DNA from: Salipiger mucosus DSM 16094
GTDB taxonomy: Bacteria > Pseudomonadota > Alphaproteobacteria > Rhodobacterales > Rhodobacteraceae
Assembly: GCF_000442255.1 (NCBI RefSeq)
Contig: NZ_KE557287.1
Span: 1 to 64,000, forward strand
Length of the DNA: 64,000 nucleotides
Reading direction: 5' to 3'
Shown: positions 1 through 64,000 of the stretch, one piece after another
How positions within the stretch are numbered: position 1 is the stretch's first letter
How the letters are laid out: each line of letters starts with the position of its first letter
The notes under the pieces: generated by a model
What the model saw: only the letters and a program-made list of their open reading frames with translations
The model's database searches: none
What the model was told of the DNA's origin: nothing
Made by a program: the position numbers and the translations under genes

Positions 1-815
1 CCCTTGCCCACGTCACCGTAGCCGCAGACCACGGCGACCTTGCCGGCCATCATGGTGTCGGTCGCGCGGCGGATGCCGTCGACGAGCGATTCCTTGCAGC
101 CGTACTTGTTGTCGAACTTCGACTTCGTGACGCTGTCGTTCACGTTGATCGCCGGGAAGGGCAGCTGGCCGCCCTTGGACAGCTCGTAGAGACGGTGCAC
201 GCCGGTGGTGGTCTCTTCCGAGACGCCCTTGAGCATGTCGCGCTGCTTCTTGAAGAAGCCGGGCGTTTCCTTCATCCGCTTGCGGATCTGGGCGAAGAGC
301 GCCTCTTCCTCTTCCGAGCCGGGGTTCGCGATCAGGTCTTCCTCGCCGGCTTCCACGCGGGCGCCGAGCAGGATGTACATGGTCGCGTCGCCGCCGTCGT
401 CGAGGATCATGTTCGATCCGCCCTGGCCGTCACCGTCGAAGTGGAAGATGCGGTCGCAGTAGTCCCAGTAGTCGACCAGCGTCTCGCCCTTCACGGCGAA
501 GACCGGCGTGCCGCCTTCGGCGATCACGGCCGCGGCGTGGTCCTGGGTCGAGAAGATGTTGCAGGACGCCCAGCGGACCTCGGCGCCGAGCGCCACGAGG
601 GTCTCGATCAGGCAGGCGGTCTGGATCGTCATGTGCAGCGAGCCGGCGATCCTGGCGCCCTTGAGCGGCTGGCTGGCGCCGTATTCCTCGCGCAGGGCCA
701 TGAGGCCCGGCATCTCGGTCTCGGCGATGTCCAGCTCCTTGCGGCCGTAGCCGGCCAGCGCGATGTCCTTGACGACGTAGTCGCTCGCCACGTGGGGCAT
801 GTCTTCTGCAGGCAT
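1..815 (-). CDS. ahcY: S-adenosylhomocysteine hydrolase, N-terminal part (cut by window edge)
   Basis: Adenosylhomocysteinase converts S-adenosylhomocysteine to adenosine and homocysteine in the cytoplasm, removing the inhibitory product of SAM-dependent methylation. The protein starts [20 protein letters not shown] and reaches the NAD-binding segment [13 protein letters not shown] at the window edge, so about 270 residues are visible and the C-terminal part is missing. The start at 815 is preceded by AAAGGA; an in-frame ATG at 800 is possible. It is the last visible gene of the methyl-cycle operon, 75 bp after metK, with a strong hairpin in the gap that may lower its expression relative to metK. 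The family assignment is secure. Confidence 0.95.
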
Positions 816-842
816 GTCTTGTCCTTTATCCGATGAAACGAT

Positions 843-867
843 GCCGCCGGGCAGGGTGCCCGGCGGC
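843..867 (-). terminator. Perfect hairpin between metK and ahcY
   Basis: An 11-bp perfect stem (GCCGCCGGGCA with its complement) closes a 3-nt loop. It lies 24 bp after the metK stop and 28 bp before the ahcY start. No long U tract follows, only ATCGTTTC. It could be a weak attenuating terminator or an mRNA-stabilising processing hairpin inside the operon. Confidence 0.5.
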
Positions 868-890
868 AGGTGCATTGCTTGGCGGGCCGG

Positions 891-2080
891 TTACTCGGCC
901 GCGATCTTGTGGCCGAACTCGGCCGCGAGGTCCTTGGCGAGGTCCGTGCGCTCCCAGCCGAAGCCGCCGTCGGCGTCCACCGGGCGACCGAAGTGGCCGT
1001 AGGCCGCGGTGCGCGCGTAGACCGGCTTGAGCAGGCCCATCGTCTCGCGCAGGCCGCGCGGCGTGAGGCGGACCATCTTGCGCAGGGTCGCGCCGAGCTT
1101 CTCCTCGTCGACCTTGCCGGTGCCGAAGGTCTCGACGTAGCGGCGACGGGGTCCGGCACGCCGATGGCATAGGCCAGCTGGATCTGGCACTTGTCGGCGA
1201 GGCCCGCGGCCACGACGTTCTTGGCCAGGTAGCGCGCGGCATAGGCCGCCGAGCGGTCCACCTTGGTCGGGTCCTTGCCCGAGAAGGCACCGCCGCCGTG
1301 GGGCGCCGCGCCGCCGTAGGTGTCGACGATGATCTTGCGGCCGGTGAGGCCGGCGTCACCGTCGGGGCCGCCGATCACGAAGTTGCCCGTGGGGTTCACG
1401 ATCAGCTTGTCGTCGGCCGGCAGGTCCCAGCCCTCGTCCTTGAAGACGCCCTCGATGTAGGGCTTCACCAGCTCGCGGACCTTGTCCTGGCTGACGCCCT
1501 CGAGGTGCTGCGTCGAGACGACGACGGTGTCGACGCCGACGGGCTTGCCGCCCTGGTACTTGAGCGTGACCTGCGACTTGGCGTCGGGGCCGAATTCCGG
1601 CGTCTTGCCGGATTTGCGGTCCTCGGCCATGAGGCGCAGGATCCGGTGCGCGAACTGGATCGGCGCCGGCATCAGCTCTTCGGTCTCGTTGCAGGCGTAG
1701 CCGAACATGATGCCCTGGTCGCCGGCACCTTCTTCGCCCTTGTCGCCCTCGTCGACGCCCATCGCGATGTCCGAGGACTGCGCGTGCAGGCGGTTGACGA
1801 TCTCGACAGTCTTCCAGGAGAAGCCGGGCTGGTCGTAACCGATTTCCTTGACCGCCTCGCGGGCGATCTCCTCGACGCGGCGCAGCACGGACTCGGGGCC
1901 GCGGACTTCGCCGGCGATGGTCAGGTGGTCGGTGGTGGCAAGCGTCTCGCAGGCGACCCGGGCCTCGGGCTCCTCGGCCAGGTAGGCGTCGAGGACCGAG
2001 TCCGAGATGCGGTCGCAGACCTTGTCCGGATGGCCTTCCGACACCGATTCACTGGTGAACAGCCAGGTTTTGTCACCCAT
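891..2080 (-). pseudogene. metK: S-adenosylmethionine synthetase with apparent one-base frameshift
   Basis: MetK makes SAM from methionine and ATP. Signature segments are intact: GHPDK (residues 16-20), [12 protein letters not shown] (about 118-129) and [16 protein letters not shown] (about 263-277). After GVPDPVA (residue 313) the frame is lost. The missing C-terminus ([20 protein letters not shown] and onward, ending at the stop at 891) lies in another frame. The expected codons GTC GCC GTC TAC read GTC GCC G-C TAC, so one base is missing at about 1140/1141. Restoring it gives 396 residues, normal for the family. MetK is usually essential, and both halves are well conserved, so a sequencing or assembly error is the likeliest cause. 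If the deletion is real, another metK must exist elsewhere. It lies 43 bp downstream of metH and has the SD-like GAGGGGG before the start. Confidence 0.9.
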
Positions 2081-2123
2081 TTTGGGTTCCCCCTCTTAGT
2101 TCTGGGATTGGTGCCCGCACGCC

Positions 2124-4792
<2,669 letters not shown>

Positions 4793-4796
<4 letters not shown>

Positions 4797-5866
4797 GCTG
4801 CGCCCTCCTTTGCGGTCGCGGCCGGGGCTTCGAACATCTCCAGTCCGCTCAGGCGCATCTGGCGCACCTTCTGCGGGATCTTGCGGGGAGTCTTGCCCTC
4901 GACGGCCTTGGCGATGGCCCGGATGTGGTCCGGCGTGGTGCCGCAGCAGCCGCCGACGATGTTCACGAGACCGCTGTCGGCCCATTCCGCGAGGTGCGCG
5001 GCGGTCTCTTCCGGCGTCTCGTCGTAGCCGCCCATCTCGTTCGGCAGGCCGGCGTTGGGGTAGGCGCTGACGCGGGTGTCCGCCACCTCGGAGAGGGTGC
5101 GCACGTGCTGGCGCATCTCGCCCGCGCCAAGCGCGCAGTTGAGCCCGATCGAGAAGGGACGCGCGTGGCTCATCGAGACCCAGAAGGCCTCGGGCGTCTG
5201 CCCGGTGAGCGTGCGGCCCGAGCGGTCGGTGATGGTGCCCGAGATCATCAGCGGCGGCACGTCCAGCCCCTCGTCCTTGAGCGAGTCGATGGCAAAGAGC
5301 GCGGCCTTGGCGTTGAGCGTGTCGAAGATGGTCTCGATCAGCAGCAGGTCGGCGCCGGCCTCGATCAGGCCGCGCGCGGCCTCGCCGTAGGCCTTGGCGA
5401 GATCGTCGAAGGTCACGGCGCGGAAGCCGGGGTCGTTCACGTCGGGGCTGATGCTGGCGGTCTGGTTGGTCGGCCCGATGCCGCCCGCGACCCAGCGCGG
5501 CCGGTCCGGCGTCGAGGCGGCATCGGCCGCCTCGCGCGCCAGCCGCACGCTCTCGGCGTTCATCTCGCCGACGAGGTGCTGCATGTTGTAGTCGGCCTGG
5601 CTGACCGAGTTGGCCCCGAAGGTGTTGGTGCACAGGATGTCCGCGCCGGCCTCGAGGAAGTCGGCGTGGATGTCGCGGATCAGGTCGGGCTGGGTCAGGC
5701 TCAGCAATTCGTTGTTGCCCCCGACATCGCCCGAATGGTCCGCGAACCGCGAGCCGCGATAGAACGCCTCGTCGGGTTTCGCCTGCTGGATCATCGTGCC
5801 CATCGCCCCGTCCAGCACGAGGATCTTCCGGGCCGCATGCGCGGCAATGTCAGTGGTATCGGTCAT
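4793..5866 (-). CDS. Methionine synthase, homocysteine-binding subunit of split MetH
   Basis: This 357-residue homocysteine S-methyltransferase domain corresponds to the N-terminal module of MetH. The N-terminal [10 protein letters not shown] and the zinc-ligand cysteines in GLNCALG (Cys244) and GGCCGTT (Cys307, Cys308) are present, so the zinc/homocysteine site looks complete. It must work with the product of the next gene, with which it overlaps by ATGA. It starts 12 bp after metF. Alone it could resemble a betaine-homocysteine methyltransferase, but the overlap with the pterin/B12 subunit makes the split-MetH reading much stronger. Confidence 0.93.
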
Positions 5867-5878
5867 AGGTATTTCCCT

Positions 5879-6757
5879 TCAGGCCGCGCGGTCGGCGCGG
5901 ATCGTCGCCGGCAGTCCCAGCGCGCGGCAGATCGCGAGCGTGACGTCCGGCTTGTTCAGCGTATAGATATGGAACTCCGTCAGCCCCTCGGCAACGAACC
6001 GGCGGCATTGTTCGACCGCCACGCTGGTGGCGACCATCGAACGCAGGTCGGGCGTTTCGTCGAGTCCGGCGAACATCTCTTCCATCCAGGTGGGAATAGA
6101 GGCACCGCAGCCGGACGAAAAGCGCTTGAGGCTCGCGAAGTTGGCAACCGGCATGATGCCGGGCACGATCGGGGCGGAAATGCCTGCCTTCCGGGCACGA
6201 TCGACGAAGCGCAGCACGGTGTCGGTGTCGAACGCATATTGCGTGATCGCCCGGTTGGCCCCGGCGTCGATCTTGCGCTTGAGGTGATCGAGGTCGCCCT
6301 GGTCGCTCGCGGCCTCGGGGTGCACCTCGGGATAGGCGGCGACCGAGATATCGAAATCGCCTATGCGGCGCAGGCCTTCGACCAGTTCGGCGCCGTCGTG
6401 GTAGCCGTCCTCGGCCAGCGTCTCGCCCTCGGGCAGGTCGCCGCGCAGCGCGACGATGCGGCGGATGCCGGCGTCCCAGAGGCCCTGGGCCTGGCGGTCG
6501 ATCTCGGCGCGGCTGGCGCCAACGCAGGTCAGGTGCTGCGCCACGGGCAGGCCCGAGCGGGACGCCACGGCGTCGACCACCTGGCGGGTGCGCTCGCGGG
6601 TCGAGCCGCCAGCACCGTAGGTCACAGAGAAATAGGCCGGTCCGGCCTCGGCCAGCCGGTCAACGGTGTGCCCGAGTTTCTCGATCCCCGCCTCGGTCTT
6701 GGGCGGGAAGAGCTCGAAGGACACCGAGATGTCCCGTTCGGGTGTCTGCCCGGTCAT
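5879..6757 (-). CDS. metF: 5,10-Methylenetetrahydrofolate reductase
   Basis: MetF is a cytoplasmic FAD-dependent TIM-barrel enzyme that reduces methylene-THF to methyl-THF, the methyl donor for MetH. The 292-residue protein begins with a short polar leader and then SVSFELFPPKTEAG, followed by YFSVTYGAGGSTRERT and VALRGDLPEG, all typical of the family at normal bacterial length. It lies between the methyltransferase gene (80 bp upstream) and split metH (12 bp downstream), so methyl-group supply is co-expressed with methyl-group use. Confidence 0.95.
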   Translation of the reverse strand: MTGQTPERDISVSFELFPPKTEAGIEKLGHTVDRLAEAGPAYFSVTYGAGGSTRERTRQVVDAVASRSGLPVAQHLTCVGASRAEIDRQAQGLWDAGIRRIVALRGDLPEGETLAEDGYHDGAELVEGLRRIGDFDISVAAYPEVHPEAASDQGDLDHLKRKIDAGANRAITQYAFDTDTVLRFVDRARKAGISAPIVPGIMPVANFASLKRFSSGCGASIPTWMEEMFAGLDETPDLRSMVATSVAVEQCRRFVAEGLTEFHIYTLNKPDVTLAICRALGLPATIRADRAA

Positions 6758-6836
6758 GAAGGTCTCTCCGTCGTTGGGATCGTCTGTCTGGTTGGTGCCC
6801 GGCCCGCGCGGCTGGCGCGGGCCGGGGTGTCCGGTC

Positions 6837-8522
6837 TTACGCCGGCTTGCGGAAGGTCAGGATGCCCCAGGCGAGGTAGCCGTCGTCGGCCGCCTTGACC
6901 CAGTTCTCGAGACCGACGGCCATCTTGTCGAGGTACTCGGCCGACGAGCCGCCTTCACGCAGCTTGTCGTAGTTCGCCAGCAGTTCCTCGCGGACCCGTG
7001 CGTAGTGGTTGCGCAGCTGGTTGGTCATCTCGTCCAGCTCCACCGTCTCGAAGCCGAGCGCCTCGGCCACTTCGCGGTAGTAGCGGATCGAGCCCAGGCT
7101 GTTCAGCTGCAGGCGGTCGTAGACCGGCTGAAGCACGCCCTGCGGCACGTCGTCGGCCTGCATCGGGTCGGTGAAGATCAGGTGACCGCCCGGCTTGAGC
7201 ACGCGGTACGCCTCGGCGATGACCTTGTCGCGCTGGTCCGAGTGCAGGAAGGCATCCTGGCTCCAGGCCACGTCGACGCTGGCGTCGTCCTGCGGCAGGT
7301 CCTCGAAGACGCCGTGGCGCACCTCGATCTTGTCGCCCAGGCCGGCCTGGCGGATCTTCTGGCGGTTGTAGTCGTTCTGCGTGCTCGAAATGTTGACACA
7401 GATCGCCTCGGCGCCCGTCTGCTTGACCAGCGTGCGCATCGCGCCGCCATAGCCCGCGCCCATGTCCAGCACACGGCTGTCGGCGCCCAGCTTCGGCAGC
7501 TTGTCGATCATCGCGGCGATGGTCTTGTCGCTGGCCTCGCGGATGTTCTTCGTCTCGTCGTAGAGGCCGATGTGCAGGTCTTCGCCGCCCCAGATGGTCG
7601 AGTAGAAGGTGTCGGCGTCGTCACTGTCGTAGTAGTCTTCGGTGACGTCGCGGATGTCCTGCTCGTCCTCGGTGCTGGTGCCGCCCCAGCGCTTCATGTG
7701 CAGCGAGGATTTCTCGGCCACGTGGATGAAGAAGTCCGGGTCGTCCTCGGCGTAGGTTTCCTGGAAGTCGCCGTAGGTGCGGACGCGCTCGAAGCCTGCC
7801 TCGGTGAGCAGCCGACGCATGTAGTTCTTGCGGATCGGGCACATGTTCAGCGTGTAGGAGGCGCCGTCGGGGAAGGTGTAGCGCATGCGGCACAGGCCCT
7901 CGTCGACGTGGTCCGGCTCGGCCGTCACCTGGTCGCCGCAGTAGTAGAACTTGTGCTTGGTCGAATAGCCGTTGTCGATCATCGCGTCGTAGTTGCGCTG
8001 ATCGAGAATGAGGATGCCGTCGTGCTTCAGCGCGGCATAGAACTCGGCCAGCGCGCGGCGGCGGTCCTTTTCCTCGTGCAGGTGGGTGAAGGAGTTGCCG
8101 AGGCAGATGATCGCGTCGTACTTGCCCGCGATGTCGCGGTTCAGCCAGCGCCAGTCGGCCTGCGTCGTCTTGAGGATCAGGCCGCGCGCCTGGCCGTTCT
8201 GGAAGGCCTTGGCGACCATCGCGGCCGAGCCGTCGGCGGCGGTCACGTCGAAGCCGGCCTCGGTCAGGCGCACCGAGTGGAAGCCGGTGCCGCAGGCCAC
8301 GTCGAGCACGCGTTCCTTGCCGCGGGCGCGCAGGATGTCGATGAAGAACTGGCCCTCGCTGGTGGCGCGGCCGTCCCAGTCGATCAGCTCGTCCCACTTG
8401 TCGACGAAGGTCGAGACATACTCCTTGCGGTAGTGGTCCGTTTCACGGTCTGCCAGCGGGTCGTCGCCGTAGACCTGGTCGGTCATCGTGAGCTCGGCGT
8501 TGTCCGTGCTGTAATCCGTCAT
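6837..8522 (-). CDS. Fused glycine/sarcosine and sarcosine/dimethylglycine N-methyltransferase
   Basis: This 561-residue protein has two class I SAM-methyltransferase domains in tandem. The N-terminal one carries VLDVACGTG at residues 72-80 and the C-terminal one VLDMGAGYGG at 351-360, preceded by the SDMT-like FYSTIWGGEDLHIGLY. Separate enzymes of these types (GSMT and SDMT) methylate glycine stepwise through sarcosine and dimethylglycine to glycine betaine, using three SAM. The fusion should perform the whole conversion in the cytoplasm. The start at 8522 is set by AAGGAGGGG; a longer reading to 8681 has no comparable site and a basic, unrelated leader. It is the first gene of an operon with metF, metH, metK and ahcY, which recycles the SAH formed. 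Osmoprotection is the inferred role. Confidence 0.9.
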   Translation of the reverse strand: MTDYSTDNAELTMTDQVYGDDPLADRETDHYRKEYVSTFVDKWDELIDWDGRATSEGQFFIDILRARGKERVLDVACGTGFHSVRLTEAGFDVTAADGSAAMVAKAFQNGQARGLILKTTQADWRWLNRDIAGKYDAIICLGNSFTHLHEEKDRRRALAEFYAALKHDGILILDQRNYDAMIDNGYSTKHKFYYCGDQVTAEPDHVDEGLCRMRYTFPDGASYTLNMCPIRKNYMRRLLTEAGFERVRTYGDFQETYAEDDPDFFIHVAEKSSLHMKRWGGTSTEDEQDIRDVTEDYYDSDDADTFYSTIWGGEDLHIGLYDETKNIREASDKTIAAMIDKLPKLGADSRVLDMGAGYGGAMRTLVKQTGAEAICVNISSTQNDYNRQKIRQAGLGDKIEVRHGVFEDLPQDDASVDVAWSQDAFLHSDQRDKVIAEAYRVLKPGGHLIFTDPMQADDVPQGVLQPVYDRLQLNSLGSIRYYREVAEALGFETVELDEMTNQLRNHYARVREELLANYDKLREGGSSAEYLDKMAVGLENWVKAADDGYLAWGILTFRKPA

Positions 8523-9028
8523 GTGTTTACCCCTCCTTAAGGCCGCATCGTCCCGGCTGGAACGGGACGACCGTTCCACTGGACATTCCGAGGCCGGGCG
8601 CGGTCTTTCGCCGTCGCGCCGATCCCGGGCGTTCGCTTGTTTGTGTCGCGGGCTCTGCCGTGACCGGCGAGCCCCTCGCATGTTCGAAGCATTTCCGCGC
8701 CGTGGCGGTCGCCTCCACGCATTTCCTTAGCGTCTGCGAAGCAGTGTCACGTCGCTGTGACGCGTGGCGGACACTCTGCAGTTTAATTGCGACACTTCAA
8801 GTCCTGTGGCGCCTTGTCATGAAGACTTTTTGTTTTGGCTTACAAACTAATCATTTTCGCGCACGCCTCGAGCAGTTCGCGGAGGCCAGGAGCGTTCAGG
8901 ACGCGCGGGAGAACCCGTCGCGAACCGGCGAATCCACGCGAGTCGGCGCTGCCGGCAGGGTGCCGGGGCCCTTGGCGCCGGGCGGGCAGGGGGCTATGAC
9001 GGTCCACCCGAGACCAGAGGAGCCCGCC
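8523..9028. promoter_or_regulatory. Divergent intergenic region: betaine operon leader and tex promoter region
   Basis: No gene is seen in these 506 bp. On the betaine side are the SD AAGGAGG (8531-8537) and, just upstream, a perfect 7-bp hairpin GGAACGG/CCGTTCC with a 5-nt loop (8559-8577). An inverted repeat GTCAC-N6-GTGAC lies at 8746-8761, beside an AT-rich stretch (about 8779-8860) that probably holds promoters. No recognisable SAM or SAH riboswitch core was found by eye. Confidence 0.5.
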
Positions 9029-11353
<2,325 letters not shown>

Positions 11354-11371
11354 CGCGGCCTCGGGTCCGTG

Positions 11372-11422
11372 CGTCACCTCTTCCGGTTGCGCCGCGTGGC
11401 CGTCGCCGCAGCAGAGGTGACG
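11372..11422 (+). terminator. Long inverted repeat after tex
   Basis: CGTCACCTCT (11372-11381) is exactly complementary to AGAGGTGACG (11413-11422), with 31 bases between. It starts 19 bp after the tex stop. There is no U tract, so it may be a structured 3' end rather than a classical intrinsic terminator. Confidence 0.45.
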
Positions 11423-11460
11423 GTCATCGGAGGCAGCCGGGGGATGGTCTCCGGCGCGGC

Positions 11461-11615
11461 CAGTCTTATGGCCGCGCCCGTGATTTCCTGAAGTGGTCTG
11501 CCGGAGTGTTTGCCGCGCCTTATGGGCGCGGTCAGGCCCGGGGCTCCGCCCGTGATTTCCTCAATCGCTCCCCCGGAGCGATTGTCGCGCCCTATGGGCG
11601 CGACCCGGAAATCAC
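11461..11615. repeat. Degenerate 72-bp tandem palindromic repeat
   Basis: Units beginning GTGATTTCCT occur at 11480 and 11552 (period 72), and the remnant CTTATGG-CGCG near 11466 suggests a third partial copy. The second unit is nearly fully palindromic. An outer stem GTGATTTCC/GGAAATCAC (11552-11560 with 11607-11615) encloses two perfect 9-bp hairpins, AATCGCTCC-CCC-GGAGCGATT and GTCGCGCCC-TAT-GGGCGCGAC, giving a three-way-junction shape. Its right arm contains the stop codon of the minus-strand gene. Confidence 0.7.
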
Positions 11616-13306
11616 CCCATCCACCGCCGGACCGGGGCGTTGGATTCCTCAAGCGGCTGGGTCACCACGTCCACCAGCGTCGGGCCGTCGTGCGCCACCG
11701 CCTGCCGCAGCACGCCCTCCAGCTCGGCCGGGTCCTCGACCCGCCAGGACTTGACGCCGTAGGCAGCCGCCACCGCCGCCTGATCGACGCGGTTGAAATC
11801 CACGTTGTAGTAGCGCGCACCCTTGTCGTCCTTCTGGCTCGCCTTGATCCAGCCGTAGCTGGCGTTCGAGAACACCACGAAGGTGATCGGCGCGCGCGAG
11901 CGGCAGACGGTTTCCAGCTCGCCGCAGGTGAAGCCGAAGGAGCCGTCGCCCATCAGCGCCACGGTCTTCGAGGCCGGCCGCCCGTACCAGGCCCCCAGCG
12001 AGGCCGCGAGCGAATACCCCAGCGCCCCGTGCGCGCGGTTGGTCACGAAGTAGCGCCCCGCCAGCTGCTGCTGGTAGTAGGCCGAGGCATAGGGGCAGGA
12101 GGTGCCCGGGTCCGAGACCACGGTGGCATCCTCGGGCAGCACCTTCATCAGGTCCGCGATGACCCGCTCGGGGCGGATCGGCTGGTCGCCCCCGGCCGCG
12201 ATGCGGTCGAAGATCTCGAACTTGCGCCGCTTGATGTCGGCCACCGCCGCCGCGCCGCCGAAGGTGCCCGCGCCCTGGCCGCGCTTGTCGAGCGCCGCGT
12301 TCAGCATCCCCAGCGAGAGCCGCAGGTCGCCCGCGACGCCGACCTCGGTCGGCAGGTTGGCCCCGATCACCATCGGGTCGGAGTCGAAATGCACGATGCG
12401 GGTGCCGACGCTGGGCGCCTCCCACCGCGCGGTGGTGGTCGAGCCCGCCCGGCAGCCCATGAAGACCACGAGGTCGGCGGCCTCCATCATCTCCCAGGTC
12501 TGGTCGGTGCCGCCGTTCGAGCCGACCACGCCAAGCGCGTTCGGGTGCGTGTCGGCCAGCGAGCCCTGGCCCGAGATCGAGGAGGCCACCGCGATGTCGA
12601 GCCGCGTCGCCAGCCGGTCGAGCTCGGCCATGGCGCCCGAGATCACCACGCCGCCGCCGCAGACGATGAGCGGTTTCTTCGCCGAGAGGATCGCGTCGAG
12701 CGCCGCTTCGACGGCGGCCTCTTCGGGGCCGGTGCGATAGGCCGGGTAGGTCGCGAGCGCGGGGTCGGCCCAGATGTCGGCCGGGTCCACCGGGTCGTAC
12801 TGGATGTCGTAGGGCAGCCCGAGGTGCGTCGACCCCGAGCGCCCGGTCGTCATGGCGCGGAAGGCGGTGCGCACCATGCGCGGGATGTGCTCGGCCCGCT
12901 TGATGACGGTGTTCCACTTGGTCAGCGGGCGCATCAGCGCCTCCTGGTCGACCTCGGTCAGGGGATACTTGCCGTAGGAGGCCACCGAGATGTCCGAGGT
13001 GATCGCCAGCGTCGCGTAGGAGCTTTCCGAGCTTTCGATCAGCCCCGGCAGGATGTAGGTCGCGCCGCCGCCCGAGGGCCCCTCGCAGACGCCCGGCCGC
13101 CCGGTCACCCGCGAATAGCCGTCGGCCATGTAGGCCGCGCTGCGCTCGTCGCGCGTCAGCACGTGCGAGATCTCGTGGTCGAGCAGGTGCATCGCGTCGT
13201 AGAAGGGCAGGGTGGTGTCGCCGCAGAGCCCGAAGATGTGCGTCACGCCATGCGCTTCCAGCATCCGCACCATGGCTTCCGCGCCGTTCAGTTTGTTGTC
13301 CAGCAT
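11612..13306 (-). CDS. Thiamine-pyrophosphate enzyme, acetolactate-synthase-like
   Basis: This 564-residue protein has the three-domain layout of ThDP-dependent decarboxylase/acetolactate synthase-type enzymes. The N-terminal pyrimidine-binding domain has the catalytic Glu54 in RDERSAAYMADGYSR, and the C-terminal ThDP domain has GDGSFGFTCGELETV. The middle domain is the usual Rossmann-like one. No regulatory subunit gene follows, and it lies beside a racemase-family gene rather than ilv genes, so a catabolic decarboxylase or carboligase is more likely than valine/isoleucine biosynthesis. The substrate is unknown. It is transcribed downstream of the racemase-like gene, with a TTGTATACAA palindrome 53 bp before its start. 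Confidence 0.85.
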   Translation of the reverse strand: MLDNKLNGAEAMVRMLEAHGVTHIFGLCGDTTLPFYDAMHLLDHEISHVLTRDERSAAYMADGYSRVTGRPGVCEGPSGGGATYILPGLIESSESSYATLAITSDISVASYGKYPLTEVDQEALMRPLTKWNTVIKRAEHIPRMVRTAFRAMTTGRSGSTHLGLPYDIQYDPVDPADIWADPALATYPAYRTGPEEAAVEAALDAILSAKKPLIVCGGGVVISGAMAELDRLATRLDIAVASSISGQGSLADTHPNALGVVGSNGGTDQTWEMMEAADLVVFMGCRAGSTTTARWEAPSVGTRIVHFDSDPMVIGANLPTEVGVAGDLRLSLGMLNAALDKRGQGAGTFGGAAAVADIKRRKFEIFDRIAAGGDQPIRPERVIADLMKVLPEDATVVSDPGTSCPYASAYYQQQLAGRYFVTNRAHGALGYSLAASLGAWYGRPASKTVALMGDGSFGFTCGELETVCRSRAPITFVVFSNASYGWIKASQKDDKGARYYNVDFNRVDQAAVAAAYGVKSWRVEDPAELEGVLRQAVAHDGPTLVDVVTQPLEESNAPVRRWMG

Positions 13307-13358
13307 CCCGGTTCCTTCACGCTCGGGCGCGGGGCCGGACCTCCGGCGGCGCCAAAAA

Positions 13359-13368
13359 TTGTATACAA
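13359..13368. promoter_or_regulatory. TTGTATACAA palindrome, candidate GntR-type operator
   Basis: A perfect 10-bp palindrome in a locally AT-rich stretch, 53 bp before the ThDP-enzyme start and 48 bp after the end of the racemase-like gene. GntR-family regulators often bind palindromes of this form. The cognate regulator cannot be identified here. Confidence 0.45.
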
Positions 13369-13415
13369 AGAAAAATACAAGGTTCGCCCGGAGCCTTCAA
13401 GGCCGTTCTGCGACC

Positions 13416-14180
13416 CTAGAGCCGTCCGCCGCGCGGCATGGGGAAATGCTGCGGCCGAACGCCCAGCTGAAGCCAGCGCACCAGCGAGTGGATGTCGAAG
13501 ACCGGCAGCCCCGTCGCGGCCGAGACATCGGCGGCATAGGGCGCCATGTTGGTGCACTCCAGCACCAGCGCGCCCACCTCGGGGTGGCGCCGCACCAGCC
13601 GCTGCGCGGCCGAGATCACGTCGTCGCGCGCGCGGATCACGTCGAGGTCGTCCTTCTCGGCGCCGATGATGACGCGGAAGAATTCGCCGTCGGTGTCCGT
13701 GCCCTCGACCGGCGTGTCCTGCGGCACGCCCACGCCCTCGAGGTGCGCGGGGGTCAGGCTGCCCGAGCTGATCGTCACCACGCCGGGGCGCTTGCCGGGC
13801 GGCAGCATGGCCTGCACCCAGGGCACCTGCATCAGCGAGGAAGTCGCCACCGGCACGCCGAGCGCCTCGGCCAGGTCCGGTTGCAGGATCGACAGGAAAC
13901 CGCAGTTGGTGGTGATCGCCTCGGCGCCCAGTTCCACCAGCTCGCGCGCGCCCTCCAGAAAGGCCTCGCGCAGCCCGGCGGCCTTGTTCAGCACCACGGT
14001 CCCCGGATCGGCGCCCCGGATCACGCGGTAGAGCACCGGGAAGGGCCAGGTCTCGGCATGGCCCATGTCGCCCGGAATGCGGGCAAAGCGCGCCTCGAGC
14101 ATCAGGATGCCGAGCGGCGCGCCGTAGACGGCCTTGCCGCCGCTGGCGATGACGGAGGGGGAGGGGGCGTCGTGGGTCAT
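13416..14180 (-). CDS. Aspartate/glutamate/hydantoin racemase-family protein
   Basis: The 254-residue protein has the paired catalytic cysteines of the Asp/Glu racemase, maleate isomerase and arylmalonate decarboxylase superfamily: Cys93 in TTNCGF and Cys209 in LECTNM. Both catalytic positions are present, so it is probably active, but members of this fold racemise, isomerise or decarboxylate different acids and the substrate cannot be read from sequence. It is followed 109 bp later by the ThDP enzyme on the same strand, suggesting joint degradation of a small organic acid. The 168 bp before its start contain no gene and probably hold divergent promoters with the acyl-CoA dehydrogenase gene. 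Confidence 0.82.
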   Translation of the reverse strand: MTHDAPSPSVIASGGKAVYGAPLGILMLEARFARIPGDMGHAETWPFPVLYRVIRGADPGTVVLNKAAGLREAFLEGARELVELGAEAITTNCGFLSILQPDLAEALGVPVATSSLMQVPWVQAMLPPGKRPGVVTISSGSLTPAHLEGVGVPQDTPVEGTDTDGEFFRVIIGAEKDDLDVIRARDDVISAAQRLVRRHPEVGALVLECTNMAPYAADVSAATGLPVFDIHSLVRWLQLGVRPQHFPMPRGGRL

Positions 14181-14348
14181 GTCGGTCGGGCCTTTCGCGT
14201 GCTGTCTCAGCCTTGGCGCGGCGCGCGGTCGGGCGCAAGGCCCCGGGCCGCGGATTTCCCCGCGCCCGCCGCGCGCGTGACGTCGCGCCCTGCGCGCGCG
14301 CCTTGCCCGGACGTGCTAGGATCGCGCCCAGGGAGAGAGGAGGCCCAC

Positions 14349-15974
14349 ATGCGCGAGATGGAGCCCGAGACCGAGCTGGGAACCCACCGGGTCGAGAACC
14401 AGCCGCCGCCGCGCGGCGATCTCTCGCTGATGGAGACCGACCCCGCCCTGCGCGAGGCGCTGTCGGATCTCGGCGCCCCCCGCCGCGCCGCGCTGGCGGA
14501 CTATGCCGCGACCATCGGCACGACCGGCATGCGCGAGGCCGCGCGCGACGCCAACCGGCACGCGCCCGAGGCGCATCTCTTCGACCGCGCGGGGCGGCGG
14601 CTGGACGAGGTCCGTTTTCATCCCGCCTACCACGCCTTCATGCGAACCTCCTGCGCCGCGGGCTACGCCTCGGTCGCCTGGGAGGGCGGTGCGGGCGGCC
14701 ACCGCGCCCATGCCGCGATGGTCTACCTCGCGAGCCAGGTCGAGCCCGGCCATTGCTGCCCGCTCACCATGACCTATGCCGCCGTGCCCGCGCTGGCGGC
14801 GGGCGGGGCGCCCTTCGCGCACTGGCGCGACAAGGCTCTCTCGCGCGACTACGATCCCGACCCGCGCCCCATCGACGACAAGCCCGGCGTGACGCTGGGC
14901 ATGGCGCTGACCGAAAAGCAGGGCGGCTCGGACGTGCGGGCCAACACCACGCGGGCCGAGCGCGACGGCGCGGGCTGGCGGCTCACCGGGCACAAGTGGT
15001 TCTGCTCGGCGCCCATGTCCGACGCCTTCCTCACGCTCGCGCAGGCGCCGGGCGGGCTGACTTGCTTCCTCGTGCCCCGCTGGCTCGAGGAGGGGCGCAA
15101 TCACATCCGGATCGCGCGGCTCAAGGACAAGCTGGGCAACCGCTCCAACGCCTCGGCCGAGATCGAGTATGCCCGCGCGCTGGCATGGCAGCTGGGCGAG
15201 GAGGGCGACGGCGTGCGCACCATCGTCCGCATGATCCACCACACCCGGCTCGACACCGCCCTCGCCCCCGCCGGCCTGATGCGCGCGGCGCTCTGCGAGG
15301 CGCACCACTGGGTCGCCCACCGCAGCGCCTTCCAGGCGCGGCTGATCGACCAGCCGCTGATGCGCTGCCTGCTGGCCGACCTCGCGCTCGACCTCGAGGG
15401 CAGCCTCGCGCTGGGGCTGCACGTCGCGCGCGCCTTCGACGGGATGGATGACGCGGCCCGCGCCTTCGGGCGCATCGGCGTGGCGCTGGCCAAGTTCCTC
15501 TCGAACAAGCTCTGCCCGGTGGTGGTGGGCGAGGCGATGGAGGTGCTGGGCGGCGCGGGCTACGTCGAGGATGGCCCGCTGCCCATGCTCTACCGCGAGG
15601 CCCCGCTCAACGGCATCTGGGAGGGATCGGGCAACGTGATCTGCCTCGACGTGCTGCGCTCGCTCGCGCGCGATCCCCTCGCGGGGGGCGTGCTGGCCTC
15701 CGAGCTCGACGCCGCCGCGGGCGCCGATCCGGCCTATGACGTCGCCTTGAGCGACTACCGCGCCGCCTGGCCCGCGCTGCCCGAGCCCGCGCAGGCCCGC
15801 GCCTTCACCGAGCACACGGCGCTGATGCTCTCGGCCTCGGTGCTCTGCCGGGGCGCCTCCGACGCGGTCGCGGGAGCCTTTGTCCGCAGCCGCCTCACGG
15901 ACCGGCGCGGCCGCGTGCCGGGCGCGCTGCCCGCGGTCGACCCGGCGCCACTGCTCGCGCGGCTGGGTGGATAG
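14349..15974 (+). CDS. Acyl-CoA dehydrogenase family protein, AidB-like
   Basis: This 541-residue flavoprotein resembles the AidB branch of acyl-CoA dehydrogenases, which is longer than ordinary members. It contains GMALTEKQGGSDVRANTT (near residue 190), HKWFCSAPMSDAFLTLAQA, and the C-terminal EVLGGAGYVEDGPLPMLYRE with a nearby GIWEGSGNV. AidB-type proteins have FAD, DNA-binding ability and a proposed role in alkylation protection; physiological substrates are uncertain. The start has a strong AGAGGAGG ribosome-binding site. It appears monocistronic. Confidence 0.88.
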   Translation: MREMEPETELGTHRVENQPPPRGDLSLMETDPALREALSDLGAPRRAALADYAATIGTTGMREAARDANRHAPEAHLFDRAGRRLDEVRFHPAYHAFMRTSCAAGYASVAWEGGAGGHRAHAAMVYLASQVEPGHCCPLTMTYAAVPALAAGGAPFAHWRDKALSRDYDPDPRPIDDKPGVTLGMALTEKQGGSDVRANTTRAERDGAGWRLTGHKWFCSAPMSDAFLTLAQAPGGLTCFLVPRWLEEGRNHIRIARLKDKLGNRSNASAEIEYARALAWQLGEEGDGVRTIVRMIHHTRLDTALAPAGLMRAALCEAHHWVAHRSAFQARLIDQPLMRCLLADLALDLEGSLALGLHVARAFDGMDDAARAFGRIGVALAKFLSNKLCPVVVGEAMEVLGGAGYVEDGPLPMLYREAPLNGIWEGSGNVICLDVLRSLARDPLAGGVLASELDAAAGADPAYDVALSDYRAAWPALPEPAQARAFTEHTALMLSASVLCRGASDAVAGAFVRSRLTDRRGRVPGALPAVDPAPLLARLGG

Positions 15975-16193
15975 CACCGCACGGTTCTGGCCTTGTCGTC
16001 AGATGCGGCGCCACGGGCCGGGCTGTCCATGGGGAAACGGGCTTTCGCCACGCGTGCCGAATGCGCCCCGTCGACGGACGGCCCAGACGCAGGGCGTGGG
16101 CATGTCACAACAGCGTTCGGGAGAAGGGCGATCGGCCACGATCAGTCTGTGGAAATCAACCACGATGAGCATGTCTTGCGATCGCTCCAGCGG
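15975..16193. other. Intergenic, nothing recognised
   Basis: Short reading frames here have no family features and no convincing ribosome-binding site. Base composition begins to shift toward more A/T from about 16100. Confidence 0.4.
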
Positions 16194-16412
16194 TCACCGG
16201 TCACCGGGCCAAGACATGAACCGATATTTGAACCACGCAAATGCAGCACAGGAAAAGACCCAGATCGTCGCCAGGCCCAGCCAGCCGACCTGGCTGACGG
16301 AGCCGTGGTGTCTGAAGCCCAGGAACGCTCCGTTTCCGACAATGACCGTGGCGAGGATCACGCCGAATGCGATGGCCTGACGGAACTCGCGGTGATTTCC
16401 ATTGTGCGGCAT
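16194..16412 (-). CDS. Small two-helix membrane protein
   Basis: A 72-residue protein with two hydrophobic segments, AIAFGVILATVIVGNGAFLGF (residues 13-33, written here in part of its length) and VGWLGLATIWVFSCAAFAWF (about 42-61), and a charged N-terminus and C-terminus. GGAG lies about 10 nt before the ATG. I do not recognise the family. It follows two other membrane-protein genes on the same strand after a 244-bp gap that could hold its own promoter. Function unknown. Confidence 0.55.
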   Translation of the reverse strand: MPHNGNHREFRQAIAFGVILATVIVGNGAFLGFRHHGSVSQVGWLGLATIWVFSCAAFAWFKYRFMSWPGDR

Positions 16413-16656
16413 GTGCGTTCGGCTCCACTGCTGACGGTTGCTGGCAACGAGCTCGCGGAGTCAATGTAGATCTTTGCTATCAAACATTTAGCGCCAGGTC
16501 CATGCCGGCCCGCCTCTTCGTCCCGGCGAAGCGGAAGCGGCGGCACCGCGGACGGAGCGGTCCCTCGTAGCGGTGGCTCCGATGCCCACTTTCGACAGTT
16601 TGGCAAAAAACACTGGTTCGGGGCGCATTGATGCGCTCGATCTTCGTACGGTTCGA
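16413..16656. other. Intergenic gap in membrane-protein cluster
   Basis: No supported gene. AT-richer than the flanking chromosome, with AT-rich patches near 16465-16490 and 16600-16615 that could hold a promoter for the 72-residue protein. Confidence 0.4.
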
Positions 16657-17055
16657 TCATCCACCGAAGAAGACGGTATGCATCGTCCGCCCCGGTATGA
16701 GCGTGAAAGCTCCGGTCAGCAACAGGGCCAAAGCGTATAGCTGGATCATCGAGTTCCGGTGTGCTGCAACACGTCCTTGGCGGATCGCGCTGACGGAGTA
16801 TACCAACGTCGTGAGGACGAGGATCGAAAGGACGTGTATGATGGAGAATGGTCCGAACCATCGGAATTCGTGTATCCAGAAGCTCGTTGCCGCGACAATG
16901 GCCATCGCGCCGACCCAGAAATAGCCGAGCGCTTTGTGCAGTGCAGTTCCTTTGGGTGCTGCAAGCTGAAAGGCCCCAGCCCCCATTGCGATAAGCGCAA
17001 CGAATGCGTGGATCGTGATGATCGCACCGTCATTCCACAGGGCTTGCCAGTTCAT
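16657..17055 (-). CDS. DUF2306-like four-helix membrane protein
   Basis: This 132-residue membrane protein begins MNWQALWNDGAIITIHAFVA and has about four transmembrane helices. IHAFVALIAMGAGAFQLAAP and HKALGYFWVGAMAIVAATSF resemble DUF2306-type predicted membrane proteins, whose function is unknown. The start at 17055 is fixed by GGGAGGAG; the longer frame to 17154 is only the upstream gene read in another frame. It overlaps the end of the preceding membrane-protein gene by 26 bp, which indicates co-transcription. Confidence 0.75.
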   Translation of the reverse strand: MNWQALWNDGAIITIHAFVALIAMGAGAFQLAAPKGTALHKALGYFWVGAMAIVAATSFWIHEFRWFGPFSIIHVLSILVLTTLVYSVSAIRQGRVAAHRNSMIQLYALALLLTGAFTLIPGRTMHTVFFGG

Positions 17056-17515
17056 CCCGACTCCTCCCGTAGATGATGGACAGGACAAGTCCTTGCACGG
17101 CCACAACCGCGATCCAGAACACGAGCTCGACCGCAACAAGCGCGACCGGTTCACCGAACATGTTAAAAGGAGTGTGGAACTCGAAATAGAGCGCCATCAG
17201 CGCCCAAAGGATAGCGCCGAAGGCCAGTCCACGCGCGACGATCCCACGCGGCAAGGCAGGCTCGATCCAATAGAACACCAGACCGTGTATCACACCGATC
17301 AGGGCGGCGATGGCCATGTATAGCGGCCCATTGGTGAACATGAGGGGAAGTGGCTCCATCTCGAACAGAACCGCGACGACCTTCGCGCTTTGAGCTTCGT
17401 TCTCAAATAGAAGCGGTCGGCCGAGCTGAAAGAAAAGGATGTTGCTGACGATGTTGGACATGACGATTGCAACGGCACCGCCAAGGGCGGCTCTCGATAG
17501 CTTCGCGTAGGTGAT
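17030..17515 (-). CDS. Four-helix membrane protein, unknown function (start uncertain)
   Basis: The 143 residues from the in-frame ATG at 17461 (MSNIVSNILFFQLGRPLLFE) form about four membrane helices with a polar C-terminus. A canonical AGGAGG lies at 17521-17526, five bases before codon ATC at 17515-17513, which would give (M)TYAKLSRAALGGAVAIV in the same frame. An ATG there would be an ideal start, so ATG may have become ATC by mutation or sequencing error, leaving 17461 as the fallback. The family is not recognised. It is the first gene of the AT-richer membrane-protein cluster and overlaps the DUF2306-like gene by 26 bp. Confidence 0.6.
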   Translation of the reverse strand: MTYAKLSRAALGGAVAIVMSNIVSNILFFQLGRPLLFENEAQSAKVVAVLFEMEPLPLMFTNGPLYMAIAALIGVIHGLVFYWIEPALPRGIVARGLAFGAILWALMALYFEFHTPFNMFGEPVALVAVELVFWIAVVAVQGLVLSIIYGRSRDELASPVE

Positions 17516-18084
17516 ATGTTCCTCCTGGCAAGAAATGCCGTGATGCGGATTTTTCAGTGGCGGCGCTCCGATCCGGATCGCGCGACGCAGGTGTGTTTGA
17601 CAACGCACCCGTTGCCAAAGAGCACAAGACAAGGCGAATGCCTGTCCGAAGAGGGCAATAGGTTGGCAAACGATCTTGGTATCCTCAAGCGGGCGCAGCG
17701 ATTGCATGTGTGGGCACATGCGATGCTACGACACTTGGCAGACCCGGATTCATTTCGGCACATCTTCGACTTGTTTCACGACAACAGACGTTCATACGAT
17801 CCGCGGCTTCCGTCGTTATGGGCTCCGTCCCGCCGTTCGCCGCGCGCCGCATGAACGGTCGTTTCGGGCGCTGGCGAGCGCGGCGCGGCCCGTGAGAGGC
17901 AGATCCTTTTGACCCGGCCGCTCGGCAGGCGAGGGCCGCCGGACACCCCCCCTCGCGCCGCTGCCTTGCCCGGCAGGGGACGATGGGCTGCATAGCGGGA
18001 AGCTATGGCAGGCCCTGCCCAAATTGCGCCTGCGCGGCTGATCCCCCTACCGTCCTGCGCAGAACATCGGGGGGAGGGTACATC
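17516..18084. other. Intergenic region, no gene recognised
   Basis: Short overlapping frames on both strands have no coherent family signature. It contains a perfect inverted repeat GCATGTG-TGGG-CACATGC at 17704-17721, about 190 bp upstream of the membrane-protein genes, which could be an operator. GC content rises again after about 17820. The end holds GGGGGGAGGG, the ribosome-binding site of the following SDR. Confidence 0.45.
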
Positions 18085-18837
18085 ATGGCATCGACGGACA
18101 CGAGGGTCGCGCTGATCACGGGGGGCGCGCAGGGGCTGGGCCTTGCCATCGCCGAGCGGTTGTCGCGGCACGCGCGCTGCGTTCTCCTCGACATGCACCC
18201 CGAGGTGGCCGAGGTCGCGGCCTCGCTACCGGGCGGGGCGATGGGGCTGCGCGCCGACGTGAGCGACGAGGCCGGGATCGCGGCGGCCATCGCGCGGGTC
18301 GAGCAGGAGTGCGGGCGGCTCGACATCCTCGTGAACAACGCGGGCATCCACCCCTACGGTTCGGTCGAGGATATCGCGCAGTTCGATTCCGTCAGCCTCG
18401 AGGACTGGCAGCGGCTGCTGCAGATCAACCTGACGGGCATGTTCATCGTCACCAAGGCGGCGCTTCCCCTGATGCGCCGGGGCGGCTGGGGCCGCATCGT
18501 CAACATGTCGTCGCGCACCGGGCGGACCTACACCGGCACTGCCTCCATCGCCTATGCCACGGCCAAGGCGGGGGTCATCGCCCTGACGCGGCAGACCGCC
18601 GGTATCGAGGGGCCGAACGGGATCACCGCCAACTGCATCGCCCCGGGCTCGGTGCGCACGCCGCTGACCAGTCGCGAAGGCGAGGAGGGCATCGCCCGGC
18701 GCGCGGCCCGCACGGTCGTGGGCCGCATCGGCGAGCCCTCGGACGTGGCGGCCACGGTCGCGTTCCTTGCCTCCGAGGATGCGGGCTACATCACCGGCGC
18801 CACCATCGACGTGAACGGCGGCTCCTCGATGATGTGA
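18085..18837 (+). CDS. SDR-family NAD(P)-dependent oxidoreductase
   Basis: A 250-residue classical short-chain dehydrogenase. The cofactor motif TGGAQGLG is near residue 13, NNAG near 85, the catalytic Ser in VNMSSRTG, and the Tyr/Lys pair in YATAK; the C-terminal ITGATIDVNGG is typical. It is cytoplasmic and oxidises or reduces a secondary alcohol or ketone of unknown identity. The start ATG follows GGGGGGAGGG. It converges on the TIM-barrel gene with 15 bp between the ends. It may belong to the same catabolic set as the next genes, but nothing in the sequence proves this. Confidence 0.9.
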   Translation: MASTDTRVALITGGAQGLGLAIAERLSRHARCVLLDMHPEVAEVAASLPGGAMGLRADVSDEAGIAAAIARVEQECGRLDILVNNAGIHPYGSVEDIAQFDSVSLEDWQRLLQINLTGMFIVTKAALPLMRRGGWGRIVNMSSRTGRTYTGTASIAYATAKAGVIALTRQTAGIEGPNGITANCIAPGSVRTPLTSREGEEGIARRAARTVVGRIGEPSDVAATVAFLASEDAGYITGATIDVNGGSSMM

Positions 18838-18852
18838 GCGCTTCCGGGGGCG

Positions 18853-19659
18853 TCACCCGTCCCCGGTCAGCCGCCGCGCCGCCTGCGCCACGCGGGCCAG
18901 CACCGCCGCCGGACCCTCGCGCGCGGCAAGACCCGCCATCGGCACCTCCAGCCCCAGCGGCGTGTCCGGCGGCAGGGCCTCCAGGACGCCCGCGAGATCG
19001 ATCTCGCCCTCGCCCGGCGGCAGCCGCTCGGCCCGCGCGGTCTCGAGCAGCTGTTCGGTCGTGTAGGGCGGATGCACCCGCGCGTCGCAGAGGTGGGCGA
19101 AGGGCAGCCGGTGGGGCGGCACCTCGGCCAGCTGCGCGAGCGTCGAGCCCGAGCGGTCGAAGTGCAGGCTGTCGACCAGCATCCCCACGTCCGGCCCCGC
19201 CTGCTCGACCACGCTCCGGCAGGTGGCGAGGTCGGGCACCGGGGTCCAGGTAAAGAATTCCAACACCGCGCCAAGGCCCCGCGCGGCGGCGGCCTCGTGC
19301 AGCGCGCCGAGCGTATCGGCGAGCCGCGCGGGATCGGGATCGTAGGGCGCGGTGATGACGTGGCGGGCGCCCAGCTCCGCCCCGGCGTCGAGCAGCGGCA
19401 GCAGCGGCGCGATTTCGGTCTCGGGCGTGAGCCGTACGAATTCCACGTCCGACACGTACAGCCCAAACGTACGGAGCGCCGCGCGGGTCGCGCGCATCGC
19501 GGCGGGATCCTCCATCAGCGGATAGCCCGGGCTGTCCTCGGTCACCCGCAGCAGGCGCAGCCCCACCGCGTCGAAGCCTGCCTCGGCCGCCGCTTCGATG
19601 AAGGCGGGCGGGGCGAGGTCGATGGCGGTCAGATGCGCGACCGAGAGGGTGCGGCTCAT
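18853..19659 (-). CDS. Sugar phosphate isomerase/epimerase-family TIM-barrel protein
   Basis: This 268-residue protein has the AP-endonuclease-2/xylose-isomerase-like TIM-barrel pattern. Probable metal ligands are the acidic and histidine residues in VLEFFTW, LVDSLHFDRSG, FAHLCDA and LEVPM. The family includes isomerases, epimerases and the AsbF/QuiC-like 3-dehydroshikimate dehydratases. The last is attractive because a shikimate-dehydrogenase-like gene lies nearby, but the specificity is inferred only from context. It overlaps the upstream flavoprotein gene by four bases (ATGA), so the two are co-translated. Confidence 0.8.
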   Translation of the reverse strand: MSRTLSVAHLTAIDLAPPAFIEAAAEAGFDAVGLRLLRVTEDSPGYPLMEDPAAMRATRAALRTFGLYVSDVEFVRLTPETEIAPLLPLLDAGAELGARHVITAPYDPDPARLADTLGALHEAAAARGLGAVLEFFTWTPVPDLATCRSVVEQAGPDVGMLVDSLHFDRSGSTLAQLAEVPPHRLPFAHLCDARVHPPYTTEQLLETARAERLPPGEGEIDLAGVLEALPPDTPLGLEVPMAGLAAREGPAAVLARVAQAARRLTGDG

Positions 19660-21347
19660 GCCCCGCCCTCCGCCGCGTGGCGCCCGGCTATGAAGCCGAA
19701 GGTCAGCGCGGGCCCCAGCGCGATGCCGCCCGCCGGGTAGAAGCCGCCGAAGATGGTCGCCGCGTCGGTGCCCGCCGCGTAGAGCCCCGGGATCGGCGCT
19801 CCCTGCGCATCGAGCGCGCGGGCCTGCCCGTCGGTGGCGATGCCCGAGAAGGTGCCGAAGCTGCCCGGCACCACCTCGACCGCGTGAAAGGGCGGCTTGA
19901 CGATGGGCGCCACGTTGGGGTTGGGCTTTTGCTCAGGGTCCCCCTGAAGCCGCATGTAAGGCGTTGTTCCGCGGTGAAATTCCGGGTCCTCGCCCTGTGC
20001 GGCGTGGCGGTTCCAGTCGGTCACGGTCCGCGCCAGCCCGGCGGGGTCGATGCCGCATTGGCGGGCCTGCCCCTCGATACTACGCGCGGTCCTGAGGTAG
20101 CCGCGCTTCGTCCACTGGCGCCAGGGCACCGGCTGCGGGCGCACCACGCCCAGGCCGTAGCGGCGCAGGAAACGGTGATCGCAGACCAGCCAGGACCGCG
20201 CGGGGGCGTCGTCGGGCAGGGTGCGCAGCATGGCCTCGACGTAGTCGTGGTAGCCCAGCCCCTCGTTGCAGAAGCGCTCGCCGTCCGAAAGCACGCCGAT
20301 CACGCCCGGCTTGCCGCGGTCGATGATATGCGGGAACTGCGCGACCCGGCCGTCGGGCCAGCGCACCGTCGAGACCGGGCAGAAGGCCGCGGGCCGCGCC
20401 TGCGTGGCATCGACATGCCCGCCCGCCCCCTCGGCCAGCCGCGCCCCGTCGCCCGAGGCCGAGGGCACGGCCAGCGTCCGGTGCTCGGCATCGCGCGGGA
20501 AGAGCCCCGCCCGACGCGCCGCGTCATGCGGGAAGCCGCCCGAGGCCAGCACCACGCCGCGCGCGGCGCGCAGGGTCTCGCCGCTCTCCAGCGTCACGCC
20601 CATGACGCGGCCCTGCTCGACGACAAGGTCGGTCACGGCGCAGCCCGGCCGCAGCGTGACGCCAAGGTCGAGCGCCGAGCGCAGCAGGCGGCCGACCAGA
20701 GCGGCGCCGTTGCGCAGGTCCATTCCCCGGCCATGAAAGGCGAGGTCGCGCAGGTGGCGCAGCACGCGGCGCGTGGCGTAAACGAGTGCCCGGGGCGAGC
20801 GCGTCATGGTCATGAAGGCGCGCAGGTCGGGCCCGGCCTGTATCGTCATGCCGAAGAAGGTGGTCTCGCGCACCGGCTCGCGCAGCAGCTTGACGGCCTC
20901 GCCGAGGCCGCGCGCGTCGTAGGGCGCCGCGATGACCGAGCGCCCGCCGGTGCCCGCCCCGGGCCTGTCGCCGTAGGTGTCGGGGATCGCCAGCCCGCCC
21001 TCGAACCGCAGCGCGGTGTGCTCCTCGAAAAAGCCCACCATCTCGGGCGCGGCGGCAAGGAAGGCGTCGACGCGGTCGGGGTCGAAGTGGTTGCCCAGCA
21101 CCGACTGCACGTAGCGGCGGGGGGCATCCTCGGGCTCCTCGATGCCGGCGCGGCGCACGACCGGGTTGCGCGGCGCCCAGATCCAGCCGCCGGACCAGGC
21201 GGTGGTGCCGCCCAGAACCGGCGCCTTCTCGATCACGGTCACGCGCAGGCCCCGCGCGGCGGCGGTCACGGCGGCCGACAGACCGGCGGCGCCGGAGCCC
21301 ACGACGATCAGGTCGGTCTCGGGATGCGTTGCAGGGGCGTCGGTCAC
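19656..21347 (-). CDS. FAD-dependent oxidoreductase, ketosteroid-dehydrogenase/fumarate-reductase-like
   Basis: A 563-residue soluble flavoprotein with the N-terminal dinucleotide fold VVGSGAAGLSAAVTAAARG, the GGTTAWSGG segment typical of 3-ketosteroid dehydrogenase-like enzymes, and the C-terminal FAD-binding GLYAAGTDAATIFGGFYPAG. Such enzymes dehydrogenate or reduce C-C bonds next to a carbonyl. No signal peptide is seen. It is transcribed divergently from a LysR gene and co-translated with the TIM-barrel gene. A role in dehydrogenating a ring acid imported by the neighbouring TTT transporter is possible but unproven. Confidence 0.87.
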   Translation of the reverse strand: MTDAPATHPETDLIVVGSGAAGLSAAVTAAARGLRVTVIEKAPVLGGTTAWSGGWIWAPRNPVVRRAGIEEPEDAPRRYVQSVLGNHFDPDRVDAFLAAAPEMVGFFEEHTALRFEGGLAIPDTYGDRPGAGTGGRSVIAAPYDARGLGEAVKLLREPVRETTFFGMTIQAGPDLRAFMTMTRSPRALVYATRRVLRHLRDLAFHGRGMDLRNGAALVGRLLRSALDLGVTLRPGCAVTDLVVEQGRVMGVTLESGETLRAARGVVLASGGFPHDAARRAGLFPRDAEHRTLAVPSASGDGARLAEGAGGHVDATQARPAAFCPVSTVRWPDGRVAQFPHIIDRGKPGVIGVLSDGERFCNEGLGYHDYVEAMLRTLPDDAPARSWLVCDHRFLRRYGLGVVRPQPVPWRQWTKRGYLRTARSIEGQARQCGIDPAGLARTVTDWNRHAAQGEDPEFHRGTTPYMRLQGDPEQKPNPNVAPIVKPPFHAVEVVPGSFGTFSGIATDGQARALDAQGAPIPGLYAAGTDAATIFGGFYPAGGIALGPALTFGFIAGRHAAEGGA

Positions 21348-21423
21348 TGTGCTCTCCTCCGGGTCGGGCGCAAGCCTGCCGGGCCGCGAGCGTTAACGTC
21401 AATTATCCGTTTTGCGGAAATCG

Positions 21424-21440
21424 TAACCTCATGTTAATCG
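21424..21440. promoter_or_regulatory. Candidate LysR box in divergent promoter
   Basis: TAAC-CTCAT-GTTA (21424-21436) is a perfect T-N11-A inverted repeat, the usual LysR-type recognition form. The 16-bp stretch 21425-21440 recurs inverted at 22398-22413 with one mismatch. It lies between the flavoprotein and LysR genes, 23 bp before the LysR start. Confidence 0.6.
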
Positions 21441-21462
21441 CTGGGTCGGGGAGGGCTCAAGC

Positions 21463-22404
21463 ATGCGAGAGATCACGCTGCGCCAGATCGAGGTGATCCG
21501 CGCGGTCATGCTGCGCGGGACGATCAGCGGCGCGGCCGAGCATCTCGGCGTTTCGGCGCCGGGGATCAGCCGGCTCATCAAGCATACCGAGGACTCGCTG
21601 GGCCTGCGGCTCTTCGAGCGGCGCGCGGGGCTTTTCGTGCCCGCGCTCGAGGCCGAGCCGGTCTTCGACCAGATCCGCGAGGTCTACCGCGGGGTCGAGA
21701 ACCTGCAGACCGCCATCGGTGCCCTGCACAAGGGCGAGGACGTGCAGCTGTCCTTCGCCTCGGCGCCCTCGGTGGCGCAGTTCATCGCCGCGCGCGCGAT
21801 CCGGTCGCTGCGCCAGCGCTACCCGGACCTTTTCATCGACCTCAACATCCTCAAGATCGAGGAGACGGCCGACTACCTGCTGCTCGAGCGCGGCGAGTTC
21901 GTCATCATGAGTTCGCCGGTCCAGAATCCCGGCATCGAGAACGAGGAAATCGCCACCGGCCGGCTGGTCGCCATCCTGCCCGAGGACCACCCGCTGGGCG
22001 CGCAGGAGGCGGTGTCGCTGCATGATCTCGCCCGCGAGCCGCTGATCGGGGTGCCGCGCTCGGACCCCTATGGCGCCATCGTCGCGCGGCCCTTCCGCGA
22101 CGCCGGCATCGAGATGCGCCAGAGCGTGCGGGGCCGTTTCGCCCAGACCGTCGTGAGCCTCGTGCGGCACGGGCTGGGCGTGGCGGTGATCGACGAGTTC
22201 TCGGTCTCGGAGGTCTACATGCCCGGCCTGCTGCGCCGGCCGCTGGTCGAGCACGGCGAGGTGACGATCTACGTCTCGCGCAAGAAGGGGCGGGTGCTGT
22301 CGACCTTCGCGGATTTCGCCATCCGCCGCTTCCGCCGCGAGCTGGCCGAGGCCGCGCGCCACTGGGAACCCGGCGCCTCCGGGCCGCCCTCCCACGACGA
22401 TTAA
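21463..22404 (+). CDS. LysR-family transcriptional regulator
   Basis: A 313-residue LTTR. The N-terminal winged helix-turn-helix runs about residues 4-62 (LRQIEVIRAVMLRGTISGAA, then SAPGISRLIKHTEDSLGLRL), followed by a periplasmic-binding-protein-like effector domain. It sits between the divergent flavoprotein/TIM-barrel pair and the TctCBA operon, so it most likely controls both. The same LysR-type box is present on both sides of the gene. The effector is unknown, probably the substrate or an intermediate of the pathway. Confidence 0.92.
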   Translation: MREITLRQIEVIRAVMLRGTISGAAEHLGVSAPGISRLIKHTEDSLGLRLFERRAGLFVPALEAEPVFDQIREVYRGVENLQTAIGALHKGEDVQLSFASAPSVAQFIAARAIRSLRQRYPDLFIDLNILKIEETADYLLLERGEFVIMSSPVQNPGIENEEIATGRLVAILPEDHPLGAQEAVSLHDLAREPLIGVPRSDPYGAIVARPFRDAGIEMRQSVRGRFAQTVVSLVRHGLGVAVIDEFSVSEVYMPGLLRRPLVEHGEVTIYVSRKKGRVLSTFADFAIRRFRRELAEAARHWEPGASGPPSHDD

Positions 22405-22413
22405 CATAAGGTT
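22398..22413. promoter_or_regulatory. Candidate LysR box upstream of tctC
   Basis: CGATTAACATAAGGTT matches the reverse complement of 21425-21440 at 15 of 16 positions. It overlaps the LysR stop codon and lies 110 bp before tctC, a plausible position for activating the transporter operon. Confidence 0.6.
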
Positions 22414-22522
22414 CATGAATCGACAGCCTTGATCCTTGACGTTATGCCCCTCGATGACCGAGCGTATCGTGCAATGGTCGCGACGGGAGGTCACGGCCAA
22501 TGCCAAAACGGGAGGACATCTC

Positions 22523-23527
22523 ATGAAACGCTTCATTCTGGGCGCCGCCTCGGCGCTTGTCCTGGGCGCGAGTGGCGCGCTGGCGCAGGACTATCCCACC
22601 AAGGAGATCCAGGGGATCATCCAGTGGGGTGCCGGCGGCTCGACCGACACGGTGATGCGCTCGGTCACGCCGCATGCCGAGGAGATCCTCGGCGGCACCG
22701 TCGTGCTGCAGAACATGACCGGCGCGGTGGGCGCCATCGCGCTCAACCACGTCGCCGACAGCGCGGCCGACGGCTACACCCTGCTGATGGGCGCCGAGAA
22801 CCCGCTGCTCTACAAGGTCATGGGCCTGGGCGAGCGTGACTACAGCGCCTTCACCCCGGTGAGCATCCTGGCGCGCGGCACGCCGATCCTCGTGGCCAAC
22901 ACCGAGGCGCCCTTCGACGACTACGCCGGCATGATGGACTACATCGCCGAGAACCCCGGCGAGGTCCGCTTCGGCGCCACGGGTCCGGGCGGCCTGCCCT
23001 CCGTCATCACCGGCATGATCGAGTCGGTCGAGGGCGGTCTGGACGTGATCTCGGTGCCCTACGACGGCGACGGCCCGGCGCTGACCGCGCTGCAGGGCGG
23101 GGCCATCGACGTGATGCCCGCCGTGCTGGGCGCCTCGATCGAGGGCATCCGCGCGGGCAACATGAAGCCGCTGGCGGTCTTCGACACGCAGGCCAACGAC
23201 AAGCTGCCCGACGTGCCGGCGGTGACCTCGTTCAACGAGGACTACAACACCTACCTGCCCTGGGGGCCGTTCTTCGGTGTCTTCGTGCCCGAGGGCACGC
23301 CCGAGGACGTGGTCGAGAAGCTGTCCAACGCTTACAACGAGGCGGCGCAGAACCCCGAGTTCACCGAGCTCATGGACAGCCGCGGCTACAGCATCATGGC
23401 AATCAGCGGCGACGAGGCCGAGCAGTTCCTGACCGACTGGCAGCAGGGCACGACCTGGCTGCTGCAGGACGCGGGCCTGACCAAGAACTCGCCCGAGGAT
23501 TTCGGCATCGCCCGTCCCGGCGAGTGA
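22523..23527 (+). CDS. tctC: Tripartite tricarboxylate transporter substrate-binding protein
   Basis: A 334-residue periplasmic binding protein of the TctC/Bug family. A typical signal peptide (MKRFILGAASALVLGASGAL, cleaved after about residue 21) is followed by YPTKEIQGIIQWGAGGSTDT, the family's N-terminal ligand-loop pattern. It delivers a carboxylate to the TctAB membrane complex. The start at 22523 has GGGAGGA upstream; the extended frame to 22436 lacks a signal peptide at its N-terminus. It is the first gene of the tctCBA operon, with a strong hairpin just downstream. The ligand is not deducible. Confidence 0.93.
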   Translation: MKRFILGAASALVLGASGALAQDYPTKEIQGIIQWGAGGSTDTVMRSVTPHAEEILGGTVVLQNMTGAVGAIALNHVADSAADGYTLLMGAENPLLYKVMGLGERDYSAFTPVSILARGTPILVANTEAPFDDYAGMMDYIAENPGEVRFGATGPGGLPSVITGMIESVEGGLDVISVPYDGDGPALTALQGGAIDVMPAVLGASIEGIRAGNMKPLAVFDTQANDKLPDVPAVTSFNEDYNTYLPWGPFFGVFVPEGTPEDVVEKLSNAYNEAAQNPEFTELMDSRGYSIMAISGDEAEQFLTDWQQGTTWLLQDAGLTKNSPEDFGIARPGE

Positions 23528-23537
23528 CGACGTGACG

Positions 23538-23567
23538 CGGGCGGGCGGTCCGATGGCCGCCCGCCCG
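23538..23567 (+). terminator. Strong hairpin after tctC
   Basis: CGGGCGGGCGG pairs perfectly with CCGCCCGCCCG (11 bp, 8-nt loop), 11 bp after the tctC stop. No U tract follows. It fits a partial terminator or mRNA-stabilising hairpin that would keep binding-protein expression above that of the membrane components. The rest of the gap to 23826 has no supported gene. Confidence 0.6.
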
Positions 23568-23826
23568 GCGCACCGGCCTTGCGCCATCTGCCGGGAGGGC
23601 CGGCGCCCGACCGAAGCTGGGCGTTCCTGCCGGCAGAGACCCCGGCACGTCATCCATCGGCCATTTGCCTTCGTTCGAAATGGCAGGCCGGCGTCTCGAG
23701 GGCGCCCGAGAGGACGGACGGGCGCGCGAAGCGCTTGATTGCGGGCTCGGGCCTGCGCTCGATGAAACGCCAGCCCCGGCACAGCGGCCCCCGGCCCGAC
23801 AGATCCACCACCTGGGAGGATACCTC

Positions 23827-24402
23827 ATGGACCCAGACTTTCGTGGCGACAGCGACCACCACGACGGCACCTCCGATGCCACGCCCGGCGGCTATGCCGG
23901 GCAGCGGCGGCCCGGGGAACTGGCCTTCGCGCTGTTCCTGCTCGCGGCCAGCCTCTACCTGCTGTGGGACGCCTACGGCATCGCGGGCTTCGAGGCGCTG
24001 TCCTCGCCCGGGGCGGTGCCCATGGCGACGACCGCGGCGATGGTGATCTCGGCGCTGATCGTGGTGCTGCGCACCGCGCGGCTGCCGAAGGTCGCGACCG
24101 AGAGCGTGGCGCGGGACATCCTGCCGCTCAAGGTGATCCTCTTCGGCGTGCTGCTGCTGGGCTTCGGCCTGCTGCTGGTGCCGCTGGGCTTCCTGCCGAC
24201 CGCCGCGCTCTTCCTCGTGGTGGCGATCAAGTATCTCTCCGGGCGTGGCTGGGGCTTCACCCTGGCGGTCTCGCTGGGCAGCCTGCTGGTGATCTGGGTG
24301 ATCTTCCGCATCGTCTTTACCGTGCTGATGCCCGCCGGCATCGTGCCGGAGGCAGAGCTGCTGCAATTCTTCCGCAACCTGGGCAACGGGGGGGCCGAGT
24401 GA
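23827..24402 (+). CDS. tctB: Tripartite tricarboxylate transporter small membrane subunit
   Basis: A 191-residue protein with a polar N-terminal leader of about 28 residues and then about four or five hydrophobic helices, the size and pattern of TctB. The start at 23827 follows GGGAGGAT; upstream in-frame residues are non-hydrophobic filler. The stop overlaps the tctA start (TGATG), so the two membrane subunits are translationally coupled. Confidence 0.88.
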   Translation: MDPDFRGDSDHHDGTSDATPGGYAGQRRPGELAFALFLLAASLYLLWDAYGIAGFEALSSPGAVPMATTAAMVISALIVVLRTARLPKVATESVARDILPLKVILFGVLLLGFGLLLVPLGFLPTAALFLVVAIKYLSGRGWGFTLAVSLGSLLVIWVIFRIVFTVLMPAGIVPEAELLQFFRNLGNGGAE

Positions 24403-25919
24403 TGGACACGCTCATGGCCATTCTCACGGTCTTCACCCAGCCGCAGCTTCTGCTGCTGGTGGGGCTCGGCACCTTCCTGGGCGTCTACATCGGCGCGATC
24501 CCGGGGCTGTCGGTCACCATGGCGGTGTCGATCCTCATTTCCTTCACCTTCTCCTGGGACGTCTACCCGGCGATCTCGCTCATGGTGGGCATCTACATGG
24601 GCGGGGTCTACGGCGGTTCGCGCACGGCGATCCTGCTGAACATCCCCGGCGCGCCATCGGCCATCGCCACGGCCATGGACGGCTACCCCATGGCGCAGCG
24701 CGGCGAGGCGGGCGAGGCCATCGGCGTCACCACGGTCATGTCCTTCTTCGGCGGGCTCGTGGGCGTCGCGGTGCTGGCGCTGGCCGCGCCCTTCGTGGCC
24801 GAGTTCGCGCTGACCTTCCAGCCGCGCGACTACATGCTGCTGGCGGTGCTGGGCATCCTGCTGGTGGGCTCGCTGTCCTCGGGGAGCCTGGTCAAGGGCA
24901 TCTTCGCCGGCGCCTTCGGCATCGCCATCGGCGCGGTGGGCCGCGACCCGCTGACCTTCGCCGAGCGCTTCACCTTCGATCTGCAGATCATGGAGGGCGG
25001 CATCTCGTTCATCGCGGTGATGATCGGCATGTTCGGCATCTCGGAGGCGCTGCTGCAGCTGCACCACGTCGGCACCGATGCGATCCGCCAGCAGATCGAC
25101 CGCATCGTGCCCTCCTGGGGCACCGTGCGGAAGTACCTGCCGCTTTCGCTGCAGACCTCGTCGATCGGCGTGATCATCGGCGCCCTGCCGGGCACCGGCG
25201 GCGACATCGCGGCGCTCATGGCCTACGACCACGCCAAGCGTGTGACGAAAAAGCCCACGCGGCCCTTCGGCACCGGCGCGATGGAGGGGCTGGTGGCGCC
25301 CGAGACGGCGAACAACGCCGCCGTGGGCGGGGCCTTCGTGCCGATGATGACGCTGGGCATTCCCGGCGACGCGGTGACCGCGATCATCATCGGGGCGCTC
25401 TTCATCCACGGGCTGAACCCCGGGCCGATGCTCATGGTCGACCAGCCGGACATGTTCTGGTTCATCGTCGGCGCCCTGCTGACCGCCAACATGTTCATCC
25501 TGATCTGCGGCCTGACGGGCATCAAGCTCTTCACCAAGATCGTCGAGATGCCGCGCTCGGTCCTGATCCCGCTCATCATGCTGCTGTCGGTGGTCGGCGC
25601 CTACGCGGTCAACAACTCGGTCACGGATGTCTACTGGATGCTGGGCTTCGGGGTCTTCGGCTACTTCATGCGGCACTACGGCTACCCGCTGGGGCCGGTG
25701 ATCCTGGGCGTGATCCTGTCGCGGCTGCTGGACGACAACTGGCGCCGCGCGATCATCTCGGAGCGCGAGGACCTGGGCCGTTTCTTCGAGGGCATCTTCA
25801 CCAGCCCGCTGTCGTTGGTGCTCTTCGTGGCGGTGGTGCTGATCTTCGTCTCGCAGACGCCGCTCTGGCGCATGATCTTCCGCCGCAAGGGCGGCCAGAC
25901 CGGGGAGTCCGGCAAATGA
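24402..25919 (+). CDS. tctA: Tripartite tricarboxylate transporter large membrane subunit
   Basis: A 505-residue integral membrane protein with about eleven or twelve helices and the conserved TctA loops GGVYGGSRTAILLNIPGAPS and GALPGTGGDIAALMAYDHAK. It forms the ion-coupled channel of the TTT system with TctB and receives ligand from TctC. It overlaps tctB by one base and the shikimate-dehydrogenase-like gene by four, so transport and first catabolic steps appear to be one transcription unit. Confidence 0.94.
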   Translation: MDTLMAILTVFTQPQLLLLVGLGTFLGVYIGAIPGLSVTMAVSILISFTFSWDVYPAISLMVGIYMGGVYGGSRTAILLNIPGAPSAIATAMDGYPMAQRGEAGEAIGVTTVMSFFGGLVGVAVLALAAPFVAEFALTFQPRDYMLLAVLGILLVGSLSSGSLVKGIFAGAFGIAIGAVGRDPLTFAERFTFDLQIMEGGISFIAVMIGMFGISEALLQLHHVGTDAIRQQIDRIVPSWGTVRKYLPLSLQTSSIGVIIGALPGTGGDIAALMAYDHAKRVTKKPTRPFGTGAMEGLVAPETANNAAVGGAFVPMMTLGIPGDAVTAIIIGALFIHGLNPGPMLMVDQPDMFWFIVGALLTANMFILICGLTGIKLFTKIVEMPRSVLIPLIMLLSVVGAYAVNNSVTDVYWMLGFGVFGYFMRHYGYPLGPVILGVILSRLLDDNWRRAIISEREDLGRFFEGIFTSPLSLVLFVAVVLIFVSQTPLWRMIFRRKGGQTGESGK

Positions 25920-26764
25920 CCGAAGCGAAAACGCTGAAACTGGGGCTGATCGGCGACAACATCGCCAAGTCGCGCGCGCCGGTGCTGCACCGGCTCGCGG
26001 GCGAGCAGAACGGCATCGCGGTCACCTACGACCGCCTCGTGCCGCGCGAGATGGGGCTCGACTTCGACGGGGTCTTCGCCCACGCGGCCGAACACTGCCG
26101 GGGGATCAACGTGACCTATCCCTACAAGGAGCGCGCCTTCGACAAGGTGACGGTCGAGGACCCGCTGGTGCAAGCGGTGGGCGCGGTGAACACCGTGCTC
26201 TTCGAGCCCGGTGGCCCGCGCGGGGCCAACACCGACTACTCGGGCTTCATGGAGGGCTACCGCAAGGTGCGGGGCGATGCGGCGCCCGGCGCGGTGCTGA
26301 TGATCGGCACCGGGGGCGTGGGCCGCGCGGTAGCCTTCGGCCTCGTCGGGCTGGGCGCCTCGGAGATCCGGCTGGTCGACCGCGACACGGCCAAGGCCGA
26401 GGTGCTGGCCGGGGCGCTGCGCGCCGCCGCGCCGATGCTTTCCGTGTCGGTTCACACCGATGCGGCCGAGGCGGCGGCGGGCGTGCAGGGCGTCATCAAC
26501 TGCACGCCGGTCGGCATGGTGGGCTACGAGGGCACGCCGCTGCCGAAGGAGGCGATGCGCGGCGCCGAGTGGGCCTTCGACGCGGTCTACACGCCGGTCG
26601 ACACGCAGTTCCTGACCGATGCCGAGGCGCAGGGCCTCGACATCATCTCGGGGTGGGAGCTGTTCTTCTTCCAGGGCGTGCACGCCTGGGACCTCTTCTC
26701 GGGCACGCCGCTGGACCACGCCGCGCTCGAGGCCGGGCTGAAGGCTGCAAACTCCGACAGCTGA
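25916..26764 (+). CDS. Shikimate/quinate dehydrogenase family protein
   Basis: The 282-residue protein has the AroE fold: N-terminal substrate site NIAKSRAPVLHR, NVTYPYKE with the catalytic Lys, NTDYSGF with the catalytic Asp, and the NAD(P) motif GTGGVGRAV in the second half. It reversibly oxidises shikimate-like hydroxy acids to the 3-dehydro form. Coupling to tctA (ATGA overlap) suggests a catabolic dehydrogenase for an imported shikimate/quinate-like acid rather than the housekeeping aromatic-biosynthesis enzyme. Confidence 0.88.
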   Translation: MTEAKTLKLGLIGDNIAKSRAPVLHRLAGEQNGIAVTYDRLVPREMGLDFDGVFAHAAEHCRGINVTYPYKERAFDKVTVEDPLVQAVGAVNTVLFEPGGPRGANTDYSGFMEGYRKVRGDAAPGAVLMIGTGGVGRAVAFGLVGLGASEIRLVDRDTAKAEVLAGALRAAAPMLSVSVHTDAAEAAAGVQGVINCTPVGMVGYEGTPLPKEAMRGAEWAFDAVYTPVDTQFLTDAEAQGLDIISGWELFFFQGVHAWDLFSGTPLDHAALEAGLKAANSDS

Positions 26765-26794
26765 GTCCGCGCGCGGGCGCGCGCGGGGACTCAG
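26761..26794. terminator. Bidirectional terminator-like hairpin
   Basis: CTGAGTCC-GCGCGC pairs with GCGCGC-GG-GGACTCAG (14 bp with a two-G bulge, 4-nt loop). It sits between convergent genes and contains both stop codons, so it can serve either transcript. Confidence 0.65.
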
Positions 26795-28494
26795 TCCCGC
26801 TCGACCAGGAAGTCGAAGTCGCAGCCGTCCTCGGCCTGCAGGATGTGCCGGTCGTAGAGCCAGTCGTAGCCCCGCTTCGGCTCGGGCTTGACGGGCGGCG
26901 CCTCCGCGCGGCGGGTCTCGAGCTCGGCGTCGGAGACCAGCAGCTCGAGGCTGCGGGTCGCGACGCTCATGCGGATGCGGTCGCCGTTGCGGACCAGTCC
27001 GATGGTGCCGCCCGAGGCGGCGTCGGGCGAGACGTGCAGCACGATGGTGCCGTAGGCGGTGCCGCTCATCCGCGCGTCCGAGATGCGGATCATGTCCGAC
27101 ACGCCCTGCCGCGCCAGCTTCTTCGGGATCGGCAGGTAGCCCGCCTCGGGCATGGCCGAGGGGCTGGTGGGCCCCGCGTTCCGCAGCAGCAGGATGTCGT
27201 CGGCCGTCACGTCGAGATCGGGATCGTCGATGCGCGCGGCGAGATCCTCGAGCGAGGAGAAGACCACCGCGCGGGCCTCGGTCTCGAAGAGGTCGGGGTT
27301 GGCCGCCGAGCGCTTGAGGATCGCCCCTTTGGGCGCGAGGTTGCCGTAGAGCGCCACGAGGCCGCCGGTCTCGCGCACGGGCTCCGAGGCGGGCGAGATC
27401 ACGTTGCGGTCGACCCAGGGGTCCGCCGCCTCGATCCGCGCGCCGATGGTCTCGCCGGTCACCGTCGGCGCGTCGAGATGCAGGATGTCGCGCAGCTCGC
27501 GCATCACGGCGGGGATGCCGCCGGCGTAGTGCAGGTCCTCCATGTAGTGCTCGCCGGTGGGCTTGAGATCGACCAGCACGGGGGTGCGCTCGGAGATCTC
27601 GTTCAGTCGCCGCAGGTCCAGCGGCAGGCCCACGCGCCCGGCGATGGCCGCGAGGTGCAGCACCGCGTTGGTCGAGCCGCCAAGCGCCAGCAGCACGGTC
27701 ACGGCGTTTTCCAGCGCCTTTTGCGTCAGGATCGCGCGCGGCCTGCGCTCGGTGCCGATCAGTTCGACGGCGAGGCGGCCGGTCTCCTCGGCCATGCGCA
27801 GGCGGTCGGCGCTGACGGCGGGGATCGCGGCGGAGTGGGCGGGCATCATGCCCATGGCCTCGGTCAGGCTCGCCATGGTCGAGGCGGTGCCCATCACCGC
27901 GCAGGTGCCGGCGGTGGAGGCGAGCTTGCGCTCGACGGTGTCGATCTCCTCCTGGTCGATCTGGCCCGACCGGAACTGCTGCCAGAAGCGGCGGCAGTCG
28001 GTGCAGGCGCCCAGGCGGTGCTCCTTGTGGCGGCCGGTCGACATCGGCCCCGCCACCAGCTGCACCGCCGGCAGATTGGCCGACATCGCGCCCATGAGCT
28101 GCGCAGGCACCGTCTTGTCGCAGCCGCCCAGCAGCACGACCGAGTCCATCGGCTGCGCGCGCACCATCTCCTCCACGTCCATCGACATGAGGTTGCGGAA
28201 CTTCAGCGAGGTCGGCGAGAGAAAGACCTCGCCCAGCGAGATCGTGGGGAATTCGAGCGGCAGCGCGCCCGCCGCGAGGACGCCGCGTTTCACGGCCTCG
28301 ATCATCTCGGGGAAATGCCGGTGGCAGTTGTTGAAGCCCGAGGCCGCGTGGGCGATCCCCACGATGGGCCGGTCGAGCATCTCGCGGCTGTAGCCCATCG
28401 AGCTGGCGAAGGACCGCCGGAGGTACTTCGAGAAGGCCGCGTCGCCGTAATTCGTCAGACCGCGGGCGATGCCCTGCGCCTTGTCCTTGCTCAT
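26791..28494 (-). CDS. IlvD/Edd-family dehydratase, sugar-acid dehydratase-like
   Basis: This 567-residue protein belongs to the dihydroxy-acid/6-phosphogluconate/aldonate dehydratase family. Candidate Fe-S ligands are Cys57 (FNNCHRHF), Cys125 (LLGGCDKT) and Cys198 (TAGTCAVMG); ISDARMSGTAYGTIVLHVSP is the conserved C-terminal site. It removes water from a dihydroxy acid to give a 2-keto acid. Its isolation from ilv genes and its resemblance to the pentonate/aldonate branch suggest sugar-acid catabolism. It converges on the TTT operon, so it may have separate control. Confidence 0.88.
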   Translation of the reverse strand: MSKDKAQGIARGLTNYGDAAFSKYLRRSFASSMGYSREMLDRPIVGIAHAASGFNNCHRHFPEMIEAVKRGVLAAGALPLEFPTISLGEVFLSPTSLKFRNLMSMDVEEMVRAQPMDSVVLLGGCDKTVPAQLMGAMSANLPAVQLVAGPMSTGRHKEHRLGACTDCRRFWQQFRSGQIDQEEIDTVERKLASTAGTCAVMGTASTMASLTEAMGMMPAHSAAIPAVSADRLRMAEETGRLAVELIGTERRPRAILTQKALENAVTVLLALGGSTNAVLHLAAIAGRVGLPLDLRRLNEISERTPVLVDLKPTGEHYMEDLHYAGGIPAVMRELRDILHLDAPTVTGETIGARIEAADPWVDRNVISPASEPVRETGGLVALYGNLAPKGAILKRSAANPDLFETEARAVVFSSLEDLAARIDDPDLDVTADDILLLRNAGPTSPSAMPEAGYLPIPKKLARQGVSDMIRISDARMSGTAYGTIVLHVSPDAASGGTIGLVRNGDRIRMSVATRSLELLVSDAELETRRAEAPPVKPEPKRGYDWLYDRHILQAEDGCDFDFLVERD

Positions 28495-28731
28495 CAGTCT
28501 CTCCCTGCTCGGCTGTCGCGGCAGTTCACGTTTTTCGGCTCGCGCTCGTCAAGGATCCCGAGCCGGCCGCCCGGATCTTCCGCAACTTGCCGAAGGGGAT
28601 GGAGCCGGGTCGCGTTTGATGCGTTGGTCGCGCAGAGCCCCGCGCCAGCTGCCGGCGGGCCGCCCCCGGACGCGCGGGGCGGCCACGGACCCATCGCCTC
28701 GAGACAGATCACCAGAGCAAAGGACAGACCA

Positions 28732-29685
28732 ATGCAACGCAGACCCCTTGGCACCACCGGCTTCGAGATCGCGCCCATCGTCTTCGGCGGCAACGTGCTG
28801 GGCTGGACGACCGACGAGGCGGAGAGCTTTCGCGTGCTCGACGCCTTCATCGACCACGGCTTCGACACCATCGACACCGCCGACATCTATTCCGCCTGGG
28901 CCGAGGGCCACTCGGGCGGCGAATCCGAGACCGTGCTGGGCAAGTGGTTCGCCGCGCGCCCGGGCATGCGCGACCGGGTGAAGCTCTTCACCAAGGTCGG
29001 CTCGGACATGGGCGGTCCGGGCGAGAAGGGCCTCTCGGAGGACTGGATCCTGAAGGCGGTCGACAGGTCGCTGGACCGGCTGCAGGTCGAGACCATCGAC
29101 CTCTACTTCTCGCACTGGCCGGACCCCGACACCTCGCACGCCGAGACACTGGGCGCCTACGACAAGCTGCTGAAGGCCGGCAGGGTGCGCGCCATCGGCG
29201 CCTCGAACTACGACGCCACGCTGCTGAAAGGCGCGCTCGACACTGCCGAGGCCGAGGGGCTGCCCGCCTACAAGGTCGTGCAGCCCGAGTACAATCTCTA
29301 CGACCGGGGCAGCTTCGAGGGGCCGCTGCAGGATCTCTGCGTCGAGAAGGACATCGGCGTCGTCACCTATTTCTCGCTCGCCGCCGGCTTCCTGACGGGC
29401 AAGTACCGCTCGGAGGCGGATCTTGAGGGCCGCAAGCGCGCGGGCATGGTCGGGAAATACATGACCGAACGCGGGATGCGCCTGCTGGACGCGCTGGAAG
29501 AGATTGCCGCGGCGCATGGCGTCGGCGCGGCCGAGGTCTCGCTCGCCTGGCTCATGGCGCAGAAAGGCGTGACCGCCCCCATTGCAAGCGCCACGAGCGT
29601 GAGCCAGGTCGAGCGCTTCGCGACGGCGGCGACGCTGAAGCTGTCCGGGGAAGACCTCTCGCGGCTATCAGGCGCCGGGGCCTGA
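28732..29685 (+). CDS. Aldo/keto reductase
   Basis: A 317-residue (alpha/beta)8 oxidoreductase. The tetrad elements are visible: Asp and Tyr in DTIDTADIYSAW, Lys in LFTKVG and His in FSHWPD; the C-terminal IASATSVSQVERFA fits NADP(H) binding. It interconverts an aldehyde or sugar lactol with the alcohol or lactone; L-fucose-type dehydrogenases belong to this superfamily, but it lies 11 kb from the fuconate genes and no link is shown. The start ATG at 28732 follows AAAGGA. The 237-bp gap upstream is a divergent promoter region with no gene. Confidence 0.9.
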   Translation: MQRRPLGTTGFEIAPIVFGGNVLGWTTDEAESFRVLDAFIDHGFDTIDTADIYSAWAEGHSGGESETVLGKWFAARPGMRDRVKLFTKVGSDMGGPGEKGLSEDWILKAVDRSLDRLQVETIDLYFSHWPDPDTSHAETLGAYDKLLKAGRVRAIGASNYDATLLKGALDTAEAEGLPAYKVVQPEYNLYDRGSFEGPLQDLCVEKDIGVVTYFSLAAGFLTGKYRSEADLEGRKRAGMVGKYMTERGMRLLDALEEIAAAHGVGAAEVSLAWLMAQKGVTAPIASATSVSQVERFATAATLKLSGEDLSRLSGAGA

Positions 29686-29754
29686 GACCGGGAAAGCGGC
29701 GTGCCGCCTCCATCATGGCCGATGGGACGCCTTGGCCTGAAGGCACCCGGTCTC
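29684..29754. terminator. Structured convergent 3' region
   Basis: GAGACCGGG (29684-29692) pairs with CCCGGTCTC (29746-29754). Inside are the smaller hairpins GCGGC-GT-GCCGC (29696-29707) and GCCTT-N6-AAGGC (about 29730-29745). The stop codons of both convergent genes lie in or at the edges of the outer stem. Probably a bidirectional terminator. Confidence 0.55.
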
Positions 29755-30833
29755 TACGGGCCGCGCGAGAAGTACGCGGCCAAGTCGTGGATGTCGCTGT
29801 CGCTCAAGGTGCGTGCGGCGGCTGCCATGAGATGCGCGCGGGGCGTCTCCGGGACCGGGCCGTCGCGATACATGTGCAGCCAGTTGACCAGCCAGTAGCC
29901 GTCCTGCCCGGCGATCTTCGGCGTGTCGTCGCGTTTCGGCCCCTCGGCGCCGCTGCCGTGGCAGGAGACGCAGCTGGCGATGTCGTCATGTTCGCTGCCC
30001 TGCGTCGCAAGCTCTTCGCCCCGTTCGGCATCGCCCAGGGGGAAGGGGGTGCCGCGCCACGTCGCGTCCATGCCGGCGTAGCGGGCGGCGATTCTCCCGA
30101 TGGCTTCGTCGCCGAGGGGGGCGGCGACGGGCTCCATGAACCCGCTCTCGCGATGGCCGGCGGAATAGGCGCCCAGCACCCGGGCCAGCCATGCCCCGGA
30201 CTGGCCTGCGAGCTTCGGCGCGGTGCCGTCACGGCCCAGTCCGTCCTCGCCGTGGCATCGGGCGCAGGTCACCTCCTGAGGGATCGGCGCCGGAGCGGCT
30301 CCGAAGGGAACGCCCTCGGGCTCGTAGACCCCGGCCCGGCCGAAGGCCGCCTCCTCGAACCCGGCGCGGTCGAAGCTGTCGTAGCGCGCGAGGAAGGCAG
30401 CCATGGCCCAGGGCTCGTCGTCGCGGCTCTTCCCGGGCCATGCCGGCATGCCGGTGTACTTGAAGCCGTGGCGGGCGATCCACCAGAACTCCTTGGCGTC
30501 GAAGTCCTCGGAGGTGAGCTTCGGCGGCGCGGGGCGCATCCCCTGCGCGACGGGATTGCGGTCAATGCCGGGGCCGCCGTGGCAGGTCAGGCAGCCGGTG
30601 GCGAAATGTCCGGCGCCGAGGCGGATCAGGCCCGGGTTCTCGAGATCGACATGCGGCGGAATTTCCACCGAGCGGGCGCGCACGGCGACGGCGTTGCCGA
30701 GGTAGCCGTGCAGGACGTTGGCCACCCCCGGCAGGTGCGGCACCGAGGCGGCGATGTTGTAGGGGGCGACGAAGTAGAACGCGCCGCCGGCCAGGGCCAC
30801 GGCGGCAAGAGCTCCGAGGATATAGCGCCTCAT
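29754..30833 (-). CDS. Triheme c-type cytochrome
   Basis: A 359-residue exported cytochrome with an uncleaved or cleaved N-terminal hydrophobic segment (LGALAAVALAGGAFYFVAP) and three CxxCH haem c sites at Cys81-His85, Cys190-His194 and Cys288-His292. It should sit in the periplasm, perhaps membrane-tethered, and pass electrons to the oxidase encoded upstream. The last two haem domains resemble tandem class I cytochromes. It overlaps the CtaG-like gene by four bases (ATGA) and is the last gene of the oxidase operon. Confidence 0.9.
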   Translation of the reverse strand: MRRYILGALAAVALAGGAFYFVAPYNIAASVPHLPGVANVLHGYLGNAVAVRARSVEIPPHVDLENPGLIRLGAGHFATGCLTCHGGPGIDRNPVAQGMRPAPPKLTSEDFDAKEFWWIARHGFKYTGMPAWPGKSRDDEPWAMAAFLARYDSFDRAGFEEAAFGRAGVYEPEGVPFGAAPAPIPQEVTCARCHGEDGLGRDGTAPKLAGQSGAWLARVLGAYSAGHRESGFMEPVAAPLGDEAIGRIAARYAGMDATWRGTPFPLGDAERGEELATQGSEHDDIASCVSCHGSGAEGPKRDDTPKIAGQDGYWLVNWLHMYRDGPVPETPRAHLMAAAARTLSDSDIHDLAAYFSRGP

Positions 30834-31408
30834 GCGGGGGCCTCCGTCAGTTTCAGCGCCTGCCCCAGCCGGCGCAGCGCCGCAGCGAGGTAGATGGCGC
30901 CGCCGGCCCCGGCCATCATCGCGCCGGCGACCTGCTGTTCCTGCAGGGCGCTCAGGCCCAGGTGCCCGGCGCAGATGTCGCCGTAGAGATCGCGCGGCGA
31001 GAGCCCGATCAGCGCGCCGAGCAGCGTCATGTGCATGGTCGTGGCAAGCAGCACCACCGCGCCGCCGAAGCCTCCGGCGGCCCGCACCGTGGCCCAGAGC
31101 AGCACGCCCGCGCCGAGAAAGCTCGCCTGTTCGAGCACGAAGCCGGTCGTCGTCAGCCGGGCCCAGAGATGCAGCGAGGGCAGGTGCCATGCCCAGACCG
31201 CCAGCATCTCGACCACGGCGCCAAGCGTCAGCGCCATGGCGCCCGAAGGCAGGGGCAGCCGGGGGGCGTAGAGCGCGGGCACCAGCGCCGTGACGCCGAG
31301 GTGCAGCACCATGTGCAGCACCATGGAGCCGGTCGCGAGCCCCGGCAGGGGCGACAGCCAGAGCGCGGCGAGCAGAGCCAGCGCGAGGAGGCGGCGCGCG
31401 CTCAGCAT
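30830..31408 (-). CDS. CtaG-like cytochrome oxidase assembly membrane protein
   Basis: A 192-residue polytopic membrane protein with a signal-like first helix and several histidine-containing helices (VLHMVLHLGVTALVPALYAP, WAWHLPSLHLWARLTTTGFV, TTMHMTLLGALIGLSPRDLY). This resembles the COG3336/caa3-type CtaG family associated with oxidase assembly, which differs from the Cu-chaperone Cox11. It overlaps its neighbours at both ends (7 bp and 4 bp), so it belongs to the oxidase operon. The family match is judged by eye and is moderate. Confidence 0.75.
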   Translation of the reverse strand: MLSARRLLALALLAALWLSPLPGLATGSMVLHMVLHLGVTALVPALYAPRLPLPSGAMALTLGAVVEMLAVWAWHLPSLHLWARLTTTGFVLEQASFLGAGVLLWATVRAAGGFGGAVVLLATTMHMTLLGALIGLSPRDLYGDICAGHLGLSALQEQQVAGAMMAGAGGAIYLAAALRRLGQALKLTEAPA

Positions 31409-31824
31409 GTGGCGAAGACCAGTCCGGGGATCACCGTGAAGATGATCGCCACCACGGAGAGCACGCAGAGCAGCAGCGTGACGTGGCCGATGAAGCGGTC
31501 CCGGCCACGTTCGGAGCTTTCGGTGATTTCCTCGAAGATCACGAAAACCCCGCCGTAGCGCCGCACCGCGATCCGGCCGAGCCATGCGATCGCCGCCGCG
31601 CCGATCACCCCGAGCCCGACGATGATCCAGCGCGGTTCGACCAGCGAGGCCATGGGCGCGGCCTTGGCGCACCAGATCGCGGCGACCCAGTAGCTGAGCA
31701 GGAAATGCGCCGCCCAGATCGAGGGCACCGCGACGAGGATCCAGACAGACCCCTGGTCGACGACGCGAGGCGCGTCTCCGGGCGGGGTGACGTGGCGCGG
31801 CTGTTCGTCGGAGCCGTGTCTCAT
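31402..31824 (-). CDS. Three-helix membrane protein of the oxidase operon
   Basis: This 140-residue protein has a polar leader of about 25 residues and three hydrophobic segments (VWILVAVPSIWAAHFLLSYW, WIIVGLGVIGAAAIAWLG, HVTLLLCVLSVVAIIFTVIP). It is not recognised as a named subunit. Its position between fused subunit I+III and the CtaG-like gene, with overlaps at both ends, suggests an accessory or small structural subunit of the oxidase. Confidence 0.7.
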   Translation of the reverse strand: MRHGSDEQPRHVTPPGDAPRVVDQGSVWILVAVPSIWAAHFLLSYWVAAIWCAKAAPMASLVEPRWIIVGLGVIGAAAIAWLGRIAVRRYGGVFVIFEEITESSERGRDRFIGHVTLLLCVLSVVAIIFTVIPGLVFATC

Positions 31825-34379
31825 GGGCCGACCCCCATCAGCAGCGGGAAGACCGCGAGCAGGGCGAAGGTCGTCACGGCCGTCAGCGCAAGGAAATGCG
31901 TGAACAGCGTGAGGTTCATCAGGTCCGCGCGATACTCGGGCGTGCAGTGGCCGAACTTCACCCGCGCCGCGACGTAGAGATGCATCACCCAGTTGAGCAG
32001 CAGGTGCAGCCCCATCCACAGGATCAGCATCCAGACCATGGCGTCAAAGCTCTGCGCCGTGGGGTCGAGGCCCTGCGTCCACGCCGCCCAGATCCAAGCG
32101 CCGATCCCGAGCGCGCCGATGGGCAGTGCGCCGACGAGCAGCGCCATGGCCAGCCCGCGCTGGCCGCGTCCCAGCGTCCCGCGCGCGGCGACGGTCATCG
32201 CCCAGGACCCGAACAGCAGCGCGAGGCCCGCCAGCAGCCAGCCGAAGCCCGGCAGGCGGTCGGCCGAGGGCAGGAAACCGGGCAGCGCGGTCCAGTAGAA
32301 GAAGTAGGAGAAGACCAGCCCCATGAAGGCGGTCATGTCGCCCGTCATCGTGATGAAGACGGCCCACCAGCCGGGGGACCGGTTGCCCTGCGCGTATGTC
32401 GGCAGGGTCAGGCCGCGCCCGGCGTATTTCTCGGGCGTTTCGGGAATGCGTGACGTGCCCGTCCAGAGCCACCAGAGCGTGAAGCCCGCGAAGCCCGCGC
32501 CGAAGATCAGCGTGATCGTCCAGAGGTGGAAGGTCGCGAGGATGAAGGCCGCGCCAAGGCAGAATGCCGCGCCGAGGGTGAGGAAGGTCGGACCGCCCAC
32601 GCGCTGCACGAAGAGCGGGCGGGCGTCGAGGATGTCGGTCACGATGAGCTCGCGCTTGCCCTCCTGTGCGTCGGGCAGGAACCACTCGCCGCGGTCGACC
32701 TGGCCCATGAGGTCCTCCTGCTCCCACAGCGGGTAACGGGTGTGGATGTAGGGGATCGAGCGAATGCCCCACGGCTTGTCCGGCACCTCGGCCGACCACT
32801 CCATCGTGCCCGCGTTCCAGATGTTGCGCGCCACGGGGGGCTGCTTGCCGCGCGGCCAGAGCACGTTCACCGCCAGCACCGCGAAGCCCGCCGCGAAGAC
32901 GAAGGCGCCCAGGGTCGAGACCATGTTGAGCACCGCCCAGCCGTCGGTGAGGTCGTAGGTCCAGACCCGGCGGGGCATCCCCATGACGCCGGTCCAGTGC
33001 ATCGGCAGGAAGGCGAGGTTGAAGCCGCCGAACATGAGCCAGAAGCTCCAGGTGCCCGCGCGGTCGTTCATCTTGCGCTGCGTGGTGAAGGGATACCAGT
33101 AGTGGATGCCGGCGAAGAGCGGGAAGAGCATGCCGCCGATCAGCGTGTAATGCAGGTGTGCCACGACGAAGTAGCTGTCATGCGCCTGCCAGTCGAAGGG
33201 CACCAGCGCCACCATCACGCCGGTCAGCCCGCCGAAGACGAAGATCGCCAGCGCCCCGCCCGCGAAGAGCATCGGCACCGAGGGGCGGACCTTGGAGACG
33301 AGCATCGTCGCGATGAAGCAGAAGATCTGGATGCCGGTGGGCACGGCGACCGCCTCGGACGCGGCCGAGAAGAAGCTCAGCGAGATCTCTGGCAGGCCCG
33401 TGGTGAACATGTGGTGCACCCAGAGCCCGAAGCTCAGGAAGGCGACCCCGACGGCGCTCAGCACGATCCAGGAGTGTCCCACCATGGGCCGGCCCGCGAA
33501 GGTCGGCAGCATGGTCGCGATGAGCGCGATCGAGGGCAGGAAGATGATGTAGACCTCGGGGTGGCCGAAGATCCAGAACAGGTGCTGCCACAGCAGCGGG
33601 TCGCCGCCCCGGTCGGGGTCGAAGAAGGCCCAGCCGAAGGCGCGCTCCATCTCGAGCAGCAGGTCGCCCGCGATCAGCGGCGGGAAGGCGAAGAGGATCA
33701 TCCCCGCCACGACCAGCACGTACCAGCAATAGAGCGGCATGAGGTTCAGCCGCATCCCCGGCGGGCGCGACTTCAGCACGCCGACGATCAGCTCGACAGC
33801 GGCGGCGATGGAGCTGACCTCGATGAAGGACAGACCCAGCAGCCAGATGTCGGCGCCGAGGCCGGAATAGTCCGGGTTCGAGGAGAGCGGCGTGTACATG
33901 AACCAGCCGCCGTCGGGCGCCACGCCGAAGAAGATCGAGCCGCAGACGAAGACGCCGCCGATGATGAAGCACCAGAAGCCGAAGGCCGAGAGCCGCGGGA
34001 AGGGCAGGTCGCGCGCGCCGAGGATCTCGGGCAGCACGAGGATCGCCACCGCCTCGAAGATCGGCACCGCGAAGAGGAACATCATCGCCGTGCCGTGCAG
34101 CGTGAAGAGCTGGTTGTAGAGGCTCTGGCTGAAGAGCTCGTTGTTCGGCACCGCGAGCTGCACGCGGATCAGAAGCGCGAGGATGCCGGCGAAGGTGAAG
34201 AAGGCGAAGGAGGTCAGCAGGTACCACTTGCCGATGTAGTCGTTGTTGACCGCCGAGATGATCTTCCAGCCGGGCGGCGCGCGCCAGACGTCCAGGAGCC
34301 GTTTGCGCTGCGCCTTGTCGCGGGCCTCGTCGTAGGGCTCGGGCGGCGGCAGGCGGGAGAGGTCGATCTCGTCGGTCAT
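31821..34379 (-). CDS. Haem-copper oxidase, fused subunits I and III
   Basis: An 852-residue fusion. Residues about 40-530 form subunit I with haem a ligands His95 and His410, CuB ligands His273, His322 and His323, haem a3 ligand His408, Tyr277 available for the His-Tyr cross-link, Glu275 in GHPEVY, and Asp124 in ARDLPFPR. The remaining part has about six or seven helices and resembles subunit III. The K-channel position in AVPTGIQIF is Gln351 where A-family oxidases such as that of Paracoccus have Lys. It reduces O2 in the inner membrane and pumps protons if its channels are functional. It lies 7 bp after subunit II and overlaps the next gene by four bases. Confidence 0.93.
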   Translation of the reverse strand: MTDEIDLSRLPPPEPYDEARDKAQRKRLLDVWRAPPGWKIISAVNNDYIGKWYLLTSFAFFTFAGILALLIRVQLAVPNNELFSQSLYNQLFTLHGTAMMFLFAVPIFEAVAILVLPEILGARDLPFPRLSAFGFWCFIIGGVFVCGSIFFGVAPDGGWFMYTPLSSNPDYSGLGADIWLLGLSFIEVSSIAAAVELIVGVLKSRPPGMRLNLMPLYCWYVLVVAGMILFAFPPLIAGDLLLEMERAFGWAFFDPDRGGDPLLWQHLFWIFGHPEVYIIFLPSIALIATMLPTFAGRPMVGHSWIVLSAVGVAFLSFGLWVHHMFTTGLPEISLSFFSAASEAVAVPTGIQIFCFIATMLVSKVRPSVPMLFAGGALAIFVFGGLTGVMVALVPFDWQAHDSYFVVAHLHYTLIGGMLFPLFAGIHYWYPFTTQRKMNDRAGTWSFWLMFGGFNLAFLPMHWTGVMGMPRRVWTYDLTDGWAVLNMVSTLGAFVFAAGFAVLAVNVLWPRGKQPPVARNIWNAGTMEWSAEVPDKPWGIRSIPYIHTRYPLWEQEDLMGQVDRGEWFLPDAQEGKRELIVTDILDARPLFVQRVGGPTFLTLGAAFCLGAAFILATFHLWTITLIFGAGFAGFTLWWLWTGTSRIPETPEKYAGRGLTLPTYAQGNRSPGWWAVFITMTGDMTAFMGLVFSYFFYWTALPGFLPSADRLPGFGWLLAGLALLFGSWAMTVAARGTLGRGQRGLAMALLVGALPIGALGIGAWIWAAWTQGLDPTAQSFDAMVWMLILWMGLHLLLNWVMHLYVAARVKFGHCTPEYRADLMNLTLFTHFLALTAVTTFALLAVFPLLMGVGP

Positions 34380-34386
34380 GGGCGCG

Positions 34387-35346
34387 TCAGTCCAGGCTCA
34401 TCAGGAAGGCGACGAGCCGGTCGAGCCGCGCGCCGGAGAGGTCGGGGTAGGGAGGCATGTCGATGTCGGGCTTCATCTCGTGGGTCTCGGTGATCCACCG
34501 CGCCATGTTCCCTGGCGTCATCTCGTAGATGCCCGCGCCAAGCTTTTCGCGCGCGGCCAGGTGGGTCAGGTCCGGCCCGACCGGGCCCGCAGCCTCCGTG
34601 CCGCGGATGGTGTGGCAGGCGCCGCAGCCTTCCTCGGCAAAGACCGTGTAGCCGGGATCCCCGGCCGCGACCTGCGCCGGCTCGGCCTCATGCGCGAGCC
34701 ATGCCTCGAAATCGGCTTGCTCCATCACGATGGCATCGAACCGCATGAGCGCATGGGCGCCGCCGCAGTATTCGGCGCAGAGCCCGCCCCAGTTGCCGGT
34801 CTTCACCGGCGTCAGCGTCAGCCGGGTCTCGCGGCCGGGGATCATGTCCATCTTGCCGCCGAGCGCGGGCACCCAGAAGCTGTGGATCACGTCGTCGGCG
34901 GTGAGCCGGAACAGGGCCGTCCGGTCGACCGGCAGCCGGATCTCGTTCGCGGTGACGACGTCGCCTTCGGACGTTTCGTAGATCACCCGCCACCACCATC
35001 GCTCGCCGTCCACCCTGACGGTCAGGTCGCCCTCGTCGGCGGTGATGTCGCGCAGGATGACAAGGCCCCAGACCAGCAGCGTGCCGACGAGCACCGAGGG
35101 AAACACCGCGCCGCCCCAGATGATGAAGCGCCGCGCCTGGGTTTCGAGGGACGGATCGACCTGCCGACGGTGGGCATAGACCGCCGCGCCGATCACGAGG
35201 CACCAGATCACGGCCGCACCGATCAGCAGGACCCAGAACAGCCCTTCGACGCGATCGGCCTCGGCCCCGGCGGAGGCCAGCCAGTTGTGGCGTCCCGAGC
35301 AACCGGCCAGGAACAGCGGAAGTGTGAGGTAGATGGAAAACCGCAA
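34387..35346 (-). CDS. Cytochrome c oxidase subunit II with fused cytochrome c domain
   Basis: A 319-residue lipoprotein-type subunit II. I place the start at TTG 35346 because it follows GGGCGG, gives MRFSIYLTLPLFLAGC with lipobox Cys16, and no ATG is available. Two helices (about 37-57 and 73-97) anchor it. The CuA site is complete: His155, Cys190, Glu192, Cys194, His198 and Met201. A C-terminal cytochrome c domain has CGACH (Cys241-His245) and a likely Met ligand in DMPPYPD, so this is a caa3-like arrangement. It receives electrons from soluble cytochrome and passes them to subunit I. First structural gene of the oxidase operon. Confidence 0.92.
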   Translation of the reverse strand: MRFSIYLTLPLFLAGCSGRHNWLASAGAEADRVEGLFWVLLIGAAVIWCLVIGAAVYAHRRQVDPSLETQARRFIIWGGAVFPSVLVGTLLVWGLVILRDITADEGDLTVRVDGERWWWRVIYETSEGDVVTANEIRLPVDRTALFRLTADDVIHSFWVPALGGKMDMIPGRETRLTLTPVKTGNWGGLCAEYCGGAHALMRFDAIVMEQADFEAWLAHEAEPAQVAAGDPGYTVFAEEGCGACHTIRGTEAAGPVGPDLTHLAAREKLGAGIYEMTPGNMARWITETHEMKPDIDMPPYPDLSGARLDRLVAFLMSLD

Positions 35347-35485
35347 GTTTCCGCCCTGTCCGGAGCTCGATCTGACGCACAACTCGCGAGTGCGTGAAGC
35401 GTTCCGGCAAGACTGCACTTGCGCAAATGTCTGGTGCCATGTGGCGCCGGTGCGGACTCGCGTGCCAGCTTCGGAGCCGGGCCGC

Positions 35486-36376
35486 TCAGGCGCCGCCGGT
35501 AACCTCTGCCGCGGCTCTGGCGATGATCCAGTCGCAGGTTTTCTGCGCCGGCTCGGAGCGTTTCCGGAACGGGTCCTCCAGGTAGAACGACTGCGTCCCC
35601 GCGAGATCGCAATCCTCGAGGCAGGGCACCAGTCCAAGCGAGCCCTGAAGGAAGTCGGAGACCGGCCTGCGTGCCAGCGCGATGCCCGCGCCGCCGGAGG
35701 CCAGCGACAGCGCCATCTGGGTCGACTCCGTGTGGATCGCGCGCGCCAGCCGAAAGTCCAGTCCCTCCCGCGCCAGCAGGGTCTGCCACCCGGTGCGGTG
35801 AAAGCCGATCTCGATCAGCGTTTCGGATATGAGATCGCCGGGCGTGCCGATCCGGTCGGCGATCTCGGCGCGTGCGACCGGCGTGATCCTTTCGCCGAAC
35901 AACATCATCGCGTCCGGCGGCGGCACGCGTGCAAAGCTGATCTCGATGACGTCCGCCTCGTCCGGGGTCTCCTCCTGCGCGGCACCCGAGACGATGTGCA
36001 GCCGGACATCGGGATTGTCGGCCCGGAAGTCCTGCAGGTGGCTGGCAAGCCAGGACGCATTGAACACGAAGGGCGCCCGGAGGATGACCGGCCGGTTCTG
36101 CCGTGTCCCGAACAGCGACAGGGCCGATCCCTCGAGGGCCATGAGCGACTCGCGCACGACGGGCAGGAACGCGCGCCCGGCGGCCGTCAGTGTCACGCTG
36201 TGCGGGCCCCGGTCGAAGAGGCGTGCGCCCAGGTGGGTCTCGAGAGCCGCGATCTGCTTGCTCAGCGCGGCGGGCGAGACATTCAGCGCGGCAGCGGCGC
36301 GGGCAAAGCTTTCGTGCTGACCAGCCGCATCGAAGGCGCGGATCCAGTTCAACGAAGGGATGCGGGACATGGGCAT
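35486..36376 (-). CDS. LysR-family transcriptional regulator
   Basis: A 296-residue LTTR with the N-terminal HTH (RIPSLNWIRAFDAAGQHESF, then SPAALSKQIAALETHLGARL) and the GcvA-like effector domain. The start may be 36376 or the ATG two codons downstream. It lies upstream of the oxidase operon on the same strand (139-bp gap) and is divergent from the PhyH-family gene with 107 bp between starts. LysR regulators usually control a divergent target, so the dioxygenase is the more likely one. Confidence 0.88.
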   Translation of the reverse strand: MPMSRIPSLNWIRAFDAAGQHESFARAAAALNVSPAALSKQIAALETHLGARLFDRGPHSVTLTAAGRAFLPVVRESLMALEGSALSLFGTRQNRPVILRAPFVFNASWLASHLQDFRADNPDVRLHIVSGAAQEETPDEADVIEISFARVPPPDAMMLFGERITPVARAEIADRIGTPGDLISETLIEIGFHRTGWQTLLAREGLDFRLARAIHTESTQMALSLASGGAGIALARRPVSDFLQGSLGLVPCLEDCDLAGTQSFYLEDPFRKRSEPAQKTCDWIIARAAAEVTGGA

Positions 36377-36483
36377 GATCGCAGGCTAACGAAAGGTTGG
36401 CCTGACGCCACAATTTTCGCGTTTGCGGGTCGCGAATTCGATGTCCTATCCAATGAACCATGACAAGGAGGAGGATAACCCAG

Positions 36484-37314
36484 ATGTCGAACCAACTGAG
36501 CGACCGCCAGGTCCAGGCCTACGAGCGCGACGGTTTTGTTTGTCCCGTCGACGTGTTTTCCGCACAAGAGGCTGCGGAGCTGCGCCGTGAATACGAAAAG
36601 ATCGAGGCACAGGCCGCGACAGACCCGGAAACCAAGGCGGCGCTGCGCGACGATGGCTTCATCTCCGTGCCGCTCGTGCACCGGATCGTCACCGACCCGC
36701 GCGTGGTCGATGCCGTGGAATCCGTGATGGGGCCGGACATCCTGGCCTGGGGCTGCAGTTTCTTCGTCAAGGAGCCCCGCTCCCCGTCCTACATCAGCTG
36801 GCACCAGGACCTGCATTACTGGGGTCTCGACGAGAGCGAGGAAGTGACCGCCTGGATTGCCCTGTCGCCGGCGCCGGTCGAGGCCGGATGCATGCGCTTT
36901 GCCAAGGGCAGCCACAAGAGCAAGGTCTCGCACCGCGACACCTTCGACGAGCGCAACCTGCTCAGCCGCGGCCAGGAGATCGAGGTGGACGTGGACGAGG
37001 CCGATGCCGTCGAGGCCGCGCTGCGCCCCGGCCAGATGTCGCTGCACCACGGACTGACGATCCACGCCTCGAACCCGAACACCACCGACGACCGGCGGAT
37101 CGGTCTTGCGGTCCGCTACATCCGGACCTCGATGCGGCAGACCAGCGACGTGCGGCAGACGGCCAAGCTGGTGCGCGGCACCGACGCCTACGGGTATTTC
37201 GACCTGATGCCCGAGCCGTCGGGGCTGTTCGATCCTGCGGATCTGGCCCGGCACACCGCCGCGCTGCGCGCCAAGCGCGAGGTGCAGATGAAAGGCACCG
37301 AGATGAAGGTCTGA
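36484..37314 (+). CDS. Phytanoyl-CoA dioxygenase (PhyH) family protein
   Basis: A 276-residue Fe(II)/2-oxoglutarate-dependent oxygenase. The metal triad can be read as His107 and Asp109 in SWHQDLHYWG and distal His194 in IHASNPNTTDDRR, where the downstream Arg fits 2-oxoglutarate binding. It hydroxylates an unknown small molecule in the cytoplasm. The start at 36484 follows AAGGAGGAGG, favoured over the ATG at 36460, which precedes that site. Its divergent LysR gene is a plausible regulator. It converges on the TRAP transporter genes. Confidence 0.9.
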   Translation: MSNQLSDRQVQAYERDGFVCPVDVFSAQEAAELRREYEKIEAQAATDPETKAALRDDGFISVPLVHRIVTDPRVVDAVESVMGPDILAWGCSFFVKEPRSPSYISWHQDLHYWGLDESEEVTAWIALSPAPVEAGCMRFAKGSHKSKVSHRDTFDERNLLSRGQEIEVDVDEADAVEAALRPGQMSLHHGLTIHASNPNTTDDRRIGLAVRYIRTSMRQTSDVRQTAKLVRGTDAYGYFDLMPEPSGLFDPADLARHTAALRAKREVQMKGTEMKV

Positions 37315-37333
37315 GCCCATCCGGGCAATATTG

Positions 37334-37359
37334 GTGGCCGCCTTGGGAAAGGCGGCCAC
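37334..37359 (+). terminator. Terminator-like hairpin after PhyH gene
   Basis: GTGGCCGCCTT and AAGGCGGCCAC form a perfect 11-bp stem with a GGGA loop, 20 bp after the stop. No clear U tract. Confidence 0.6.
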
Positions 37360-37373
37360 GCAGGCAACCGGGA

Positions 37374-37398
37374 GCGGCGCGCGCACCCCGCGCGCCGC
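37374..37398 (-). terminator. Terminator-like hairpin after dctM
   Basis: GCGGCGCGCG and CGCGCGCCGC form a perfect 10-bp stem with a 5-nt loop, 12 bp beyond the dctM stop on the minus strand. Confidence 0.55.
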
Positions 37399-37409
37399 GA
37401 GGCCGGAGC

Positions 37410-38693
37410 CTAGCCCATCAGCAGGTCGGGCAGAAAGGTCACGATCCCCGGCACGAGCACCAGCAGCAGGAGCACCGCCAGCAGCGAGACGAAGAACGGC
37501 CAGGCCTCGCGCGCGAAGGTGCCGACGCTGACGCCGAGGATCGAGCAGGAGGTGAACATCAGCGTGCCGACCGGCGGGGTGACGCCGCCGATGGTCAGGT
37601 TCACGACCATCACGATACCGAAGTGCAGCGGGTCGATGCCCACCTGCGTCACCGCCGGAACAAGGATCGGCGTCAGCAGGATCAGCGCCGCCGTGCCCTC
37701 GATCAGCATGCCGATGAAGAGCAGCAGCGCGTTGATGAGCAGCAGCAGCAGGAGCGGGTTCTCGGTGACGCTCAGCAGCAGCGCCGCGCCGCGCGAGGGG
37801 ATCTGCTCCCAGGTCATGTAGAAGCCGAAGGCGCCGGCGGCGCAGATGATGAGCATCACCACCGCCGTGGCCAGCACCGTCTCGCGGATGATCGCGGGCA
37901 GGGCCGAGAGCTTCAGTTCGCGGTGCCAGAAGAGCCCGATGAGCGAGGCGTAGACCACGGTCATCGCGCCGGCCTCGGTCGGGGTGAAGATCCCCTGCCG
38001 GATGCCGATCAGGATGAAGGCGATGATCGAGAGCGCGCCGAGCGCCTCGACGAAGGCACGGCCGACCTCGGGCGGGGTCGCGCGTTCGGCGCGGGTCGGG
38101 CGATAGTTGCGGCGGCGCGCCAGCACGCGCACGACCAGCATCAGCGTCACGGTGATGACCACGCCGGGCAGGACGCCGCCGATGAACAGCCGCCCGACCG
38201 AGACATCGCCGAGGAAGCCGTAGAGGATCAGCCCGATGCCCGGCGGGATGATCGGCGTGATGACCGACGAACAGGTGCAGACCGCTGCGGTGAAGCCCGG
38301 CGAGTAGCCGCGCCGCACCATCTCGGAGCCCAGCATCTTGGCCTGCATCGCCGCGTCCGCGTTGGCCGAGGCCGAGAGACCGCCCATCAGCGCCGAGAGC
38401 ACCACGTTGGACTGGGCCAGGCCGCCGACGGTGTGCCCGACCAGCGCATCGGCGAAGCCGAGCAGGCGCCGGGTGATGCCGGCGTGGTTCATGATCGTGC
38501 CGGCGCAGATGAAGAAGGGCACGGCCAGCAGCGGAAAGGATTCGGTCGAGGCGGCGATCTTCTGCACGAAGGCGTTGATCGGCAGCCCGGCGCCCATGAG
38601 GAAGAAGCTCAGCGAGGCCATGGCGATGGCCAGCGCGATGGGGACGTTCAGCAGGAAGAGCCCCAGCATGATCGCGATCGGTGTCAGGCCCAT
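37410..38693 (-). CDS. dctM: TRAP transporter large permease subunit
   Basis: A 427-residue membrane protein with about twelve helices and DctM features such as PLLAVPFFICAGTIM, VVLSALMGGLSASANADAAM, TCSSVITPIIPPGIGLILYG and LTIGGVTPPVGTLMF. It is the Na+-coupled transport subunit, working with DctQ and the periplasmic DctP. Its start overlaps the dctQ end by 10 bp. The substrate, an organic or sugar acid, is unknown. Confidence 0.94.
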   Translation of the reverse strand: MGLTPIAIMLGLFLLNVPIALAIAMASLSFFLMGAGLPINAFVQKIAASTESFPLLAVPFFICAGTIMNHAGITRRLLGFADALVGHTVGGLAQSNVVLSALMGGLSASANADAAMQAKMLGSEMVRRGYSPGFTAAVCTCSSVITPIIPPGIGLILYGFLGDVSVGRLFIGGVLPGVVITVTLMLVVRVLARRRNYRPTRAERATPPEVGRAFVEALGALSIIAFILIGIRQGIFTPTEAGAMTVVYASLIGLFWHRELKLSALPAIIRETVLATAVVMLIICAAGAFGFYMTWEQIPSRGAALLLSVTENPLLLLLLINALLLFIGMLIEGTAALILLTPILVPAVTQVGIDPLHFGIVMVVNLTIGGVTPPVGTLMFTSCSILGVSVGTFAREAWPFFVSLLAVLLLLVLVPGIVTFLPDLLMG

Positions 38694-39211
38694 CCGGCAT
38701 CTCCTTCTCCCGCGGCGTCGCCGGGCTCCGGCCGGCCCCGGAACCGGCGCAGCGCGATGCCGAGGTAGCGCAGCAGCATGCAGGCAAAGCCCGCCACCAC
38801 GGCGGCGTAGAGGATCGCGCGGGGCCAGCGCAGGATCGGCAGCGGGTCGTCCATCGACTCGAGGCAGAAGCCGACGCCCAGCCAGGTGACATAGCCGAGG
38901 AAGGCCAGCACCAGCGCGTCGACCGCGGCCCCCAACCAGCGCCGGACGGGGGCGGGCAGCCGCACCCAGAGGATGTCGATGCTCATGTGCATGCCGTGCT
39001 TGAAGGCCGCGGCGCCGCCCATGAAGATCAGCCAGGCGAAGGCCACCGACGAGATGTCTCCGGTCCAGGCGGCGGGGGTTGCGGTGACGTAGCGCGTCAG
39101 CACCCCCCAGCAGACGGTCGCGACGAGCACGACCAATGCGGCGCCCGCCACGAACTCTTCGGCATGTGCGAGCAGGGGGTGGGCCTTGCGCCTGCGTGGC
39201 GGGGTCGTCAT
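38684..39211 (-). CDS. dctQ: TRAP transporter small permease subunit
   Basis: A 175-residue protein with four hydrophobic helices in the DctQ pattern, including GDISSVAFAWLIFMGGAAAF and KHGMHMSIDILWVRLP, and charged ends. It forms the membrane complex with DctM, whose gene it overlaps by 10 bp. Separated from dctP by 80 bp containing a hairpin. Confidence 0.9.
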   Translation of the reverse strand: MTTPPRRRKAHPLLAHAEEFVAGAALVVLVATVCWGVLTRYVTATPAAWTGDISSVAFAWLIFMGGAAAFKHGMHMSIDILWVRLPAPVRRWLGAAVDALVLAFLGYVTWLGVGFCLESMDDPLPILRWPRAILYAAVVAGFACMLLRYLGIALRRFRGRPEPGDAAGEGDAGWA

Positions 39212-39254
39212 CGGTGCTGGCTCCCGGGGAAAAGCATGTCGCGGGACTCGAAAA

Positions 39255-39282
39255 CGCCGGCGACCCTTGGGGGCCGCCGGCG
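39255..39282 (-). terminator. Hairpin between dctP and dctQ
   Basis: CGCCGGCG repeats as its own complement at 39255-39262 and 39275-39282 with a 12-nt loop. Position after the binding-protein gene suggests differential expression of DctP over DctQM. Confidence 0.45.
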
Positions 39283-39291
39283 CAGGTGCGG

Positions 39292-40272
39292 TCACTCGGC
39301 GTCGAGGATGCCACGAATCGTGTCGTAGAGGCCGGGCGTCCACTCGGGGAAGGACTCGTAGACGCTTGCGGTCTTCTCGCGGAAGGCGGCGATGTCCACG
39401 TCCTCGACGATGGTGACGCCCGCGTCGCTGAACTGCTGCTTGTATTCTTCCTCGCGCTCGAGGGTGAGCTCGGTCGCCAGCTCGCCGGCCTCGGCGCCGA
39501 CCTCTGTCATGACCTGCTGGATGTCCTCGGGCAGGCCCGAGAAGTAGTCGGCGTTGATGACCCAGAAGGTGAAGGCGGTGAAGTGCGTGGTCATCGAGAT
39601 CGTGTCGCGGGTCTCGTGCAGCTTGGAGCCCCAGAGCGAGCCCAGCGGCGCCTCGGCGGCCTCGACGACGTTCTGCTGCAGCGCGCTGTAGACCTCGGCC
39701 CATTCGACCGTGGTGGGACGGGCGCCCATCGCCTCGAAGGTCTTGATGAAGACGGTGTTCGGCGGCACCCGGACGGTCATGCCCTCGACGTCGGCTGGCG
39801 CGCGGACCGGCTCGTCCGAGAGCATGTTGCGGCCGCCGAAGAGGGCGTTGTCCACGAGGAAGGTGATGCCTTCCTGCTCGAACTCGGCCTTGATGCCGTC
39901 GAACCACTCGGAGTCGACCAGCGCGTCGAACTGGGACGGATCGTCCAGCAGGTAGGGCCCTTCCAGCACGCCGATGTCGGGCACGAAGTCGGACAGGTAG
40001 CCCGAGGAGGTGACCGAGATCATCGGCGCGCCCTGGCGCATCATCTGGTTCACGTCCTTCTCGCTGCCCAGCTGCTGGGCCGGGAAGACCTGGATCTCGA
40101 CGCGGCCGTCAGTGCGCTTGGCCACTTCCTCGGCAAAGAAGGTCGCCGCCTGGTTGGTGGGCTCCTGCGGCGAGAGCGAGTTGGCGAGCCGGATCGTGTA
40201 GTCGGCGGCCATGAGCGGCGTGGCGCCCGCGATGCCCGTGGCAATCAGCACTGCGCTCGTGAATCTCTTCAT
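39292..40272 (-). CDS. dctP: TRAP transporter substrate-binding protein
   Basis: A 326-residue periplasmic protein. A signal peptide (MKRFTSAVLIATGIAGATPL, cleavage near residue 22) is followed by YTIRLANSLSPQEPTNQAA and the family pattern GRVEIQVFPAQQLGSEKDV; Arg in NTVFIKTFEAMG region and Trp-rich C-terminal segments also fit DctP. It captures the ligand for DctQM. The start has a GGGAGGAG-type site upstream. Its promoter region holds a long palindrome (40327-40349). Confidence 0.92.
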   Translation of the reverse strand: MKRFTSAVLIATGIAGATPLMAADYTIRLANSLSPQEPTNQAATFFAEEVAKRTDGRVEIQVFPAQQLGSEKDVNQMMRQGAPMISVTSSGYLSDFVPDIGVLEGPYLLDDPSQFDALVDSEWFDGIKAEFEQEGITFLVDNALFGGRNMLSDEPVRAPADVEGMTVRVPPNTVFIKTFEAMGARPTTVEWAEVYSALQQNVVEAAEAPLGSLWGSKLHETRDTISMTTHFTAFTFWVINADYFSGLPEDIQQVMTEVGAEAGELATELTLEREEEYKQQFSDAGVTIVEDVDIAAFREKTASVYESFPEWTPGLYDTIRGILDAE

Positions 40273-40326
40273 GACGGTCTCCTCCCGAATGATGAAGCCG
40301 GCACACCTCCCGCATGCCGCACTTTT

Positions 40327-40349
40327 TATATGAAGAGAGTCTTCACATA
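40327..40349. promoter_or_regulatory. Palindromic operator candidate upstream of dctP
   Basis: TATATGAAGA-GAG-TCTTCACATA has 10-bp arms with one mismatch, in an AT-rich stretch 55 bp before the dctP start. It differs from the IclR-linked motif farther along. The regulator is unknown. Confidence 0.5.
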
Positions 40350-40482
40350 TAATAAAATGCCGAGTCAACAGCCCCGTGACCACGTCCTGGCGGGACCTTC
40401 TCAAAAGTTCTGCCAGGAGCTTTCGGCGCGTGCTCGCGCAGAACTTTCCATTCAAATACAGAGCCTTGCTGGAGAAACGCCT

Positions 40483-40513
40483 CCGACCCCGGTCCCTGTC
40501 GGGCCGGGGTCGG
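40483..40513 (-). terminator. Terminator-like hairpin after fuconate operon
   Basis: CCGACCCCGG and CCGGGGTCGG form a 10-bp stem with an 11-nt loop, about 43 bp beyond the L-fuconate dehydratase stop. It separates that operon from dctP. The rest of the gap 40273-40555 has no gene. Confidence 0.55.
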
Positions 40514-40555
40514 GCTTGCCTGCCGCATCCGGGCGCAAGGCGCCCGGGGCGATCG

Positions 40556-41824
40556 CTAGACCGCGAAGGCCTGGCGAGTCTCGTCTCTGATCCGGATCGA
40601 GAAGCCCGGCGCGTCGGGCGCGAGGTAGGCGCCGTCGCGCAGGATGCAGGGGTCGGTAAAGTGCTCGTGCAGGTGGTCGACGTACTCGAGCCGGCGGTCG
40701 TCCTTGCGCCCAGAGATCACGGCGTAGTCGATCATGCCGAGGTGCTGGACGTATTCGCAAAGCCCGACGCCCCCGGCGTGCGGCCAGACCGGCAGCCCCG
40801 CCTTGGCGGCCATGAGCTGGACGGCGAAGACCTCGTTCAGACCGCCCAGGCGGCAGGCGTCGATCTGCACCACGTCGATGGCGCCGGCGGCGATGAACTG
40901 CTTGAACATCACCCGGTTCTGGCACATCTCGCCGGTCGCCACGCGCACCGGGGCCACCGCCTCGCGGATCGCCTTGTGCCCGAGGATGTCGTCGGGGCTG
41001 GTCGGCTCCTCGATGAACCAGGGCTCGGCGAAGGCGAGCTTCTTCACCCAGTCGATGGCTTGCCCGACCTCCCAGACCTGGTTGGCGTCGATCATCAGCG
41101 TGACGCGCGGCCCCAGTTCCTCGCGGGCGATGGCCAGGCGGCGGATGTCGTCCGCAAGGTCGCGGCCGACCTTCATCTTGACGTGGCTGAAGCCCTGCGC
41201 GCGCACCTCTCGGCAGAGACGGCGCAGCTTGTCGTCGGGGTAGCCCAGCCAGCCCGCCGATGTGGTGTAGCAGGGATAGCCCTCGGCCCGCAGGGCCTCG
41301 ATCCGGTCGGGCTTGCCGCGGTCGGCCTCCTGCAGCAGCTCCAGCGCCGCGCCGGGGTCGAGGTAATCGGTCATGTAGCGGAAGTCCGGGATCTTCACGA
41401 GATCCTCCGGCGCCATGTTGGCCACCAGCCGCCAGACCGGCAGCCCGGCCTCGCGCGCCATGAGATCCCAGGCGGCGTTGACCACCGCGCCCGTGGCAAG
41501 ATGGATGACGCCCTTCTCGGGCCCCACCCAGCGCAGCTGGCTGTCGCCGGTCATGGCCCGCCAGAAGGCGCCGGGGTCGGCGCGGATGTCGTCGGTGTCG
41601 CGCCCGACGACAAGATCGCGCAGCGCCTCGATCGCGGCAACGCACAGCTCGTTGCCGCGACCGATGGTGAAGGTCAGGCCATGCCCCTCGTGCCCGCCGT
41701 CGGTCTCGAGCACGATGTAGGCGGCCGAGTAGACCGGGTCGGCGTTCATCGCGTCCGACCCGTCGAGCGCGCCCTCCGAGGGAAAGCGCAGGTCGTGGGT
41801 GCGAAGGCCCGTGATCCGGCTCAT
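40556..41824 (-). CDS. L-fuconate dehydratase-like enolase-superfamily enzyme
   Basis: A 422-residue member of the mandelate racemase/enolase superfamily, close in layout to L-fuconate dehydratase. The base Lys lies in HVKMKVG, metal ligands in LMIDANQ, FIEEPTSP and ATGEMCQNR, and the His in WPHAGGVG. It would convert L-fuconate (or a related six-carbon aldonate) to 2-keto-3-deoxy-L-fuconate in the cytoplasm. It overlaps the FAH-family gene by four bases and ends an 11-gene operon. Exact sugar-acid specificity cannot be proved by eye. Confidence 0.88.
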   Translation of the reverse strand: MSRITGLRTHDLRFPSEGALDGSDAMNADPVYSAAYIVLETDGGHEGHGLTFTIGRGNELCVAAIEALRDLVVGRDTDDIRADPGAFWRAMTGDSQLRWVGPEKGVIHLATGAVVNAAWDLMAREAGLPVWRLVANMAPEDLVKIPDFRYMTDYLDPGAALELLQEADRGKPDRIEALRAEGYPCYTTSAGWLGYPDDKLRRLCREVRAQGFSHVKMKVGRDLADDIRRLAIAREELGPRVTLMIDANQVWEVGQAIDWVKKLAFAEPWFIEEPTSPDDILGHKAIREAVAPVRVATGEMCQNRVMFKQFIAAGAIDVVQIDACRLGGLNEVFAVQLMAAKAGLPVWPHAGGVGLCEYVQHLGMIDYAVISGRKDDRRLEYVDHLHEHFTDPCILRDGAYLAPDAPGFSIRIRDETRQAFAV

Positions 41825-42666
41825 GCGTCGGCCACCACGTCCTGGCGCTGGCGGCCCAGACCCTCGATGCCCAGTTCGACGACCTCGCCCGGCTTGAGGA
41901 ACCGCTGCGGGCTCATCCCCAGGCCCACCCCCGGCGGCGTGCCGGTCGAGATCACGTCGCCCGGGTGCAGGGTCATGAACTGCGACAGGTAGCTCACGAG
42001 GAAGCGCACGCCGTAGACCATGGTTTCGGTCGAGCCGTCCTGCATGGTCTCGCCGTCGACGGTCAGCCACATCTTGAGGGCCTGCGGGTCCGGCACCTCG
42101 TCGGGGGTGACCAGCCAGGGGCCGATCTGGCCGAAGTTGTCGCAGCTCTTGCCCTTGGTCCACTGGCCGGCGCGCTCGGCCTGGAAGGCGCGCTCGCTGA
42201 CGTCGTTGGTGATCGCATAGCCCGCGACGTGGTCCATCGCCTCGTCCTCGGAGACGTACTTGGCGGGCTTGCCGATCACGACGGCAAGCTCGACCTCCCA
42301 GTCGGTCTTTTCCGAGCCGCGCGGGATCACGATGGGGTCGTTCGGCCCGCAGATGGCGCTGCTGGCCTTCATGAAGATGATCGGCTCGGGGGGCACGGTC
42401 GCGCCGGTCTCGGCGGCGTGGTCCGAGTAGTTGAGGCCGATGCAGATGAACTTGCCGGTGCCCGCGATGGGCGGGCCGAGGCGCGGGTTGCCCTCGACCA
42501 CGGGCAGGCCATCGGGGTCGAGCGCCGCGATCTTCGCGATGCCCTCGGGGTGGAGCGTCTCTCCGGCGAGGTCCGGGACCAGGCCCGAGAGGTCGCGGAT
42601 CGTGCCGTCGCTGTGCAGCAGGCCGGGTTTCTCGGCGCCGCGGGCGCCGTGACGAAGCAGTTTCAT
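41821..42666 (-). CDS. Fumarylacetoacetate hydrolase-family protein, diketo-deoxyfuconate hydrolase-like
   Basis: A 281-residue FAH-fold enzyme. The conserved core includes GKFICIGLNYSDHAAETG, PIIFMKASSAICGPND, the acidic metal ligands in DWEVELAVVIG, and STGTPPGVGLGM. In the non-phosphorylated L-fucose route this family cleaves 2,4-diketo-3-deoxy-L-fuconate to pyruvate and lactate. That role is inferred from adjacent dehydratase and SDR genes. Ten base pairs separate it from the SDR gene. Confidence 0.87.
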   Translation of the reverse strand: MKLLRHGARGAEKPGLLHSDGTIRDLSGLVPDLAGETLHPEGIAKIAALDPDGLPVVEGNPRLGPPIAGTGKFICIGLNYSDHAAETGATVPPEPIIFMKASSAICGPNDPIVIPRGSEKTDWEVELAVVIGKPAKYVSEDEAMDHVAGYAITNDVSERAFQAERAGQWTKGKSCDNFGQIGPWLVTPDEVPDPQALKMWLTVDGETMQDGSTETMVYGVRFLVSYLSQFMTLHPGDVISTGTPPGVGLGMSPQRFLKPGEVVELGIEGLGRQRQDVVADA

Positions 42667-42676
42667 GTCGGGTCCT

Positions 42677-43399
42677 TCAGATCGTCCAGCCGCCGTCGAT
42701 GCAGACGGCCTGGCCGGTGGTGTAGGTCGCGCCGGCGAGGTAGACGGCGAGATCGGCGATCTCGTCGGCCGCGCCGATGCGGCCCATGGGTTGGCGCGCG
42801 ATGAAATCGGCGCGGGCCTTGTCGTAATCGCCGGTTGCGGCGAGCCGGTCGTCGAGCGAGGGCGACTGCACGGTGCCGGGGCAGATCGCGTTGCAGCGGA
42901 TGCCCTGCGTGACGTAGTCGGCGGCCACGGATTTCGTCAGCCCCAGCACCGCCGCCTTGCTGGCGGTATAGGCGAAGCGGTTGGGCACGCCCTTCACGCT
43001 GGAGGCGACCGAGCTCATGTTGACGATGCAGCCCGCGCCGCGCTCCAGCATCCCCGGAAGAACGGCGCGGATCGTGCGCACCATGGCCTTGAGGTTGAGG
43101 TCGAGCGCGAAGTCGAGGTCCGCGTCCGTGGCCTCGAGGATGGTGCCGCCGTGGACCACGCCCGCGCAGTTGAAGAGCACGTCGACCGGGCCGATCGTCT
43201 TGGCGAAGGCGGCCACGCCAGCGGCGTCGAGCACGTCGAGGCGGTGCGTCTCGCAGCCCTCGAGCCCGGCGAGCGCGTCCGCGTTGATGTCGGTCGCGAT
43301 CACGCGGGCGCCGGCGCGGGCAAAGGCCAGCGCGGAGGCGCGGCCGATGCCCTGGGCAGCGGCGGTGATGACGACGGTTTGTCCGGTCAGGTCGCTCAT
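42677..43399 (-). CDS. SDR, 2-keto-3-deoxy-L-fuconate dehydrogenase-like
   Basis: A 240-residue SDR with [12 protein letters not shown] near residue 12, the NCAG variant in [13 protein letters not shown], catalytic Ser in VNMSSVAS, and [18 protein letters not shown] is typical of the group that oxidises 2-keto-3-deoxy-L-fuconate to the 2,4-diketo acid, the substrate of the next gene's FAH-family hydrolase. Overlaps the MaoC-like gene by four bases. Confidence 0.87.
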
Positions 43400-43848
43400 G
43401 CGGGGGTCTCTTTCTTCTGGACGACGTAGATGTGTTCGCAGGCCAGCACGACCTCGTCGCGCTGGTTCAGCACCTCGACCGTCTCGAAGAGCCGGCCCGA
43501 GCCCGGCCGCTTGGGGTCGTCCTCCTTGCGGGCCATGGTGCAGCGGGTGCGGATGGTGTCTCCGATGAAGACCGGCCGGACAAAGCGCAGCCGGTCGTAG
43601 CCGTAGGAAAAGGCCAGCGGGTTGATCTCGGTCGCGGTGAGGCCGATGCCGATGGCGAAGATCATCGTGCCGTGGGCGATGCGGCCGCCGAACTCGCTCT
43701 TGGCCATGAACTCGGCGTCCATGTGATGCGGGAAGAAGTCGCCGGTGTGGCCGGCGTGGACGACGAAATCGGTCTCGGTGATCGTGCGGCCGTTGGTTTC
43801 CCGGCTCTCGCCGATCTCGATCTCTTCAAGGTAGCGGGGGCGTTCCAT
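43396..43848 (-). CDS. MaoC-like hotdog-fold dehydratase
   Basis: A 150-residue single-hotdog protein of the R-specific enoyl-CoA hydratase (MaoC) group. The pattern [20 protein letters not shown] then [14 protein letters not shown] contains the usual catalytic Asp and His positions. It hydrates or dehydrates an acyl thioester. No step of the standard fucose route needs one, so it hints at a CoA-linked branch, perhaps with the CaiB-like transferase at 53506-54699. It begins one base before the Gfo/Idh stop region ends (adjacent, no gap). Confidence 0.85.
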
Positions 43849-44895
43849 TCAGGGGGTATCCTCGATCGGGGTCAGGGGCGCGGCGGAGGAGGCGTAGCAG
43901 GCCTCGACCAGCGCCATGGTGCGCCAGCCGTCCTCGACCGGCGCGATCAGCCTCTCCTCGCCGGCGGCGGCGCGCTGGAGGTTGTGCATGCGGGCGGTGA
44001 AACTCTCGGTGAACCACGAGCCGGTGAGCGGCACCGCCTGCCAGCCCTCGCCGGTGTTCAGCTCGAGCACGTCCGGCTCGCCGTGCGGGTAGTCGAGGTT
44101 CACGCCCATCTTCATGAAGGCGGCGCCCCTGGTGCCCGCGACGCGCATCTCGCAGGCCTGGTGCGGGCGGCCGTAGTCCCAGTCGTGGTTGACCGAGAGC
44201 ACGCAGCGCAGGTCGGACCCGTAGTCGAGGATCGCCGCCGTGCGCGTCTGGGCGACCGCATGGGCGGGATGGCCCAGCGTGCGCGCCGCCACGCCCCGGG
44301 GGTCGCCCGCGAGGTGGCGGATCAGGTCGAGGTAGTGGATCGAGTGCATGGCGATCTCGATCCGGGGCAGCCCCGCGAGGAATTTCCACAGGCCCCAGGG
44401 CGTGGCGAGCACGCCGTGCATCTCGATGTCTGTGACCTGTCCCAGCAGGCCGCGGTCGATGGCATCCTTGAGCGCCACGGCCATCGGGGCAAAGCGCAGC
44501 TGGAAGTTCATCGCCGCCAGAAGGCGCCGTTCGCGGCAGATGCGCAGGATCTCGCGCGCGGCGTCGAGGTCGCTGCCCATCGGCTTCTGCACCAGCACCG
44601 GCGCGCCCCCGGGCAGGCGGGCGAGGATGCTGGCGTGCACGTCCGGCGGGGTGGCGAGGTCGAAGACCGCGCCGGGCACCGCCAGCGCCTCGTCCTGCGT
44701 CAGCGCGCGGGTGCCGTGGGCCTCGGCCAGCGCCTCGGCCTTGGCGCGGTCCGGGTCGGTGAGGCCCGCCACCTCGTAGCCACCGGCGGCCCAGGCGGGC
44801 AGGTGCGCGTCGCGCACGATCGAGCCCGCGCCGAAGATCACCACGGGCCGGCGCGTCGCGGGCGCCTCCCAGTCCTGTTTCAGATCAGTCGACAT
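43849..44895 (-). CDS. Gfo/Idh/MocA-family oxidoreductase
   Basis: A 348-residue NAD(P)-dependent sugar dehydrogenase-type protein. The N-terminal Rossmann motif is VVIFGAGSIVRDAHLP, the catalytic Lys lies in VQKPMG (QKP instead of the more usual EKP), and IHYLDLIRHL supplies the second conserved motif. It probably oxidises a cyclic sugar or deoxy-sugar. It overlaps the mutarotase gene by 11 bp, so it is part of the sugar operon. Substrate unknown. Confidence 0.87.
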   Translation of the reverse strand: MSTDLKQDWEAPATRRPVVIFGAGSIVRDAHLPAWAAGGYEVAGLTDPDRAKAEALAEAHGTRALTQDEALAVPGAVFDLATPPDVHASILARLPGGAPVLVQKPMGSDLDAAREILRICRERRLLAAMNFQLRFAPMAVALKDAIDRGLLGQVTDIEMHGVLATPWGLWKFLAGLPRIEIAMHSIHYLDLIRHLAGDPRGVAARTLGHPAHAVAQTRTAAILDYGSDLRCVLSVNHDWDYGRPHQACEMRVAGTRGAAFMKMGVNLDYPHGEPDVLELNTGEGWQAVPLTGSWFTESFTARMHNLQRAAAGEERLIAPVEDGWRTMALVEACYASSAAPLTPIEDTP

Positions 44896-45214
44896 GGAAG
44901 ACCTCTTCGAGCGGGGACCACCAGTCGCCCTCGGCCCGGGTGTCGAGCGGTGCCTGCTTGGGCTTGTTGATCTCCCACCAGCGCTGCGTCTCTGGGTCGG
45001 CGGCCATCTTCGCCTGGTCGGCGTCCCAGTCGTCGCCGTGGTATTCCATGTAGGCGAAGAGCAGGTTCTCCGGCTCGCGCAGGAAGATCGTGTAGTTGCG
45101 GATGCCGCAGTCGCGGATCTTCTCCAGCACGCCGGGCCAGACCTCGGCGTGCAGACGCTTGTATTCCTCGATCTCCTCCGGCTTCACGCCGATGATCTGA
45201 CCCATGCGGATCAT
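44885..45214 (-). CDS. L-rhamnose mutarotase-family protein
   Basis: A 109-residue protein with the RhaM/DUF718 pattern: EEYKRLHAEVWPGVLEKIRD, then NYTIFLREPENLLFAYMEYHG and QRWWEINKPKQ. The His in RLHAEVWP and the paired Trp residues match the active site of this small family, which interconverts anomers of L-rhamnose or related 6-deoxy sugars. It starts inside the stop of the upstream gene (ATGA overlap). Confidence 0.88.
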   Translation of the reverse strand: MIRMGQIIGVKPEEIEEYKRLHAEVWPGVLEKIRDCGIRNYTIFLREPENLLFAYMEYHGDDWDADQAKMAADPETQRWWEINKPKQAPLDTRAEGDWWSPLEEVFHVD

Positions 45215-46332
45215 TCGATGCCCTCCCTGATCGTCGTGGTGAACTGCGCCTCGGCCCGGCGGTCGATCTCGGTGTCGTCCCAGTCGATGCCGATGCCGGG
45301 CGTCTCGGGTGCAAGGGCCGCGCCGTTCTCGATCCTCAGTCCGGTGCCGGTGATCTCGTCCAGCTGCGGGATGTATTCGACCCAGGCGCCGTTGCGGACG
45401 GCGCAGACCAGCGAGGCGTGCAGCTCCATCAGGAAATGCGGCGCGACGGCGAGGCCGTGACATTCGGCCATGTGGGCGACCTTCAGCCAGGGCGTGATGC
45501 CGCCGATGCGGCCCGCGTCCACCTGGATGACGCTGGCCGCGCCGCGTGCCACATAGTCCGCGAAATGGCGGATCGAGTAGAGCGACTCGCCCACCGCCAC
45601 CGGCATCGGCGCGATGCGCGCCAGCTCGGCGTGGCCCTCGACGTCGTCGGCGGCGAGCGGCTCCTCGATCCAGGCGAGGTCGCAGTCGGCCAGCGCAAGC
45701 GCCCGGCGCCGGGCCGCGTCGCGGCGGAAGCCCTGGTTGGCGTCGGTCATGATCTCGTAGTCCGGCCCGACCGCGTCGCGCAGGGCGGACAGCCGGGCGT
45801 GGTCCTCGGCCGCGGTGGGCTTGCCGATCTTGACCTTGGAGCCGCGGAAGCCCTGTTCCCTGGCCGCCAGCGCATCCTCGACGAGGTGCCCGGTGGGCAG
45901 GTGCAGCCAGCCGCCCTCGGTCGTGTAGCAGGGGGCCGAGGGCTTGGCCCCGCCCGCCAGGCGCCACAGCGGCAGACCCGCGCGCCGGCAGCGCAGGTCC
46001 CACAGCGCGGTGTCGATGGCGGCCAGCGCGATGGAGGTGATCGCGCCCACGGTGGTGGCGTGGGTCGCGAACTCGAGGTCGTTCCAGATCGCCTCGACCT
46101 CCTCGGCCTCGCGGCCGACGAGCCGTGGCGCGAGGTGATCGGCCAGCAGCGCCATGACCGAGGAGCCGCCCGTGCCGATGGTGTAGGAATAGCCCTGTCC
46201 CGTGGCGCCATCGCTGTCGGTCACGGTGACGACGGGCGTCTCCTGGCTGACGAAGGACTGGATCGCATCGGTCCGCGGCACCTTGGGGGCCAGGTCGACC
46301 ATGCGAAGGGTGATCTGTTCGATGCGCGCCAT
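45211..46332 (-). CDS. Mandelate racemase/muconate lactonizing enzyme-family protein
   Basis: A 373-residue enolase-superfamily enzyme with KVKIG (general base Lys pair), metal ligands in IMTDANQG, WIEEPLAA and VAVGES, and a His in APHFLMELH. It is distinct from the fuconate dehydratase-like protein in the same operon and probably dehydrates another aldonate or epimerises a lactone. The substrate is not deducible. It shares one base with the end of the ABC ATPase gene. Confidence 0.85.
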   Translation of the reverse strand: MARIEQITLRMVDLAPKVPRTDAIQSFVSQETPVVTVTDSDGATGQGYSYTIGTGGSSVMALLADHLAPRLVGREAEEVEAIWNDLEFATHATTVGAITSIALAAIDTALWDLRCRRAGLPLWRLAGGAKPSAPCYTTEGGWLHLPTGHLVEDALAAREQGFRGSKVKIGKPTAAEDHARLSALRDAVGPDYEIMTDANQGFRRDAARRRALALADCDLAWIEEPLAADDVEGHAELARIAPMPVAVGESLYSIRHFADYVARGAASVIQVDAGRIGGITPWLKVAHMAECHGLAVAPHFLMELHASLVCAVRNGAWVEYIPQLDEITGTGLRIENGAALAPETPGIGIDWDDTEIDRRAEAQFTTTIREGIE

Positions 46333-47423
46333 CAGGACCTCAGCGTGTGGCCGGTGCCGGCATCGAAGAGATGCGCGCGTGACAGGTCGATGTGAAAGCG
46401 CAGCACCTCGCCCCGGCGCAGGTTGCGCGGGTTGAGCATGCGGGCGGTCCAGCTCTGGCCGCCCAGCTCGGTGAAGAGCAGCGTCTCGTTGCCCAGCGGC
46501 TCGGAGAGGTTCACGGGAAGTTCGCGGATGTCGACGGCGTGGCCGTCCTCGCTGTGGATGCCGTGGCCCTCGGGGTAGATGTCGTCGGGCCGCAGGCCCA
46601 GGACCACGCGGCGCCCCTCGGCGGGCGAGAAGCCTGGCGGCAGGGGCAGCGTGGTGCCGTCGTCAAGCTGCAGCGCGCCGCCGGTGACGGTGGCCTCGGT
46701 CATGTTCATCGGCGGCGAGCCGATGAAACTGGCGACGAAACGCGAGGCGGGGCGATTGAAGACCTCGTCCGGGGTGCCGACCTGCTCGATCAGGCCGTCC
46801 TTCATGATGACGATGCGGTCGGCCAGCGTCATGGCCTCGATCTGGTCGTGGGTGACGTAGACCACCGTGGCGCCCAGACGGGCGTGCAGCTGCTTGATCT
46901 CGGTCCGCATCTGGCCGCGCAGCTTGGCGTCGAGGTTCGACAGCGGCTCGTCGAAGAGGAACACGTCCGGGTCGCGCACGATCGCGCGGCCCATGGCGAC
47001 CCGCTGGCGCTGCCCGCCCGAGAGCTGCGCCGGGCGCCGTTCCAGCAGCGGCTCGATGTCGAGCACGCGGGCGGCCTCCTGCACGGCGGCCTCGATGGTG
47101 GCGGTGTCGCGGCCCGCGATCTTGAGCGAGAAGCCCATGTTCTCGGCCACCGTCATGTGCGGGTAGAGCGCGTAGGACTGGAACACCATCGAGATGTTGC
47201 GGTCGCGCGGCGGCAGGTCGTTGACGACCCGGTCGCCGATGCGGATGTCCCCGCCGGTGATGTCCTCGAGCCCCGCGATCATGCGCAGCGTCGTGGACTT
47301 GCCGCAGCCCGAGGGGCCGACGAGGGCGACGAATTCGCCGTCGTTCACGGCCAGGTCGATGCCCTTCACCGCGTGGAAGGCGCCGTAGTTCTTGTCGAGG
47401 GTGGAAAGAGTGAGCGTGGCCAT
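46332..47423 (-). CDS. Sugar ABC transporter ATP-binding protein (UgpC/MsmK type)
   Basis: A 363-residue CUT1 ATPase with Walker A GPSGCGKST (residues 36-44), signature LSGGQRQRVAMGRAI, Walker B in VFLFDEPLSNLD and the switch His in VYVTHDQ. The C-terminal TOBE-like regulatory domain (about 240-363) is present. It powers uptake through the two permeases immediately upstream. Confidence 0.94.
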   Translation of the reverse strand: MATLTLSTLDKNYGAFHAVKGIDLAVNDGEFVALVGPSGCGKSTTLRMIAGLEDITGGDIRIGDRVVNDLPPRDRNISMVFQSYALYPHMTVAENMGFSLKIAGRDTATIEAAVQEAARVLDIEPLLERRPAQLSGGQRQRVAMGRAIVRDPDVFLFDEPLSNLDAKLRGQMRTEIKQLHARLGATVVYVTHDQIEAMTLADRIVIMKDGLIEQVGTPDEVFNRPASRFVASFIGSPPMNMTEATVTGGALQLDDGTTLPLPPGFSPAEGRRVVLGLRPDDIYPEGHGIHSEDGHAVDIRELPVNLSEPLGNETLLFTELGGQSWTARMLNPRNLRRGEVLRFHIDLSRAHLFDAGTGHTLRS

Positions 47424-47426
47424 GCC

Positions 47427-48293
47427 TTATCCCTTGATCGCGCCCGAGGTCAGGCCCGAGACGAGGTGCTTTTGCACCGCGTAAGTCAGAAGAAGCGCCG
47501 GAATGATCATCACCACGGCAAGCGCGCACATGCCGCGCCAGTCGATGGTGAACTCGGCGGTGTAGTCGAGCAGCCCCACGGGCAGCGTCTTGCTGTCGGT
47601 CGAGCGGGTGAGCTGGCTGGCCAGCGCGAACTCGTTCCACGAGGTGAGGAAGGCGAAGATGCCGGCGCTCGCGATGCCGGGGCGGGCGAGCGGGAATTCC
47701 ACCTGCCAGAAGGCCTGCCAGCGCGTGCAGCCGTCGATCTGCGCCGCCTCGGCGAGGTCGCGCGGGACCTGCCGGAAGAAGCCGTCGATCAGCCAGATCG
47801 TGAAGGGCACGTTGAGCGCGGTATAGGCCAGGATCATGCCCGCGTGGGTGTCGATCAGCCCGACCCGCGCGTAGAGGAAAAAGAGCGGCAGCGAGAGCGC
47901 GATGCCCGGGACCGTTCGCGTCAGCATGAGGCCGAGGAACCAGCCCGACTTGGCGCGGAAGCGGTAGCGCGCGAAGGCGTAGCCGCCCGACATGCCCACC
48001 GCCAGCGAGATGACGGTCGAGGTCACGGCGATGATGACCGAATTGCGGAAGTATTCCAGCACCGGGATGCCGCCCTGTCCGACGCCCGAGAACATGTCGA
48101 CATAGGCCTGCAGCGACAGCTCGCGCGGAATCCAGATCGGCGGCTTGGCCATGATCTCGACCGTGGGGCGCAGCGAGTTGAGCACGATCCACAGGCCCGG
48201 CAGGCAGATGATCGCCATGGCGATGAAGAGCGTCACGTTCAGCGCCCAGGCCGAGGCGCGTTTCCTGACGCGTGCGGTCTTGTTCGCGTCCAT
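47427..48293 (-). CDS. Sugar ABC transporter permease (MalG type)
   Basis: A 288-residue CUT1 permease with about six helices and the EAA loop in DLAEAAQIDGCTRWQAFWQV. It pairs with the MalF-type permease whose stop overlaps its start (TGATG). The ATPase gene follows after 3 bp. Confidence 0.93.
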   Translation of the reverse strand: MDANKTARVRKRASAWALNVTLFIAMAIICLPGLWIVLNSLRPTVEIMAKPPIWIPRELSLQAYVDMFSGVGQGGIPVLEYFRNSVIIAVTSTVISLAVGMSGGYAFARYRFRAKSGWFLGLMLTRTVPGIALSLPLFFLYARVGLIDTHAGMILAYTALNVPFTIWLIDGFFRQVPRDLAEAAQIDGCTRWQAFWQVEFPLARPGIASAGIFAFLTSWNEFALASQLTRSTDSKTLPVGLLDYTAEFTIDWRGMCALAVVMIIPALLLTYAVQKHLVSGLTSGAIKG

Positions 48294-49189
48294 CACCAGT
48301 CTCCCGCGACCTGGGCCCGGGCCTTGCCGAGCTGTGAGAAGAAGAAGGCCGTGAAGGCGACCGAGAGCAGGATGGCGACATAGGCCATGGCGTTGGCCAG
48401 CCCCATGCGCGCGTCCGAGTAGGCGGTGCGCGCGATCAGCGTCCAGAGCACCTCGGTCCGGCCGGCGGGGCCGCCGTCGGTCATGATCTTGATGATGTCG
48501 TAGGCCCGCGCCACGTCGAGGCTGCGGATCGTCATGGCGATGAAGGCGAAGGGCATCAGGAAGGGCCAGGTCACGTAGCGGAACGTCTGCCAGGGCGTGC
48601 AGCCGTCGACGCGGGCGGCCTCCTGCGGCTCGCGCGGCATGGCCATGAGGCCCGCGAGGATGAAGATCGCGAAGACCGCGGTCGAGGACCAGACCTCGGC
48701 GGCGGTGATCGCCGTGAAGGCCAGCGCGCCGTCGATCAGCCAGGGGATCGCCTGGTCGGTCACGCCCAGCGACTGCAGCGCGTTGTTGATGAGGCCCACG
48801 TTGTCGTTGAACATGAACTTGAACTGGAAGCCCACGAGGATTGGCGAGAACATCATCGGGAACATCAGGATCGTGCGCAGGGCGCGCTGGCCGCGGGTCT
48901 GCCGGTCGACCAGCAGCGCGAGGCCGAGGCCCAGCAGCATCTCGAGGTTCAGCGCCACGGTCAGCAGCAGCACGGTGCGCCCGAAGGCGATCCAGAAATC
49001 GGTGTCGATGAAGATGCGCTCGTAGTTGCGCAGGCCGACGAAGTTGTAGATCGAGTCCGGCCGCGTCAGGCGGAAGGGCGTGAAGCTCGACCACAGCGAC
49101 AGCAGCAGCGGCAGCACGACGACCGCGGCGAGCACGATCACCGCGGGCAGCAGCAGCATGACATGAGGGGGCAGGCGCGTGGCCTTCAT
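48293..49189 (-). CDS. Sugar ABC transporter permease (MalF type)
   Basis: A 298-residue CUT1 permease with about six helices. The EAA loop is EPQEAARVDGCTPWQTFRYV, and NFVGLRNYERIFIDTDFWIA is the usual first periplasmic region. It lies 68 bp after the binding-protein gene and overlaps the MalG-type gene. Confidence 0.93.
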   Translation of the reverse strand: MKATRLPPHVMLLLPAVIVLAAVVVLPLLLSLWSSFTPFRLTRPDSIYNFVGLRNYERIFIDTDFWIAFGRTVLLLTVALNLEMLLGLGLALLVDRQTRGQRALRTILMFPMMFSPILVGFQFKFMFNDNVGLINNALQSLGVTDQAIPWLIDGALAFTAITAAEVWSSTAVFAIFILAGLMAMPREPQEAARVDGCTPWQTFRYVTWPFLMPFAFIAMTIRSLDVARAYDIIKIMTDGGPAGRTEVLWTLIARTAYSDARMGLANAMAYVAILLSVAFTAFFFSQLGKARAQVAGDW

Positions 49190-49257
49190 CGGGGGGGCTC
49201 CTGTCGGAAAGACGGCGCCGGGCCGCGCGGGGGCGGCCCGGCCGGTGGCGGGAGAGA

Positions 49258-50565
49258 TCAGAGCTCGCCCGCGTCCTCGAGGACGTAGGTCGCCTCTTCG
49301 GCGGCGGTGTCGAGTGCCTCCTGCGGGGTGGCATCGCCAAGGATCGCGGCCTGAAGCTCGGGGTAGAGCACGTTGGTGATCTCGATCCAGGCGGGCGTCT
49401 GCGGCACCGGGAAGGCGCCCTCTGCCGCGACCTGGAAGGTCTCGAGCACGTCGGTGCGGTAGGCGTCTCCCTCGGCCTCGGCGATGACGTGGTCCCAGAC
49501 CGACTGGCGCGAGGGCAGGGGGCCCGCGGCGCTTTCCAGCTTCTGGCTGTCGGCGTTGGTGAGGAACCAGACCAGCGAGGCGGCCGCCTCGGGGTTGGCG
49601 CAGTCCTCGGTCACGCTGAAGCCGTGGAAGCCGGACCAGCCCGAGCGGACCCCGGCCGAGCCCTTGGGCGGGGGCGCGACGCCAACGTCGCCCGCGACCT
49701 TCGAGGAGTCGGGGTCGTTGAAGAAGCCGGCCCAGCCCGGCCAGTCGAGGTTCAGCGCCACGGTGCCCGAGGCGAAGCCCTGGCCGAGATCGTCCCACAG
49801 GTAGTTGGGCACGCCCGCCGGCACGGCCTCGGCCTGGTAGAGGTCGACGAACCAGTTCAGCGCCTCGACGCCGGCCTCGGAGTTGAATGCGGGCTCGCCG
49901 TCCTCGTTCAGGAATTCGCCGCCGTTGGCGACGAGGATCTCGTAGAAGCGGCCGGCGATGGCCTCTTCCTTGCCGGCATACTGCGTGCCGTAGAAGTTGG
50001 GCGCGTCGGCGAAGAACTTCGCCTGGTCGGCCACCTGGTCCCAGGTGTCCGGCACCGCGAGCGGGTAGCCGTATTCTTCCTCGAAGGCGGTCTTGTTGTC
50101 TTCGTCTTCGTAGAGGCTCTTCTGGTAGTAGAGCGCCGAGACGTCGAACTGGGCGCGCGGCAGCATCACCAGCCGGTCGTTCAGCGTGGCCGATTCGATG
50201 TTGCCGGGCACGAAGTCGGAGAGCGCCTCCTCGGGGAGGTAGTCGCGCAGGTCGACGTAGATGCCAGGATACTGCGGGGCGAAGGACGAGTGGTTCGAGC
50301 CGACGCACCAGTCCAGCTGGCCGATGGCGATGTCGGACTTGATCTCGCGGTCCAGCTCGAAGTGGTTCTTCTTCGAGATCACGTCGACGGTTGCGCCGGT
50401 GGCCTCCTCCCACTCGGCGATGCGGGCATAGAGCGGCTCGTACTGTTGCCCGCCGATGAGCTTGGCCTCGATGGTCACGCCCTCGAAGCTGCCGGGCAGG
50501 TCCTGCGCGGCAGCCACCGAGGCGAGCGCGAGCGCGGCCGACGATACGGTCGTCAGAAGTTTCAT
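49258..50565 (-). CDS. Sugar ABC transporter substrate-binding protein
   Basis: A 435-residue CUT1 periplasmic binding protein. The signal peptide MKLLTTVSSAALALASVAAA is followed by the mature domain with YARIAEWEEATGATVDVISK and WPGWAGFFNDPD. The start at 50565 follows GGGAGGA and is preferred over 50607, which lacks a signal peptide. It is the first gene of the fuconate-type operon and has an IclR-type site 54 bp upstream. The ligand is probably a 6-deoxy sugar, inferred from the pathway genes. Confidence 0.92.
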   Translation of the reverse strand: MKLLTTVSSAALALASVAAAQDLPGSFEGVTIEAKLIGGQQYEPLYARIAEWEEATGATVDVISKKNHFELDREIKSDIAIGQLDWCVGSNHSSFAPQYPGIYVDLRDYLPEEALSDFVPGNIESATLNDRLVMLPRAQFDVSALYYQKSLYEDEDNKTAFEEEYGYPLAVPDTWDQVADQAKFFADAPNFYGTQYAGKEEAIAGRFYEILVANGGEFLNEDGEPAFNSEAGVEALNWFVDLYQAEAVPAGVPNYLWDDLGQGFASGTVALNLDWPGWAGFFNDPDSSKVAGDVGVAPPPKGSAGVRSGWSGFHGFSVTEDCANPEAAASLVWFLTNADSQKLESAAGPLPSRQSVWDHVIAEAEGDAYRTDVLETFQVAAEGAFPVPQTPAWIEITNVLYPELQAAILGDATPQEALDTAAEEATYVLEDAGEL

Positions 50566-50618
50566 GTTTTCCTCCCTGAAGTTCCCCGAGGGTCGAATTG
50601 CCCTCAAATATGGATACT

Positions 50619-50636
50619 CTATTCATAAAAGAATAC
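50619..50636. promoter_or_regulatory. IclR-type operator, site upstream of sugar-binding protein
   Basis: CTATTC-N6-GAATAC, the reverse-complement form of the GTATTC-N6-GAATRG motif found at three other places around this locus. It lies 54 bp upstream of the binding-protein start in an AT-rich promoter stretch. Confidence 0.6.
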
Positions 50637-50680
50637 TGACATGCCGTCGCTGTCAAGAATTTCCGCTGGATTTGCATGTC

Positions 50681-50698
50681 GTATTCGTTGATGAATGG
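50681..50698. promoter_or_regulatory. IclR-type operator at the iclR-family gene start
   Basis: GTATTC-N6-GAATGG ends 20 bp before the regulator's preferred ATG, a position suited to autoregulation. Confidence 0.6.
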
Positions 50699-50718
50699 CG
50701 CGCTTCATCGAGGATCAT

Positions 50719-51516
50719 ATGACCGACACCACAGACCGATACCGCGCGCCGGCGCTCGACAAGGGGCTCGACATTCTCGAGCTGCTCGCGGGCATTGAGG
50801 GCGGCCTGACCCAGTCCGAGATCGCCAAGGCGCTCGGGCGGTCTCCGAACGAATTCTACCGCATGCTCGACCGCCTCGCGCGGCGCGGCTACGTCACGCG
50901 GGTCGACGGCGACCGCTACGCGCTGACGCTCAAGATGTTCGGGCTGGCGCAGTTCCACGCGCCGACGCGGCGGCTGGCCTCGCTGGCGACGCCGCTTCTG
51001 CGCGAGCTGTCGCAGCGCACGCGCCAGGCCAACCAGCTGGTGGTCTTCGACCGCGGGAACGCCGTGGTGATCGCGCAGCAGGAGGCGCCCGGCTACTGGG
51101 GCATCTCGATCCGCGTGGGCAGCCACATCGGGCTCTTTGACACGGGCTCGGGTCACGTGCTGCTGGCCTTCTCAAGCCCCGAGCGGCGGCAGATGATGGT
51201 GGCCGAGAACCGCGACACCGGGGCGCCGGCCCGCGACATCCCGCCCGCGCTGGAGGCGCGCTTCGACGAGATCCGCGCGCGGGGATACGAGGCCATGCCC
51301 TCGGCACAGACGGTCGGCGTGACGAACATCTCGGCGCCGGTGCTCTCCGCCGATGGCGAGCCGCTGGCGGCGGTCACGATCCCCTACCTGCCGCTGGTCG
51401 ACAGCGAGGGTGCCCCAAGCATGGACGAGGCCGCCGCGGCGCTGGTCGAGACGACCACGGCGCTGTCGGAATTCGGCGGGTGCTCCAGCGAGGGGGAGAC
51501 ATTCGTATCTGAATGA
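50719..51516 (+). CDS. IclR-family transcriptional regulator
   Basis: A 265-residue IclR protein with the N-terminal winged HTH (DKGLDILELLAGIEGGLTQS, then RSPNEFYRMLDRLARRGYVT) and the C-terminal GAF-like effector domain (SIRVGSHIGLFDTGSGHVLL and later GVTNISAPVL). The start at 50719 follows CGAGGA; ATG 50695 overlaps the operator-like site. It is divergent from the sugar ABC operon and upstream of the lactonase-like gene. The GTATTC-N6-GAATRG sites make it the likely local regulator. Confidence 0.92.
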   Translation: MTDTTDRYRAPALDKGLDILELLAGIEGGLTQSEIAKALGRSPNEFYRMLDRLARRGYVTRVDGDRYALTLKMFGLAQFHAPTRRLASLATPLLRELSQRTRQANQLVVFDRGNAVVIAQQEAPGYWGISIRVGSHIGLFDTGSGHVLLAFSSPERRQMMVAENRDTGAPARDIPPALEARFDEIRARGYEAMPSAQTVGVTNISAPVLSADGEPLAAVTIPYLPLVDSEGAPSMDEAAAALVETTTALSEFGGCSSEGETFVSE

Positions 51517-51517
51517 T

Positions 51518-51535
51518 CCATTCTCGGGTGAATTT
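51518..51535. promoter_or_regulatory. IclR-type operator before the amidohydrolase gene
   Basis: CCATTC-N6-GAATTT, with an overlapping palindrome GAATG-ATC-CATTC (51511-51523). It begins just after the regulator's stop and ends 17 bp before the amidohydrolase ATG. Confidence 0.5.
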
Positions 51536-51552
51536 CACTCAGGGAGGACGAC

Positions 51553-52398
51553 ATGACGGATACACCGATCCTGGACACGCACCTGCACCTCGTGGACCGC
51601 GGGCGGCTCGACTACCCGTGGCTGTCGGGCGCGCCGCCGCTCGACCGCGACTGGACGCTCGAGGACTACGCGCGCGAGGCGCGGCGCCTCGGCATCGGGG
51701 GTGCGCTGCATATGGAGGTCGACGTCGCCGACCCGCTGATCGAGGCCGAGACCGGCTGGATCGAGGAGCTGGCAGCCTCCGGCGTCTTTCCGATCCGGGG
51801 GGCCATCGCCGCCTGCCGGCCCGAGTCGCCGGACTTCGAGGCCTTTCTCGAACGCGCCGTGGGACGCGACATCGTCGTGGGCTTTCGCCGACCGCTGCAC
51901 GTGGTGCCCGACGAGCTGTCGCGCGGCGATATCTTCCGCGCCAACCTGCGGCGGCTGGCGGGGCCGGACCTGCCCTTTGACCTCTGCGTGCTGGCCCGGC
52001 AGCTGCCGCTGGCGATCGAGCTGGCCGACGCCGCGCCCGAGGTGCGCTTCGTGCTGGACCATTGCGGCGTGCCCGACATCGCGGGCGGAGGCTGGGACAG
52101 CTGGGCGCGTGACATCACCGAGCTGGCCAGACGGCCCAACGTGAGCGCCAAGATCTCGGGCGTGATCGCCTACGGCGGCGAGGACTGGACGCTGGACCAG
52201 CTGACGCGCTGGGTCATGCACACGGCCGAAGCCTTCGGCCCCGAGCGGATCTGCTGGGGCGGCGACTGGCCGGTCTGCACGCTGGGCGGCGGGCTGTCGA
52301 CCTGGATGGCGGCCACGCGGGCGATTGTCGCGGACTGGAGCGCGGCCGACCGCGCCGCCCTTTACGGCGGCACGGCCGAGCGGATCTGGAAGCTCTGA
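51553..52398 (+). CDS. Amidohydrolase-family protein, sugar lactonase-like
   Basis: A 281-residue TIM-barrel amidohydrolase-2-family protein. The N-terminal metal motif is LDTHLHLVD, further sites include FVLDHCGVPDI, VSAKISGV and the C-terminal Asp in CWGGDWPVC. Members act as L-fuconolactonases or L-rhamnonolactonases, opening the aldonolactone to the aldonate, which fits as the step before the fuconate dehydratase-like enzyme. The start follows AGGGAGGACGAC. Converges on the minus-strand binding-protein-like gene. Confidence 0.88.
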   Translation: MTDTPILDTHLHLVDRGRLDYPWLSGAPPLDRDWTLEDYAREARRLGIGGALHMEVDVADPLIEAETGWIEELAASGVFPIRGAIAACRPESPDFEAFLERAVGRDIVVGFRRPLHVVPDELSRGDIFRANLRRLAGPDLPFDLCVLARQLPLAIELADAAPEVRFVLDHCGVPDIAGGGWDSWARDITELARRPNVSAKISGVIAYGGEDWTLDQLTRWVMHTAEAFGPERICWGGDWPVCTLGGGLSTWMAATRAIVADWSAADRAALYGGTAERIWKL

Positions 52399-52405
52399 GG
52401 CGGCC

Positions 52406-53509
52406 TCAGAAGGTCGCCGCGAACATGCGGTCGAGGTCGTCCATCGCGGCCTCGAACCCGCCGTCCTTCAGCGCGGCGTTGAGACGCTCGGAGGCCTCCT
52501 GCTGGAAGGGCATGTAGCCGTCGTGGCGCGGCCGCATCCACGCCGCGTCGAGCGTCGCCAGCGTGCCGGAATAGAAGTGGCCGGCCGCCGCGTCGGTCTT
52601 CGGCGTGGTCCAGGCGGTGCGGTGCCCGGCCTGGCCGCCCGCCTCGGCCCAGGGCCCGGCCTGCACCTCGGGGCCGGCGGCGTGCCGGGCAAAGGCGGCG
52701 GCCTCGTCGGGGTGCTTCGAGAAGGCCGAGACCGCGAGCCCCGTTCCGCCAAGCGCGCTGCCGCGCGGCCCCGCGCCCGGCGCGGCCTCGGGGATGTCGT
52801 GGAAGGTCACCCGCCGGCGCGCGGTATCGGGCAGCGAATAGCTGATGTAGCCGTAGATCAGCGGCGAACAGGCGATGTCGTCTGTGTCGGCCATGGCCTC
52901 GAGCACGGCGATCGGGTCCATGCCGAAGCAGGCCGGGTCCACCTGCTGCGCCAGCGCCTGCAGCATCTCGAGGGCGGGACGCCCGCCGTCGCGGTCGACG
53001 AAGGGCCCCTCTGGTCCGACGCGGCAGGGATGCCCGAGGTTGGCGCAGAGCGTGTAGAAGCTCATCAGCACGTGCGGCGGGCGCAGCGGGATCATGACCT
53101 TCCCCTCGCGGGCCAGGCGCATGACCCCCAGCCAGTCCTTCGCCGGCGCAACCAGGTCGGGCCGCGAGGCCTGCACCTGTGCCGCCGCATCGACCGGCCA
53201 GGCCCATTGCTTGCCGTCCCAGGTGTAGCTCTCGAAGGAGCGGCCGAGCGAGCCCTGCGCGATCTCGGGCGCCTCGGGCAGGGGATGCAGGCAGGCCTCG
53301 CCGGTGATCTGGCCGACGTGCGGGTGGTCGATGATGATGAGATCGTAGGACTTCGCCAGTTCGAGCACCGGGTAGCTCTCGAAATCCTGCAGCGAGCGGC
53401 GGTCCCATGTGATAGAGACGCCGTGCTCGGCCTCCCAGTCGCGGGACAGGGCGGCAAGCGGGTCGTAGCCGCGCGGGTGGTCCCAGGTCATGCCCTTGAG
53501 GGTGATCAT
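52406..53509 (-). CDS. Solute-binding-protein-like protein without signal peptide
   Basis: This 367-residue protein has the extracellular sugar-binding-protein fold pattern (LAALSRDWEAEHGVSITWDR, SYDLIIIDHPHVGQIT, and a C-terminal KHPDEAAAFARHAAGPE). Its N-terminus MITLKGMTWDHPRGYDPLAA is polar with no hydrophobic leader, and its start overlaps the CoA-transferase stop (ATGA), so no signal can be hidden upstream. It should stay in the cytoplasm unless an internal start is used. No permease is adjacent. It may be an intracellular sensor or a repurposed binding protein working with the CoA-transferase. Confidence 0.82.
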   Translation of the reverse strand: MITLKGMTWDHPRGYDPLAALSRDWEAEHGVSITWDRRSLQDFESYPVLELAKSYDLIIIDHPHVGQITGEACLHPLPEAPEIAQGSLGRSFESYTWDGKQWAWPVDAAAQVQASRPDLVAPAKDWLGVMRLAREGKVMIPLRPPHVLMSFYTLCANLGHPCRVGPEGPFVDRDGGRPALEMLQALAQQVDPACFGMDPIAVLEAMADTDDIACSPLIYGYISYSLPDTARRRVTFHDIPEAAPGAGPRGSALGGTGLAVSAFSKHPDEAAAFARHAAGPEVQAGPWAEAGGQAGHRTAWTTPKTDAAAGHFYSGTLATLDAAWMRPRHDGYMPFQQEASERLNAALKDGGFEAAMDDLDRMFAATF

Positions 53510-54699
53510 AGCTCGAACTCCTTGCGAATGGCGGCGCTGTGTTCACCCACGCGCGGCGCCGCGCGGGGCGTGGCGGGCCGCCGTCCGTCGATGGTCAGCG
53601 GCGCGCGCGTGGTGTCGATGCGCACGCCGTCGCCACGACAGACGGTCTGCAGCAGGTCGAGCCGCTGGAAGGCCTCGGTGTCGACCAGCTCGGACCAGTT
53701 CAGCACCTCCGAGCACCAGATGTCGGCGGGTTGCAGGATGGCGAGCCAGTCCTCGACGCTGCGTTCGGCGACGCGCTCGGCCAGCCGGGCCTTGATCCCG
53801 TCGCGGTCGCGGAAGGCGTCGCCGGGATCGCGGCCGGCCAGCTCGGGCAGGTCCATGAGCGCTGCCAGCTTGTCGAGCGGGGTCATCGCCAGCGCGAGGT
53901 AGCCGTCGCTGGCCGCGTAGACGCCATAGGGCGCCCCGAGATAGGCGTGGGCGCCATTCGCCTGCGAGCGCTGCGGCAGGCGGCGGCCGTCGTTGAGCCA
54001 GGTGGTCAGGACCTCGAACTGCAGGTCGACGAGCGCCTCGAGCAGGCTGGTCTGCACGTGCCGCCCGATGCCGTCGATGCCGCGCCGCACCAGCGCGGCG
54101 AGGATGCCCTGGCTGAGGGCCACGCCCGCGAACATGTCGCCCACGGCAAGGCCCATGGGCACCGGCCCCTGCGGCGCGTCGCCGGTCAGCCACATCAGCC
54201 CCGAGCGGGCCTGCGCCAGCAGGTCCTGGCCCGGCAGCTTCACCCAGGGGCCGTCATCGCCGTAGCCCGAGATCGAGCCGTAGACGAGCCCCGGGTTCAG
54301 CGCGTGCATCTCCTCCCAGCCGATGCCGATGCGCTCGGCGACGCCGGGGCGGAAGTTCTGGATCATCACGTCGGCCTGCGCCACGAGCCGGTGCAGGGCC
54401 GCGAGGTCCTCGGGGTCCTTGAGGTCGAGCGCGAGGCTCTCCTTGCCGCGGTTGATGGCGTGGAAAATCGTGGAATCGCCACCCAGCTCGGTGTCCGACA
54501 GGTAGAGCTGCCGGGACAGGTCGCCGGCGCCGGCGCGCTCCACCTTGATGACCCGCGCCCCCAGATCGGCCAGCCGGAGCGAGCAGTAGGGGCCCGACAG
54601 GAACTGGCTGAGGTCGAGCACCAGCAGTCCCTCGAGCGGTCGCTCGGGCGGCGTCGCGTCCGGTGGCGTTTGGGCTGCGGCGTCGGCTGGTCTGGTCAT
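53506..54699 (-). CDS. CaiB/BaiF-family (class III) CoA-transferase
   Basis: A 397-residue class III CoA-transferase. The family core LLVLDLSQFLSGPYCSLRLA, VIKVERAGAGD and NFRPGVAERIG are present, with the likely catalytic Asp in the PGQDLLAQARSG segment. It transfers CoA between carboxylic acids. I use ATG 54699; it is followed by a proline-rich leader, and an IclR-type site overlaps the ribosome-binding region. Its partner could be the MaoC-like enzyme in the facing operon, but the acid substrate is unknown. Confidence 0.9.
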   Translation of the reverse strand: MTRPADAAAQTPPDATPPERPLEGLLVLDLSQFLSGPYCSLRLADLGARVIKVERAGAGDLSRQLYLSDTELGGDSTIFHAINRGKESLALDLKDPEDLAALHRLVAQADVMIQNFRPGVAERIGIGWEEMHALNPGLVYGSISGYGDDGPWVKLPGQDLLAQARSGLMWLTGDAPQGPVPMGLAVGDMFAGVALSQGILAALVRRGIDGIGRHVQTSLLEALVDLQFEVLTTWLNDGRRLPQRSQANGAHAYLGAPYGVYAASDGYLALAMTPLDKLAALMDLPELAGRDPGDAFRDRDGIKARLAERVAERSVEDWLAILQPADIWCSEVLNWSELVDTEAFQRLDLLQTVCRGDGVRIDTTRAPLTIDGRRPATPRAAPRVGEHSAAIRKEFEL

Positions 54700-54704
54700 A
54701 TGGT

Positions 54705-54722
54705 GTATTCTTCTGTGAATGG
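54705..54722. promoter_or_regulatory. IclR-type operator before the CoA-transferase gene
   Basis: GTATTC-N6-GAATGG, identical in both half-sites to the one at 50681-50698. It ends 5 bp before the start codon, so binding could block initiation of transcription or translation. Confidence 0.6.
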
Positions 54723-55088
54723 CCTTCTTACATATGAATGATCTGTTTGCCTGCCTGTCGTCAAGCCCCATGCTCAAGATCGTCAGGGAAGGACCGGGTT
54801 GCCTGCCCCCGGCCAAGGCAGGACTCGCGGGTCTCCTGATCGAGGATCACAGCGGCAACCGGGCACCGGCGGCCTCGTGGGCTCGGGTCGGGACCGAGCA
54901 CTGAAAGGACGGAGGAGCAAGACGGTGCGGATCGAAACGGATGCGGGCGGGCCGCCCGCCGCCGTCAGCGATGCACCAATTCGCGCGGGACAGCTGCCCT
55001 CGCGGCCTGCGCGCCCCGGTCAATGCTTTTGAGCGTGGCGCTTGAGCCCTTGTCCGGAGGCCGCGCGCGGTTGCGCCCGCCGTCGGTC
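54723..55088. other. Intergenic, no gene recognised
   Basis: Nothing with family features is seen on either strand. The first 60 bp are AT-richer and probably hold the CoA-transferase promoter; the rest is GC-rich and contains small inverted repeats such as the CCTGCC/GGCAGG pair near 54800-54825. Confidence 0.4.
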
Positions 55089-55811
55089 CTAGCCGGGGCC
55101 GGCGCTCTTCGGCTTCGCCTGCTCCGAGGACGCTTCGTCCCCGTCGGTATAGAAGCCCATGATGTGGACCCACAGAAGACGCTTGGCCTCGTCGAGGTTC
55201 CGCGCCTTCAGGGAGTCGATCAGCTTGAAATGCTCGTCGGCGCTCTTGGCCATGAGCAGCGGCGTGTTCTTCTTTTCCTGCACCGAGGTCGGCAGCTTCG
55301 AACGGTATGACAAGGCAAGCTCGACGAGCTCGGTATTGTCGCAGTTCGACATCAGCTCGGCGTGATAGCGGGAATTCGCCTCGATGCGGTCGCTCGCGGT
55401 CCCCTGCACCGTGGCGACGCGGAACTCCTCGGCCAGGACCTTGAGGCGCTCCATCGACTCATCGGTGATGTTCCTGATGATGTCGTCCAGCGTCGCGACT
55501 TCCAGCGCGGCCCGGACCAAGGAGATATCGCGGATCCGCTTCTCGTCGTAGACCTGCACCTGATAGCCCCGGTTCGGCCGGTGCACGATGCTGCCGGACA
55601 CCGTGAGGTGATCGAGCGCCTGACGGATCGCCAGCCGGGTGGTATTGTATTTTTCCTGAAGTTCGTTCTGCTTCAGCCAGCCACCGGGATGGAGCTCGCC
55701 GGAGCTGATGTCCCGTTCGATCTGGGCGACCAGCATCTGGTTCTGACCTGCCCGACTACCCTTTTTCGGGCGTGTGTTCGACACTGTGCTCATCCTCGCG
55801 GAATGCCTCAT
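55089..55811 (-). CDS. GntR-family (FCD-type) transcriptional regulator
   Basis: A 240-residue regulator. The N-terminal wHTH contains GELHPGGWLKQNELQEKYNT, then TRLAIRQALDHLTVSGSIVH; the C-terminal helical domain has the FCD pattern with likely metal ligands in RYHAELM and DEHFKLIDS. The start is 55811 or the internal ATG at 55793. It is divergent from the peptide-type ABC operon, and TGGCGCCA palindromes lie in the intergenic region, making that operon its expected target. Confidence 0.9.
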   Translation of the reverse strand: MRHSARMSTVSNTRPKKGSRAGQNQMLVAQIERDISSGELHPGGWLKQNELQEKYNTTRLAIRQALDHLTVSGSIVHRPNRGYQVQVYDEKRIRDISLVRAALEVATLDDIIRNITDESMERLKVLAEEFRVATVQGTASDRIEANSRYHAELMSNCDNTELVELALSYRSKLPTSVQEKKNTPLLMAKSADEHFKLIDSLKARNLDEAKRLLWVHIMGFYTDGDEASSEQAKPKSAGPG

Positions 55812-55874
55812 CCTGAGGCGGCGCGTGCTTTTGTTTCGAGATTCCTAACGTGGGCCTTGACGTGATGTCAACGA

Positions 55875-55926
55875 TGGCGCGAAATGAGCTTGCAAAAATG
55901 GCGCCATCAAAGGCGACATAAATGGC
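55875..55926. promoter_or_regulatory. Candidate GntR operator region upstream of peptide ABC operon
   Basis: A perfect palindrome ATGGCGCCAT at 55898-55907 is followed by TCA-AAGGCGACATAAATGGC. A partial TGGCGC copy lies at 55875-55880, downstream of a TTGACG element at 55857-55862. The palindrome and its right flank recur at 60406-60434. Confidence 0.6.
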
Positions 55927-55941
55927 AAGCAGGAGAGGCGC

Positions 55942-57477
55942 ATGAAAATGCACACTATGAAGACGATGAAAGCCACGGCCGGCAAGGCGATGTTCGGCCT
56001 GCTCGTTTCCACGGCTCTCACCCTCACCGCGAGCGCGGCGAGTGCCAGGGACCTCACCGTCGGGCTGCCCGGAACCGTCGTGACGCTCGACCCGCACATG
56101 TCGGCGACCGTGTTCACCGACCTCAACATCGCGAGCCACCTCTACAGCGCGCTTGTCACGCGCGGCCCGGACCTCGAGCTCGCCCCCGACGCGGCCGAGG
56201 AGTGGACCGCCACCGCCGACACCACCTGGCGCTTCCAGCTGCATCCCGGCGTCACCTTCCCCAACGGCGAGGCACTGGACGCCGAGGCGGTCAAGTGGAA
56301 CATCGAACGGGTGCTGGCCGACGAGACCAGCGCCCGGATCAAGCCCTGGTTCGAGCTGGTGGACGAGGTCAACGTGATCGACAAGACCACCGTCGATATC
56401 GTCACCTCCGCGCCCTATCCTGCGCTGCCCGACCAGCTGTCGATGTTCTTCCTGCTGCCCCCGGAATGGTCGGCGGAAAACGACACCAACCGCATGGCCT
56501 TGGGCACCGGCCCCTATGACCTGGTCGAGTTCCAGGAAGGGAATTTCATCACCCTGTCCGCCAAGGAGGACTACTGGGGCACCGCGCCCGAGTTCGAGGA
56601 GGTGACCTTCCGCTTCATCCCCGAGGAATCGACCCGCATCTCGGCACTGCTGGCGGGCGAGGTGGACTTCGTGACCTCCATCCCGACCTCCGAGATCGAG
56701 CGCACCAACCAGAACGAGGGAACCTCGGGTGACGCGGTGGCGAGCACGCGCACGATGTTCCTGCGGTTCAACAGCAAGGTCGAGCCCTTCCAGGGCAACG
56801 CGATGCTGCGCCGCGCGATGAACTACGCGGTCGACAAGAACCTGATCATCGACAGCCTCTGGGACGGCTACGGCGAGGTCGCCCGGTGCCAGCCGCTTTC
56901 CGAGGACTACTTCGGCTACAACCCCGACCTCGAGGCCCATCCCTACGACCCGGAGCAGGCGCGCAGCCTGATGGTCGAGGCGGGCTATCCCGACGGGTTC
57001 GACCTCGAGCTCGACGTGCCGATCGGGCGCTACCTGCAGGGCTCCGAGATCGGCCAGATCGTGGCGGCCCAGCTCACCGAGATCGGCGTGAACGTCCAGA
57101 TCACCGAAACCGAGTGGAGCCGCTGGCTGGACAAGCTCTACAACGACGGCATGAGCCAGGCGACCTACTACGGCCTCGCATGGCCGACGCTGGACGCCGG
57201 CGGCGTCATGGCGTTCTTCGAGGATGGCAACACGCAGAACTACCAGGACGATCCCGAGTTCACGAGCATCCTGCAGGAAGCCAATTCGAGCGTCGATGCC
57301 GACGAGCGTCTCGCGCTCTACAAGACGGCGACCGAGCGGATGTGCGAAAGCGCGCCGATCCTGTTCCTGTTCCAGCAACCCTACACCTACGGCATCAGCG
57401 ACGAGATCGAATGGTCGGCGCGTGGGGATGACTGGGCGCGCGCCATGGACATGAGCGTGGCCGGTTCGGCGGACTGA
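55942..57477 (+). CDS. Dipeptide/oligopeptide-type ABC substrate-binding protein
   Basis: A 511-residue family-5 periplasmic binding protein. The signal peptide ends near residue 36 after SAASA, and the mature chain begins RDLTVGLPGTVVTLDPHMSA, with the family pattern of FPNGEALDAEAVKWNIERVL and GTGPYDLVEF. Such proteins bind peptides, but also nickel, opines or other amino-acid-derived ligands. The start follows CAGGAGAGG. First gene of an ABC operon of binding protein, two permeases and two ATPases. Confidence 0.92.
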   Translation: MKMHTMKTMKATAGKAMFGLLVSTALTLTASAASARDLTVGLPGTVVTLDPHMSATVFTDLNIASHLYSALVTRGPDLELAPDAAEEWTATADTTWRFQLHPGVTFPNGEALDAEAVKWNIERVLADETSARIKPWFELVDEVNVIDKTTVDIVTSAPYPALPDQLSMFFLLPPEWSAENDTNRMALGTGPYDLVEFQEGNFITLSAKEDYWGTAPEFEEVTFRFIPEESTRISALLAGEVDFVTSIPTSEIERTNQNEGTSGDAVASTRTMFLRFNSKVEPFQGNAMLRRAMNYAVDKNLIIDSLWDGYGEVARCQPLSEDYFGYNPDLEAHPYDPEQARSLMVEAGYPDGFDLELDVPIGRYLQGSEIGQIVAAQLTEIGVNVQITETEWSRWLDKLYNDGMSQATYYGLAWPTLDAGGVMAFFEDGNTQNYQDDPEFTSILQEANSSVDADERLALYKTATERMCESAPILFLFQQPYTYGISDEIEWSARGDDWARAMDMSVAGSAD

Positions 57478-57484
57478 GGCAGGC

Positions 57485-58411
57485 ATGCTTCGGTACATCA
57501 CCGTACGCGCGGCGGAGTCCCTGGTCGCACTCTTCGGGGTGTCGGCGCTGGTATTCGTGGCAGCAAGGTTGTCGGGTGACCCGGCAGCCTTGATGCTGCC
57601 GATGGGGGCCTCCGCCGAGCAGATCTCGGCCCTGCGCGAAGAGCTGGGCCTCAACAAGACCATCGCGGAGCAATTCGTGATCTTCGTGTCGAATGCGCTG
57701 CAGGGCGATTTCGGCGCGTCGTTCCAATACGGCCGGCCGGCGATGTCGGTGGTCCTCGAGCACCTTCCGGCAACGCTGCAGCTGGCCGGGGCCGCGCTGC
57801 TGGTCGGCGGGATCCTGGGCGCGGGCATCGGCATCCTCGCGGCCATCTATCGCGGCACGCTGTTCGAGACGGGACTCATGACCATCGCCCTTCTCGGGCA
57901 GGCGGCGCCGGTCTTCTGGGTCGCGGTCATGCTGATCCTCGTCTTCGCGGTCAATCTGGGCTGGCTGCCGACGGGCGGCTACGGCGGCATCGAGAACCTG
58001 ATCCTTCCGGCGACGGCCCTGTCGGTCTACGTGGCCGCCAGCCTTGCGCGGCTGGCGCGGGGCAGCGTGCTCGACGTCATCAACGCCGAGTATGTCCGCA
58101 CGGCCTGGGCGAAGGGGCTGTCCAGCCGCGTCGTCTATGTCCGGCACGTTGTGCGCGGGGCGCTGATCCCGATCGTGACCCTTTTCGGCATCATCGCGGG
58201 CGAATTGCTGGGCGGCTCGGTCGTGGCCGAGACGATCTTCGGCTGGCCCGGCATCGGCCGTGTCACCATCCAGGCGATCGAGGCGCGGGACTTCGCCGTC
58301 GTCCAGGCGAGCGTGATGATCATCGCGGCGATCTTCGTCGGCATCAATTTCGCGATCGACCTGCTCTACGGGGTGCTCGACCCCCGCATCCGACTGACGA
58401 GAAAGGCTTAA
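57485..58411 (+). CDS. Dipeptide-type ABC permease (DppB type)
   Basis: A 308-residue membrane protein with about six helices, N-terminal DppB-like TM1 and ELGLNKTIAEQFVIFVSNAL. The permease loop INAEYVRTAWAKGLSSRVVY and the C-terminal ETIFGWPGIGRVTIQAI are typical. It lies 7 bp after the binding-protein gene and 4 bp before the second permease. Confidence 0.93.
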   Translation: MLRYITVRAAESLVALFGVSALVFVAARLSGDPAALMLPMGASAEQISALREELGLNKTIAEQFVIFVSNALQGDFGASFQYGRPAMSVVLEHLPATLQLAGAALLVGGILGAGIGILAAIYRGTLFETGLMTIALLGQAAPVFWVAVMLILVFAVNLGWLPTGGYGGIENLILPATALSVYVAASLARLARGSVLDVINAEYVRTAWAKGLSSRVVYVRHVVRGALIPIVTLFGIIAGELLGGSVVAETIFGWPGIGRVTIQAIEARDFAVVQASVMIIAAIFVGINFAIDLLYGVLDPRIRLTRKA

Positions 58412-58415
58412 TCCC

Positions 58416-59261
58416 ATGCGATCGAACGTGCAGGGCATCTTTGCGGCGGGCGTCATGGCGCTCTTCGTTCTCGTCGCGCTCTTTGCCGATGTCATCGTCC
58501 CGAAGGATCCGCTGGGGATGGACCTGCTCAGCCGGACCACTCCGCCGACCTGGTCCTGGACCGGCCTGGGCGAGCATCCGCTGGGCACCGACCTGCTGGG
58601 GCGCGACATCTTCAGCCGCATCATCGCCGGGGCCCAGACCGTGCTGCTGGTCGGTGTCGTCTCGGTCGTCCTGGGCGGGTTCCTGGGCGTCACGCTGGGC
58701 CTCGTCGCGGGCTACGCCGGGGGCTGGATCGACCGGATGATCATGCGGCTCGCGGACGTGCAGCTGTCGATCCCGATCATGCTCTTTGCGCTGATCGTGG
58801 TGGCGGCCCTCGGCCCGAGCCTCGTCAACCTCGTCGCGGTGCTGGCCCTCACCGGCTGGACCCGGTTCGCCCGCGTCATCCGCGGGCAGGTGCTGGCGAT
58901 ACGCGAGTTCGACTTCGTGCTCTCGGCCAAGTCCGCCGGCGCCTCGGCGCTGCGAATCCTGGTGTTTCACATCCTGCCGAACGTGATGAACTCGATCGTC
59001 GTCATCGCCTCGCTCGACCTCGCGCGGGTGATCCTGCTCGAGGCCTCGCTCAGCTTTCTCGGGCTGGGGGTCCAGCCGCCGACGTCGAGCTGGGGCCGCA
59101 TGCTGGCCGAAGGACGCACCTACATCGCCTCGGCCTGGTGGATCTCGACGCTGCCGGGCTTCGCCATCCTGATCGTCGTGTTCAGCGTCAGCATGCTCGG
59201 TGACTGGCTGCGCGACCTGGTCGACCCGACCTCGCGGTTCCGCGGTCCGGGCTCGAAGTAA
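58416..59261 (+). CDS. Dipeptide-type ABC permease (DppC type)
   Basis: A 281-residue membrane protein with HPLGTDLLGRDIFSRIIAGA, the conserved DppC segment after TM1, and the permease loop REFDFVLSAKSAGASALRIL. It forms the translocation pore with the DppB-type partner. The ATPase gene begins 46 bp downstream. Confidence 0.93.
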   Translation: MRSNVQGIFAAGVMALFVLVALFADVIVPKDPLGMDLLSRTTPPTWSWTGLGEHPLGTDLLGRDIFSRIIAGAQTVLLVGVVSVVLGGFLGVTLGLVAGYAGGWIDRMIMRLADVQLSIPIMLFALIVVAALGPSLVNLVAVLALTGWTRFARVIRGQVLAIREFDFVLSAKSAGASALRILVFHILPNVMNSIVVIASLDLARVILLEASLSFLGLGVQPPTSSWGRMLAEGRTYIASAWWISTLPGFAILIVVFSVSMLGDWLRDLVDPTSRFRGPGSK

Positions 59262-59307
59262 CGCAAGACCCGCACGGCGGGACGAAGACCATTGAATGGA
59301 GCATCTG

Positions 59308-60350
<1,043 letters not shown>

Positions 60351-60391
60351 GGCTTTCATCGTGGCGGCATGCATCCAGAAAGGCGGAACGC

Positions 60392-60420
60392 TTGACTTGG
60401 ACAATATTGGCGCCAATCAT
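60392..60420 (+). promoter_or_regulatory. Internal promoter with GntR-like palindrome
   Basis: A TTGACT -35-like hexamer (60392-60397), 17 bp and AATCAT (60415-60420). The perfect palindrome ATTGGCGCCAAT (60406-60417) overlaps the spacer and -10, and its flank TCA-T-GGCGACACAAAAGGC matches the element upstream of the binding-protein gene. It lies 70 bp before the second ATPase gene. Confidence 0.55.
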
Positions 60421-60489
60421 GGCGACACAAAAGGCGCACCCGGACGGGTCGCCGCTCCCCGACCGCAAATCGCGCGCGACAAGGTGAAC

Positions 60490-61410
<921 letters not shown>

Positions 61411-61436
61411 CGCCCGCAGAACAGCAGGAGCCACGA

Positions 61437-62558
61437 ATGAAGATTGAAGCGATCACGGTCCGCTCCGTGAGAGTGCCATACCGGCGGAACCACACGCTGA
61501 GCTTCGGGCCGCAGTCCTATGCCAGCTCGACCATCGTGACCCTGCACACCGATGCTGGGATCGACGGCTACGGCGAGGCCAACGTGCTTGGCGGTCCGTT
61601 CTGGAGCTACGAGAGCACCGCGTCGATCGAGGCGATCTGCACGCATTACCTCGCCCCCGCGATCACCGGCATGGACCCGCGGTCGCCGGCGCTGGTCGGT
61701 GACGTCATGCGCCGGGCGGTGAACGGCAATCCATTCGCCCGCGCCGCGGTCGAGATGGCCTGCTTCGACATTGCCGGCAAGGCGGCAGGGGTCCCGGTGA
61801 ACCGCCTTCTGGGCGGCGCGCGGCGTGACAGCGTCGACATGATCTGGTCGCTCGCGGACGGCGATCCGCAGAAGGAGGTCGACGAGGCCATCGACATCCA
61901 CGAGACCCACGGCATCGGGATCTTCAAGGTCAAGACGGGCCACAAGCCGCCCGAGGAGGACCTCGCGCGCCTCAAGATCCTGAGCGACGCGCTCGGCGAC
62001 CGGTTCCAGCTGCGACCCGACGCCAACCAGGGCTGGGACGAGATGACCTGCATGCGCATGATGCCCGCGCTGCGGGACATGGGCATCTACCTTCTCGAAC
62101 AGCCGGTGCCCCGCGACAACCTTGCCGGGATGACCCGCCTGCGGGCGATGGGGATCCTGCCGATCATGGCCGACGAGGCGGCGATGAGCCCCGAGGACGT
62201 CTCGAACATCATCCGCGTCGGCGGGGCCGACATCTTTGCGCTGAAGGTGGCCAAGGCCGGAGGGATCCTTCCGACCCTGCAGAGCGCCCAGATCGCGGCC
62301 GCGGCGGGACTGCAATGCTACATGGGCTGCATGATGGAAACGGGGCTTGGCGTGTCGGCCTACCTGCACGCCTGCGCCGCCGCGCCGGACATGCGATACG
62401 GTGCGGCCCTGCCGGGCCCGCTGCTGATGACGACGAGCATTCTCAAGGACGAAATCACCTACCGCGACGGCAAGGTCCTCGTGCCGGACGGCCCCGGGCT
62501 GGGCGTGACGCCCGACTGGGACGTGATCGGCGATCTCGCCCCGGTCTACGACGCATAG
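61437..62558 (+). CDS. Enolase-superfamily enzyme, muconate-cycloisomerase subgroup
   Basis: A 373-residue protein with base Lys in IFKVKTG, metal ligands in RPDANQG, LLEQPVP and MADEAAM, and the opposite-face Lys in FALKVAKAGG. The two-Lys arrangement fits the muconate lactonizing subgroup, which includes dipeptide epimerases, N-acylamino-acid racemases and hydroxyproline-betaine epimerases. Following a dipeptide-type ABC transporter, an epimerase for an imported amino-acid derivative is likely. The start follows CAGGAG, 26 bp after the ATPase gene. Confidence 0.86.
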   Translation: MKIEAITVRSVRVPYRRNHTLSFGPQSYASSTIVTLHTDAGIDGYGEANVLGGPFWSYESTASIEAICTHYLAPAITGMDPRSPALVGDVMRRAVNGNPFARAAVEMACFDIAGKAAGVPVNRLLGGARRDSVDMIWSLADGDPQKEVDEAIDIHETHGIGIFKVKTGHKPPEEDLARLKILSDALGDRFQLRPDANQGWDEMTCMRMMPALRDMGIYLLEQPVPRDNLAGMTRLRAMGILPIMADEAAMSPEDVSNIIRVGGADIFALKVAKAGGILPTLQSAQIAAAAGLQCYMGCMMETGLGVSAYLHACAAAPDMRYGAALPGPLLMTTSILKDEITYRDGKVLVPDGPGLGVTPDWDVIGDLAPVYDA

Positions 62559-62601
62559 GGCAGGCCGGCAGCGCGCCCCGCAAGGCGCGCGCGAGGTCAG
62601 G

Positions 62602-64000
62602 ATGGACGTGATGCGACTTTTCGGAAGCCACTTCGGAACCTACGAGGTCCGGCACACGGAGGCCGGCGAGGTCAGTCTCGCCCCCTTCGCGCCGGACCCG
62701 CAGCCCTCGGATCTTGGGCTGGGGTTCACCGAAATGCTGGAGCACCCGCTGCGCGTGGCCCGGCCCGCGATCCGGTCGGGCTGGCTCGAGCGGCGCGACC
62801 GGGACGGGCGCGGCACCGACGACTATGTCGAGGTCGACTGGGACACCGCGCTCGACCTCCTGGCCGAAGAGTTGACCGAGGTCCGCGCCAAGCACGGCAA
62901 CCGCGCCATTTTCGGCGGCTCCTACGGCTGGGCGAGCGCCGGGCGGTTTCACCATGCGCCGAGCCAGCTCAAGCGTTTCCTGAACCTCTTCGGGGGCTTC
63001 ACCTCGTCGGTCCATACCTACAGCTTCGGCTCCGGCGCGGTGATCCTGCCGCATATCTTCGGCAAGGACTTCTCCGACGCCTATGCCGTGGCGCCGACAT
63101 GGGACCAGATCGCGGGCAACACCGACGTGGTCCTGTCCTTCGGCGGCATGCGCCTCAGCAACGCCGAGGTGGAATCCGGCGGGTGCGGTCGGCACGAGAC
63201 TCCCGCCTGGCTGCAATCGCTCGGCCGCCCGGGCAAGAAGCTCATCGTTTTCGCACCGCAGGACATGGACCTGCCCGAGGGCGTGAACGGCGAATGGGTC
63301 GGCATCCGCCCGAACACCGACTGCGCGGTGCTTCTGGCCATCGCCTGCGAGATCCTCCGCGCGGGCCACGAGGACCGCGATTTCATCGAGGGGTTCACCT
63401 TCGGCTTCGCCGAGTACCGGGCCTACCTGCTGGGTGAAACCGACGGCGTGGTCAAGGACGCGGACTGGGCCGGGCGCCTCTCGGGCGTGCCCTCCGAGAC
63501 GATCCGCGCGCTTGCCGCCATGTTCCGGACAGGCCGGGTGCTCATCAACATCGCATGGTCGATCCAGCGCGCCGACAACGGGGAAATGGCCTATTGGGCC
63601 GCCGCGGCGCTGGCGGCCATCACCGGGCAGATCGGCCTGCCCGGCGGCGGGCTCTGTATCGGGCTGATGGCGGTCAACAGCATCGGGCGGAACGTCCCCC
63701 GGCTCGCGGGTCCGGCCGTCCCGCAGGGAAGGAACCCGGTCTCCGACTTCATCCCCGTCGCGAGGATCGCGGACCTGCTGCTGCGCGAGAGCGAAAGCAT
63801 CCACTACGACGGCCGCGATCTGGACGTGCCGCGGATCGAGCTCGTCTACTGGTGCGGGGGCAATCCCTTTCACCACCACCAGGACCTCAACCGGCTGCGT
63901 CGGGCCTTCTGGCAGCCGCGCACCGTGGTCGTGCACGAGATGGCCTGGACCGCCACCGCGCGGCACGCGGATATCGTGCTGCCCGCCGCCCTGCCGCTGG
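62602..64000 (+). CDS. Molybdopterin oxidoreductase, BisC/DMSO-reductase type (cut by window edge)
   Basis: The visible 466 residues match the DMSO/TMAO/biotin-sulfoxide reductase family: GSYGWASAGRFHHAPSQLKR with Ser112 as the likely Mo ligand, GGFTSSVHTYSFGSGAVILP, and GGNPFHHHQDLNRLRRAFWQ. There is no N-terminal Cys cluster for Fe-S and no twin-arginine leader, so it should be a cytoplasmic bis-MGD enzyme like BisC. It would reduce an S-oxide or N-oxide. The gene starts 43 bp after the enolase-family gene and is probably in the same operon; the start may be 62602 or 62611. The C-terminus lies beyond the window. Confidence 0.88.
   Translation, partial: MDVMRLFGSHFGTYEVRHTEAGEVSLAPFAPDPQPSDLGLGFTEMLEHPLRVARPAIRSGWLERRDRDGRGTDDYVEVDWDTALDLLAEELTEVRAKHGNRAIFGGSYGWASAGRFHHAPSQLKRFLNLFGGFTSSVHTYSFGSGAVILPHIFGKDFSDAYAVAPTWDQIAGNTDVVLSFGGMRLSNAEVESGGCGRHETPAWLQSLGRPGKKLIVFAPQDMDLPEGVNGEWVGIRPNTDCAVLLAIACEILRAGHEDRDFIEGFTFGFAEYRAYLLGETDGVVKDADWAGRLSGVPSETIRALAAMFRTGRVLINIAWSIQRADNGEMAYWAAAALAAITGQIGLPGGGLCIGLMAVNSIGRNVPRLAGPAVPQGRNPVSDFIPVARIADLLLRESESIHYDGRDLDVPRIELVYWCGGNPFHHHQDLNRLRRAFWQPRTVVVHEMAWTATARHADIVLPAALPL

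What the first reader, a model, noticed from the sequence alone, without database searches (positions are those of the whole stretch)
1..8522. Glycine betaine synthesis fused to a complete SAM-recycling operon
The gene order is fused GSMT-SDMT, metF, split metH, metK, ahcY, all on one strand with short gaps and overlaps. Each betaine consumes three SAM and releases three SAH; AhcY removes SAH, MetF and MetH rebuild methionine, and MetK remakes SAM. One promoter could therefore set flux through the whole cycle. The enzyme families are known; the tight coupling with a fused methyltransferase is the notable part.
Basis: partly seen in the sequence, partly recalled or inferred. Interest (0 to 1): 0.72.

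Follow-up and report, generated by a model that had tools for sequence, protein, structure and literature searches.

The report
Betaine-making operon with SAM recycling
This bacterium carries a gene cluster that appears to make the salt-protectant glycine betaine together with enzymes that recycle its methyl donor; such clusters are already described, but comparison with relatives suggests that one of its recycling genes is partly overwritten by the cell's own housekeeping copy.

Summary
The cluster is real: on the minus strand lie a fused GSMT-SDMT, metF, a two-gene metH, metK and ahcY, with gaps of 79, 12, -4, 43 and 75 nt. Two corrections: metK carries a frameshift absent from the 43 of 80 related loci where both its parts are seen, and ahcY is cut by the contig end, so 'complete' does not hold for this assembly. 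The arrangement is in print (Imhoff et al. 2020). It is a new member of a known kind, probably acquired horizontally: of 20 genus genomes only this one has it, and it occurs on a plasmid. I add: (1) operon metK separates from housekeeping metK on one branch (100/99). (2) Operon and housekeeping ahcY share mosaic tracts within genomes, a gene-conversion signature; 15 of 19 contigs counted as ending inside the cluster end in ahcY. (3) An element TGTCGC-N9-TTGAA-N2-GTCGC lies about 280 nt upstream of the methyltransferase in 28 of 82 regions, degenerate in the window. (4) Adenosine kinase follows ahcY in 11 of 13 loci with complete ahcY. Function is inferred; nothing was assayed.

The parts
6837..8522 (-). 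fused glycine/sarcosine N-methyltransferase (residues 16-272) and sarcosine/dimethylglycine N-methyltransferase (residues 286-559), 561 aa
   Evidence: NCBIfam NF051855 470 bits (cut-off 350) and NF041675 306 bits (below its cut-off of 550); PDB 5gwx and 2o57; 12 checked MpGSMT positions identical
5879..6757 (-). metF, methylenetetrahydrofolate reductase, 292 aa
   Evidence: PF02219 300 bits, TIGR00676 above cut-off
4793..5866 (-). metH N-part, homocysteine S-methyltransferase domain, 357 aa
   Evidence: PF02574 339 bits; best NCBIfam match is MetH positions 9-354
2124..4796 (-). metH C-part: pterin-binding, two B12-binding and activation domains, 890 aa; overlaps the N-part by 4 nt
   Evidence: PF00809, PF02607, PF02310, PF02965; NF007024 1505.6 bits, above cut-off
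891..2080 (-). metK of the operon type, interrupted by a frameshift at about 1139-1147 (frame one 2080-1148, frame two 1142-891)
   Evidence: TIGR01034 matches both pieces in succession; one open frame in 43 of 43 related loci with both parts; tree
1..815 (-). ahcY, SAH hydrolase, first 271 codons, cut by the contig end; window bases 1-165 match the genome's other ahcY exactly
   Evidence: PF05221 336 bits; contig position; exact match
8789..8814 (-). window copy of the conserved upstream element: downstream part TTGAA-GT-GTCGC at 8800-8789 intact, upstream half (AGGCGC, 8814-8809) degenerate with a spacer one base shorter
   Evidence: alignment of 26 upstream regions; an ungapped scan did not pick this copy (best window match 11 of 16 elsewhere); positions counted on the sequence
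8523..8765 (-). putative untranslated leader of about 240 nt, if the TTGAA is a -35 box; no Rfam match and no exceptional fold (z -1.84)
   Evidence: start of transcription is inferred

Best explanation
A probably horizontally acquired cassette for making glycine betaine from glycine. The fused enzyme methylates glycine three times with SAM (inferred from family and conserved residues). MetF and the two-part cobalamin-dependent MetH remake methionine, a dedicated MetK remakes SAM, and AhcY removes the inhibitor SAH; in most relatives with complete ahcY an adenosine kinase gene comes next and would pull that reversible step by removing adenosine (inferred). The genes are probably one transcription unit (inferred). 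MetK is a paralog that stays separate from housekeeping MetK (shown by tree and identities). AhcY is similar enough in DNA to recombine with the housekeeping copy and is partly overwritten by it through gene conversion (mosaic pattern shown; process and direction inferred). In the present assembly metK is frameshifted, so if that is real the cycle leans on the second metK of the genome.
For: Domains and families. Order conserved in 23 of 80 loci. Patchy: 8 of 295 sampled family genomes, 1 of 20 genus genomes, this one counted in both; and on a 136.7-kb Roseinatronobacter plasmid with replication and partition genes within 12 kb. metK: 29 operon rows against 20 housekeeping rows on one branch, 100/99; op-op identity at least 74.1%, op-hk at most 71.4% over the first 311 codons. 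ahcY: own copies 72.5% identical in codons 121-200, 95.7% in 201-262, 165-nt exact match at the contig edge; Roseivivax jejudonensis 99-100% over codons 241-466 and 80-93% before; run test P 0.0005 (its floor) in 6 of 14 within-genome pairs against P<=0.005 in 3 of 200 between-genome pairs. Adenosine kinase 12-144 nt after ahcY in 11 of 13 loci with complete ahcY, and on the plasmid.
Against: No enzyme, transcript or salt response was measured. The SDMT half scores below its NCBIfam cut-off. 23 of 80 loci have the methyltransferase without these genes although at least 5 kb follow, so linkage is not obligatory. Only the start of ahcY is seen here. The run test is liberal (26 of 200 controls at P<=0.05); 6 of 14 ahcY pairs are not significant at 0.05 (two Chelativorans pairs diverged, four alike throughout the compared part); 4 of 20 metK pairs reach P<=0.006, though with runs of 12-16 codons against 27-116 in the six clear ahcY pairs. 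The window copy of the upstream element is degenerate.
Confidence: 0.85

Rival explanations
1. The cluster is decaying in this strain: metK is broken and the operon no longer supports high-flux betaine synthesis, SAM coming from the housekeeping metK alone.
For: Frameshift absent from 43 of 43 related loci with both metK parts; a second metK with an open frame exists; upstream half of the promoter element is degenerate.
Against: The other genes are open as far as seen; one indel near a contig edge may be a sequencing error; 23 of 80 related loci have the methyltransferase without an adjacent metK, so the pathway can do without a linked one.
Confidence: 0.25
2. The high ahcY identity within genomes comes from separate recent captures of the host ahcY by each operon, not from gene conversion.
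For: In five genomes the copies are 96-100% identical over the part that can be compared (G313, G314, G318, G328, G282); operon ahcY rows do not form one clade.
Against: The own genome, G339, G323, G325, G321 and G331 are mosaics with diverged and near-identical stretches inside one gene; whole-gene capture would give even identity.
Confidence: 0.2
3. The met genes are the housekeeping methionine cycle, to which a betaine gene became attached.
For: In G316 (Tranquillimonas rosea) and G334 (Phycocomes zhengii) the only metK and ahcY found are the operon copies.
Against: In the window genome a separate metK and ahcY exist; 19 congeners without the operon keep one ahcY each; operon metK is a separate group. 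The genome-contig collection holds no contigs under 3 kb, so copies in the two exceptions may be missed.
Confidence: 0.05

Closest known systems
Fused GMT/DMT cluster of Roseivivax roseus DSM 23042 and Roseovarius nitratireducens (Imhoff et al. 2020, PMC7824335)
   Same: Gene order fusedMT-MTHFR-MS-MAT-SAHase; a genome of strain DSM 23042, titled Tranquillimonas rosea, is L017, methyltransferase 84% identical
   Different: In the window metK is frameshifted and ahcY cut; the term adenosine kinase does not occur in the paper's main text, while L017 has that gene after ahcY
Betaine clusters of Actinopolyspora halophila and Halorhodospira (same paper)
   Same: Actinopolyspora: fused methyltransferase with MAT, MS, SAHase and MTHFR; Halorhodospira: GMT-DMT-MAT-SAHase-MTHFR
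   Different: Other order; in Halorhodospira unfused and methionine synthase elsewhere
Betaine synthesizing gene cluster of Methanohalophilus portucalensis
   Same: SAM synthetase, SAH hydrolase, gsmt, sdmt and adenosine kinase together, with a second SAH hydrolase nearby (unpublished data quoted in PMC5201303, passage)
   Different: Archaeal, methyltransferases not fused, no metF or metH named in the passage

Membership tests
Glycine-methylation betaine cluster with fused GSMT-SDMT and methionine-cycle genes | N-terminal GSMT domain with substrate and cofactor residues | tested here: met
   NF051855 above cut-off; 12 MpGSMT positions named in passages of PMC5146677 are identical; three other named ones (23, 24, 28, helix mutation sites) differ in the alignment
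Glycine-methylation betaine cluster with fused GSMT-SDMT and methionine-cycle genes | C-terminal SDMT domain | tested here: inconclusive
   NF041675 E 2.7e-91 over nearly full length, but 306 bits against a cut-off of 550; PDB 2o57 'putative' SDMT E 2.3e-65
Glycine-methylation betaine cluster with fused GSMT-SDMT and methionine-cycle genes | SAM-cycle genes directly downstream on the same strand | tested here: met
   same order in 23 of 80 loci
Glycine-methylation betaine cluster with fused GSMT-SDMT and methionine-cycle genes | All SAM-cycle genes intact in this genome | tested here: not met
   metK frameshift; ahcY cut at the contig end
Glycine-methylation betaine cluster with fused GSMT-SDMT and methionine-cycle genes | Three methylations of glycine; induction by salt | not testable with these tools
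   needs enzyme assay and expression data
Split cobalamin-dependent methionine synthase | Homocysteine domain in one protein; folate, B12 and activation domains in the next | tested here: met
SAM- or SAH-riboswitch-controlled SAM-cycle operon | Known SAM/SAH riboswitch upstream | tested here: not met
   no Rfam match at gathering score in the window and two unrelated ones at E up to 5 in bases 1-9300; in 7 of 80 relatives scanned the one SAM/SAH-type match is SAM_alpha about 7 kb upstream in L043
SahR regulon | 20-bp SahR palindrome upstream | not tested
   the palindrome letters were not read; passages of PMC4239095 give SahR in 2 of 15 Rhodobacterales genomes studied

The most novel reading that the evidence does not exclude
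The betaine cassette is a mobile methyl-cycle module whose parts evolve by different rules: its MetK stays a dedicated isoenzyme, while its AhcY is repeatedly overwritten by the resident housekeeping copy through gene conversion, and the module often carries its own upstream element (TGTCGC-N9-TTGAA-N2-GTCGC), found beyond chance nowhere else in the genomes searched, as it crosses bacterial orders.
Probability: 0.55. Interest if true: 0.5.

Novelty: new member of a known kind. Interest (0 to 1): 0.35.

Why it matters
The cluster itself is ordinary for salt-tolerant bacteria. The comparison suggests an acquired operon recombining with the host genome at one gene but not at another. It also shows that assemblies tend to break at that gene, so surveys may under-report it: Roseivivax halodurans JCM 10272 is tabulated as fusedMT-MAT, but the contig held here ends inside ahcY. 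The conserved upstream element gives a concrete target for finding out how betaine synthesis is switched on.

Tried and rejected
Riboswitch control: no Rfam match in the window at the gathering threshold, two unrelated weak ones at E<=5 in bases 1-9300, none just upstream of the methyltransferase in 7 relatives. RNA structure in the leader: z -1.84, not pursued. ChvI or CenR as regulator of the upstream element: the motifs given in passages (TTGC-N3-GCAA; TGA-N8-TGA) do not resemble it by eye. A regulon of that element: with up to 2 mismatches 96 places in 30 genomes against 81 for the reversed control pattern; by my count of the list 18 of the 96 are the betaine operon, and with up to 1 mismatch 15 of 17 are. 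Empty insertion site: upstream neighbours of tex from 9 congeners were fetched and compared with each other; not pursued further. A sigma-70 consensus scan found nothing in 1-9300, and 8 terminator-like sites against 4.9 expected, the one on the minus strand inside metF. Pfam scans of 20 of the 95 other long window ORFs gave ordinary metabolic, transport or regulator families for 8 and nothing for 12. No structure prediction was run.
Full report
WHAT IS THERE. The window is bases 1-64000 of contig C15 of a 5.69-Mb, 30-contig genome. On the minus strand lie the fused methyltransferase (8522-6837, 561 aa), metF (6757-5879), metH N-part (5866-4793), metH C-part (4796-2124), metK (from 2080) and ahcY (from 815, cut at the contig edge). 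Domain and family searches agree with these names. The N-terminal half of the methyltransferase matches the solved GSMT of Methanohalophilus portucalensis (5gwx, E 9e-118) and the C-terminal half a putative SDMT (2o57, E 2.3e-65). Twelve positions of MpGSMT named in passages of PMC5146677, most of them for cofactor, substrate or betaine contacts, are identical here; three others named there as helix mutation sites (23, 24, 28) differ in the alignment. The SDMT half stays below its NCBIfam cut-off, so its naming rests on similarity.

TWO CORRECTIONS. metK is split between two frames: 311 codons, then the last 83 in another frame, with 8 nt between matched points. In the 43 of 80 related loci where both parts are seen the spacing is 9 or 12 nt and the frame is open. 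Whether this is a mutation or a sequencing error cannot be told from one assembly. ahcY is cut after 271 codons. The genome has other copies: metK on C6, ahcY on C3, metF-like genes on C12 (49%) and C10 (43%), and a homocysteine methyltransferase on C8 (33%).

ALREADY KNOWN. Imhoff et al. 2020 (PMC7824335, passages only) list fusedMT-MTHFR-MS-MAT-SAHase in Roseivivax roseus DSM 23042 and Roseovarius nitratireducens, a fused gene with methionine-cycle genes in Actinopolyspora halophila, and GMT-DMT-MAT-SAHase-MTHFR in Halorhodospira, and explain the coupling by methyl supply and SAH removal. PMC5201303 (passages) quotes unpublished data on a cluster with SAM synthetase, SAH hydrolase, gsmt, sdmt and adenosine kinase in Methanohalophilus, and reports GSMT inhibition by SAH with I50 of 37-70 uM. 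A metH/metH2 pair is also familiar: PMC4239095 names both as core SahR-regulon genes in Proteobacteria (passages); that metH2 is the split form seen here is my reading.

DISTRIBUTION. Of the 80 loci kept (501 confirmed), 16 show MT-metF-metH-metH-metK-ahcY, 7 the same as far as metK, 5 lack metF, 13 have MT-metK, 4 MT-metK-ahcY, 3 show only metF or metF-metH before the locus ends, 23 have the methyltransferase without these genes although at least 5 kb follow, and 9 have too little downstream to tell. The methyltransferase is in 8 of 295 sampled genomes of the family and in 1 of 20 of the genus, this genome counted in both. On a 136.7-kb plasmid of Roseinatronobacter sp. S2 it is followed by metF, metK, ahcY and adenosine kinase, with a single DNA match to window 984-6727 that spans the metH genes, and replication and partition genes lie within 12 kb. 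In the metK tree the Chelativorans operon copies sit among Rhodobacterales operon copies while their housekeeping copies are far apart. All this fits horizontal transfer. Adenosine kinase starts 12-144 nt after ahcY in 11 of 13 loci with complete ahcY and on the plasmid; L051 and L079 lack it, and L049 has it after metK without ahcY. The window ends before that point.

METK. In 20 genomes with both copies fetched, operon and housekeeping MetK are 63-70% identical over the first 311 codons. Over all pairs op-op is at least 74.1% and op-hk at most 71.4%. 29 operon rows and 20 housekeeping rows separate on one branch with support 100/99 (unrooted). In G316 (Tranquillimonas rosea) and G334 (Phycocomes zhengii) only the operon metK and ahcY were found, with the caveat that short contigs may not be held.

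AHCY. Here the picture is different. Operon and housekeeping labels are interleaved in trees of three parts of the gene (11, 10 and 9 changes). In the own genome the two copies are 89.7% identical in codons 1-120; 72.5% in codons 121-200, where the operon copy is closest to the operon copy of Roseivivax jejudonensis (83.3%); and 95.7% in codons 201-262, where its closest match is its own genome's housekeeping copy, itself 95.2% identical to that of a congener. In the tree of codons 201-262 the two own copies pair with modest support (89/69), in that of 121-200 they are far apart. The first 165 bases of the window match the housekeeping gene exactly, which would explain why the contig stops there. 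In R. jejudonensis, where both copies lie on one 1-Mb contig, codons 241-466 are 99-100% identical and earlier parts 80-93%, and the DNA match ends within a few bases of the gene's end. The run test covered the 14 genomes in which one search showed two or more ahcY matches (duplicate handles left out). P is 0.0005, the floor of 2000 shuffles, in 6 of 14 pairs and below 0.01 in two more. Of the other six, two Chelativorans pairs are diverged (one of them, G337, compared over 104 codons only because its operon copy stops matching at residue 106), and four are alike throughout the compared part. Between-genome controls, 200 drawn from 1316 pairs, reach P<=0.005 in 3 and P<=0.05 in 26, so the test is liberal. 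metK pairs reach P<=0.006 in 4 of 20, with runs of 12-16 codons against 27-116 in the six clear ahcY pairs. Gene conversion is the simplest reading; the direction, housekeeping to operon, is an inference from the own genome only.

ASSEMBLY CONSEQUENCE. I counted contigs that hold cluster genes after the methyltransferase and end between metF and the end of ahcY: 19 (18 of the 80 loci and the window), of which 15 end in ahcY, about 19% of that length (binomial P 3.6e-8; loci are not independent). L066, which ends 577 bases after metF with no metH match, was left out; with it 15 of 20, P 1.2e-7. L015 and L067, which end 1.2-1.3 kb after metK without an ahcY match, were also left out. 8 of 37 handles searched, four of them evident duplicates, show no ahcY at E<=1e-30; one further locus, L024, could not be searched. 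Six of the eight were inspected and their operon contigs end inside the start of ahcY, as expected if near-identical copies collapse into short contigs; the seventh (G327, L030) ends inside metK, and the eighth (G233) has no operon metK. One of the six is R. halodurans JCM 10272, tabulated in print as fusedMT-MAT; I did not see which assembly the authors used.

UPSTREAM ELEMENT. Alignment of 26 chosen upstream regions showed TGTCGC-N9-TTGAA-N2-GTCGC. Of 82 regions (80 loci, the plasmid, the window) 28 match at least 14 of 16 positions, against 0 of 1640 block-shuffled controls. The consensus came from part of the same set, but regions outside the alignment match too (L072 16, L031 15, L040, L061, L062 and L100 14), several of them with the methyltransferase alone. 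Among the 33 regions with at least 13 matches the element starts 269-362 nt upstream of the methyltransferase. In 30 genomes searched with up to 2 mismatches there are 96 places against 81 for the reversed control; with at most 1 mismatch 17 places, of which 15 are the operon itself, and none in the 6 congeners without the operon. The window copy has the downstream part intact and the upstream half degenerate; the scan did not pick it. TTGAA may be a -35 box; no clear -10 consensus emerged, and the promoter reading is inference. Two GTCGC units 21 bp apart would face the same side of the helix and could bind a regulator; none is identified.

VERDICT. A sound observation of an ordinary, published kind of cluster, in a genome where it is not shown complete. 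The fresh content lies in the comparison: separate metK, homogenised ahcY and the upstream element. Searches for gene conversion with ahcY or SAH hydrolase and for promoters with GSMT and SDMT (12 of 13 papers listed) showed no title or opening of an abstract that describes these; those papers were not read for this point.

Noticed in passing
window 1139-1147: Frameshift inside operon metK, absent from the 43 related loci that show both parts.
   Followed up: partly
L064 (Roseivivax halodurans JCM 10272), last 116 bases: Contig ends inside the start of ahcY just after metK, so the published fusedMT-MAT cluster of this strain is probably truncated by the assembly.
   Followed up: partly
window 8789-8814; L018 and others about 280 nt upstream of the methyltransferase: Direct-repeat element TGTCGC-N9-TTGAA-N2-GTCGC, in the genomes searched hardly seen outside the operon; regulator unknown.
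   Followed up: partly
L032 16452-17639: Operon metK of Maritimibacter harenae is 94% identical to the window's while its methyltransferase is 79% and metF 70%, which hints at exchange of single genes between operons.
   Followed up: no
L017 and L047 (genomes G316, G334): Operon metK and ahcY are the only copies found in these genomes.
   Followed up: partly
L052 from about 9221: Operon ahcY of Chelativorans xinjiangense stops matching at residue 106 although 3.7 kb of contig follow; broken gene or assembly error.
   Followed up: no
L061, L073: Bins labelled Anaerolineae and Competibacteraceae hold a methyltransferase 74-78% identical to the window's; either transfer or misbinned contigs.
   Followed up: no
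L043 2616-2693: SAM_alpha riboswitch match about 7 kb upstream of the betaine operon in Rhodosalinus sediminis.
   Followed up: no
window 8660-11353, 11612-13306: Divergent tex gene (likely start near 8996) and a thiamine-diphosphate enzyme beside it; no tex match was found in the 80 related loci, so neither seems tied to the operon.
   Followed up: partly
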